Assembly (NCBI GenBank): GCA_018263505.1
Contig: JAANXA010000031.1
Location: 1-46,845, forward strand
Source of the DNA: Candidatus Nitrosopumilus sp.
GTDB lineage: Archaea > Thermoproteota > Nitrososphaeria > Nitrososphaerales > Nitrosopumilaceae
Reading direction: 5' to 3'
DNA: 46,845 bases
Shown: positions 1 to 46,845 of the stretch, one piece after another
Layout of the letters: each line of letters begins with the position of its first letter
Numbering within the stretch: position 1 is the first letter of the stretch
The notes under the pieces: generated by a model
The model's input: the letters and a program-made list of their open reading frames with translations, nothing else
The model's database searches: none
What the model was told of the DNA's origin: nothing
Translations under genes and position numbers: made by a program

Positions 1-2117
1 GATAATAATCCCAAGAACTCAGTCTCTGAAAATCCTGGTGGTTTTGCTTCAACATAATAAGTGTCTAATCCACGTGGAATTTCATAGAATTCATTTGCTT
101 GAATAAACGTTTCAACATTAGTTACATGGTAAATGTTGTACATTTCTGTTTTCCAATTAAATAATTCAACTGGATACCTGATTTGCTCTTCTAACCATGC
201 AGGCATTGGTTTGAATTGATCAGAATATTGGCTAGCAAACATTTCAGAAAAGAAATCATCACCAGTTTTTAGTAACTGGATATCTCCGTTATACGAATCC
301 ACTAATGCATAACCTACTAGCCGTAAGTATGGATTTCCAACAGACCATGGAACATCATTAGTGTCAAATCCAATAATCAATGGAATTAACCAATAAGAAT
401 TAGTTCCATCAGTTACAGGAAGTGAATCTAATTCTTGTCCAAACAGATCATACAGGAAATAAGGATACAAAATTTCCATTCTGTCATTGACATCCTTGTA
501 TCTCATCAAGTGAACTGATTCTGCTGGAAATGATAGTAAGAAATTAGGTTCAAAAATCCAACTTAATGGTGGAGATACATCTAAACCACCAGCACCTGCA
601 TAAGATGCTCCTCCAAGTTCAGCACTATTAGATCCTCTAGAATTAGGATATCCTGACCACGTTTGTTCAAATAATCCACCTTCACCATAGTAAATTTCTC
701 TTTGTTTGAAAAATTCTCCACTATCTATGATCTGACCATCAGTAGCTTCAAGAGTAAGAAATCCATTTGGAACATGTGTGTATACAAGATGTTCATTATA
801 CCATCTATTTTCAAGACTGACAGATGTTGGTAAAATTGGTTTCATAGAGGCTGTCCAATACAAAGTATTATTGAAACGAAGAATATCATTATCTTCAAAA
901 TCAACATATGGAATCAAACCAATTTCGGGTTTCAATTTAGCAAAAGCTGCTTCCCAATCCCAAACTCGAATAACGTCTAAAACATCACTATTTTGTTTGA
1001 TGTAATTATCTATATTATTTGGAGAGACCGAAGTTAATTGAACATCATGAATATTTTCTTGAATATTAGTTAACTCACCTAGATATCTATTAACACCTAT
1101 TTGTTGAGCAGTGTATGGTCCTAAAAATTCAATTTTTTTAGCATCAGCAATACTATTGTTTACTGAAACAACTCCTCCTACAATAATTGCAATTGCAATA
1201 ATTGTTAAAATCCTAATGTATACATCTCTCTTAAACATGTGAGTTAGAACACGTGCTCTAATTCTATCAATAACTGAAAATGCAATTAACGCAAAACCAA
1301 TTGTTAATGTGCCACCAATTACATATCTTGTATTATAATCAATTTGATCTGTGAAAAATAAATTAAAGCCTGCCCAAAGAATTCCAATTCCGATTATTCC
1401 TTCAATGGTAGATACATAATTCAGATATCTTGGTTTTCCTTCATTTGAGTCTTGAAGGAATGAAGTTATGACATTAATTATTCTATGAAGTCCAACATAC
1501 AGAACTAAACGTAATCCAATTGCTGCAAGTAACGGAGGGATCAAAATTACCAAAGCTGGAATCATTGGAATTACATTTTCAGCTGCAAAGTTTGGATTAG
1601 TATCAGGTGTTACAAATGGTAATGAAAATAGTTTTGGTAGATTCTCAATACCTAAAGTATTACCATCGATAAAAGACATTGCTGCAAATCCAAACATGAT
1701 ATTTGCAAAGAACGCTCCAAAAAGTAGAACTTTGGTGATTTGCCATATTACAAATTGGGGTGTTGATAATTTGTAATCTCTAAAACTCGAAATATTGTTT
1801 GAGATTTGTTGTTGTCCACCTTGACCAATAAAACCAATTGCAGTACTAATTCCATACCAGAAAATTGAAGAGCGTCCAAAGATATTTACACGAACAAGAG
1901 CAATGATTGAAAGAATAATTGTAGAAACTAGAGTGTAAAAAAGAGGTTTACTAAATTGATCTCCAAATTCAGTAAAATTCATTGATAAAACAACTGCTTG
2001 ATTACCAACCATGGCAAAAATTACGATTCCAATAATGGCAATAATGCCTAATCTGATGAATTTTCCAGCATCAGGAGGAGGAGTTTGCTTATCAGTAGAT
2101 GCACTATACAAAATCAA
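1..2117 (-). CDS. UPF0182 (COG1615) family large multi-TM membrane protein, C-terminus truncated by window edge
   Basis: Minus-strand translation reads continuously from about 2117 (TTG start, uncertain) to position 1: several TM helices (e.g. IRLGIIAIIGIVIFAMV, IPALVILIPPLLAAIGLRLVLYVGLHRIINV) followed by a large extracytoplasmic part (NNTLYWTASMKPILP..WYNEHLVYTHVPNGFLTLEA..YYGEGG) typical of UPF0182. No stop before window start. Confidence 0.8.
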   Translation of the reverse strand, partial: MILYSASTDKQTPPPDAGKFIRLGIIAIIGIVIFAMVGNQAVVLSMNFTEFGDQFSKPLFYTLVSTIILSIIALVRVNIFGRSSIFWYGISTAIGFIGQGGQQQISNNISSFRDYKLSTPQFVIWQITKVLLFGAFFANIMFGFAAMSFIDGNTLGIENLPKLFSLPFVTPDTNPNFAAENVIPMIPALVILIPPLLAAIGLRLVLYVGLHRIINVITSFLQDSNEGKPRYLNYVSTIEGIIGIGILWAGFNLFFTDQIDYNTRYVIGGTLTIGFALIAFSVIDRIRARVLTHMFKRDVYIRILTIIAIAIIVGGVVSVNNSIADAKKIEFLGPYTAQQIGVNRYLGELTNIQENIHDVQLTSVSPNNIDNYIKQNSDVLDVIRVWDWEAAFAKLKPEIGLIPYVDFEDNDILRFNNTLYWTASMKPILPTSVSLENRWYNEHLVYTHVPNGFLTLEATDGQIIDSGEFFKQREIYYGEGGLFEQTWSGYPNSRGSNSAELGGASYAGAGGLDVSPPLSWIFEPNFLLSFPAESVHLMRYKDVNDRMEILYPYFLYDLFGQELDSLPVTDGTNSYWLIPLIIGFDTNDVPWSVGNPYLRLVGYALVDSYNGDIQLLKTGDDFFSEMFASQYSDQFKPMPAWLEEQIRYPVELFNWKTEMYNIYHVTNVETFIQANEFYEIPRGLDTYYVEAKPPGFSETEFLGLL

Positions 2118-2158
2118 GTTTGATTTAGATTTGGTAAATTAATGTCTTACCTGTAAAA

Positions 2159-3280
2159 TTAGTCTAATGATGCTAATTTTTTACAGATCATGTAAACTGC
2201 CACAAATCTAGGAACAGTTACTTTTTCATTGAAAAATGGTCCAAATTTTCTATTTTTTAATTTAAATTCAATTGGACAATTTGCTAAAACTTCAATATTA
2301 TCATCAGCAAGAAAAGATGCTTCAGTATATGGATCAAATTTTTTCAGATCTGAACAAAAAGTTTTTGTTAATCCGCTTTTACTATTAATAGATCCAGGTA
2401 GTCTAAAAATTCTATGAATATCCATAGTTACATTAGGGTCAATTTTTACTCCAATATTTTGAGATACATCAACAAGAGTTTTTTGAAATGAAGAATAACC
2501 ATTAGAAATCAATTCTGAAATAATTTTAGAACGTTTTGACTTTGTTCCAAAAATATGTTTTGAAAATCTTCCTTTCCATCCTGATTGATTAAAGTCAGAA
2601 AAAAATAATCTATTTGGTTTGAATTTTTTCATTCCAAATGTTTCAGGAATTGCACCTTTAAACATAAAATAATCTACAAGTTCAGATCTTTCTCTAGAAC
2701 CAAGTTGTTGAAATTGTGAATTATATACATAAACATGAAATCCTTCATTACCTGAAAAATAAACATGAATATTTTCATTGTTTATTTGAAAATCATTTAT
2801 CAAAATTTCAGATAATTTTAAAACTTCATTTTTTGATGAATCAATACAATTTTTACATGGTAAAGATTTTTTTTCCATTTTAACAGAATTGCAATTGTCA
2901 CATTTTCCAGAATTTTTTGAAATTTTATTACACTCATTACAAATAGATATTGAATGATTTTCTCTACAAGGTAAATTAAGATCTTTTGCATCAATATCAA
3001 AAATTAAATCTGCTTCTTTCCAATCTTTTTCATTCATGGGTAAATTTGGAAATGAATAGTATGCATTTGAACAATAAATATCAGATGGAATATTTTGCAT
3101 GCATAACAAATGTAATTCTTTATCATCTTTTATTGAGAGATGACGAATCATTCCTGAATTAAATTTTTGATATCCAAATTCTCTTTCAGATGCACGTTCA
3201 AGTACTTGAATAAGTTCAGAATGTTCAAAATAATATTTTTTAAATGATTCTTCTAAAAAATTTACATCTATTTCTTTCAT
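2159..3280 (-). CDS. priS: DNA primase small (catalytic) subunit PriS
   Basis: 373 aa; LIFDIDAKDL catalytic aspartate motif, YFSGNEGFHVYV, DPNVTMDIHRIFRLPGSINSKSGL; overlaps the upstream priL by 4 bp. Confidence 0.92.
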   Translation of the reverse strand: MKEIDVNFLEESFKKYYFEHSELIQVLERASEREFGYQKFNSGMIRHLSIKDDKELHLLCMQNIPSDIYCSNAYYSFPNLPMNEKDWKEADLIFDIDAKDLNLPCRENHSISICNECNKISKNSGKCDNCNSVKMEKKSLPCKNCIDSSKNEVLKLSEILINDFQINNENIHVYFSGNEGFHVYVYNSQFQQLGSRERSELVDYFMFKGAIPETFGMKKFKPNRLFFSDFNQSGWKGRFSKHIFGTKSKRSKIISELISNGYSSFQKTLVDVSQNIGVKIDPNVTMDIHRIFRLPGSINSKSGLTKTFCSDLKKFDPYTEASFLADDNIEVLANCPIEFKLKNRKFGPFFNEKVTVPRFVAVYMICKKLASLD

Positions 3281-4302
3281 TGTTTTTTCTTTCCAAACTG
3301 AAGAGGACTTATGATATTATTACATTCAGACGTAACAAAACAAAGACTTTGTGTTTTTAGTTTTTCACATGAAGGACAAGAATATTGAGTTCCACTTCCA
3401 GAAGTTCCAGCCAAATGATTTAGTTGGTAGAGTGTTACTCTTTCATTATAATCAGGTGCATTTTTGAATAATGGTGCAATTTGTTGAACTGTCTGACCTT
3501 TAGATAAAAGAAATGTTGCCAACATGAATCGACCCGAGTGAGGAAGATTTTCACCTTTTTCTAAAATTTCAAGTGCATGTTTAATACATGGAGGATGTTC
3601 TCCAGTGGCTACAGTAAATGTTTTAAATTTTTTTGATAATAAAACTAATTTATTTACTGAGTCTTCAAAACCAGGAATCATTGTTGGTGTTTTTGCATTA
3701 ACTATTTTTGAATTGATATATGTTCCCAATTCTTTTCTAATCAGTCTAACTGTTTCATGAGGAGAAAGAAATACTTGACCATTTTCTACATGTCTGTTAA
3801 TTAATTTCCATTCTCTTTCATGGAAATTGATTGAATGTTTTAGGTAATCAGACACAGGAATGATAAAATACTCATCTGATTTTTTAATTTTGACTAAAAA
3901 TAAGTTGTCAATGATTCTAATTGCCAATTGATTTTTTGATTCATCAGAAATATTTCCAAGATCTTTTTCAAGATATTTTTCAGCACGTCTTGCTTCAGCT
4001 AATGCAAATCTTTTGATTAAAGTATGCATTCCACTAAGTTTCAACAAAACAATTGCCAACAAAAATGAAAATACTTCTCTAGGAAGTGCAGCTTCTTTAG
4101 ATACTTGGTTTCCAATCAAATCAGAGTTGTAGATTTTTCCATCAGCTGCAACTTGAATTCGTTCAAATGCTTTTGAAATTAGTTGTTTTAGATCAGGATC
4201 TGTTCCAAATTGTTCAAGTGTGAATCCTTTATCTTTAAGATATTGACCTGCATCAGCTAAAAATGGATATTTTGCAATTTCATCTTGTCCAAGTTCAAGC
4301 AT
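3277..4302 (-). CDS. priL: DNA primase large subunit PriL
   Basis: 341 aa; C-terminal Cys-rich Fe-S region (PPCIKHALEIL..GRFMLATFLLSKG..GTQYSCPSCEKLKTQSLC) typical of PriL; operon with priS. Confidence 0.9.
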   Translation of the reverse strand: MLELGQDEIAKYPFLADAGQYLKDKGFTLEQFGTDPDLKQLISKAFERIQVAADGKIYNSDLIGNQVSKEAALPREVFSFLLAIVLLKLSGMHTLIKRFALAEARRAEKYLEKDLGNISDESKNQLAIRIIDNLFLVKIKKSDEYFIIPVSDYLKHSINFHEREWKLINRHVENGQVFLSPHETVRLIRKELGTYINSKIVNAKTPTMIPGFEDSVNKLVLLSKKFKTFTVATGEHPPCIKHALEILEKGENLPHSGRFMLATFLLSKGQTVQQIAPLFKNAPDYNERVTLYQLNHLAGTSGSGTQYSCPSCEKLKTQSLCFVTSECNNIISPLQFGKKKQ

Positions 4303-4388
4303 ATTAGTAATTAATTGAGTTTACATAAAAATCTGGTTTTAATGTATTGAATGCTGGTTTAAATTATGTTTTAAAGAGATTGTGATAA

Positions 4389-5228
4389 ATGCAACTCGGA
4401 TGTCATGTCTCGATTTCAGGATCTATTGATAAAGCAGTTGATAATGCTATAAAGAGAAAATGTTCTGCTTTTCAAATATTTACTAGAAATCCAAGAGGTT
4501 GGAATGCAAAACAATTGACAGATAGTGATATTTCTAACTTTAAATCAAAATTAAAATCAAGTGAGATTGATAGATATGCTATTTGTGCACATATGCCATA
4601 TTTACCAAATTTGGCTACTCCAAAAGATGATGGATTTGAAAAGTCATTGAAAACATTAATTGATGAAACAGAGAGATGTGCACAATTAGGAATTCCATAT
4701 TTAGTTACACATCTTGGTAGTCATTTAGGAACCGGAGAAAAAGAAGGAGTAAAAAGGTTAGTTAATGCTTTGAATAAAGCAGGTAAAATAAAAAATGATG
4801 TAATGATTCTTTTAGAAAATACTGCAGGACAAAAAAATTCAGTTGGATATAGTTTTGAACAACTCGGTGAAATTTTCAATCAATTAAAACCTTCAAAAAA
4901 ATTTGGTGTTTGTTTTGATACATGTCATGCATTTGTTTCTGGATATGATTTAAGAAGTAAAGATAAAGTCAAAAAGGTTTTTGATGAATTTGATAAATTT
5001 GTTGGGATTGAAAATCTAAAAATTCTTCATTTAAATGATGCAAAAGGAGAAATTGGTTGTAATTTAGATAGACATTATCATTTAGGATTAGGAGGGATTG
5101 GTGCAGAAGGGATTGGTGCAGTTGTAAAATATGCAAATAAAAAGAAAATCCCCATAATACTTGAAACTCCAATTGATGATGATAGAGATGACTTTGAAAA
5201 TATTAGAATAGCAAAGGGATTTGCGTAG
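4389..5228 (+). CDS. nfo: Endonuclease IV (AP endonuclease)
   Basis: 279 aa; MQLGCHVSISGSIDKAVDNA..FQIFTRNPRGW, LVTHLGSHLG, LLENTAGQ, GVCFDTCHAFVSGYD, LHLNDAKGEIGCNLDRHYHLGLGGIG, ILETP. Confidence 0.95.
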   Translation: MQLGCHVSISGSIDKAVDNAIKRKCSAFQIFTRNPRGWNAKQLTDSDISNFKSKLKSSEIDRYAICAHMPYLPNLATPKDDGFEKSLKTLIDETERCAQLGIPYLVTHLGSHLGTGEKEGVKRLVNALNKAGKIKNDVMILLENTAGQKNSVGYSFEQLGEIFNQLKPSKKFGVCFDTCHAFVSGYDLRSKDKVKKVFDEFDKFVGIENLKILHLNDAKGEIGCNLDRHYHLGLGGIGAEGIGAVVKYANKKKIPIILETPIDDDRDDFENIRIAKGFA

Positions 5229-5259
5229 AGATTTATTTTATGAATAAGAGGGTAAGGTT

Positions 5260-6717
5260 ATGGATTACGAAACAGTCATGAAATTAGCATTGGAGAGAGG
5301 GTTTTATTTTCCTAGTTGTGAAGTTTATGCTGATGCACAAGCTGGATTTTGGGAATATGGTCCAACAGGTGTTGGCTTAAAAAACAAATTCTTACAATTA
5401 TGGAGAAGAGAATTAATTCGAAGAGACGGAATGCTTGAAATTGACGGTTCACAGATAATGTCAAAATCAGTTTTTGAAGCATCAGGGCATTTAGGAAATT
5501 TTGCAGATCCCATTATAAAATGCTCAAAATGTAACTCAACATTCAGGGCAGATAAAACAATAGCCGAAATCACAAAAATAGAAATTCCAGAGAGTGCAGA
5601 TTTGATAGAATTTGATAATGCCATATCACAAAATAACATTAAATGTCAAAAATGTAAGGGAGATTTCGAAAAGACAAAAAATTTTAACATGATGTTTAAA
5701 GTAGGGATTGGTCCTGAAGAAGAAGAAGCATATCTCAGGCCAGAAACCTGTCAATCAATTTTTGTTGATTTTCCTAGACTGTACAAAACTATGCGTGGAA
5801 AACTACCTCTAGGAATTGCTCAAGTAGGTAAAAGTTTTAGAAATGAAATTGCACCAAGACAAAGTCTTTTAAGATTACGTGAATTTTATCAGGCAGAAAT
5901 TGAAGTTTTTTGTAATCCCACAAAATTAGATGTGGTAGAAAAATTTGAAGAAATTCAAGATGTTATAATCAGAATACAAACTGATTCAGAACCAGTTGTA
6001 ATAACTTGTAAGGAAGGGTTAGAATCTGGAGTAATTCCAAATAAATTTGTGGCGTATTATTTAGGAATTTTAACTGAATTTTATGAAAAAACTGGAATAG
6101 ATGTTACAAAAAGTAGATTTAGAAAATTAGGTGAAAAAGAAAAAGCATTCTATGCTGAAGTTGCATTTGATTTTGAAGTTGAAACTACTATTGGTTGGTT
6201 AGAACTTGTTGCATGTAATTACAGATCAGATTATGATTTAACTAGTCATGCTACTAAAAGTAAAGAAAAATTTGAAATTATGGATGGTGATGAAAAAGTT
6301 TTACCACATGTGTTTGAAATTTCTATGGGAATTGACAGAAGTCTATATACAATTTTAGAACATTCACTTAGAGATGATAAAGAGCATGAAAGAATAGTGT
6401 TGTCATTAAAACCATATTTGTCACCTACACATGTAGGAATTTTATCACTAGTGAAAAAGGATGGGTTGAAAGAAAAAACAGATCAAATTCATCTAAACAT
6501 TAAAAGAAAATTTGACGCATTTTTAGATCATTCAGGAGCTATTGGTAGAAGATATCGTAGATTAGATGAGATAGGGGCTCCATTTGCAGTGACAGTTGAT
6601 CATCAAACATTAGAAGATGACACAATCACCATCAGAAAAAGGGATTCCATGGAACAAACTAGAATAAATATTTCAGAATTAGATTCTATTCTTTCTGAAT
6701 CGATAGCATTTCCTTAG
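5260..6717 (+). CDS. glyS: Glycyl-tRNA synthetase (archaeal/eukaryotic type)
   Basis: 485 aa class II aaRS; RGFYFPSCEVY..AGFWEYGPTGVGLKN, YLRPETCQSIFVDF, GKSFRNEIAPRQSLLRLREFYQAEIEVF, HVFEISMGIDRSLY. Confidence 0.93.
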   Translation: MDYETVMKLALERGFYFPSCEVYADAQAGFWEYGPTGVGLKNKFLQLWRRELIRRDGMLEIDGSQIMSKSVFEASGHLGNFADPIIKCSKCNSTFRADKTIAEITKIEIPESADLIEFDNAISQNNIKCQKCKGDFEKTKNFNMMFKVGIGPEEEEAYLRPETCQSIFVDFPRLYKTMRGKLPLGIAQVGKSFRNEIAPRQSLLRLREFYQAEIEVFCNPTKLDVVEKFEEIQDVIIRIQTDSEPVVITCKEGLESGVIPNKFVAYYLGILTEFYEKTGIDVTKSRFRKLGEKEKAFYAEVAFDFEVETTIGWLELVACNYRSDYDLTSHATKSKEKFEIMDGDEKVLPHVFEISMGIDRSLYTILEHSLRDDKEHERIVLSLKPYLSPTHVGILSLVKKDGLKEKTDQIHLNIKRKFDAFLDHSGAIGRRYRRLDEIGAPFAVTVDHQTLEDDTITIRKRDSMEQTRINISELDSILSESIAFP

Positions 6718-6799
6718 AAAATAATACAATTACAAAATAACGTATTACGACTAAAAAAGTGATTAAAAATTAATAACTACTAAAATTTGTTCACAAACT

Positions 6800-7972
6800 A
6801 TGTTGGTAAATAACCATGAACAAAGAATTAAGGAACAAATTTCTATTATAATTCCAACGTATAACGAATCTCAAAATATAATTAATATTTTAAAATCAAT
6901 TGGGAGTAATTTACCAAAAGATATTCTTACTCAAGCAATAATTGTTGATGATAATTCTCCAGATGGAACTGGAAAGATTGTTGAAGATTATTTAAAAAAT
7001 TTAAAGAAAAAAGCTGATTATACAATTGAGATCATTCACAGGAAAGCAAAAGATGGATTGGGTTCTGCAATTCTTAGTGGAATAAAACAAGCAAGAGGTG
7101 ATACAATTGTAGTTATGGATTCAGATTTTTCTCATCCACCACAAATAATTCCAAAGCTGATAGAGTCAGTTAAAAAATATCAATACGATATTGCAGTAGC
7201 ATCACGTTACATCAAAGGTGGCAATATCAAAGGGTGGACACTCAAAAGAAAAATTATGAGTAAATTTGCAACTATGATAGCAAAAAAAGGATTGGGGATT
7301 GATGCTAAGGACCCCATGTCAGGATTTTTTGCATTCAAAAAAAATATTATTAAAGAATTAAACATTGATGCAATTGGTTACAAGATTCTACTAGAAATTT
7401 TAGTAAAAACAAAAAATGTAACAATTACTGAAATTCCATATACATTTCAAGATAGAGAATTAGGTTCAAGCAAATTAAATTTTAAAACAATCTTGGATTA
7501 TTATAAATCAGTTTGGAAATTGTATCGTTATGGAAAACCTTTAGAAAAACAAGAAAAACGTTCATCAGTTAAATTTTTGTCAAAAGCAGCTAGATTTTAC
7601 ACAGTTGGAGCTACTGGATTTGTTGTAAATTATGTAATTTCTTTATTATTTGCAGGTGGAATTTCAGATATGTGGTATTTACATGCAACAATAATAGGAA
7701 TTATAGTATCAATTACATCAAATTTCATCTTAAATAAAGCATGGACATTTAGTGACAGGGATTTCAGGATCAAAAAAACATTTTCTCAGTATGGGAAATT
7801 TGTTATGTTCAGTTCTTTAGGTGCATTTGTACAATTAGGAATGGTCTATTTCTTGGTAGACAATGCTGAAATTTCATATCCATTTGCTCTAATTTTAGCA
7901 GTAATGACTGCAGCATTTGGGAATTTTGTCTTAAACAAAAAATGGACGTTTAAAGAAAAACTAGTAGGTTAA
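6800..7972 (+). CDS. Family 2 glycosyltransferase (dolichol-phosphate mannosyltransferase-like) fused to a GtrA-like membrane domain
   Basis: 390 aa; IIPTYNESQNI..IIVDDNSPDGTGKIV..MDSDFSHPP..ASRYIKGG; C-terminal TM region with ILNKAWTFSDR / VLNKKWTFKEK typical of GtrA. Confidence 0.88.
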   Translation: MLVNNHEQRIKEQISIIIPTYNESQNIINILKSIGSNLPKDILTQAIIVDDNSPDGTGKIVEDYLKNLKKKADYTIEIIHRKAKDGLGSAILSGIKQARGDTIVVMDSDFSHPPQIIPKLIESVKKYQYDIAVASRYIKGGNIKGWTLKRKIMSKFATMIAKKGLGIDAKDPMSGFFAFKKNIIKELNIDAIGYKILLEILVKTKNVTITEIPYTFQDRELGSSKLNFKTILDYYKSVWKLYRYGKPLEKQEKRSSVKFLSKAARFYTVGATGFVVNYVISLLFAGGISDMWYLHATIIGIIVSITSNFILNKAWTFSDRDFRIKKTFSQYGKFVMFSSLGAFVQLGMVYFLVDNAEISYPFALILAVMTAAFGNFVLNKKWTFKEKLVG

Positions 7973-8017
7973 CTTTAAAGAAATTAAAATAAAAATAACC
8001 GACTAACGTCTTCCCAA

Positions 8018-8668
8018 CTACTCAAAGGTTGAAGTAGAGGTTCCTGACGAAAGTCCAGTTGAAGATGGTACAGATGGGAATTTGTCACCAATCTGTTGCT
8101 CAGCTACTGCAGATGCTTCTTGTAGAATCTTTTCTGTTTCTTCACTTGAAACATCAGATTCCATATTAAATGAATCTCCTGCCAGTGAGTCCATCATAAG
8201 TCCATTAAGTGTCTGAGTCATGTTATTCAATTCTGAATCAGCTTCAGGCATAAATCGTCCAAGCGATGACTTCAATCCCTTCATTGTAGACATTGCAGGT
8301 CCAATTGCTACCATAGCATCACCAAGATCATGAATAGTTGTCAGTCTTAGTTGAACTTGTTCTAATGACATTCTTGCATTACCGAGCATCTTTGTAACTT
8401 TACGAATTTCAGCTAATTCGTTAGACAAAACTCTACTTGTGCTAGTATCATGTTGCTGCATTGCAGTCACGACTCTCTGAAAGAGTTGCGCATCTCTCTC
8501 ATGCAATTTTCCTAACATAGAGTCCATTTTTGATATTTGAACTTGTAGTTTGTTAACTGCTGTTTGAATTCGTGGTTTTAATGCACCTTGAGGTTTTACT
8601 GCATCACGTAGTTTGCCAGTTACACTTTGGGTCTCCTGTCGAGCCCATGTACTGTCGAAGTTTGGCAT
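8018..8668 (-). CDS. CdvB-like ESCRT-III/Snf7 family cell division protein (paralog 1)
   Basis: 216 aa helical; KPRIQTAVNKLQVQISKMDSMLGKLHERDAQLFQRVVTAMQQHDTSTSRVLSNELAEIRKVTKMLGNARMSLEQVQLRL; clear paralog of 31481..32119. Confidence 0.85.
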   Translation of the reverse strand: MPNFDSTWARQETQSVTGKLRDAVKPQGALKPRIQTAVNKLQVQISKMDSMLGKLHERDAQLFQRVVTAMQQHDTSTSRVLSNELAEIRKVTKMLGNARMSLEQVQLRLTTIHDLGDAMVAIGPAMSTMKGLKSSLGRFMPEADSELNNMTQTLNGLMMDSLAGDSFNMESDVSSEETEKILQEASAVAEQQIGDKFPSVPSSTGLSSGTSTSTFE

Positions 8669-8774
8669 GATATGGAATTTAGAAATTTAGTCTTAATTGA
8701 TGGTGTAAATTTAGATCAGTTTTAGGGTAAATTTAGCTAACAAACTATTATGGTTGATTTATTTTTCAAATATT

Positions 8775-9533
8775 GTGGCAAGAATTGCAATTTTTGATTC
8801 AGGATTAGGTTCATTATCAATAATAAAAGAAATTCAAAAAGTATGTAAAAATGAAATAATCTATTTCGCAGATCAAAAAAACTATCCATATGGGAAAAAA
8901 TCACAGATTCAATTGAGAAAAATAATGAGTAAATCTATTAATTTATTAAAAAAATTCTCTCCAGATCTTATAGTAATTGCATCAAATACACCAAGTCTGA
9001 TGTTAAATTTATCAACAAAAAATATTTTAGATGTTAAACCACCATTAATAGAAGCAATTAAAATTTCAAAATCTAATCAAGTTGGAATTCTTGGTACAGA
9101 ATCTGCAATTAAGAGTAAAGGGTTATCACAATATATTAAAAAAAGTAATTTGATGAAATCAATTAAAATTTTTAAAATTAATGGTTCTAATTTAGTGGAA
9201 TTAGTAGAATCTGGAAAATTTCTTACAGATAAAAAATTTTGTGAAAATGTAATTAAAAAAGAATTAGATATTTTATTAGAAGAATCAATTGATGTTGTAA
9301 CACTTTCCAGTACACATTTACCATTTCTAAAAAAAATTTTAGAAAAAGAATTTCCTAATATACAATTTATAGATCCAGGAAATATTGTTGCACAAAAAAT
9401 TCTTAAAAAAATTAAATTTAAACAATCAAATAGAAATTCATTAAAAATATTCACTTCTGGAAATTCTACCGATTTTCAAAACAAATTGATTAAAATTGGA
9501 ATAAAAAATAAAGTTAATTTTTTAACTTTTTAG
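8775..9533 (+). CDS. Glutamate racemase (MurI)/Asp-Glu racemase family-like protein with both catalytic Cys replaced by Ser
   Basis: MARIAIFDSGLGSLSIIKEI..IIYFADQKNYPYGKKS..ASNTPSL..GILGTESAIKS..LVELVESGKF..LSSTHLPFLKKILEKEFPNIQFIDPGNIVAQKI. ORF track starts at TTG 8754; the in-frame GTG at 8775 fits the family N-terminus better. Confidence 0.75.
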   Translation: MARIAIFDSGLGSLSIIKEIQKVCKNEIIYFADQKNYPYGKKSQIQLRKIMSKSINLLKKFSPDLIVIASNTPSLMLNLSTKNILDVKPPLIEAIKISKSNQVGILGTESAIKSKGLSQYIKKSNLMKSIKIFKINGSNLVELVESGKFLTDKKFCENVIKKELDILLEESIDVVTLSSTHLPFLKKILEKEFPNIQFIDPGNIVAQKILKKIKFKQSNRNSLKIFTSGNSTDFQNKLIKIGIKNKVNFLTF

Positions 9534-10284
9534 CTTTTCTGTAACCGTGACTAAATTTTTTATCATATAATTTTGAAAATTCATATGATTCAGGATCAAT
9601 TACATCGCTAATTATTACAATTGCAGTTCGTGTGATTTTTTCTTCTTTAATTTTTTTTGCAATATTTTCAAGAGTACCTTTAATAATTTTTTGATCTTTC
9701 CAACTTGCTCTATAAACAATACCTACAGGGGTTGATTTTTTGTATCCACCTGCAATTGCTTCTTTTACTAAATCAGAGATTAGATGTACACTAAGATAAA
9801 AGATCAGTGTTGCTTTATGTTTCGCAAGTTCAGAAATTTTTTCACGTTTTGGAACTTTAGTTCTTGATTCAGCTCTTGTTACAATTATTGTTTGGGTCAC
9901 ACCAGGTAGTGTTAATTGTGTGCCTAATGCAGCAGCTGAAGCTAAAAATGCAGTGATTCCAGGCACTACAATAGAATTAATGTCTTTTTTTGTTAAATTA
10001 TCAATTTGTTCTTTAATTGCACCATAAATTGAGGGATCACCATCATGTAATCTCACAACAAGTTTGTCTTTTTTTGCATTTTTATACAACACATTAAAAA
10101 TTTCTTCTCTAACCATTCCTGCAGCATCATACAATTTACCTTTTTTACATAATTTCAAAATAGGTTCTGGAATTAAAGAACCTGAATAAACTACAACATC
10201 AGCTTTTTGAATTAATTTTTTTGCTTTAATTGTAATTAATTCAGGATCACCAGGTCCACACCCTACAAAAAATACGTCAGACAC
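9514..10284 (-). CDS. cbiF: Precorrin-4/cobalt-precorrin-4 C11-methyltransferase
   Basis: 256 aa; VFFVGCGPGDPELITIKAKKLIQKADVVVYSGSLIPEPIL, VRLHDGDPSIYGAIKEQ, VPGITAFLASAAALGTQLTLPGVTQTIIVTRAE. Confidence 0.92.
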   Translation of the reverse strand: MSDVFFVGCGPGDPELITIKAKKLIQKADVVVYSGSLIPEPILKLCKKGKLYDAAGMVREEIFNVLYKNAKKDKLVVRLHDGDPSIYGAIKEQIDNLTKKDINSIVVPGITAFLASAAALGTQLTLPGVTQTIIVTRAESRTKVPKREKISELAKHKATLIFYLSVHLISDLVKEAIAGGYKKSTPVGIVYRASWKDQKIIKGTLENIAKKIKEEKITRTAIVIISDVIDPESYEFSKLYDKKFSHGYRKAKKLKN

Positions 10285-10999
10285 GTTTTACCACCAATAT
10301 TGAAAAATATTTTGTTGTTAATGTATCATCGTTAACTTCACCCAAAGTCATTTTTCTAATTATTTCATGTTCTGTTCCTAGATCTTGTCCAATTGCAAAA
10401 ATTGAGTTGTCAGGAAAACCAGATTCCTTTAAAACATCAATTACTTGATCAAAATACCTTCCATCTTTAAGAAAAATCATTGATTCAGAATTTTTTGCAA
10501 TTTCTTTAACGCTACTAAGATCATAACAAGATGGAATTATTGCAACTTTCTCTGCACCTTCTGCAATACTAACACCTACTTTTGATGCAAATGTGAACAT
10601 AGAAACGATTCCAGGAATTACACTTATTTTCATTTCTGGATAGTTTTCTGTGAGATCTTTATGCATGTATATCCAAGTACTATACAAAAACGGATCACCT
10701 ACTGTAAGATAAACAACATTTTTGTTTGACAAAACAGTTTGGGCCATAATATTTGCATTTTTTTTCCAGGTAGATTCTAAAACATCTTTATCTTTAGTCA
10801 TTGGAAAGATAAGCTTCATAATCTCTTGATTTTTTGATTTATCAATTATGGAATTTACTACAGATAATGCAATACTTGGTCTACTCTCTTTTGATGCAGG
10901 GCACATAATAATATCAGCATTTTGAATTGCTTTTACAGCCTTGACCGTTAATAATTCAGGATCACCTGGACCCACTCCAATTCCGATTAATCCAGGCAT
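10277..10999 (-). CDS. cbiL: Precorrin-2/cobalt-factor II C20-methyltransferase
   Basis: 240 aa; GLIGIGVGPGDPELLTVKAVKAIQNADIIMCPAS, VYLTVGDPFLYSTWIYM, VIPGIVSMFTFASKVGVSIAEGAEKVAIIP; overlaps cbiF by 8 bp. Confidence 0.9.
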   Translation of the reverse strand: MPGLIGIGVGPGDPELLTVKAVKAIQNADIIMCPASKESRPSIALSVVNSIIDKSKNQEIMKLIFPMTKDKDVLESTWKKNANIMAQTVLSNKNVVYLTVGDPFLYSTWIYMHKDLTENYPEMKISVIPGIVSMFTFASKVGVSIAEGAEKVAIIPSCYDLSSVKEIAKNSESMIFLKDGRYFDQVIDVLKESGFPDNSIFAIGQDLGTEHEIIRKMTLGEVNDDTLTTKYFSILVVKRV

Positions 11000-11034
11000 G
11001 AAAACACTAATTGTTCTCCCAATTAAAATCTAAT

Positions 11035-11625
11035 TTAGGCTTTAGACGCAGAGATGATAGTAATAGGATTTCTAGCAAGCATCATTGTTCCAGTACTAGT
11101 TTTTCTGCTCTTTGAAATGGTTACTTGAGTTAAATCAACTGCTTCAAAATTTAATTTGTTTAAAATCTGTAACACAGAATAAAGCGTTTCAATTAAGATG
11201 ATTCCAATAACAATTCTACCACCAGATTTAAGCTTTTTTTGAGAAAGTTCGACTATTTCTTTGGTATCACCTCCAGTACCACCAATAAATATTACATCAG
11301 CATCTTCAAGCTCAGAAATTTTTTCTTTGGCATTTCCAAAAATGACAGAAACATTTGTTAGATTAAATTTTTCAATATTTTTTTTAGTTAAATCAATTGC
11401 ATTTTTATTATAATCAATTGCTAAAACTTTTCCAGAAGAACCTATTTGTAATGAGGACTCGATTGAAATTGAACCACTACCACAACCAATATCATATACA
11501 GTTTGACCTGCCTTTAATCTTGCTTTACAAATTTGAATAGTTCTCACTTCTTCTTTTGTAATTGGAACATTTTCTCTTCGTTCAAATTTTTCATCGGGTA
11601 TTCCAGGAGTATTATAATTCCACAT
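11035..11625 (-). CDS. cbiT: Cobalt-precorrin-6B/7 C15-methyltransferase (decarboxylating), CbiT
   Basis: 196 aa; GIPDEKFERRENVPITKEEVRTIQICKARLKAGQTVYDIGCGSGSISIESSL..ADVIFIGGTGGDTKEIVE. Confidence 0.88.
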   Translation of the reverse strand: MWNYNTPGIPDEKFERRENVPITKEEVRTIQICKARLKAGQTVYDIGCGSGSISIESSLQIGSSGKVLAIDYNKNAIDLTKKNIEKFNLTNVSVIFGNAKEKISELEDADVIFIGGTGGDTKEIVELSQKKLKSGGRIVIGIILIETLYSVLQILNKLNFEAVDLTQVTISKSRKTSTGTMMLARNPITIISASKA

Positions 11626-11653
11626 TATCTATCAATGATTTATTTGATAATGT

Positions 11654-12130
11654 TTAAAGATTAATTCCACTAGAAGTACTTCCCACATGAACTAATGTAT
11701 GAGTTACGATCCAAGAAAACAAATACAAAAATACATAGCTCCCAATTGCCTGTGTTACGATTTTTTTTCTATCAGAAGAAGGTAATTGCATTTTCATTCC
11801 TTTTGCAATAATTATTGTTGCAAAAAATATTACTATCATAAATCCAATAGATGCCCATCTTCTTTCTTCACCTTCAATACCTTCAAAGATGAAAGTAGCT
11901 GAAATTCCAGCAATTATTGCTAAAGCAACACGCATCCAAAACAAATTACTTAATTTTTTATCTTTTTCACTTTTTTCAGTTTCATTTTCTATCGGAATTT
12001 TTGGAGGTTCAGGTGTGGGTGCTGATTTTTCTGTTTCAGGAATTTCAGGTGTATTATCCTTTATAGACTCCGTTTTTGAGTCACCAGATTCAGGTGTGGG
12101 TGCTGATTTTTTCTTTTTGAATTTAGCCAA
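11654..12130 (-). CDS. Uncharacterised membrane protein with Pro/Glu-rich N-terminal linker and about 3 TM segments
   Basis: 158 aa; two KSAPTPE repeats followed by hydrophobic helices (FWMRVALAIIAGISATFIFEGI, WASIGFMIVIFFATIIIAKG, SYVFLYLFSWIVTHTLV). Confidence 0.7.
   Translation of the reverse strand: MAKFKKKKSAPTPESGDSKTESIKDNTPEIPETEKSAPTPEPPKIPIENETEKSEKDKKLSNLFWMRVALAIIAGISATFIFEGIEGEERRWASIGFMIVIFFATIIIAKGMKMQLPSSDRKKIVTQAIGSYVFLYLFSWIVTHTLVHVGSTSSGINL
12008..12111. repeat. 23-bp exact direct repeat (TTCAGGTGTGGGTGCTGATTTTT) at 12008..12030 and 12089..12111, in frame within the membrane protein gene
   Basis: Two identical copies offset by 81 bp (27 codons), encoding the KSAPTPE repeats. 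Confidence 0.9.
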
Positions 12131-12239
12131 AGTAAATTTCTAGCGTGACTCAAGCAAACCATGTTTAATATCTTTGGTAAAAATCTAAGTAATACTGCCT
12201 ATAGTAAGGGTATAATTTTAGACAAAAAATGGGATTATT

Positions 12240-14186
12240 ATGGGATTGGCAGGTATCGAATTACGGTATTTGGTAGATACAATTTCTGAACAAGTTCAAG
12301 GGTATTACATCAGTAATATTTATGGTATAACTAAAGACAGCATTCTCTTCAAACTTCATCACACAGAAAAAAGTGATTTATTCATGATGGTGTCAACCTC
12401 AGGTGTTTGGTTAACTAAAGTAAAAATTGACCAGATAGAACCAAATAGATTACTCAAAAGATTACGCAATGATTTACTTAGATTAAAATTAAAAAAAATT
12501 GAACAAATTGGTGCAGAGAGAATTGCATATTTTATTTTTGAAGGATTTGGAAAAGAGTTTGTTCTAGTTGGAGAATTTTTCGGAGATGGGAATATTTTGT
12601 TATGTAATAAAGAGATGAAAATTTTGGCATTACAACATTCAATTGAAGTTAGACATAGAAAATTAAGTGTAGGTTTAGAATATGCAGTTCCACCAAACAA
12701 AGGATTAGACATTTTTAATTTAGACCAAACAGATTTTGACGAATTAAAAACAACTGATTTAGTTTCTGCAAAATGGTTTGGGAGAACTTTAGGATTGCCA
12801 AAAAAATATGTTGAAGGAATTTTTGAAATTGCAAAAATAGATCCCAAAAAAATTGGAAATATATTAACTGATGAAGAAATAAGAGAGATTTTTGAAACTA
12901 CAAAAAAAATTGTTTCAGATGTGGTATCAGGAAATCATGAAGCAATTATAATAAAAAATGAAAAATCAGAAGTTATTCCAGTAAAATTAAAAAAAATAGA
13001 AAATAATGTTATTTCTGCTGAAAGTTTTATTGATGGATTAGATATAGTATTTACAGACAATATTGTAAGAAAAGGAAAATCAATTCAGTCAAGTGGATCG
13101 GATAAAAAAATCAAAGAACTGCAAACCCAAATTTTTGAACAGGAAAAAGCCATTCAAACAGTGAAAGAAAGATCAAAAAACGTAACAAATGTTGCAAACT
13201 CTCTTTATCAAATGATTTCATGTGGAATTTTTTCAATTGAAGATTCATCTGCAGAAGAAATTTTAGCAAACAATAATGCAAAATTAACTAATGAAAAAGG
13301 AATTTCATTGATAATTGTTCAAGATGAAAAAATAAAAATTAATACAAAATCTTCATTACAGTCTATTGCATCAGTGTTATTTAATGAAGCAAAAAAACAA
13401 TCTGGTGCAATAAAATCAATTGAAGAAATCAAATCAAAAACTGAAAAGAAACTAGAAAAACTGCAAAACAAAACAGAATCTGAACAAGAAATTATGATAG
13501 TTACCGAAATTAGGAAAAAAAATTGGTATGAGAGATATAGATGGTTTAATACTTCTGATGATTTTTTAGTTGTAGGTGGAAGAGATGCTGCATCAAACTC
13601 TGCAGTTGTTAGAAAACATTTAGTAAAAAATGATAAGGTATTCCATGCAGATATTTTTGGTTCACCTTTTTTCATTATTAAAAATGCAGAAAATGCATCA
13701 GATACCAGTATGAATGAAGTTGCACATGCTACAGTTTGTTTTAGTAGAGCATGGAGAGAAGGATTGTATGGTGTAAAGGCATATTGGGTATATCCTGAAC
13801 AAGTAAAAAAATCAGCACCAAGTGGAGAATTTCTTCCAAAGGGATCATTTACAATTGAAGGACAACGAAATTTTATCAATCCAGGAAATCTTAGATTAGC
13901 AGTTGGGATAATTCCACAAGAAGATGGATTTGCGTTAACATGTGGGCCGCCTGAAACAATTAAAAAAAATTCTATTTGTTATGCGATTATTGAGCCTCAT
14001 GGATTAGAAATGGTAGATGCAGCTAAAAAAATCAAAATTGAATTTTCAAAAATTCATGAGGAAATTACAAAAAAAATCAGTATCGACGATTTTGTGCGTA
14101 TTATGCCTGCAGGAAAGAGTCAAATCAAAGAGATTGAAGTAGGTGATGCTGAAAAACAAAATTTTACTGATGATGAATTGGATTAG
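12240..14186 (+). CDS. rqcH: RqcH/NEMF (Tae2/FbpA-like) ribosome-associated quality control protein
   Basis: 648 aa; N-terminal GIELRYLVDTISEQVQGYYISNIYGI, LLKRLRNDLLRLKL, coiled-coil middle, C-terminal NEMF/DUF814-like WYERYRWFNTSDDFLVVGGRDAASNSAVVRKHL..DIFGSPFFIIKN. Confidence 0.92.
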   Translation: MGLAGIELRYLVDTISEQVQGYYISNIYGITKDSILFKLHHTEKSDLFMMVSTSGVWLTKVKIDQIEPNRLLKRLRNDLLRLKLKKIEQIGAERIAYFIFEGFGKEFVLVGEFFGDGNILLCNKEMKILALQHSIEVRHRKLSVGLEYAVPPNKGLDIFNLDQTDFDELKTTDLVSAKWFGRTLGLPKKYVEGIFEIAKIDPKKIGNILTDEEIREIFETTKKIVSDVVSGNHEAIIIKNEKSEVIPVKLKKIENNVISAESFIDGLDIVFTDNIVRKGKSIQSSGSDKKIKELQTQIFEQEKAIQTVKERSKNVTNVANSLYQMISCGIFSIEDSSAEEILANNNAKLTNEKGISLIIVQDEKIKINTKSSLQSIASVLFNEAKKQSGAIKSIEEIKSKTEKKLEKLQNKTESEQEIMIVTEIRKKNWYERYRWFNTSDDFLVVGGRDAASNSAVVRKHLVKNDKVFHADIFGSPFFIIKNAENASDTSMNEVAHATVCFSRAWREGLYGVKAYWVYPEQVKKSAPSGEFLPKGSFTIEGQRNFINPGNLRLAVGIIPQEDGFALTCGPPETIKKNSICYAIIEPHGLEMVDAAKKIKIEFSKIHEEITKKISIDDFVRIMPAGKSQIKEIEVGDAEKQNFTDDELD

Positions 14187-14553
14187 AATTTTCAGTATCA
14201 AGTGAAATTTTCATTCCATCTTCAAGTGAAAAAAATTCTTCATTTGAAATTGTGATTAATGGGATATTTGCTAATGCACATCCAGTAGCTACAGTAAGAT
14301 CTGCTTTTTGACAAATCATTGCTATAGGTGCCACATTATTTGATTTGATTGAATAAATTGTATATGCACCAACACTACTTCCAACTCCTGAAGGAAATAC
14401 TAAAATGAAATTCTTAAGTGATTTGTCATAAAGATCATGATTCTTATCACTAATTACTCCAGTTTTTTTATCAACAGTTCCTAAAAAATTAATAGAATCT
14501 TTTGATTTTAAAATGGTTCCACTAACTTTACCTGCAACTAGAACTTTATTCAT
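14164..14553 (-). CDS. Aconitase X small (swivel) subunit, DUF126; phosphomevalonate dehydratase small subunit
   Basis: 129 aa; LVAGKVSGTILKSKDSINFLGTVDKKTGVI..LVFPSGVGSSVGAYTIYSIKSNNVAPIAMICQKADLTVATGCALANIPLI. Confidence 0.9.
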   Translation of the reverse strand: MNKVLVAGKVSGTILKSKDSINFLGTVDKKTGVISDKNHDLYDKSLKNFILVFPSGVGSSVGAYTIYSIKSNNVAPIAMICQKADLTVATGCALANIPLITISNEEFFSLEDGMKISLDTENSNPIHHQ

Positions 14554-15704
14554 TTTGTTTCATCTTCAATTATTTGTGATAATGATTTAAGATTTACACC
14601 AACGCCATTAGAGTTTTTTAGATAAAATGCACCTTTGATGCTATTTGTTGTAACTACATCTACATCATCTTTGTTAATTAGTGGTGTAAGACATGTACAA
14701 CAATCAGAAAGAATTTCACATCCAGCTCTTTCTAATTCATTTGTATATCCTAATTTTTGCATTTGTGTTTTTACAGTTCTTGGAGTAAACACCATACATT
14801 TTTTTTTAAATGAACGACCCTTTAATTTTTCAGTAAGTTCAGTGATTTCCTCTAATCCTAATTGTGGACTACCAAGTGTAATTATATCGCCATTTTCTGC
14901 AGTGTTTAATTCATCATGAACGTTTTGAAGTGCTTTTTCGTCAAAATCTATTTTTTCATTATTAGAATCACCATCTCCAAAAATAAATTTGGCACAAGTA
15001 CCTGATGTTCCCATACCTCCACACATGGCTTTACATTGACGATTATCCATGTCAGATAATCCTGAAATATTTACAGATGAATCTCCAACTTTACCTGCAA
15101 AAAATCCTAACATTCCATATGATAATTCATCTGGATTTTTGATTTTCATATTAATTGTAATATTTGGTGTGTCTTCTTTTCGTAATGAAGAATATGGACT
15201 CTTTCCTGTAAGTGCACTAGCCAATGCGCTAAATGCACTTTCCTTGTTTGTTTTTAGACCATCATAAGAATTTGCATGTATTGCAGCATTACTTTCAGCA
15301 AAGGCAACTTGAGTGCCTTCTTTTGGAATTTCATAGATTTCATATGGAATACATGAAAAAGAGGGAATAACTCCCATTGTTTCATATGAATTTTTTATTG
15401 ATAGTTGTTTTGAAATGAAATTTTCATCTAACCCATAATTTGATACATTATCAATATCAAATCCCATTGGATTAAGAGTAGTTTTTACTTTAACTCGTGC
15501 ATCTTTACTAATACTAGAAAGAAATTCTTCACCTGCATCACCAATTGTATTATAATTTACACCTGAAAGATGAGTCCATTTAATTGGAATTAGTTTGTCA
15601 GCATCAGTAGCTTCACCTGTTGCAACTAAAATACGATATGCCATCTGCATTGTTTCTCCCTGTTCTCCTTTTAGTGCAGATTCTTCCTGTTTTGTTAATT
15701 CCAA
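14550..15704 (-). CDS. Aconitase X catalytic subunit, DUF521; phosphomevalonate dehydratase large subunit
   Basis: 384 aa; LTKQEESALKGEQGETMQMAYRILVATGEATDADKLIPIKWTHLSGVNYNTIGDAG..TLNPMGFD..CKAMCGGMGTSGTCAKF; 4-bp overlap with the small subunit. Confidence 0.9.
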   Translation of the reverse strand: MELTKQEESALKGEQGETMQMAYRILVATGEATDADKLIPIKWTHLSGVNYNTIGDAGEEFLSSISKDARVKVKTTLNPMGFDIDNVSNYGLDENFISKQLSIKNSYETMGVIPSFSCIPYEIYEIPKEGTQVAFAESNAAIHANSYDGLKTNKESAFSALASALTGKSPYSSLRKEDTPNITINMKIKNPDELSYGMLGFFAGKVGDSSVNISGLSDMDNRQCKAMCGGMGTSGTCAKFIFGDGDSNNEKIDFDEKALQNVHDELNTAENGDIITLGSPQLGLEEITELTEKLKGRSFKKKCMVFTPRTVKTQMQKLGYTNELERAGCEILSDCCTCLTPLINKDDVDVVTTNSIKGAFYLKNSNGVGVNLKSLSQIIEDETK

Positions 15705-15735
15705 TAAAGAATTTTTATTATTACAGTTATAATAC

Positions 15736-16410
15736 TTGTATGTAATTTTTCAGAGTAAAATGGAAAGAATACTTCATGGAATGACAAATACTATGAACGC
15801 TGTAAAACCTCCTAGAATTACAGCATTAAGAGATCTCCATGATGCTCAAACAGGTCCATTTAGTATTTTGATTGGAACAATTCTATCAGCAAGAACTAAA
15901 GATGAAGCTACAACAAAAGCAGTAAAAATATTATTTTCAAAATATAAAAATTCCAAGCAGCTTGCTAATGCTAAAACAAAAGATATAGAAAAAATTATTA
16001 AATCAATTGGGTTTTTTCGTGTAAAGTCAAAAAGAATTATCGAAGTTGCAAAAATTATTACTACTAAGTATAAAGGCAAAGTACCAAATAATTTAGAAGA
16101 ATTAATAAAATTACCAGGAGTGGGAAGAAAAACCGCAAATTGTGTTTTAGTTTATGCATTTGAAAAACCTGCCATTCCAGTTGATATTCATGTTCATAGA
16201 ATTTCAAACAGATTAGGATTAGTAAAAACAAAGAATCCAGAAGAAACTGAACAAGAATTAATGAAAAAAATCAAAAAGAAATATTGGATAGATATTAATG
16301 ATACATTTGTAATGTATGGACAAAATATTTGCAAACCTATTTCTCCAATGTGTAATGTATGTAAAATTAAAAAAAAATGCAAATATTATAATTCTAAGAA
16401 CGTTTCTTAG
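15736..16410 (+). CDS. nth: Endonuclease III (HhH-GPD, Fe-S cluster)
   Basis: 224 aa; LIGTILSARTKDEATTKA, LIKLPGVGRKTANCVLVYAFEKPAIPVDIHVHRISNRLGLV, C-terminal C-X6-C-X2-C-X5-C (CKPISPMCNVCKIKKKC). Confidence 0.95.
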   Translation: MYVIFQSKMERILHGMTNTMNAVKPPRITALRDLHDAQTGPFSILIGTILSARTKDEATTKAVKILFSKYKNSKQLANAKTKDIEKIIKSIGFFRVKSKRIIEVAKIITTKYKGKVPNNLEELIKLPGVGRKTANCVLVYAFEKPAIPVDIHVHRISNRLGLVKTKNPEETEQELMKKIKKKYWIDINDTFVMYGQNICKPISPMCNVCKIKKKCKYYNSKNVS

Positions 16411-17074
16411 TTAGAAATAAAATTGCAACAATTATTCCAATTCCAGCTGCAACATAAAATGGAAAAAATGCATAAATATTTTTTGAAGGATCACCTGAAA
16501 GAAAATCTAAAATCAAACTTCCAGAAGAGATTGCAGGAGGATCAGTTGAGCTTTCCATTCCATAAGTAGAGTAAGAATCAATTGCAAATGTTCCAATATC
16601 TAAATTAGTTACTACAATTCTTGCTCCATTATTTACAGTCAATCCAGCTTTATCAGTATAAGATATGATAGATTTTGTTTCAGGGTACCATCCTCTCTCT
16701 AAATCTTTATGAACAATAACATAACCTTCTTTTTCAGTTGTCACTGCAACCCAAAATTTATTGTCAGGTTTTGGACCCATTCCAATTTCGATAAATCGAT
16801 CATCATATTGTTGATCATAAAATCTTAGAACAGCATTTCCATATGGGTTTCCATAAAGAAGATTGTTATCAATTGTAACTTGCCAACTAACAGAATGACG
16901 ATCATCAAGATTTACAATCTGAGAATCTCGTAAAATCACATTGAATTTTTCAGCAGATATTTCAATTTGATCGACTATTAATGATGGATTTTTAACTTCT
17001 TGTGCAAATGCTGGAGTAAACAAAAATCCTGTAAATAAAATTAAGGTAAATAAATACTTCACAGAATAAAACAT
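16394..17074 (-). CDS. Secreted, C-terminally membrane-anchored protein of unknown function
   Basis: 226 aa; N-terminal signal peptide (FTLILFTGFLFTPAFAQ), C-terminal TM (FFPFYVAAGIGIIVAILFLTKKRS). Confidence 0.7.
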   Translation of the reverse strand: MFYSVKYLFTLILFTGFLFTPAFAQEVKNPSLIVDQIEISAEKFNVILRDSQIVNLDDRHSVSWQVTIDNNLLYGNPYGNAVLRFYDQQYDDRFIEIGMGPKPDNKFWVAVTTEKEGYVIVHKDLERGWYPETKSIISYTDKAGLTVNNGARIVVTNLDIGTFAIDSYSTYGMESSTDPPAISSGSLILDFLSGDPSKNIYAFFPFYVAAGIGIIVAILFLTKKRS

Positions 17075-17093
17075 CTGTCAATTGAATAAATAT

Positions 17094-18236
17094 CTAATCA
17101 ACAAAAGGTTTTGGATGATCTAGAATAACTTGTGCAACCTCTGGTCGTAAAATAAATTCAGAAGGTGCTTGACCATTTTGAATCATCTCTCTAAGTGCAG
17201 TTCCACTGATTTGCTCTTTTACATCATTATCATGAGGACATGCTTTTGGAGTTGTGTACGTTAGACATTTTCTACAATAAAAGAATGGTGGGAAAAATAC
17301 TGGAGAAATATCTAATTCTGGGTAATCATCAAATATTTTTTGTGCTGCCATTGGATCATAGAATTTACCAACACCTGCATGATCACGTCCAATTATGATA
17401 TGTGTGCATCCATAATTTTGTCTCATTATTGCATGATGAATTGCCTCTTTAGGACCTGCATATTTCATTTGTGTATGTAATGTTCCAAGACGACATCTAT
17501 TTTCTGGATAATACAATTTTATCATGGTTTCATAACATTTTACAATCACTTCATCTACAAAATCACCAGACTTTTTCTTACCTATTACAGGATTTACAAA
17601 TACACCATCACGTGTAGTAATTGATGTTTTTTGTAGCATTTCATGTGCTACATGTGGTGGATTTCTAGTTTGAAATGCACAAATTGTTTTCCAACCTGCT
17701 TGAGAAAATGCTTCTCTAGTTTGAATTGGAGTTAGTCTATTTTTTCTAATTTCAGTATTTTCTGGTCTTTGGATAAAATCAATTTTTCCACCAATCAAAT
17801 AATCTTTCATTGACATTGTATATGCAACGCCTGGATGTGATGTATCAGTTGTACCATAAACTCCTTGAGCTGTTTTTATTTTATCAAAAGTAAATATTTC
17901 ATCAACATGTAATATAGCAATTCCAATTCCATTTGGATTCTGTAACAAAACATCTCCTGCTTCTTTCATTTTAAAAGCAGTTTGTTCATCTACATCAAGA
18001 ACTATTGGTATAGTCCAAGCTAAATCATTTACAAGTCTTCCACGAGAAACAACACTTTCAAAGTCTTTCTTTCCCAAAAATCCTTCTAACGGGCTAAAAA
18101 TTCCGTCTGCTATATTTTCAACGTCATTAGCAAGATCTTCACTAATTGTAATTGAAAATAATCCTGTAGGATCAACCTTAGAAATTCTATTAATTAAAAC
18201 TCCACCATGTGCTTTGATTGAGTTATTATCAGACAT
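17094..18236 (-). CDS. sat: Sulfate adenylyltransferase (ATP sulfurylase)
   Basis: 380 aa; [85 protein letters not shown]. Confidence 0.95.
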
Positions 18237-18237
18237 A

Positions 18238-18963
18238 CTAATCCGTATTTTTACGCTCTATATGAAGGCCACACTCTTTATGTTCACCTTGTTCCCACCA
18301 CCATCTACCTGCTCGAAGATCTTCACTAGGTTTTATTGCTCTAGTACAAGGTTCACAGCCAATACTTGGATATCCTTTGTCAAGAAGACTGTTGTATGGA
18401 AGATTGTTTTTTTTAATGTATTCTTGAATCTGATCCCATGTCCAGTCAATGATCGGGTTAATTTTTAAAATTCCACCATGTCCATGATCAATTTGAAACA
18501 TTGCTACTTCTTCTCTAACTTTTGTCTGATCGCGTCTTAATCCAGTTATCCATCCATCCAAAGTATTTAACATCCTATTCATTGGGTTAACTTTACGAAT
18601 TTCACAACATAATTTTCTGTTTTCAACACTATCATAGAAAAGATTCATGCCTTTTTCTAAAACCATTTTTTCTACTTCATTTGTATCAGGGAATAATACT
18701 TCAATTGAAATATTGTATTTTTTTCTTAAAATATCCATAATATCATAAGTTTCTTGAGGCAATCTTCCAGTATCTAATGTGAAAAATCGAAATTTTGGAT
18801 TTATCTTTAACATTATATCTATTACAACTGCATCTTCTGCACCAAAACTTGATGCTTTAGCTACCTTAGGATGTAAATTGTCAGATACCCATCGAAGTGC
18901 TTCATCAGTTGTTTTAATTTTTAAATTAAGTTCATCTACTTGATCTTGTGTGAATTTAACCAC
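18238..18963 (-). CDS. cysH: Assimilatory APS/PAPS reductase CysH (Fe-S, APS-type cysteine pattern)
   Basis: 241 aa; [76 protein letters not shown]; adjacent to sat. Confidence 0.92.
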
Positions 18964-19047
18964 AATGTGTTTTGAAGTATTTGTTTTATATTGATTGCCC
19001 GAACTTTTATCCTAAATTATAAACAAGTATATTACAAAATAGAGAAT

Positions 19048-20163
19048 ATGAATGAAAAATCATATGTTGTAGTTTTTCCAACAATATTTTCAAAAAATAA
19101 AATAATCAAACTTATTCAAAATATTAAAAAAATTCTTAAAATAAAAAATCAGCAATTTAAATCTGTTAAACGTGATGGTGATATAATTTTGGTAGATGCA
19201 AATGATCCAGTATTTGCATCTACTGCAATTAATTTATTATTTGGAATTGAGAAAATAGTGATTGCAAAACAGATACAAAATAAATTTGAAGAAATTGTTT
19301 CTGAAATCACATCAATTAGCGGTAATTTGTTGTTAAAAGGTGAAAAATTTTTAGTTAGAGTCGAAGGAAGTTCAAAAGGATTTTTAGTGAAGGATGTAGA
19401 AATTGCTGCAACATCAAACATAATAGAAAAAAAATCGAAATTAGGAGCTTATCCAGGAACAGATGAAAACTATAATAAATTATTATACACTTATTTGACA
19501 AAAAATAATGCATACATTTCAATATTTTCAGATAAAGGAAATGGTGGAATTCCATATCAAATACAAAAAGAAAAAACAATTTGTGCAATTTATGATGAAT
19601 TGTCTGCTGTTTCATGTTTTGAAACAATTAAACAAGGATATGATGTAAGAATCATTATTTGTTATAGACAAAAATCTGAATTGATGAATCTAGCAAAAAT
19701 TATCAATCAAATTATACCTAGATTAGTTCAAGATAAAATTGAATTAGAATTTTTTTGGTTAAAAATTAAATCGAGTGGTAGAAAAAATTATTTAATTTAT
19801 GTAAATTCAATTTTAGAAATAATGTTAAATGAATCAAATAATAAAATATCATTACCGCTATCTCCAATGATATTTTCTTCAAAATTTGTTGATTATGTAT
19901 TAAAAAAAGTATTTGAAAAAAATAAAATTCCAATTTTACCACTTGCAGGAATTGATACTAAATTATTTTATGATGCAAAAGAAATAGGATTGGAAAAATG
20001 TATAAAAAAATTAGAAAAAACCATTACTTCTAGTTCTTATGAAATTACTTCCTTTTCAAAAAAAGAAGTAATGATGAGCATTAAATCAAAAAGAAATATT
20101 TCAATTAAAGTTGGACCAAATAATGTTCATGATATTTTAGATTCTTTAGAAGCAAATCATTGA
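19048..20163 (+). CDS. ThiI-like protein: THUMP domain plus degenerate PP-loop domain
   Basis: N-terminal region resembling ThiI NFLD/THUMP (FKSVKRDGDIILVDAND..GEKFLVRVEGSSKGFLVKDVEIAATSNII..KLGAYPGTDENYNKLLYTYLTKNNAYISI); expected SGGIDS loop reads ICAIYDELSAVSCFETIKQGYDVRIIICY. ORF track start 18991; ATG at 19048 more likely. Confidence 0.65.
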   Translation: MNEKSYVVVFPTIFSKNKIIKLIQNIKKILKIKNQQFKSVKRDGDIILVDANDPVFASTAINLLFGIEKIVIAKQIQNKFEEIVSEITSISGNLLLKGEKFLVRVEGSSKGFLVKDVEIAATSNIIEKKSKLGAYPGTDENYNKLLYTYLTKNNAYISIFSDKGNGGIPYQIQKEKTICAIYDELSAVSCFETIKQGYDVRIIICYRQKSELMNLAKIINQIIPRLVQDKIELEFFWLKIKSSGRKNYLIYVNSILEIMLNESNNKISLPLSPMIFSSKFVDYVLKKVFEKNKIPILPLAGIDTKLFYDAKEIGLEKCIKKLEKTITSSSYEITSFSKKEVMMSIKSKRNISIKVGPNNVHDILDSLEANH

Positions 20164-20194
20164 AAATTTAAACAGGCATTACTGGTTTCTAATT

Positions 20195-21430
20195 GTGCTC
20201 AAAATAGGGGAATTTATCTATCCATGGGGAAGCGGTCATTATTCTCGAATGATGAGACTAAATGATGCATTAACAAATCAAATCAATGATAAATTAGATA
20301 TACATTTTTCAAGTAAGGATCATGTTTTTGAAAAATTATTAAAGAAATTTCCAAAAGAAGAAGAAAAAATTCATGAAATTTTAATGCCTACTCCAATTGA
20401 TGGAAAATTTGGTCCTAGTGTTTCAAAATCATTAATGAATATTCTATTACCGATTGAAAGCAATCCTCCACTGATTAGACAAATAATAAATTATTTGAGA
20501 GAAGAGAGGAAATTATACAATAAAGAAAAATTTGATTTGGTGATAAATGATGGGGATATGGGTTCAAATATTTTAGCAAACAATAGAAATATTCCAAGTT
20601 TATTTGTGACAAATCAATTTAGACCAAAATTATATAATTCAAGATCATATCTTTATCCATCATTAATTTTTATTGCAAAGCAGATCAATAAAGCTTCAAA
20701 AATTCTTGTTGCAGATTCTCCTCCACCATATACAATGTGTGAATACAATCTAAATTTCATTAAAGAATCTGAAGGAAAAGTTGTTTATGTTGGACATTTT
20801 ACAAATAATAATTTAATCACTAATAAAGATGAAACAGTTCTAGAAAAATTAGTAAAAAATAATGAATTTGGTTATTGGATGAGAACAGGAAACAAATCAA
20901 CTAATGATGGAACTGGACAACGATATGAAGAAGTTTTTCATCAAAATGAAATGAATAATGAAAAAAGAATTATTTCACATGCAAGAAATGAATCAGGTAT
21001 CGATTCTGTTACAGGGAAAGATGGGAAAAAATATTCAATTTTAGATGCTTTTGAGAAAAAAATTGATTGGATACAAATAGATATTGGATTTCTATCAGAA
21101 CAGGAAAAAAATTCAATTTTAGATTTATGTAAATATGCAGTTGTAAATGGTTCTCATACAGTAATGGGTGAAATAATGGGTGGAAAATCAAAACCAATTA
21201 TTGGAATACCAATTTATGATGAACACACAAACAATATCAAATGGGCTGAAGAAAAGAAATTAGGAATTTTAGTTACAAAAACAAAACAGGTAATACATGC
21301 AATTTCAAATATTAAAGAAAATTATGATGAATTCGAAGATAATCTAAAAGATTTTTCGAAGAATTTTGTCCCTATAGGTGCAGAAAATTCAGCAAAAATT
21401 GCAGCTGAAATGTTAGAAGAAAAGAGATAA
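20195..21430 (+). CDS. Glycosyltransferase-like protein (MurG/GT28-like fold)
   Basis: 411 aa; GSGHYSRMMRLNDAL N-terminal GxGH motif, LVINDGDMGSNILANNRNIPSLFVTNQFRP, C-terminal VVNGSHTVMGEIMGGKSKPIIGIPIYDEHTNNIKWAEEKKLGILV resembling a GT donor-binding region. Confidence 0.65.
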   Translation: MLKIGEFIYPWGSGHYSRMMRLNDALTNQINDKLDIHFSSKDHVFEKLLKKFPKEEEKIHEILMPTPIDGKFGPSVSKSLMNILLPIESNPPLIRQIINYLREERKLYNKEKFDLVINDGDMGSNILANNRNIPSLFVTNQFRPKLYNSRSYLYPSLIFIAKQINKASKILVADSPPPYTMCEYNLNFIKESEGKVVYVGHFTNNNLITNKDETVLEKLVKNNEFGYWMRTGNKSTNDGTGQRYEEVFHQNEMNNEKRIISHARNESGIDSVTGKDGKKYSILDAFEKKIDWIQIDIGFLSEQEKNSILDLCKYAVVNGSHTVMGEIMGGKSKPIIGIPIYDEHTNNIKWAEEKKLGILVTKTKQVIHAISNIKENYDEFEDNLKDFSKNFVPIGAENSAKIAAEMLEEKR

Positions 21431-21454
21431 AACATTATTCTAATAATTTTGCTC

Positions 21455-21522
21455 ATCTGGCACGCGGGATTTCGATGGGCGAACGGACCGAAAGGGATGA
21501 TGAAAAAATCCGCGTGTCAGAT
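21455..21522. ncRNA. Candidate structured RNA: long imperfect inverted repeat in intergenic region (strand unresolved; structure described for +)
   Basis: ATCTGGCACGCGG(G)ATTT pairs with AAATCCGCGTGTCAGAT (~17 bp, one bulged G, one G-U), enclosing a purine-rich loop with a CC-GAAA-GG mini-hairpin; local GC content well above surroundings. Confidence 0.55.
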
Positions 21523-21581
21523 AAAATCGATCAATAAAGAATGTGGGAACGCTTTTATGGAAAAAATTAAGTTGAATCTTA

Positions 21582-21893
21582 GTGCCTAATTGTCCTGAAT
21601 GTACAGCAAGAGAGAAAAAGAAAATTCAAGTAAAGTATGAGGAAGAAACACCTGAGGAAGAAAGAGGTAGAGAAGATTTATTCAAATTATTTGATGAGAT
21701 TGATATTCCAATGAAAATGGATGAAAAAAATAGACGACATTTTATTTGTAAACGATGTGGGTTATACGCTACAAGAGAAGAAATTTCAGATATAAGATTC
21801 AAATTAAATCAAAAAGAAAGAACACGTGATGATAAACACGATGATTATCTTGAATGGTGGTCAAAAAGTAAAAAAGAAAAAGTAGAAAATTAG
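21582..21893 (+). CDS. Small zinc-ribbon protein of unknown function
   Basis: 103 aa, GTG start; CPEC ... CKRC cysteine pairs, acidic/basic linker. Confidence 0.65.
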   Translation: MPNCPECTAREKKKIQVKYEEETPEEERGREDLFKLFDEIDIPMKMDEKNRRHFICKRCGLYATREEISDIRFKLNQKERTRDDKHDDYLEWWSKSKKEKVEN

Positions 21894-21905
21894 AATAGAT
21901 TTACA

Positions 21906-22304
21906 ATGGTAAAAAAGAAAGATGAAATTCCAGAATGGGTTACTGATGAAATTCAGAATGCAAAATTCAAGAAACCCGTAGAAATAAAGAAGACAGGATA
22001 TATTCTAGAATTTTATTATGATGATAATAAAATAGATGTTCAATTGTATGACGGACTTGAAGATGGACGACATATTGTAACAATGGATGTAATTAAAGAC
22101 ATCAAAATTGAAGATTTGTTAAAAGGTGAAGTGTATGAATTTGTTTTTGAACAACATAAAGCCCCATTAAGTAAAAAAGTATCAGAATTTTTAGAAAAAG
22201 AAAAAGAAATTGTGATGAATGCAATTTATCAATTTGAGTTAAAATCTTTAGAATTAATGGATGTGGGTTCTAATGATACTACAGATGACGATGTTGAAGA
22301 ATAA
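21906..22304 (+). CDS. Conserved hypothetical protein
   Basis: 132 aa ORF 12 bp downstream of and co-directional with 21582..21893; typical codon usage, no recognised domain. Confidence 0.6.
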   Translation: MVKKKDEIPEWVTDEIQNAKFKKPVEIKKTGYILEFYYDDNKIDVQLYDGLEDGRHIVTMDVIKDIKIEDLLKGEVYEFVFEQHKAPLSKKVSEFLEKEKEIVMNAIYQFELKSLELMDVGSNDTTDDDVEE

Positions 22305-23105
22305 TTAATGTGAATTTTTAGAATCAGATAAATTTTTGAATAATTTTCCCATAATTGGATTAATAAAATAAGGGAATGTATTTTTCAACCAAATTACACC
22401 ACGTAAAAAAGAAGGAACGATAATTTCTAATCTTGGAGAATTTGAAGCTTGCAAAATCGATTTTGCTACAGTTTTAGAACTTAATGAAAATGTAAAATTT
22501 GATGACATTTTATCAAAAGATGAATGATCAAAAAAATTGGTTTTAACCATGATTGGACTTACAACCGTAATATCGACTCCAGAATTTTTTAATTCATGTT
22601 TTAATCCTTCTGAAAATCCTAACATGGCAAATTTTGAACCACAGTATGATGTAATTCCAGGTAAACCAAAACTAGCTGCAACAGATGCAACATTAACAAT
22701 ATGTCCAGATTTTTTCTTCAACATATGTGGAAGGAAATTTTTGATACAGTAAATCATTCCAAAATAATTGGTTTTCATTTGTGATTCAATTTCATCAATA
22801 GAAAGTTCAAATACAGAACCATAAATCGCAAAACCTGCATTATTTATTAAGATGTCAATAGTACCAAATTTTTCTAAAACAATTTTTGACATGTTTTTTA
22901 CTTGAACTTTGTCAGAAACGTCACATTGGCATACAAGAATCGTAATATTGAATTTTTCTAATTCATTTGCAATTAATTCAAGTTTATTTTTTCTTCTTGC
23001 AACTAAAATTAGATTAGCCCCCCTTTTTGCAAATTCAATTGCAGTCTGTTTTCCAATTCCTGATGATGCACCTGTAATTAAAATAACTTTATTTTTAAAA
23101 TTCAT
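22305..23105 (-). CDS. Short-chain dehydrogenase/reductase (SDR)
   Basis: 266 aa; VILITGASSGIGKQTAIEFAKRGANLILVARR, INNAGFAIYG, SYCGSKFAMLGFSEGLKHEL. Confidence 0.92.
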   Translation of the reverse strand: MNFKNKVILITGASSGIGKQTAIEFAKRGANLILVARRKNKLELIANELEKFNITILVCQCDVSDKVQVKNMSKIVLEKFGTIDILINNAGFAIYGSVFELSIDEIESQMKTNYFGMIYCIKNFLPHMLKKKSGHIVNVASVAASFGLPGITSYCGSKFAMLGFSEGLKHELKNSGVDITVVSPIMVKTNFFDHSSFDKMSSNFTFSLSSKTVAKSILQASNSPRLEIIVPSFLRGVIWLKNTFPYFINPIMGKLFKNLSDSKNSH

Positions 23106-23139
23106 GAATTGAAAAAAATATTCAAAAATAAAGTGGTTT

Positions 23140-24156
23140 CTATGTTGCTTGTGGTTTTGATATTTTACTCAAGGCTAATTTTACTAAAAGTAACCATGTA
23201 ACTACAATTGGAACATAATATGTTGCAATTCTCCATCCAATTACAGCATCCCATGCAACTATATCTTTTGAGATTGAAAAGTCAAATGGATTTAAATTAT
23301 TAAGATATGCAACAATTCCAAATTCTGCTAGTCCAGAACCTCCTATTGTTATAGGTAAATTTCCAATTGCGTTTGCACCCATTACTGCCATTATTGAATC
23401 AAATATGTTAATTATGTAACTAGTTCCCATTGCAATAATCATAAAAGATATTCCATAAAATATCCAAGATACAAGTGAAAGCAAAAATGAAATTGTAAAT
23501 ATTTTTTTAGTTTCAGGGGTTTGAATGTTCTCTCTAATCATTGTACATGTTTCTTCCATCCAAGAATTCGTTTGATTGATAATTTTAGTTCCTTTTTCTT
23601 TTCCTAATTTTTTTACAAGAGTTTCTAAAATATTTGGAACTTGAAATGTATGTTTAGAAGACAAGAAAAACATAACCATCCATAAAGATGTTATAGAAAT
23701 ACTCGTAGCTAGAATAACTATTCCTACAACAAATGCTCCATTCAATAATGCAATAATTCCTGCTAACATAGATAACAAACCTGCTGCAAGTACCTCAGTT
23801 ACAATATCAACAAGTGCAATCCATGTAGCTTTAGAGAGTTCTATTCCTTTTTTCTTTAAATAATAAATTACAACAAATTCTGCTCCAATAAACATTGGAG
23901 TTGTAAATTTAATAAATTCACTACCTACTCTAACGCCTACTAATTTAAAAAATGAGTCAGGATTACCTAGATATTTTTTTGTTATATATGCAAATTTGAC
24001 TCCTTGTAAACCTAGTTTAATCATCATTGCACATATTGCTCCAACAAATGGAAATAATCCAATTGCCAAGATATCATCAATTTTAATATCAAATTGAATT
24101 GCAATAATCAAAATTGGAATTATGGTAACAGGTATTGCAACCAATCTCCAATTCAT
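23140..24156 (-). CDS. UPF0104/LPG-synthase TM-like (AglD-type) multi-TM membrane protein
   Basis: 338 aa, about 8 TM; FKLVGVRVGSEFIKFTTPMFIGAEFVVIYYLKKKGIELSKATWIALVDIVTEV, GANAIGNLPITIGGSGLAEFGIVAYL. Confidence 0.75.
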   Translation of the reverse strand: MNWRLVAIPVTIIPILIIAIQFDIKIDDILAIGLFPFVGAICAMMIKLGLQGVKFAYITKKYLGNPDSFFKLVGVRVGSEFIKFTTPMFIGAEFVVIYYLKKKGIELSKATWIALVDIVTEVLAAGLLSMLAGIIALLNGAFVVGIVILATSISITSLWMVMFFLSSKHTFQVPNILETLVKKLGKEKGTKIINQTNSWMEETCTMIRENIQTPETKKIFTISFLLSLVSWIFYGISFMIIAMGTSYIINIFDSIMAVMGANAIGNLPITIGGSGLAEFGIVAYLNNLNPFDFSISKDIVAWDAVIGWRIATYYVPIVVTWLLLVKLALSKISKPQAT

Positions 24157-24307
24157 AAAATAATTTTTTTGAATTCAAATATGAAAGTTAAGTAAATAAT
24201 TTTTCCATTGATAAGACAGTTCAAAAAATCAGGCGTGAAAATTGATTTAATTGTTAATTATTTATTTTGAAATAGTTTGAAATACAAGCAAATAATCAAT
24301 CATAGAG

Positions 24308-25066
24308 TTGAAAACAATTTTTGTTTCGGGAACAGCAGGTTCAGGAAAATCACTTCTTTCATCAAAACTATATGAATATTATACAAAAAATGGTGCATTT
24401 GCAGCTGTCTTAAATTTAGATCCTGGTGTAGAAAAAATTCCATATACTTGTGATATTGATGTAAGAGATCATGTTGATTATGTTTCTATAATGCAGCAAT
24501 ATGAATTGGGTCCTAATGGGGCATTAGTAATGGCAAATGATTTGATTGCATCAAAAATAGATGATATTCAAAATGAGGTGAATTCAGTTAATCCTGACTA
24601 TCTAATTGTAGATACACCTGGTCAAATTGAATTATTTGCATATCGTTCTAGTGGACGTTTTATTGTAGAAAATATTTCATCTGAAAATAAATCAAGTATT
24701 TTTCTATTTGATGGATCATTAATTACATCACCAGTAAATTTTGTTTCAATTGCACTTTTAGCTACATCAATCAGATTACGTTTGAACTTACCAACAATTA
24801 ATGTATTAACTAAAACAGACATAATTAAAGAAAAACTAAAAGAAATATTACAATGGACAACTAACTTGAATACTTTAGAAAATGCTATTGCAAATGAAAC
24901 TGATGGAGATACTTATACACTAACCACAAATATTTTACGAGGATTAAATCTAAGTGGATTTGCACAAGGATTAATTCCAGTTTCAAATGTGACTGGTGAT
25001 GGTTACATTACTTTAGAGGGAGCATTAAGCAGAATTCTTAATTTAGGTGAAGAGGTAGAGGATTAA
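24308..25066 (+). CDS. GPN-loop GTPase
   Basis: 252 aa; FVSGTAGSGKSLLSSKL P-loop, NLDPGVEKIPYTCDIDVRD, ELGPNGALV (GPN motif), VDTPGQIELFAYR, VLTKTDI. Confidence 0.93.
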   Translation: MKTIFVSGTAGSGKSLLSSKLYEYYTKNGAFAAVLNLDPGVEKIPYTCDIDVRDHVDYVSIMQQYELGPNGALVMANDLIASKIDDIQNEVNSVNPDYLIVDTPGQIELFAYRSSGRFIVENISSENKSSIFLFDGSLITSPVNFVSIALLATSIRLRLNLPTINVLTKTDIIKEKLKEILQWTTNLNTLENAIANETDGDTYTLTTNILRGLNLSGFAQGLIPVSNVTGDGYITLEGALSRILNLGEEVED

Positions 25067-25998
25067 TGGTATCAAGCATTACTGTTAAGGCTCCATCATC
25101 AACTGCAAATTTAGGCCCTGGATTTGATGTATTTGGATTAGCAATAGATGCATTTTTTGATGAAATTACACTTACTAAAACAAAAAATGGAATCACAATA
25201 ATTACAGATGGAGATGTTCCTACAAATCCAGAAAATAATACAGCAGGTTTAGTTGTAAAAAATATGAAGAAAAAATTTAAGATTAATCACGGTATTGAAA
25301 TAAAAATGAAAAAGGGTATTCCTGCAGGATTTGGAATGGGTAGTAGTGCAGGTTCTGCGGCGGCGGCTGCAGTTGCATTTAACAAATTATTTAAACTAAA
25401 ATTAGATGGGAATTCTTTGGTAGAATTTGCAGGTAGTGGAGAAAAAGCAAGTGCTGGAACAATTCACTATGATAATGTTGCAGCTTCTGTTTTAGGAGGA
25501 TTTGTAATTGTTAAAACTGAGCCATTGGATGTGATTAGAATAAAACCTCCAACTAATTTGAGAATGTGTATTGCAGTACCAAAAATTACGGTTCCAAAAA
25601 AGAAAACTAAAGTTTCAAGAGGAGTAATTCCAAAAAAAGTAAATCTTAATGATAGTATTTTGAATTTATCAAATGCTGCAACAATTGTAGCAGGATTTAT
25701 GAAAAAAGATTCAGAATTAATTGGAAAATCAATAAAAGATTCCATTGTAGAACCTGCACGACAACATATGATTCCAGGATTTTTGAAAGTTAAATCAAAT
25801 GCTCTTAAAGCAGGAGCATTAGGAGTAACAATTAGTGGGGCAGGGCCTTCAGTAATAGCATTTTCAAAAAAATCTTCAGATTTAAACAAAATTAGTTTAG
25901 CAATGACTAAAGGGTTTGCATCTGCAAATACAAAATGTCAAACTATAATATGTAAACCAAGTAATGGGGCAATTAATAAAATAAAAAATTTTAGATGA
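25066..25998 (+). CDS. thrB: Homoserine kinase (GHMP family)
   Basis: 310 aa; VKAPSSTANLGPGFDVFGLAID, IPAGFGMGSSAGSAAAAAVAFN, VTISGAGPSVIAF. Confidence 0.92.
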   Translation: MVSSITVKAPSSTANLGPGFDVFGLAIDAFFDEITLTKTKNGITIITDGDVPTNPENNTAGLVVKNMKKKFKINHGIEIKMKKGIPAGFGMGSSAGSAAAAAVAFNKLFKLKLDGNSLVEFAGSGEKASAGTIHYDNVAASVLGGFVIVKTEPLDVIRIKPPTNLRMCIAVPKITVPKKKTKVSRGVIPKKVNLNDSILNLSNAATIVAGFMKKDSELIGKSIKDSIVEPARQHMIPGFLKVKSNALKAGALGVTISGAGPSVIAFSKKSSDLNKISLAMTKGFASANTKCQTIICKPSNGAINKIKNFR

Positions 25999-26004
25999 AT
26001 ATTT

Positions 26005-26676
26005 ATGAAAAAAGCAGTTATTGTTTTTAGTGGAGGAATAGATTCTGTTTGTGCAGCTTCATTTTTAAAATCAAAATATGATTTGTATGGAATTACATTT
26101 TCATATGGACAAAAAGCAGGTATGGAAATTGATGCTGCAAAATCTTTTTCAAAAAAATTAGGATTAAAACAACATAAAATTATTGATATTGGATTCATGA
26201 AAAATTTGTATGGGGATTCTAATGTTTTAACAAGTAAAAAAATGAAAATACCTAATAAATTTGAATATTCAATTGTAGTTCCAATTAGAAATGCAGTATT
26301 TCTATCAATAGCATCAGCATGGGCATATACACTTAATGCATCTCTTGTAGCATATGGTGCTCATACAGGAGATAAGCATTATCCAGATTGCAGACCAATA
26401 TTTGCAAAAAAATTAGAATCTGCATTTAATCAAGGGGAAATTGATGGAATAAATTCAAAATTACGTAAGAGTATTAAAATTTGGTCACCATATAGAGAAA
26501 AGTTATCAAAAAGTGATTTATTAAAATCAGGAATTAAGATTTTAGGAAATTCTATTTTTAAAACATGGAGTTGTTATTCAAATAAAAAATTTCATTGTGG
26601 AGTTTGTGAATCATGTAACAATAGAAAATTTGCATTTACAAATGCAGGAATTAAAGACAAAACAAAATATCTTTAA
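26005..26676 (+). CDS. queC: 7-cyano-7-deazaguanine (preQ0) synthase QueC
   Basis: 223 aa; VIVFSGGIDSVCAASFL intact PP-loop, YGITFSYGQKAGMEIDAAK, VPIRNAVFLSIASAWA, CYSNKKFHCGVCESCNNRKFAF zinc site. Confidence 0.94.
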   Translation: MKKAVIVFSGGIDSVCAASFLKSKYDLYGITFSYGQKAGMEIDAAKSFSKKLGLKQHKIIDIGFMKNLYGDSNVLTSKKMKIPNKFEYSIVVPIRNAVFLSIASAWAYTLNASLVAYGAHTGDKHYPDCRPIFAKKLESAFNQGEIDGINSKLRKSIKIWSPYREKLSKSDLLKSGIKILGNSIFKTWSCYSNKKFHCGVCESCNNRKFAFTNAGIKDKTKYL

Positions 26677-26682
26677 ATGAAT

Positions 26683-26943
26683 TTAGTAGCCATTACGAAG
26701 AAATTTCGTTAAAATTATTCGTCTTAGCCCTATATACCAAACAAGAAAGAAAATTCCCATATTACCTATGAAAAGATAATTTTGTACTTCAGGGATTAAT
26801 CCTTCAATAGAATCAGTAATTTCCCTAGAGATCAATAATGAAACTGCAATAACAATTACACATTCTATAGCATACCATGTCCAATGAGGCCAAGATTCTT
26901 TTGGAATGTGAATATTTGGATGTACTCCCATGTTAATTATCAA
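26683..26943 (-). CDS. Small membrane protein of unknown function
   Basis: 86 aa, about 2 TM segments (WTWYAIECVIVIAVSLLI, YLFIGNMGIFFLVWYIGL). Confidence 0.6.
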   Translation of the reverse strand: MIINMGVHPNIHIPKESWPHWTWYAIECVIVIAVSLLISREITDSIEGLIPEVQNYLFIGNMGIFFLVWYIGLRRIILTKFLRNGY

Positions 26944-26974
26944 AAATTTTGATTATTTAATTTTTCAGTATATT

Positions 26975-27532
26975 CTAGATAAAAGAATCTGATGTTCGTT
27001 TTCTAATTAGAGTCATTATACCTTGTTTTTCATCCTTATTTTCATAAATTCCTCTAAATGCTGATGATGATAGAGTTGCATCATTTCTAACACCACGCAT
27101 TTTCATGCATAAGTGTTCAGCATCTGCCAATACTACTACACCTTTTACTCCTTGAGAGAATAATTCATCTGCAATATTTTTTGTTAATCGTTCTTGAATT
27201 TGTAATCTTTTTGAATATTTTTCAACCAGTCTTACTAATTTTGATATTCCAAAAACTCTTCCATTTGGTGAGTAAGCAATGTGAATTTTTCCAAAAAATG
27301 GCAACATATGATGTTCACACATTGAATAAAATTGAATATCACGAGCAATTACTACATCAGAATCTTCTGAAAATTGAACTGCAAGTTCTGAATTTGAATC
27401 ATATCCATTAAAAATTTCTTTATACATATTTGCTATTCTTTCAGGAGTTTCTCGTAAGCCTTCACGGGTAGGATCTTCTCCTACTTCTATGATTAATTCT
27501 CTTACAAGTTTTTTGACACGATCTTCATTCAT
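26975..27532 (-). CDS. folE: GTP cyclohydrolase I
   Basis: 185 aa; GEDPTREGLRETPERIANMYKEIFNGY, SMCEHHMLPFFGKIHIAYSPNGRVFGISKLVRLVEKYSKRLQIQERLT, CMKMRGV. Confidence 0.95.
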   Translation of the reverse strand: MNEDRVKKLVRELIIEVGEDPTREGLRETPERIANMYKEIFNGYDSNSELAVQFSEDSDVVIARDIQFYSMCEHHMLPFFGKIHIAYSPNGRVFGISKLVRLVEKYSKRLQIQERLTKNIADELFSQGVKGVVVLADAEHLCMKMRGVRNDATLSSSAFRGIYENKDEKQGIMTLIRKRTSDSFI

Positions 27533-27595
27533 GTTATGTATTGACAGAATTTTTCTAGTATTTGAACCTAATCAGGTTTTTAGGCTGATATTAAT

Positions 27596-28309
27596 TTAAG
27601 GTGCACCTATGAATTTGTGTAGTTGGGGAACTACTTTGACATCTATGTAATGAGGATATACAATATCATATAATTCTAATAGAAGATCTAATGATGGTTC
27701 TGAAACACCATAACTTGGTTGAATGATAAATCCATCAATATTATTTTTAGATATTAAAGTGAAAATTTGGTTTGTAAGTTCTTGAAATTCATTTGGTTTT
27801 GTTTTGGAGCTAACTACAATTTTGATAAAAGTTGTTTTCTTTGATTTTACAGATGACTCAAGGCATTTCAGAGTATGATCAATAAATTTTTCATAGTGAT
27901 TAGAATCTACAAAATTTGAATCCTTTGTTTTAAATTCAATTTTAATAATATCAATAAATGGTAAAACGTGATTAAATCTATCAATATCAAAACATGATGA
28001 TTCAAGATATGTTGGAATTTTTTTCTCTTGAATATGTTTTGCAAGTAATGCAACTGCTTGATGTTGAATTAAAGGGTCTCCTCCTGTAAAATTTACTTTG
28101 TATGTTTGTTCTTTTAGATTAGAATCAATTAATTGATTTGCGTTTTCTATTGTATATTCTGTTCCAGAATCAAGTGGAAGTGATTCTTTAGTATCACAAT
28201 AAAAACAAGTAAACGGACATCCTGCTAACCTAACAAAAAGAGTTTTTGTTCCATAAAGAATTCCTTCTCCTTCAACTGATGTAAATATTTCAAATAATCT
28301 TACTTTCAA
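27596..28309 (-). CDS. queE: 7-carboxy-7-deazaguanine synthase (radical SAM) QueE
   Basis: 237 aa; EIFTSVEGEGILYGTKTLFVRLAGCPFTCFYCDTKESLPL (CxxxxxxC-type radical SAM region), VNFTGGDPLIQ. Confidence 0.9.
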   Translation of the reverse strand: MKVRLFEIFTSVEGEGILYGTKTLFVRLAGCPFTCFYCDTKESLPLDSGTEYTIENANQLIDSNLKEQTYKVNFTGGDPLIQHQAVALLAKHIQEKKIPTYLESSCFDIDRFNHVLPFIDIIKIEFKTKDSNFVDSNHYEKFIDHTLKCLESSVKSKKTTFIKIVVSSKTKPNEFQELTNQIFTLISKNNIDGFIIQPSYGVSEPSLDLLLELYDIVYPHYIDVKVVPQLHKFIGAP

Positions 28310-28350
28310 GTGATAACCTTAATTTTTTTCATTATTTATTCAATGAGTTT

Positions 28351-28545
28351 CTAATGCATTACAGGTTCTTTTGAATAGAACAATCCTGAAATAAAGAACA
28401 CTACGCCTAAAATTCCAATAGTGCTGCCAACCAATTCTATTTGATTTTGTAAATTTCCTTCAACTGGTGCCCATAGCCATGCCATTAAAGCGCCAACTAC
28501 TATCATTGGAATTCCTACCCCAACTGTGATTGCTTTAGATGCCAA
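28351..28545 (-). CDS. Small two-TM membrane protein
   Basis: 64 aa; AITVGVGIPMIVVGALMAWLWAPVE / STIGILGVVFFISGLFYS. Confidence 0.6.
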   Translation of the reverse strand: MASKAITVGVGIPMIVVGALMAWLWAPVEGNLQNQIELVGSTIGILGVVFFISGLFYSKEPVMH

Positions 28546-28586
28546 TGATCAAATTGCTTAGAAAATGTATATGAAGCTTATGTTAT

Positions 28587-29393
28587 CTAATTAACAGAAA
28601 GTTCTACATCTTTCAACAATTTATTTAATTCATGAAAAACTATTTTTGCATTATTAATCTGGTTTTCTGAGATTAAATATCTAATTTCTTTTATTAATTC
28701 ATGAGCTTTATCAATTTGGGTTTTAGTAGCACCAGATTCTAATGCTTTATCTAATTTTTTCTCAATAGAAATTAGTTGTTTATTTACAAATTGTTTAATT
28801 CTATCTGATGTTTCATGTGAAGGAGAATCACGAATATTTTTCTCAATAGAAGTAATTAGACGTTTTAACTGATCAATTGTATCAGAAGGATTACCAATAC
28901 CATGATTGATTTGATTTCTTACTTCTTGAATTAAATCATTAACTTCTCTAAAATCTACTTTAGTGTCATGTTTTTTAGAAATAATTTTTAAAGTTTTGAT
29001 ATATTTTTCTAACCTATCAAGCTGACTTGAAAAATCTACATCAGATGTATTAGTTGATTTTGTCATTGAAGTTGATTTTGAGATTATTTTAGAAATTTCT
29101 TTAAATGATTTCATAGCTGTAAGGAAATCTTTTTTTGCTTGTTTTACATCATCAGGTAAAGAATTCCTTAATGATTTTACAGATTGATGACCTTTATCAT
29201 ATAATAATTGAATTTCAACAGGAGATGAATTATTAAAAATTTCATTTAATTGATTTTGAATTTGTTTGTCAGCTTGAGTAGCAATTTGTAATAAAATATC
29301 AGGATCATTTTGTGCATATGCGTCACTAACTAATGATGTAGATGTTATTCCAAAAACTAGTACAAATATTGTTAAAAATACTGATGAATTCAT
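28587..29393 (-). CDS. Secreted helical (coiled-coil) protein of unknown function
   Basis: 268 aa; signal peptide FLTIFVLVFGITSTSLVSDAYAQ then Lys/Glu/Ile-rich helices; overlaps 29390..30421 by 4 bp. Confidence 0.7.
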   Translation of the reverse strand: MNSSVFLTIFVLVFGITSTSLVSDAYAQNDPDILLQIATQADKQIQNQLNEIFNNSSPVEIQLLYDKGHQSVKSLRNSLPDDVKQAKKDFLTAMKSFKEISKIISKSTSMTKSTNTSDVDFSSQLDRLEKYIKTLKIISKKHDTKVDFREVNDLIQEVRNQINHGIGNPSDTIDQLKRLITSIEKNIRDSPSHETSDRIKQFVNKQLISIEKKLDKALESGATKTQIDKAHELIKEIRYLISENQINNAKIVFHELNKLLKDVELSVN

Positions 29394-30421
29394 TCTTTTT
29401 CCTCAATATTTTTTCGTAATTTTACCAGGTTTTGCAGATCTTTCTTTTCAATTTCTATTATTCCATTACGTTCTAGTCTTTTTACTGCACGCCACATTGT
29501 AGTTCTAGGTTGTAAGAATTTTTTTCGTAATTCACTTTCAAAAACTTGGCCTCCATTATTAGAAATAAATTTCACTATTTCTTTATCATCTTCACGGATA
29601 TCAGGTTTTAATTTAAAAATTGTTTCAATATCAATAATTTTATTTTTTTGTATATAATCAATTGATTTTGTTTCTTGGATAGATTTTATAGTTTTTTGTT
29701 TTGTTTTGAAAATTACTACTATTATAACAATGATAGTTGTAACTCCACCTATAATAGTGTAAAATACATAATCAAGATTTGGAGATATATCAACTTGTTC
29801 TATAGGTTCAGGAATATTATATACACTAAAAAGATAATTGATTTCGGTTTCACCGCTGGGTAAAGTTAATTGGTTTTGTTCATTAATTAATTGCATATCA
29901 ATAGGAAGATTTGTCATTCCAACAATTACTGAATTTTTTGGTAAAAGTAATGTAAAATCATATGTAGAATCTAAATTAAATGTCCATACTTTACTTTGTT
30001 TAGACACTAAATCGTGGGTATCATAATCAACAAAAATTTTAGATGATCCAAATGTTGTGATTATTGCAGAATCATCTATCACATCAATGTCAAGCAAAAA
30101 TTCATTTTCATCTACAGCTACTAAATTATCAATTGTACTTCCAAATAATTTAAGTTCATAATTATTTGCTAGTGGATTAATATCAATTTGTGTAGAAACG
30201 TGAACAGAGCCATCTGGATAAATAATAAGATCTAGTGTTCTAGGTGAACCAAAAGAGGGTTGAATAGGTATCATCACAGCTACAATAATTATACTAACTA
30301 CCAAAAGAGATACTTTGACCATTGTATCAAGAATACCATAATTCCTTACAAAAAGCATTCCATCTTCTTCAAGAAACTCTTTTCCATGAATTGGTATGAT
30401 ATTAGGAAACATTTGGATCAA
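29390..30421 (-). CDS. Membrane-anchored protein with extracytoplasmic domain and cytoplasmic C-terminal winged-helix domain
   Basis: 343 aa; N-terminal TM (VKVSLLVVSIIIVAVMIP), beta-rich domain, second TM (YVFYTIIGGVTTIIVIIVVIF), C-terminal wHTH-like DDKEIVKFISNNGGQVFESELRKKFLQPRTTMWRAVKRLERNGIIEIEKK. Listed start is TTG; ATG at 30412 possible. Confidence 0.7.
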   Translation of the reverse strand: MIQMFPNIIPIHGKEFLEEDGMLFVRNYGILDTMVKVSLLVVSIIIVAVMIPIQPSFGSPRTLDLIIYPDGSVHVSTQIDINPLANNYELKLFGSTIDNLVAVDENEFLLDIDVIDDSAIITTFGSSKIFVDYDTHDLVSKQSKVWTFNLDSTYDFTLLLPKNSVIVGMTNLPIDMQLINEQNQLTLPSGETEINYLFSVYNIPEPIEQVDISPNLDYVFYTIIGGVTTIIVIIVVIFKTKQKTIKSIQETKSIDYIQKNKIIDIETIFKLKPDIREDDKEIVKFISNNGGQVFESELRKKFLQPRTTMWRAVKRLERNGIIEIEKKDLQNLVKLRKNIEEKE

Positions 30422-30705
30422 TACCTTAGATTCATGCTCTCTACTAGACCTTGAAATCTCTTAAATTCTTGAAAGAAGTGTAGTCCTTTTTCAGTAATTT
30501 GAAAGACTCTATTCCTATCATTTTTGATTGAATCTACTAAGCCTGCGTCTACTAGTTTCTCACATTTGTCTAATACTGCATAGTGAGAAAGATTAGCCTT
30601 TCGAGATATTGCAGATACTATGATACCATCACGACCACCATCAGCAGTAACATTTAGGATATCACCCATAATGCCCATTTCGGACCTGTATTGTTGTTTT
30701 GACAT
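30418..30705 (-). CDS. Winged-helix DNA-binding protein
   Basis: 95 aa; ILNVTADGGRDGIIVSAISRKANLSHYAVLDKCEKLVDAGLVDSIKNDRNRVFQITEKGLHFFQEFKRF. Confidence 0.75.
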   Translation of the reverse strand: MSKQQYRSEMGIMGDILNVTADGGRDGIIVSAISRKANLSHYAVLDKCEKLVDAGLVDSIKNDRNRVFQITEKGLHFFQEFKRFQGLVESMNLRY

Positions 30706-30742
30706 GCCATAGTATAGAATTGACTAGTTTATGAGGAATATT

Positions 30743-30784
30743 TTGAAACTTCATAGCGGAACATCTAGCGGAACAGTGTTTCAA
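30743..30784. promoter_or_regulatory. Candidate operator: two TAGCGGAACA direct repeats (12-bp period) enclosed by a TTGAAAC/GTTTCAA inverted repeat
   Basis: TTGAAAC at 30743..30749, TAGCGGAACA at 30754..30763 and 30766..30775, GTTTCAA at 30778..30784; lies 38 bp upstream of the wHTH gene start. Confidence 0.5.
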
Positions 30785-30999
30785 TAAGAAAAAAAGTGGA
30801 AAAATCATGAAAATTGATGCGGGGTAGGATGAAAAAAGATATTATTTGAAATCGGTACAAAAATTAAGTTCAAACAAAATACCAATACAATTAGTAAAAA
30901 ATCAGTTATTTTAACAAATTATTGACTAAAATCATTCACAAGGTCAGTTTTGAGATTCATAGTAACTTTTTATTCTTACTTAATTAAGATAATCATAAA

Positions 31000-31470
31000 A
31001 TGTTTGATAAATTCAAAAAAAATGAAGGGGAAATGGTTGAAGAAAAAAGAGAAGAAAATTCTGTTATTGAAAAAGAGGTAGAAACTGTAATTGAATCCAC
31101 CAGTCAAATTGGAATTGGAGAATTAATGGGAAAACGTGCAAAGTTAGAAGATGCGATAGATTATGTTGGATTAATGATTAAAAATCTTAAAGAAAAAAGA
31201 ACTTTACTTGAAAAAGATATTGAAGAAGAATCAGTAGATATTAAAAATCTTAAAGAAAAGCTTCAAAAGGTTAGTGAGTATATTGATGAAGAAAATAAAG
31301 GAATAGAAGAATTAGCATATAAAAGAAAACAAGTTGAGACAGAAGCTGATGAGGCTAGTCAAATAATTAATAATTTAAGAGAAAAACTTTCAGGTGTTGA
31401 TAAAATTATTGAAGAAGAAGGAAGTAGAATAAAAAAAGTTAAGGAATCAAGAGATACTATAGAAGGATAA
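31000..31470 (+). CDS. Acidic coiled-coil protein
   Basis: 156 aa; heptad-like Glu/Lys/Leu-rich sequence (LKEKRTLLEKDIEEESVDIKNLKEKLQKVSEYIDEENKGIEELAYKRKQVE). Confidence 0.65.
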   Translation: MFDKFKKNEGEMVEEKREENSVIEKEVETVIESTSQIGIGELMGKRAKLEDAIDYVGLMIKNLKEKRTLLEKDIEEESVDIKNLKEKLQKVSEYIDEENKGIEELAYKRKQVETEADEASQIINNLREKLSGVDKIIEEEGSRIKKVKESRDTIEG

Positions 31471-31480
31471 AAATTTAGAA

Positions 31481-32119
31481 TTAAAGAAATTTTGTAGTTG
31501 TTTCTTGATTATTAGATGGTACAGAAGGAAACATTTGGTTTGTAGAACTTTCAGCTACTGCTGCTGCTTCTTTAAGAATATTTTCAGATTCAGCATTGGT
31601 AGTTTCATCCATTCCAAATGCAGCATCACCTGAAAAACTTTCTGTCATAAATCCACCAAGCATTTCTGCCATCTGTCCTATTTCTTGTTCTGCACCTGGC
31701 ATAACTTTTCCTAGAGATGATTTCAGATTTTTCATTAATCCCATTGTTGGCATGATAGCTACTACAGTATCTCCAAGATCACTAAATGTTCTTAATCTTA
31801 ATTCAATTTGTTCTAATGCAATTCTAGCACTACTCATTATTTTTGTGACTTTTCTAACTTCAGCTAATTCATTTCCTAAAACTTTGCTTGTATGGGTATC
31901 GTGATTTTGTGTTGCATCAACTATTCTTTGGAATAATTTTGCATCACGTTCTTTTAAACTAGAAAGTAATGTATCTAATTTCTTAATTTGTAATTGTAAT
32001 TTTTTTATTCCAGATTCAACTCTTGGTTTAAGAGCACCTTTAGGCTTGATTGTATCATTAATTTTATCAGAAATTCCTGGTTTTGTTTGTTTAATCCATT
32101 TATCATGAAGACTAGGCAT
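31481..32119 (-). CDS. CdvB-like ESCRT-III/Snf7 family protein (paralog 2)
   Basis: 212 aa; KPRVESGIKKLQLQIKKLDTLLSSLKERDAKLFQRIVDATQNHDTHTSKVLGNELAEVRKVTKIMSSARIALEQIELRL, alignable by eye with 8018..8668. Confidence 0.85.
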   Translation of the reverse strand: MPSLHDKWIKQTKPGISDKINDTIKPKGALKPRVESGIKKLQLQIKKLDTLLSSLKERDAKLFQRIVDATQNHDTHTSKVLGNELAEVRKVTKIMSSARIALEQIELRLRTFSDLGDTVVAIMPTMGLMKNLKSSLGKVMPGAEQEIGQMAEMLGGFMTESFSGDAAFGMDETTNAESENILKEAAAVAESSTNQMFPSVPSNNQETTTKFL

Positions 32120-32282
32120 AATCTATTTTTAAGAAAATCTAATTAATTTAAAATGTGAAAAATGCTTTACTGAACGTTCAATTAAATTAACAAGATATTA
32201 CAAAAAAATATTTGTGTTTATTAATATTTAATTTTAAACCGATTAAAAATTTATTTTAATAACAAAATTACAATTTCATTTT

Positions 32283-32714
32283 ATGAATAAAAAAATTTTT
32301 GTTGTTCTCATTATAATTACGATAGCAATTTTTGTGATAAATTTTTCATCAGATACACCTAAAGAAGGAGAAAATACTGTATTTCACGTAACACTTGCAA
32401 ATCCTGAGTTATATTCAGATGGAGTGTATACAAATACATTTCATATTGACAAAGGTGAGTATTCTTTTAGATTTGTTCCAAATGGAAGTAGTCCTAAAAA
32501 TTTATCCATAACTTTAAACGGAGAAAACTTTGATTTATCTGAAAATTTTAAGCTTGAAAATACTAAACATCAAACTGGAATTTCTGAATATTTTACTTGG
32601 AATTATCAAGGAAATAATACATTATCAATTTTAGAAAATCAAGAAATTTTGATTATAATTAATCCAAACGGAAATACGATGGGTTCAGTATCGGTAAGCA
32701 TTGTAGGAAATTAA
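32283..32714 (+). CDS. Secreted/membrane-anchored beta-rich protein of unknown function
   Basis: 143 aa; N-terminal hydrophobic anchor (IFVVLIIITIAIFVINF) then beta-rich segment. Confidence 0.6.
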   Translation: MNKKIFVVLIIITIAIFVINFSSDTPKEGENTVFHVTLANPELYSDGVYTNTFHIDKGEYSFRFVPNGSSPKNLSITLNGENFDLSENFKLENTKHQTGISEYFTWNYQGNNTLSILENQEILIIINPNGNTMGSVSVSIVGN

Positions 32715-32977
32715 GGATGTAATCACCTTTAAACTATAAAATACTGAAAGATTTCTCTCTCATGATCAATTCTCTGGTATGTGATTACCTTTGTTATTAC
32801 ATACAATTACACAGTATTAGTAGATAGAAATTATATTGTTTGGCATTAGTTTTTGTGAAAACTTTAACAATTTAATATTTTTATTTAAATTTTAGAAAAT
32901 ATTACGAATTTTTTAAAATATTTTATAATAAAAAATTATAATCGATCTATAAATTACGAATTTTTGTGTGAAATGTA

Positions 32978-33721
32978 TTGAAATTATCTGGAAAAATTGC
33001 GTTAATTACTGGTGGGAGTAGAGGAATTGGTCTTGCTACTGCAAAAATTTTATCAGAAAATGGAGCCAAAGTGGTAATTACTGGAAAAAATAAAGAACGA
33101 TTAGAAAAGGCAACATTGGAAATTTCTAATTCAATTGGAGTAATGGGTGATATTAGAAATACACAAGATGTAAAAAATGTTGTAAGTAAAACTATTGAAA
33201 AATATGGAAGAATAGATATTCTTGTAAATAATGCAGGAGTTTTTCCAAAAATTAAACAATTACATGAGATTAAAGATGAAGAGTGGAATGAAATTTTAGA
33301 CGTTAATTTAACCGGACAATTTAGGTTTACTAGAGAAGTAATCCCTTATTTACAAAAAACGTCTGGTTCGATAATAAATATTTCATCAGACGCGGGACTA
33401 AAAGCATATCAAGGATTTAATGCAGATGCATATTCTGCTTCTAAAGCTGCATTGATTGTTTTAACAAAATGTTGGGCACTTGAATATTCTAAAGATAGGA
33501 TTAGAGTGAATTGTATTTGTCCAGGTGTTGTAGATACAGATATGACAAAACCATTTTTAAAAACTCAAAAAGATAAAGAATTCATGAATAATGAACATCC
33601 AATTGGAAGAATTGGACAACCTGAAGAAGTGGCCAAAGCTATAATGTATTTTGCATCAGATGATGCTTCATGGATTACTGGTGCTGTATTAGCCGTTGAT
33701 GGGGGGGAATCATTGAAATGA
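32978..33721 (+). CDS. Short-chain dehydrogenase/reductase (FabG-like)
   Basis: 247 aa, TTG start; IALITGGSRGIGLATAKILSENGAKVVITGKN, LVNNAGVFP, YSASKAALIVLTKCWALEY, NCICPGVVDTDM, AVDGGESLK. Confidence 0.92.
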   Translation: MKLSGKIALITGGSRGIGLATAKILSENGAKVVITGKNKERLEKATLEISNSIGVMGDIRNTQDVKNVVSKTIEKYGRIDILVNNAGVFPKIKQLHEIKDEEWNEILDVNLTGQFRFTREVIPYLQKTSGSIINISSDAGLKAYQGFNADAYSASKAALIVLTKCWALEYSKDRIRVNCICPGVVDTDMTKPFLKTQKDKEFMNNEHPIGRIGQPEEVAKAIMYFASDDASWITGAVLAVDGGESLK

Positions 33722-33761
33722 ATTCATATGAATTTAATACAACCTTAATCGTGAAAAAATT

Positions 33762-33968
33762 ATGAGGAGTAAAAAAGCCAAAGCTAAATTAATTATATTA
33801 TTAGGAGTAATTTGGATTATCATTTCATTACCTCTACCATGGATTATTAACAATCCACAAGTTTCAGAATCACAATTTAACATGGTTTTGTCAATTATAG
33901 GAGTAATGTCTATTCCATTTATTGTACTTGGGGTTGCATGGACATTAAAACCAGAATTAACTACATAG
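33762..33968 (+). CDS. Small two-TM membrane protein
   Basis: 68 aa; LIILLGVIWIIISLPLPWII and VLSIIGVMSIPFIVLGVAWTL. Confidence 0.6.
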   Translation: MRSKKAKAKLIILLGVIWIIISLPLPWIINNPQVSESQFNMVLSIIGVMSIPFIVLGVAWTLKPELTT

Positions 33969-33978
33969 AGAAATTTAA

Positions 33979-34794
33979 TTGAAAGAAATTCCTATTTTAG
34001 ATAAACTTCCAGAGTTAGATATTGCGATTAATGCTACAGTAAAAGCAGGAAATGCAATTTTGGATATTTATCAAGGAGAAATTAAGGAATTCACAAAACA
34101 AGATGATTCTCCAATTACAGAAGCAGATCTAAAAAGTAATGAAATTATCAAAGAAATTCTTTCACAAACAAAACACAAAATTTTATCTGAAGAAGATAAC
34201 GATGATAAAAGTAGATTATCAGAAGAAATAATTTGGATTGTAGATCCATTAGATGGTACTTCTGATTTTATTGATAAAACAGGTGAATTTACTATTATGA
34301 TTGCATTAATAAAAAATAAAAAACCAATTCTTGGTGTAATTGGTTGGCCTACTGAAAAAACATTATTTGTTGCACAAAAAAATGGTGGAGCTTTTAGATA
34401 TTCAAATGATGAATGGAGAAAAATTAGAGTGACTACAATATCAGAATTACCAAAATGTAAAACAGTAGGTTCAAGGCATCATTTATCAGACAAAGAAAAA
34501 TATTTCATTAAAAAATTGGGAATTGAAAATTTTACAAGTGTGGGTAGTTCTTTAAAAGTTGGAAAAATTGCATCAGGAGAAGCTGAAGCATACATCACAA
34601 CTACAAATAAAATGAAAGAATGGGATTCAGCTGCATCTTATTGTGTTATATCTGAAGCAGGAGGAAAAATGACAGATATGTTTGGAAATGATATTACATA
34701 TAATAATGAAAATGTTTTTCATCAAAATGGGATTTTAGTTACAAATAAAATTATTCATCAAACAATTGTTGATGAATTTAAAAAATTAGAGTAG
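33979..34794 (+). CDS. Inositol monophosphatase superfamily, CysQ-like 3'(2'),5'-bisphosphate nucleotidase
   Basis: 271 aa; SPITEADLKSNEIIKEIL, ILSEE, WIVDPLDGTSDFIDKTGEFTIMIALIKNKKPILGVIGWP, EWDSAASYCVISEAGGKMTD; the DGTSDFI..GEFT block resembles CysQ more than SuhB. Confidence 0.82.
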   Translation: MKEIPILDKLPELDIAINATVKAGNAILDIYQGEIKEFTKQDDSPITEADLKSNEIIKEILSQTKHKILSEEDNDDKSRLSEEIIWIVDPLDGTSDFIDKTGEFTIMIALIKNKKPILGVIGWPTEKTLFVAQKNGGAFRYSNDEWRKIRVTTISELPKCKTVGSRHHLSDKEKYFIKKLGIENFTSVGSSLKVGKIASGEAEAYITTTNKMKEWDSAASYCVISEAGGKMTDMFGNDITYNNENVFHQNGILVTNKIIHQTIVDEFKKLE

Positions 34795-35301
34795 GTTTCT
34801 TGATTTAAGAAATTCCTTTACTTTGTTTGCACTATCTGAAAGTGAATCATGTTCTGTATCAATTACTAAATCTGCTTTTTCTGGTGCTTCATAAGGATCA
34901 TCAATTCCTGTAAATCCTTTGATTTCACCTTTTCTAGCCTTAGCATACATTCCTTTAACATCTCTTTCCTCACATTTTTCAAGTGAACATTTCACATAGC
35001 ATTCTGCAAACTGATCTCCTGCATCAACAATTTCTCTAGCATTTTCTCTATTTTCAAGATATGGAGAAACTAGAGATACAGCGCTTGGAACACCATGTTT
35101 TAACAAAAGTTTGGCTAAATGAGCAACTTTTTTGTTGTGTTCATCACGACCTGCTTTTGAAAAATCTTTTGGAGAAAACCATTCTCTTAGTTCATCTCCA
35201 TCAAGCATTGCAAGATTAGGAATATCTTTTTGCAAATCTTTTACGATGGTAGTCTTACCTGAACAAGGAAGACCAGTCATCCAAAGAATGAAAGGTTTCA
35301 T
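34786..35301 (-). CDS. cysC: Adenylylsulfate kinase
   Basis: 171 aa; LWMTGLPCSGKTTIVKDL P-loop, LDGDELREWFSPKDFSKAGRDEHNKKVAHLAKLL, GFTGIDDPYEAPEKADLVIDT. Confidence 0.93.
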   Translation of the reverse strand: MKPFILWMTGLPCSGKTTIVKDLQKDIPNLAMLDGDELREWFSPKDFSKAGRDEHNKKVAHLAKLLLKHGVPSAVSLVSPYLENRENAREIVDAGDQFAECYVKCSLEKCEERDVKGMYAKARKGEIKGFTGIDDPYEAPEKADLVIDTEHDSLSDSANKVKEFLKSRNLL

Positions 35302-35338
35302 GAATAAAAATAACTTTACAACCCATAAAGAGCTTACG

Positions 35339-35881
35339 TTAGTTTTGAAACCAAGTTTGATTTTCTAAATATTGTATTTCGTGAATCAAATCTTCTATTT
35401 TTTTTGAAGTTACCATTGATGATGTAAATTGTTCAAACATTTCAAATTCTTCTTCTTTAGAAAGTACTTTAGATTCAGCTTCATCAAAAAATTTTTCTTC
35501 TTTAGTCATATGATCCATTAAATAAATAGAATAAGTTTTTAGGAATCTAGCAACAGGTTCTCTTGCATCTTCTCCATTTTTCCATCTTTTAAGATGTTTT
35601 TTTATTTGGAGTGCAATTCTTCTAGAAAATTCATGTTCTATTAGTAAACCTTTGATTTCTTTTTTTAAATGATCATAACTTGCTACACAAGGAAAATAGG
35701 AATCTTCTTCTTTTGAATAATGAATGGAATCTAAAAATTCCTCTATAACTAAAGTAATTTTATCTATATCAGATAATGGAATATTTTTTCCTGCATAAAG
35801 TTCTGTATAACATTTAATGATTACTTTATCTAAACGTCTAATTTGTTTATGATCCTCACGTAATGATTCTGTTGCATTCAA
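35339..35881 (-). CDS. Hemerythrin (HHE cation-binding) domain protein
   Basis: 180 aa; LREDHKQIRRLDKVI, FLDSIHYSKEEDSYFPCV, IEHEFSRRI, LMDHMTKEEKFFDEAE. Confidence 0.8.
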   Translation of the reverse strand: MNATESLREDHKQIRRLDKVIIKCYTELYAGKNIPLSDIDKITLVIEEFLDSIHYSKEEDSYFPCVASYDHLKKEIKGLLIEHEFSRRIALQIKKHLKRWKNGEDAREPVARFLKTYSIYLMDHMTKEEKFFDEAESKVLSKEEEFEMFEQFTSSMVTSKKIEDLIHEIQYLENQTWFQN

Positions 35882-35996
35882 GTAAGAAAAATATTATTGA
35901 GGTTAATTTAATGTGTATCTAAAAATCAATGAACCAGGGCTAAATTGGCACATAAATCCAGTTTAACTTTTATCCAGATAAAATAATATCCAGTCA

Positions 35997-37454
35997 TTGA
36001 ATCCGATAATTTTATCTATTTTAAATCTGGTTAAAGGACAAATTGAAGATATTATTCCATTATCTGATATTGATTTGAATTTAATTTTAGATAAAATTTT
36101 AGTTTTGCAAAATTCTATCGAGGCATTATCTATTCAAGATGGTCCAATTGCATCAGCTCATGTAGTATTATTAGCTGCAGGAGTTGTGATTTTTCTTGGT
36201 GTTGCAGGAGAAGCTTTCTTTAAAAAAACTGGAATTCCAGATGTAGCATTTTTAATGATTCTTGGTGTTATTATTGGGCCTGTTTTAGGAATTATTCAAG
36301 CAGAGACGGTAATTCAAGTTGTTCCGTATTTTGCAGCACTTGCTTTGATAATTATTATGTTTGATGGGGGATTGAATTTGGATATCAAACATGTTGTTAA
36401 AACTGCACATTTTTCATTTACTCTAGCAATTCTTGGTTTTATTTTATCAGTGGTTATAATTTCGGTTGCAACTCATTATGCATTAGGATGGATGTGGTTG
36501 GAGAGTATTCTGTTAGGTTCCATTGTTGGTGGAAGTAGTTCAGCTATTGTTTTTGGTTTAGTCAGAAACATCAAAATTTCAGAAGAAACAAAATCGATGT
36601 TAAGTTTTGAGTCTGCTTTAACTGATATTTTGGCTACAATTATTGCATTTATTTTATTTGAAGCTGTACTTTTAGGACATTTTGATCTTCAAACATTAGA
36701 AGAAACACTAGGAAGAGCAATTGTTGTTGGTTTAGTACTTGGATTTGGTGTTGGAATTCCATGGATGTATGTCTCAACAAAATTAGGAAATGCTCAACAT
36801 GCATACATGTTAACACTAGGAATTTTGTTTGTTTTATTTTTCTTAGCAAATTCATTTGGTGAATCTGGTGCTTTAACTGCACTTGTATTTGGTTTAATGT
36901 TAGGAAACAAAAATCATCTTGCACGAATTTTAAGATTCAAGCTCCCAAGAATTGAAGCAGATGATCCAACACATAATCAATTAACATTTTTGGTAAGATC
37001 ATTTTTCTTTGTATTTGTTGGGTTAATGGCAAGTTTTGGGAAAATAGAATATATCATATTTGGAATTTTAATTACAGTTGCTGTTTATTTTGGAAGGTCA
37101 TTTGTTGGAAAAATTACACTAACAAAAAGATTTTCAAAATTGGATAGAGCTGTTACTAATTCAATGATTCCTAGAGGATTAGCAGCTGCAGTACTTGCAA
37201 CATATCCAGTTACAATGGGATTATCAAACGCAGAGGCGTATACTGAAATAATATTTTTTATCATTTTATCATCAGTAATTATTACAACAATTGGATTAGG
37301 AAAATCTAAGAAAATCCCACCACCAGAATCAGTAGAAGGGGGATTTGTAAAAAAGAAATCTGATGATTCCAAAGGAGATTTGATAAATGAAGGACCATCT
37401 GATGAATTATTAGATGGGGGATTTGTAAAAAAGAAATCTGAAAATGTTGATTGA
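35997..37454 (+). CDS. Monovalent cation:proton antiporter (CPA family)
   Basis: 485 aa, about 12 TM; GIPDVAFLMILGVIIGPVLGI, IIMFDGGLNLDIKHV, LLGSIVGGSSSAIVFGLV, NSMIPRGLAAAVLATYPV. Confidence 0.85.
   Translation: MNPIILSILNLVKGQIEDIIPLSDIDLNLILDKILVLQNSIEALSIQDGPIASAHVVLLAAGVVIFLGVAGEAFFKKTGIPDVAFLMILGVIIGPVLGIIQAETVIQVVPYFAALALIIIMFDGGLNLDIKHVVKTAHFSFTLAILGFILSVVIISVATHYALGWMWLESILLGSIVGGSSSAIVFGLVRNIKISEETKSMLSFESALTDILATIIAFILFEAVLLGHFDLQTLEETLGRAIVVGLVLGFGVGIPWMYVSTKLGNAQHAYMLTLGILFVLFFLANSFGESGALTALVFGLMLGNKNHLARILRFKLPRIEADDPTHNQLTFLVRSFFFVFVGLMASFGKIEYIIFGILITVAVYFGRSFVGKITLTKRFSKLDRAVTNSMIPRGLAAAVLATYPVTMGLSNAEAYTEIIFFIILSSVIITTIGLGKSKKIPPPESVEGGFVKKKSDDSKGDLINEGPSDELLDGGFVKKKSENVD
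37338..37441. repeat. 26-bp exact direct repeat (GGGGGATTTGTAAAAAAGAAATCTGA) at 37338..37363 and 37416..37441 in antiporter C-terminal tail
   Basis: Identical copies offset by 78 bp (26 codons), each encoding GGFVKKKS. Confidence 0.92.
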
Positions 37455-37483
37455 TGAATATCTAATTTTCGAGTAACAACAAA

Positions 37484-37783
37484 TCAAGAACTTAGTTTTT
37501 CTTTAATTGTTTGAACATACCTTTCATTGTATTTGTTAAACAATTGAATTTTATTTTGTGCTAAAGCCATTGCACCAGGTCTACTATTGATGTGTTTTTC
37601 AGCGATTTTTTGTTGTTCTAAAAGTTCTTCTAAATCTACTTTTGATTTAGATTCTAATTCTTTTTGTAATACTTCTAATTCTTTTTCTAAGAGATTTTTA
37701 GTATCAGGATTTTCAGGAGGATCAGCTCCAATTATTGTTCGAGTCATTATATTTCCAAATACTTTTTTTTCTAATTCAGTCAA
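37484..37783 (-). CDS. Conserved hypothetical helical protein
   Basis: 99 aa; Lys/Glu/Leu-rich, no recognised domain. Confidence 0.55.
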   Translation of the reverse strand: MTELEKKVFGNIMTRTIIGADPPENPDTKNLLEKELEVLQKELESKSKVDLEELLEQQKIAEKHINSRPGAMALAQNKIQLFNKYNERYVQTIKEKLSS

Positions 37784-37890
37784 TAATTAAAGAGTAAAAT
37801 TAGTTGTATAAATTTAATTTCATTTGATATATGAAAAATGAGTGCAGTGCAATCAAACGTTTTATCTTTAGAATATTAAATTGATCTCTA

Positions 37891-38112
37891 ATGACTTATT
37901 GTATAGGTAGATGTAAAAATTACAAAGCTGTCAAACCTACTGAAATTGGAAGATATGCTGCAGGACAAAAAAGGTGTAATTTTTGTGAAGTGTTTGTAGA
38001 TTTTGAAGGAATCTCTTGTCCTTGTTGTAATAGACAATTAAGGTGTCTTCCAAGAAGTAGAAAAGGAAAAGAAAAGTATCAAGCTCAAATAATTAGATAT
38101 TCACGAAATTAG
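37891..38112 (+). CDS. Small zinc-finger-like protein
   Basis: 73 aa; cysteine pattern CIGRC..CNFC..CPCC..C, basic C-terminus. Confidence 0.65.
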   Translation: MTYCIGRCKNYKAVKPTEIGRYAAGQKRCNFCEVFVDFEGISCPCCNRQLRCLPRSRKGKEKYQAQIIRYSRN

Positions 38113-38195
38113 ATTTTGGGAATTAAATTATTTTGAAATTTATTTTAAATATTTCTTTAAAAATATAAAGATCAAATTTACTAGTTTTTGAATTA

Positions 38196-38429
38196 TTAAG
38201 ATAGTTCTCCCAAAAAATGAACTGTATTATTAATGACGATTACTGTTCTATCTTTTGGTACACGAAACAATTTTTTTGAACCGCTTATTGTTTGTACAAT
38301 AAGTTTTGAAAATGGATCTTTGAGTGATTTGTATAAAACTCCCTTATCAGTAGTCGTTGATTGTGACCAATTGGTTCCCTGAACAAATGAAATTGTTTGG
38401 AATTTTATAACTTGATATGAATATACCAT
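38196..38429 (-). CDS. Hypothetical protein
   Basis: 77 aa ORF immediately downstream of crcB on the same strand. Confidence 0.5.
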   Translation of the reverse strand: MVYSYQVIKFQTISFVQGTNWSQSTTTDKGVLYKSLKDPFSKLIVQTISGSKKLFRVPKDRTVIVINNTVHFLGELS

Positions 38430-38434
38430 TCTAT

Positions 38435-38815
38435 TTAATTAGAAATAATTGCACTCATTAATGATTTTCCACCTATTAATCCAATAATGGATAACCCAAT
38501 ATTTGCAATAATATTTACCACAAGTGCTCCATAATGATTATTTTCAAGAAGATTACTAGAATCCAATGCAAATGATGACATTGTAGTTAAGGAACCACAA
38601 AATCCAACTGCTGCAAATAATGAATATCTTCCATCAAGATGCCATTGTTCTGATAAAATTACAAATGCACCTAGAATAAATGCCCCAATTACATTAACTA
38701 TCAATACATTGACTGGTAAAGTATTGAAAAGTAATGGAGATTCAGTAACCTTGTATCTTAGAAATGCTCCTAAAACAGAACCTGCAGCAAGGAAAATAAA
38801 TTCTAGACCTTTCAT
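38435..38815 (-). CDS. crcB: CrcB/Fluc-type fluoride channel
   Basis: 126 aa, 4 TM; GSVLGAFLRYKV, PVNVLIVNVIGAFILGAFV, AAVGFCGSLTTMSSFALDSSNLLENN. Confidence 0.9.
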   Translation of the reverse strand: MKGLEFIFLAAGSVLGAFLRYKVTESPLLFNTLPVNVLIVNVIGAFILGAFVILSEQWHLDGRYSLFAAVGFCGSLTTMSSFALDSSNLLENNHYGALVVNIIANIGLSIIGLIGGKSLMSAIISN

Positions 38816-38941
38816 TTGTATTATTTCTACAAACTAACATTATTAGTGCTATTAACATGATAAATTTGATTTGTTCCTATCAATTACTAATAATAAATTT
38901 GAATCTACAGTTTTTATAACCTCAATATTTTTTCAGATTAA

Positions 38942-39133
38942 ATGACGTTAAAGTTAAGATGCGAAGATTATGGATTTGAGTGTGAATTCATTTTAGATGA
39001 AGAAAAAAGTGTAGGACAACTTGAAAAATTGAGAAATCATTTTGAGGAAGAACATGGAATAGATTATTCAATTGAGGCAGTTACTCAAATGATTACAAAT
39101 AAAGGTCATTCTTTAGAATCGATTAGAAAATAA
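38942..39133 (+). CDS. DUF1059-like small protein
   Basis: 63 aa; LRCEDYGFECEFILDEEKSVGQLEKLRNHFEEEHGIDY. Confidence 0.7.
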   Translation: MTLKLRCEDYGFECEFILDEEKSVGQLEKLRNHFEEEHGIDYSIEAVTQMITNKGHSLESIRK

Positions 39134-39183
39134 TTTTTATAAAAATCCTATTTTTGATATTTTTTCAGATTTAAAATATCAAA

Positions 39184-39414
39184 TTATTTATAAAAATCAG
39201 GTTCTTGATCTTTCTTTTGTTTTGGTAGATCTTCCATTACAGCCTGTACAACTTCATTATGATTATATGTTAAATGTCTAAGAAATTTGGCAGATTCATC
39301 TGCTCTAGTTTTTTGATCAGCAAATAACATTTCAGGACTACTTAATTCTGCCATCATTTCATTACAGTCTTGACATGGATTAAAATCAAGGTAGAGTTTC
39401 ATATTTTGTGTCAT
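39184..39414 (-). CDS. Hypothetical protein with CxxC
   Basis: 76 aa; FNPCQDCNEMMAELSSPEMLFADQKTRADESAKFLRHLTYNH. Confidence 0.55.
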   Translation of the reverse strand: MTQNMKLYLDFNPCQDCNEMMAELSSPEMLFADQKTRADESAKFLRHLTYNHNEVVQAVMEDLPKQKKDQEPDFYK

Positions 39415-39436
39415 CTCTTTTACTATTTAGACCATG

Positions 39437-41575
39437 TCATGGATTATGTATGATAGATGCCTCTTTTTTTCGAGGTTTCACCTTATCAATTGCATCAATT
39501 AGATCTTGTTGTGAAATTTTTATCTCTTTTAGATTTTGAGATGTTCCACCAACATATCTCTTCAAAGCTGTAATTGCAGCTCTATTTGCAATTGCACCAA
39601 TTTCTGCACCACTAAAACCATCAGTCATCTCTACTAATTTTACAAAATTTACATTACTTTCAAGTGGTTTCTTTTTTGTGTGAATTTTAAAGATGTGTTG
39701 TCTTCCTTTGGAATCAGGATTTGATACTTCGATAATTCTATCAAATCTTCCTGGTCTTAGTAATGCATCATCTACTATATCTAATCGGTTTGTTGCACCA
39801 ATTATCAATACGTTATGCAATTCTTCAAGTCCATCTATTTCAGTTAGAATTTGTGACACCACACTTTCTGTAACATGTGAATCAGAACCCCCACTTCCTC
39901 TTCTAGGAACAAGTGCATCAACTTCATCTAGGAATATTATACATGGTGCTGCTTGTCTTGCTTTTCTGAAAATTTCTCTTACACCTTTCTCAGATTCACC
40001 TACCCATTTTGAAAGTAATTCTGGTCCCTTAATACTAATGAAATTGGATTCTGTCATTTTTGCAAGTGCTTTTGCAATCAATGTTTTACCAGTTCCAGGT
40101 GGACCATGAAGTAAAATTCCTTTTGGTGTTTGGACATCAACATAATCAAATGCCTCTTTATGTTTAATTGGCCATTCAACTGCTTCACGAAGTTCTTCTT
40201 TTAATTCATCAAGTCCACCAATATCATCCCATGTTATTTCCGGAATTTGTACTTGAACTTCTCGTAATGCACTAGGTCTAACTTCTTTTAATGCATCTCT
40301 AAAATCTTCACTTGTGATTTGGATTTTTTGGAGAATCTCTGAAGAGATCTTTTCTTCATCAAGATCAATCTCTGGAAGAATTCTACGAAGAGATCTCATG
40401 GCTGCTTCTTTAGCTAATACTTCTAAATCAGCTCCTACAAATCCATGTGTTGTTTTTGAGATTTGTTTAAGATCTACTTTTTTATCAATTGGCATTCCAC
40501 GTGTGTGAATTGAAAGAATATCTAATCTTCCTTCATCATCAGGAATTCCAATTTCAATTTCTCTATCAAATCTACCAGGTCTTCGAAGTGCAGGATCAAT
40601 TGAATCAGGTCTATTAGTTGCTGCAATTACAACAACTTTTCCTCTAGATTTCATTCCATCCATCAATGTTAATAGTTGAGAGACTATTCTTTTTTCTACT
40701 TCACCTGAAACCTCATCTCTTTTTGGAGCAATAGAATCTATTTCGTCAATGAAGATTATACTTGGAGAATTTTCTTCAGCTTGTGTAAAAATTTCTCTTA
40801 TTCTTTCTTCACTTTCTCCATAATGTTTTCCCATAATTTCAGGACCACTAAGTGAGATGAAATTAGCATTAGTTTCACCTGCAACAGCTTTTGCAAGTAA
40901 TGTTTTACCTGTTCCTGGAGGACCATACAGTAAGACACCTTTAGGTGCATCTACACCTATTTTATCAAATAATTCTGGATGTCTCATTGGTAATTCAACC
41001 ATTTCACGAATTTTTTGAACTTCATTTTTGAGACCTCCTAATTCATCATATGTGATTCGTGGTACAGTAGAATCAATTGCTTTTGTCAAAGAGCCAAGTT
41101 TGAATACTGTATTTTCAGTTACAATTACTGGTCTTGATGGTTTTGTATTTGTAATAACAAATTGAACTTTGCTTCCCATCTGTGTATTTAGTGAAATTGA
41201 ATCACCAGTTGTAAATACATGATTTAGATAGTTGTAAATCATGTATTCTTGTAATCCTTCAGCTGCAATTTTTTCAGTTGGAGATAATGTAATTTGTTCA
41301 GCATTTACTGCTTCAACTGATTTAATAGATATTTTATCACCTATTCCTGCACCTATATTTTGTCTAGTAATACCATCTATTTTGATAACTCCTGATCCAT
41401 ATTCTTCAGGATTTCCAGGCCAAAGTTTTACATGTGTTTTTTTGTTATAAGTCAATTCTAAAATTTGACCACTATTCCATTTTTGATCCTCAATTATTTT
41501 AGGATCAATTATAGCTCTCCCTTTTCCAACATGTTGTTGCGGAACTTCATCTATTTTTGAAATAATTTTATTCAT
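39437..41575 (-). CDS. cdc48: Cdc48/VCP-like tandem AAA+ ATPase
   Basis: 712 aa; N-domain, two AAA modules with [17 protein letters not shown] / [16 protein letters not shown] Walker [13 protein letters not shown] / [13 protein letters not shown] Walker B. Confidence 0.95.
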
Positions 41576-41602
41576 ATTATTGCCTCAAAAAAAATGAGGG
41601 GT

Positions 41603-42103
41603 TTATTCAACCTCCACCTTTTTACCAGTCTGTTTTTCTACAACAAGTTTGAAAACAAGTTGTAAAATTCCATTTTTGTAAGTAGCTTTTGCAGAGTTCT
41701 CATCAACTTTATGTTTTAATGGAACTTTTGTATGATATTTTTTTTCACTATGTTCTGCAGAAATATCTACTGTGTTTTTGTCAACTAAAATTTTGACATC
41801 AGTTTTTTCAACTCCTGGCATTTCAGCTATGAGTTTTACTACCTTTTCTTTTTCATCAACAATTGTATCAACAATTGCTTCTCTTGTATCAGAAACAGAA
41901 AGACGTTCTGGCTTTACGTTTCCATATTCCTGTACAGAAGGTTTTCCATCTGGTCCAACAGTCATTGTACAACCATAAAAAAGTGGACTAGAATTGGAAT
42001 TGCCTTTGAATCCTTCAAAAACATCATCTACATCAAAAAAAGATCCAGACATTTTTTTGAGGATTCTATCAATTTCACTATCAAAGAACATTGTCATATT
42101 CAT
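41603..42103 (-). CDS. Hsp20/alpha-crystallin small heat shock protein
   Basis: 166 aa; VVKLIAEMPGVEKTDVKILVDKNTVDISAEHSEKKYHTKVPLKHKVDENSAKATYKNGILQLVFKL. Confidence 0.9.
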   Translation of the reverse strand: MNMTMFFDSEIDRILKKMSGSFFDVDDVFEGFKGNSNSSPLFYGCTMTVGPDGKPSVQEYGNVKPERLSVSDTREAIVDTIVDEKEKVVKLIAEMPGVEKTDVKILVDKNTVDISAEHSEKKYHTKVPLKHKVDENSAKATYKNGILQLVFKLVVEKQTGKKVEVE

Positions 42104-42110
42104 CTATCTA

Positions 42111-42166
42111 ATGTAATATCTATTACATAATATAAATATTATGGGTCAATGTATTATTTATTACAT
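42111..42166. promoter_or_regulatory. Two near-identical 18-bp palindrome-like operator boxes between hsp20 and the divergent 42202 gene
   Basis: ATGTAATATCTATTACAT (42111..42128, perfect 8-bp arms) and ATGTATTATTTATTACAT (42149..42166, 16/18 identical), spaced 38 bp. Confidence 0.55.
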
Positions 42167-42201
42167 AATACTATTATAACTGACAATTTTTAATAAATTT
42201 T

Positions 42202-42867
42202 ATGAGAGTTTCTAGTATGTCAGTTCCAGAAGTTGTAAGAGAACTCATCACAAGAAATCGTTCAGTTTATGATTGCATGAAAATGGATTTGATAAACTAT
42301 ACAGCATTAGCAGTAAAAATTCAACCAGAGATTGAAAAAATTTTAGGGAATTCTGTAAATCTTAATACGATTGTAGTTGCAATCAAACGATTTGCAGATA
42401 CATTTGAAAATAAAGGAGAGGTAAAAGAAGAATCAGTTTTAAAAAATGCTCGATTAGCTTTAACTGATGGAATAATGGATATCAAATTTTCAATAAAAGA
42501 TTCAAATGGATTAGATCCAATAACGATTTTTGATGAATTTTCTAAAATAGGAAATAATTATGAATTTTTTAGAGTTTCTGATTCTTTTAGATTTCTTGCT
42601 GAGGATATGGATGATGTTAGACAAATTTTCAACAATATATCAAATAGAAAAAATATGTTCAATACAGGTCTTGCAAAAATTAAAATTTCAATACCTGAAT
42701 CCCAAAATCAATCAGATGTTGTCTCATATGTTGCTGAAGTACTACATGTTAATGGTATTGAATTAGTTAATGCATTTTTCAGTCAAGACAATATTGTAAT
42801 TATTTTAAACGAAAGAGATGCATCTAGAGCATATGAAATTTTACACTCAGATATTTTAAGAAATTAA
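42202..42867 (+). CDS. ACT-domain-like regulatory protein, function unknown
   Basis: 221 aa; C-terminal AKIKISIPESQNQSDVVSYVAEVLHVNGIELVNAFFSQDNIVIILNERDASRAYEIL resembles ACT fold. Confidence 0.6.
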   Translation: MRVSSMSVPEVVRELITRNRSVYDCMKMDLINYTALAVKIQPEIEKILGNSVNLNTIVVAIKRFADTFENKGEVKEESVLKNARLALTDGIMDIKFSIKDSNGLDPITIFDEFSKIGNNYEFFRVSDSFRFLAEDMDDVRQIFNNISNRKNMFNTGLAKIKISIPESQNQSDVVSYVAEVLHVNGIELVNAFFSQDNIVIILNERDASRAYEILHSDILRN

Positions 42868-42925
42868 GATTTTAGGAAATTATTAGTATATAGCATATAT
42901 TTATCACATTTATGAGAAAATATAG

Positions 42926-44284
42926 TTGGCAAGAAACAAGAAAAAAATTGTAATTTTAGGAGGAGGGTTTGCAGGAGTAGAATGTGCAAGACAATTGGAA
43001 TCAGAATTTGGTGATGATTCTGAAGTGGAATTAGTTATGGTAAGTGAAGATAATTTTTTGTTATTTACTCCAATGTTACCACAAGTGGCATCTGGAATGA
43101 TTGAAACTAGACATATTGTTTTGCCAATTAGAACTATTTGTCAAAAAACAAAATTTTATGAAGGTAGAATCAAAAATATTGATCCTTATGGAAAATTAGT
43201 TACTTTATGGGGAACAGGAGATAAAAGAAGTATTTCTATTCATTATGATTTTCTTGTTGTAGCACTTGGCAGTGAAACAAACTTCTTTGGAATGGCAGAT
43301 GTTGAAAAAAATGCATACACAATGAAAACACTCAACGATGCAGTTGTTTTAAGAAATAGAGTAATTGACATGCTTGAGCAAGCAGAAAATGAGACAAATC
43401 CAATTCTTCGAAAAAGTTTTCTTAATTTTGTTGTAGCAGGAGGAGGGTTTGCAGGAATTGAGACTGCAGGAGAATTAATGGATCTTCTTTTAGATGCACG
43501 AAAACATTATCCTACAATTCATAAAGAAGATCTAAAAGTTGTTGTGATTGAAGCATTACCCATGATTCTTCCTGGTTTTAATGAAAAACTAGCAGAATTT
43601 GCAAAAGAAAAAATGAAAGAAAAAGGAATTGAAATTAAATTAAAAACTGCAATAACTAGTTTTGACGGAAATGAAGTTACAACAAAAACTTTAGATCAAA
43701 ACCCAAAAGATCCAATTGATGAATCTATGACTAATGCAATCAGAACTAAAACTTTGATTTGGACTGCAGGAATTACTCCAGTAAATACAATCAAAAGATC
43801 AATGTTCAAAACTGACAAAGGAAAAGTTATGATTAATGATTTTTTGGAAGTTCCAGGTTTTCCAGGAGTTTTTGCAATAGGAGATTGTGCATTATTTTTA
43901 AATCCTGAAACAAAAAGACCTTTTCCTCCAACTGCACAAATTGCTGAAGCACAAGCAAAAACAGCTGCAAAAAACTTGAAAGCAACAATCAAAAATTTAG
44001 AAAAAGAATCATTTGAATATCATTCAAAGGGTCAAATGGCAATCATTGGAAAAAGATCTGGCATTGCCACATTTTTGGGCATGAATATTTCTGGATTTTG
44101 GGCATGGTTAATTTGGAGAAATATCTATCTCTCCAAAATTCCAACTCTTGATAAAAGAGTTAGAGTATTTCTAGATTGGACAATTGATCTGTTTTTTGAT
44201 AGAGATATTTCTAGATTAAAGATGATGAAGCGTGAAGAGAAGAAAGAATACAAAGTACTTGATGAAGTAGATGATGTTTGGTAA
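42926..44284 (+). CDS. Type II NADH dehydrogenase-like FAD/NAD-dependent oxidoreductase
   Basis: 452 aa, TTG start; KIVILGGGFAGVECARQLE, FLLFTPMLPQVASGMIETRHIVLPIR, FVVAGGGFAGIETAGEL, FAIGDCALF. Confidence 0.9.
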   Translation: MARNKKKIVILGGGFAGVECARQLESEFGDDSEVELVMVSEDNFLLFTPMLPQVASGMIETRHIVLPIRTICQKTKFYEGRIKNIDPYGKLVTLWGTGDKRSISIHYDFLVVALGSETNFFGMADVEKNAYTMKTLNDAVVLRNRVIDMLEQAENETNPILRKSFLNFVVAGGGFAGIETAGELMDLLLDARKHYPTIHKEDLKVVVIEALPMILPGFNEKLAEFAKEKMKEKGIEIKLKTAITSFDGNEVTTKTLDQNPKDPIDESMTNAIRTKTLIWTAGITPVNTIKRSMFKTDKGKVMINDFLEVPGFPGVFAIGDCALFLNPETKRPFPPTAQIAEAQAKTAAKNLKATIKNLEKESFEYHSKGQMAIIGKRSGIATFLGMNISGFWAWLIWRNIYLSKIPTLDKRVRVFLDWTIDLFFDRDISRLKMMKREEKKEYKVLDEVDDVW

Positions 44285-44288
44285 AAAA

Positions 44289-45107
44289 TTATCTTCTTTT
44301 CTTAATCCCAACAACTACAGTTATGGGAACTCCAAGATACATTCCCAAGTTTAGTAAGATTACACCAATACCTAATGATACCACTTCAGAATCAGATTCA
44401 GCATAAGACATTATTGATAAAGTTGAGATCATTGGAGTGATAGCTAGTTTTACTGCTTCTCTAAATACAGGATTTTCTCTTTCATAATCAGCTATAATTG
44501 GTGAGAATGAATAGTACACGTCATTAAACGAATTGACAAATGATTTTCCAGATTCTGTATTTAGTAGTTGGTTGTCTCTGATTTCTCTTAACTGTTGGAC
44601 CTGGGTTGCCATTTCAGAACCATATGTTGCAGTAGCTATGAGGCAACCACCACCGTTGTCTTGTGGTGATTCAGTTGTTGTTTCTTGTGTTTCAAAAATA
44701 TTGTCTACACCAAATAATACATCAGTTCCGACAATATCGATTTTATTATTTCCAATTCCATTGAAAGTTAATGTGACAAAAGAGATAGTGTCATTTGATT
44801 TTACTGTTTGAATTGATTCTAAATCATTGATAAAAAATGTAAAATTTCCGCTTAACAGTTCATTTGGGATTATTAATTCACCTAAATTATTTTCCAGTCC
44901 ACTATATACAAAAAGAGTTAATCGTTTCTCATCTTTATTAAACTCGTGATCTTCCACATCAAAGTTTGAAGTAGTTACCACTTCAAATGTATGCCCAATC
45001 ACTTCAATATCTAAACGCTTTACAAGACCAGTTGAATCAGACAATTGGCCAAACGCAGGTGAAATAATTAGAACAAGTAATAAAGAAACAAGTAAAATAA
45101 TTTTCAA
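44289..45107 (-). CDS. Secreted protein with C-terminal CFI-box-like domain and TM anchor
   Basis: 272 aa; signal peptide, GGGCLIATATYGSEMATQVQQLREIRDNQLLNTESGKSFVNSFNDVYYSFSPIIADYERENPVFREAVK. Confidence 0.7.
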   Translation of the reverse strand: MKIILLVSLLLVLIISPAFGQLSDSTGLVKRLDIEVIGHTFEVVTTSNFDVEDHEFNKDEKRLTLFVYSGLENNLGELIIPNELLSGNFTFFINDLESIQTVKSNDTISFVTLTFNGIGNNKIDIVGTDVLFGVDNIFETQETTTESPQDNGGGCLIATATYGSEMATQVQQLREIRDNQLLNTESGKSFVNSFNDVYYSFSPIIADYERENPVFREAVKLAITPMISTLSIMSYAESDSEVVSLGIGVILLNLGMYLGVPITVVVGIKKRR

Positions 45108-45109
45108 TT

Positions 45110-45574
45110 TTATGCAGTTTGTGAAATTCTACGATTTAATTCTGAATCTTGTGCAATACGTGGATGATCAGGATCTGCCAAAATGACTTCAAACCAATAA
45201 TGTTTTCCATCTTTATAGACAAAGTAAGAACCTAATAATTTCATATTTGGATATCTTTCAAGAACTCTTCGATTTGCAACAGTTTTCATGCTATCATCGG
45301 CTTTAATTCTAGTTACACCAAGATGTTTTGGCCTTCTACCACCAGTAGGTCTTTGTTTTCGCATACCACCAGTTCCAACTCTCATTCTAACCACAATGAT
45401 GCCTTGTTTTGCTTTGTAACCTAGTCTTCTAGCCCTTTGTAATCTACTAGGCTTGTCAATTCGTGTTATTGCGTTTTGTTTACGCCAGCCAACTACACGA
45501 TCACGTAAATCGGGGGAATTTTCTTTCCAAAGTCTGATCCATATTTTGTCTTGATTACTAGGCATATCGGGCAT
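45110..45574 (-). CDS. rpl15e: Ribosomal protein L15e
   Basis: 154 aa; RVVGWRKQNAITRIDKPSRLQRARRLGYKAKQGIIVVRMRVGTGGMRKQRPTGGRRPKHLGV. Confidence 0.95.
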   Translation of the reverse strand: MPDMPSNQDKIWIRLWKENSPDLRDRVVGWRKQNAITRIDKPSRLQRARRLGYKAKQGIIVVRMRVGTGGMRKQRPTGGRRPKHLGVTRIKADDSMKTVANRRVLERYPNMKLLGSYFVYKDGKHYWFEVILADPDHPRIAQDSELNRRISQTA

Positions 45575-45624
45575 AACAAAATCCCCTTTAATAACTGTAA
45601 ATCAAAAAACATGCCTGAGCAATG

Positions 45625-45705
45625 TTAAACAGTAAAAATTGCTTTGAGAGTGGTTTCACACTCCACACACTCAAAGTTTGTCTCCGCAGAAAACTTGACA
45701 ATCAT
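45625..45705 (-). CDS. Candidate 26-aa CxxC microprotein upstream of rpl15e (not in ORF track)
   Basis: Minus-strand ATG ATT GTC AAG TTT TCT GCG GAG ACA AAC TTT GAG TGT GTG GAG TGT GAA ACC ACT CTC AAA GCA ATT TTT ACT GTT TAA = MIVKFSAETNFECVECETTLKAIFTV*; ATG preceded by a TATA-like tttttaac. Confidence 0.5.
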   Translation of the reverse strand: MIVKFSAETNFECVECETTLKAIFTV

Positions 45706-45779
45706 AATAGTTCCAAGTGGTTAAAAAGGATTTCTAGAAATAATTTGAGATTTTTATGTAGTGTTTTTTATAAAAATTT

Positions 45780-46436
45780 ATGAGAAAAAATATTTTCCTA
45801 ATTACCGTTTTGTTAACAACAAGTTTTACGTTTTTCCCAACAGTGTATGCTGAACCATCAGTTACAATAACTATGGAAAAAACAACTTATACTTATTGCG
45901 AGAGGTTATTCTACATCATCGAAGTTTCAGAAGTTACAGGAGAGCCTGCAGTTATTCACATCAGAGATGAAACAGGAAAAGGAAGTAGTGCAATTCCAAT
46001 TGAAATAAAAAATTTAGTTAATCCAGTTCCATCATTAATGGCATTTGAAAAAGAAGTATTTCAATTAGGGAAGTATTTTGTAGATGTTAAATATGCAGAT
46101 TCAGAATTTACTGCAGAGTTTGAGCTAGTAGATTCAGAAAATATTTGTATTCCAGCTACGATTTCAAAATTTTTAGTGGAATGGTTAACAGACAATATAT
46201 CAGACGGATATCTTATTGATGCATTTCAAAAATATGTAGATCCAAGACTTATCTCTATTCCATTTGAAATTAATGGTGAAAATATTCATCAAATTAGCAT
46301 TCCACAATGGGTGAAAAATGTAGCATATTGGTGGATTCAAGGAGGAATTTCAGATAATGAATTTGCACAAATTATCAATTATTTAGCAGATGAAAACATC
46401 ATATCACCAGACATAAAAAATATGAATGAGATATGA
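45780..46436 (+). CDS. Secreted protein of thaumarchaeal type with C-terminal WVKN..WW motif domain
   Basis: 218 aa; signal peptide FLITVLLTTSFTFFPTVYAEP; C-terminal IPQWVKNVAYWWIQGGISDNEFAQIINYLADENII. Confidence 0.7.
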   Translation: MRKNIFLITVLLTTSFTFFPTVYAEPSVTITMEKTTYTYCERLFYIIEVSEVTGEPAVIHIRDETGKGSSAIPIEIKNLVNPVPSLMAFEKEVFQLGKYFVDVKYADSEFTAEFELVDSENICIPATISKFLVEWLTDNISDGYLIDAFQKYVDPRLISIPFEINGENIHQISIPQWVKNVAYWWIQGGISDNEFAQIINYLADENIISPDIKNMNEI

Positions 46437-46845
46437 ACAGACATTCTATTATTTCACTAATTGCAATCATCATAATAATAATTCCAATTGCATATTCTGT
46501 ATCAAGTGTTGTTGGGGCACAACAATTAGAATACAGATGGGATAGTCCCGGTGAGTTTTCATTCTTTGCAATGTTAAATGGTGGAGAGATGGAATTTTGT
46601 AACACAATACCATTTTGGATGAATTTTCAGAAATTTGAAGTGAAATCATTTTACCAATCAGAACATTTAGGTTCATTTACAATAAATCCAACAATTATCT
46701 ATCCATATTCTTCAACAATTGAAGAAGGAAAATTCAAATCTGAAGAAATGGCAGAGACTCAACATATTTTCATGACATTTGATTTTGAATTTAATGGAGG
46801 AACAGTTAGACTTGATCCAAATCAATTCATTATCAAAATTAATAC
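46433..46845 (+). CDS. Secreted/membrane-anchored hypothetical protein, truncated by window end
   Basis: ATG overlaps the previous stop (ATGA); translation MNRHSIISLIAIIIIIIPIAYSVSSVVGAQQLEYRWDSPGEFSFFAMLNGGEMEFCNTIPFWMNFQ... open to window end. Confidence 0.65.
   Translation, partial: MNRHSIISLIAIIIIIIPIAYSVSSVVGAQQLEYRWDSPGEFSFFAMLNGGEMEFCNTIPFWMNFQKFEVKSFYQSEHLGSFTINPTIIYPYSSTIEEGKFKSEEMAETQHIFMTFDFEFNGGTVRLDPNQFIIKIN

Follow-up and report, generated by a model that had tools for sequence, protein, structure and literature searches.

Nearly all ammonia-oxidising archaea (AOA) carry a homologue of the glutamate racemase MurI in which serine replaces both catalytic cysteines. In MurI, these two cysteines take the proton off C-alpha and put a proton back. 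The copy described here lies in the window, the whole stretch of 46,845 nucleotides that was analysed from a Candidatus Nitrosopumilus sp. contig (Table 1). Ser/Ser is a fixed trait of the family and not a peculiarity of one genome. The best explanation, to which we give about an even chance, is that the protein belongs to a separate subfamily of the MurI fold, marked by Ser/Ser. This subfamily would have given up glutamate racemisation while keeping a functional active site that now serves another purpose.

Reading frame, homology and predicted fold

The reading frame opens at a GTG codon and runs intact to its stop codon, with the limits given in the earlier note made from the sequence alone. 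The GTG is the real start. Relatives show ATG, GTG or TTG at this column, and no consistent start lies upstream in any of them. A TTG at 8754 was therefore discarded as an upstream start.

The protein belongs to the Asp/Glu racemase superfamily. It matches the PF01177 profile (Asp_Glu_race), the alignment proposed in the earlier note, with 35.2 bits against a curated cut-off of 31. It is the one PF01177 gene found in the source genome. With the glutamate racemase model TIGR00067 (glut_race, EC 5.1.1.3) it scores 117.8 bits (E = 5e-34), below the equivalog cut-off of 146.65. The homology to MurI/RacE is full-length, and the best PDB sequence match is RacE from Bacillus subtilis (1zuw, E = 1.6e-21).

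An AlphaFold2 model from 23 input sequences (mean pLDDT 82.6, pTM 0.80) presents the two-domain racemase fold of this superfamily. In a PDB fold search with this model, glutamate racemases occupied the ranking from the top through about rank 48, and TM-scores of 0.8-0.87 were obtained with many MurI structures. The MurI-like fold read earlier from the sequence is thus confirmed by Pfam, TIGR00067, PDB and fold matches. Inspection of the pocket in a predicted structure had also been suggested. The model is weak precisely around the first motif (mean pLDDT 53 for residues 71-80), which makes the geometry of the pocket unreliable.

Residues of the active site

In the alignment with B. subtilis RacE, S70 and S179 fall exactly on Cys74 and Cys185. 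Both Cys-to-Ser readings of the earlier note are correct, and the protein lacks the two catalytic cysteines of MurI. These have not simply moved elsewhere: of the two cysteines that remain, C24 and C156, neither is in a motif and neither occupies an invariant column.

The columns of RacE D10, S11, D36, PYG, T76, E153, T186 and H187 are retained in the window protein. On the other hand, beyond the cysteines it differs from RacE by S13 for G15, L182 for Y188 and P73 for A77. S13, in the FDSGxGS motif, is a family mark. We define the subfamily signature here as Ser/Ser at both columns, GS for GG and STH[LI] for CTH[YF]. All of these are present in the window protein.

Table 1. Position of the Ser/Ser gene, its active-site residues and its divergent neighbour in the window.
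Feature	Position	Strand	Evidence
Ser/Ser MurI-like gene	8775..9533	+	252 aa, GTG start; Pfam, TIGR and PDB matches, AlphaFold2 model
D8-S9 of the FDSGxGS motif (RacE D10-S11)	8796..8801	+	Alignment with RacE, conservation
P38-Y39-G40 (RacE P41-Y42-G43), invariant	8886..8894	+	Alignment, conservation
S70 (TCA), first catalytic cysteine column (RacE Cys74)	8982..8984	+	Alignment; TCN in 97/97 sequences covering the column
E145 (RacE E153), invariant	9207..9209	+	Alignment, conservation
S179 (AGT), second catalytic cysteine column (RacE Cys185)	9309..9311	+	Alignment; AGY in 95/95 sequences covering the column
T180-H181 (RacE T186-H187), invariant	9312..9317	+	Alignment, conservation
CdvB-family (ESCRT-III-like) gene, divergent neighbour	8018..8668	-	Weak Snf7 match; association only
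Intergenic region between the divergent genes, 106 bp	8669..8774	.	Both promoters presumably here

Conservation and selection across AOA

The search covered 201 genomes of the order and detected the gene in 99 of them. Serine occupies both columns without exception, in the 98 sequences read and then in the 92 that are intact (89 distinct). Likewise, D8, S9, D33, P38, Y39, G40, T72, E145, T180 and H181 are invariant in the 92 intact AOA sequences (RacE D10, S11, D36, P41, Y42, G43, T76, E153, T186 and H187). Two positions of the MurI substrate site vary. They are N71 (RacE N75), which can be N, I or M, and A111 (RacE T121), which can be A, V, T, I, S or L.

The selection pressure was estimated on 91 pairs of Nitrosopumilus-group sequences. 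Their median dN/dS is 0.23, a rough value since dS is near 1. The earlier note had taken Ser/Ser kept across the lineage under purifying selection as the sign of a new function, and this is the pattern observed. It had also named two findings that would speak against the reading, namely catalytic cysteines elsewhere in the protein and orthologues with Cys/Cys. Neither appeared, and none of the AOA showed a Cys/Cys MurI.

A single step separates each of the codon classes TCN and AGY from the TGY cysteine codons, whereas two steps lie between TCN and AGY themselves. As the two classes never switch in their respective columns, each serine was preserved with no other residue as an intermediate. 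This codon usage indicates that serine was retained continuously at both columns from one origin, and the bacterial members described below show identical codon classes.

Distribution and loss

We compared the presence of the gene across these 201 genomes with that of the archaeal AmoA (PF12942). Both genes are present in 97, amoA only in 12, the Ser/Ser gene only in two and neither in 90. The two genomes with only the Ser/Ser gene are drafts from an AOA family. The distribution tracks amoA (Fisher p = 1e-40, which overstates independence since the genomes are related).

The gene is dispensable in some AOA, being absent, broken or frameshifted in several. Broken copies occur in G150, G168 and G153, and G129 has a frameshift near the C-terminus. 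G189 shows a clean loss, with CdvB and CbiF 212 bp apart and no gene between them.

Internal stops in the Nitrosotalea group were rejected as a sign of pseudogenes; they are normal stop codons that lie two residues short of the query end. Two genomes have additional material. G521 carries an intact-looking copy on contig C4, with a second match in fragments on C3; in Nitrosotalea sp. FS (L060), the copy is repeated and broken. Each could be a partial duplication or an assembly fault.

Bacterial relatives and phylogeny

Ser/Ser is also found in two bacterial proteins, WP_262291953.1 of Phyllobacterium zundukense and one encoded in Fusobacterium vincentii (NZ_CP084075.1, 733153-733923). They are 31-35% identical to the window protein and are annotated as Asp/Glu racemase only, or not at all. 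Like the AOA proteins, they have GS replacing GG and the LSSTHLP motif. However, they present FDAG and SNAPS where the AOA have FDSG and SNTPS, and T72 and T108 are lost as well. The Fusobacterium record also encodes a normal Cys/Cys MurI (ACNTAS, GCTHYP), so the Ser/Ser form is not that cell's racemase.

A tree was built without the motif columns. It splits 37 AOA and the two bacterial Ser/Ser proteins from 15 Cys/Cys MurI with a support of 100/99, which places the window protein outside the MurI clade. Inside the Ser/Ser side, the bacterial pair groups with deep AOA families with modest support (95/81), and transfer may have gone either way. The lineage framing of the earlier note has to be corrected on this point. 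The change did not arise within the source genome or within Nitrosopumilus: its age is at least that of the AOA, and bacteria have it too.

Outside the AOA, one genome of Thermoproteota (G337, family f55) encodes a Cys/Cys MurI (ACHTIS, GCTHYP) with 221 bits to TIGR00067, where transfer or contamination is possible. The search of viral contigs for homologues returned none. Phage records gave only MurI-like matches of at most 31% identity, and the one inspected was Cys/Cys. Several E. coli plasmids, one of them a virulence plasmid, bear a murI-like gene 29% identical to the window protein.

Gene neighbourhood

The earlier note placed the gene between a CdvB paralog and cobalamin methyltransferases, and both are there. 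Nevertheless, the corrin methyltransferase genes (CbiF, CbiL and CbiT) adjoin it in most Nitrosopumilaceae only, and they are a lineage-level feature. The divergent CdvB-family gene is older and more widely kept. Almost every Nitrosopumilaceae genome retains it, as do representatives of the deep AOA families f2 and f3, but most members of f8, a family with large genomes, have lost it.

We do not claim a link with cobalamin. The gene is convergent with CbiF in most Nitrosopumilaceae, but the arrangement varies elsewhere. In some g2 and Nitrosopumilus genomes another gene replaces the corrin genes; in f2 and f3 these lie on the far side of CdvB, and f8 has a different neighbourhood. The neighbours in Fusobacterium and Phyllobacterium are unlike each other, and the bacterial members have no CdvB. 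A convergent neighbour in Phyllobacterium, a serine/threonine dehydratase-like PLP enzyme, was discarded as a clue: it is below all cut-offs and not repeated in Fusobacterium. Neither the CdvB-family nor the corrin neighbours indicate the function.

The source genome has three CdvB-family genes. Two are in the window (the divergent neighbour and 31508-32119 on the minus strand) and share 52% identity, and contig C52 carries the third.

Possible functions of the Ser/Ser protein

Enzymes of the same superfamily illustrate the effect of replacing the cysteines. In OpaE, 4.8% of the activity is left in the C90S mutant and no more than 0.3% in C199S or in the double mutant (PMC12661438). One cysteine is replaced by threonine in EcL-DER and MMP0739, which can work in one direction (PMC8142540), and by glycine in arylmalonate decarboxylase, AMDase (PMC4996985). 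In these natural exceptions, the lost catalytic cysteine accompanies a changed direction or reaction. However, each of them keeps one cysteine, and none is Ser/Ser. Because the OpaE mutants are nearly inactive and the natural exceptions replace one cysteine only, efficient glutamate racemisation by the Ser/Ser protein is unlikely. The open-licence papers searched made no mention of a Ser/Ser change in MurI homologues.

The host also differs from those of MurI, being an archaeon without peptidoglycan. MurD had no match in the source genome, so no peptidoglycan use for D-glutamate is visible. The earlier note remarks that such archaea have no obvious need for MurI.

Under the preferred explanation, a subfamily with a working active site and another reaction, the pocket would still bind a small carboxylate or an amino-acid-like ligand, given the PYG, D8-S9-T72 and T180-H181 elements. 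The chemistry would do without two thiols as C-alpha acid/base pair, and might be an elimination, a hydrolysis, a decarboxylation or a one-base isomerisation. S70 with D8, and S179 with H181 and E145, may serve as hydrogen-bond donors or as a nucleophile. The latter residues would form a putative Ser-His-Glu arrangement. Against this explanation, most of the glutamate-contacting residues are still present, as they would be in a slow racemase; the weak model at the first motif and the absence of an intact gene from several AOA also count against it. We hold it a little short of an even chance that the Ser/Ser proteins are an enzyme family whose reaction is new for this fold, nearly universal in AOA and present in scattered bacteria.

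Three other explanations were weighed. The protein could be a ligand-binding pseudoenzyme. As a sensor or a regulatory subunit, it would bind glutamate, or an acid related to it, without converting it, perhaps in concert with the CdvB-family protein or another partner. Both base residues are gone while the ligand-contact residues stay, and most AOA lineages retain the divergent CdvB-family neighbour. However, this neighbour is lost in most of f8, and the bacterial members do without it in settings that differ between the two species. Dead enzymes usually lose active-site residues such as D8, E145 and H181. These acid/base helpers are absolutely invariant here, beyond the needs of pure binding, and this makes us favour a changed enzyme. 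The pseudoenzyme is thus a rather unlikely reading, though the most serious of the three. Whether the protein is a changed enzyme or a pseudoenzyme, the suggestion of the earlier note, a repurposed enzyme or ligand-binding protein rather than a racemase, gains support from the invariant Ser/Ser and the purifying selection.

An altered but genuine glutamate (or aspartate) racemase, with the serines as bases, seems improbable to us. It would account for the MurI homology, the fold, most substrate residues and the f8 members that exceed the NCBI equivalog cut-off, and the single Cys-to-Thr enzymes give it a precedent in one direction. Nevertheless, as a base at C-alpha, serine is much weaker than a cysteine thiolate, and the double Cys-to-Ser change almost abolishes OpaE activity. 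The substrate positions N71 and A111 vary in the AOA, and the bacterial members also lose T72 and T108. Least probable by far is a decaying gene or a sequencing artefact. The broken copies, the frameshift and the clean loss in G189 point in that direction, but the idea is refuted family-wide by the 92 intact Ser/Ser sequences from independent genomes, with low dN/dS and an invariant active site.

Implications for D-glutamate use by AOA

In the part of PMC12363236 available to us, the gene is reported as a glutamate racemase ubiquitous in AOA, and D-glutamate use is inferred from it. The basis given there is an AlphaFold model of GLUR_Nm (UniProt A9A551) superposed on 2GZM, described as having "the necessary catalytic active sites"; this is a superposition, with no assay described. 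GLUR_Nm almost surely belongs to the family of the window protein, because Nitrosopumilus genomes carry one TIGR00067 match each (broken copies aside), always of the Ser/Ser family. The AOA distribution agrees with ours. In contrast, the catalytic site is called intact in that text, whereas both cysteines are serine in all intact orthologues here. From these residues, the claim that the gene lets AOA use D-glutamate is probably wrong. The biogeochemical argument built on it, D-glutamate use by AOA in the deep sea, depends on a working glutamate racemase. An assay is needed before the claim is used, since no intact copy examined here has either of the two residues that perform the chemistry.

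If the protein is an enzyme, its clear two-residue signature marks an as yet unassigned function, nearly universal in an abundant group of organisms. Automatic annotation repeats the racemase error, as the curated glutamate racemase model accepts some Ser/Ser members. Six f8 relatives (G032, G022, G056, G049, G041 and G007) exceed the TIGR00067 cut-off with 152-166 bits although they too have Ser/Ser; passing it is therefore no evidence for the cysteines.
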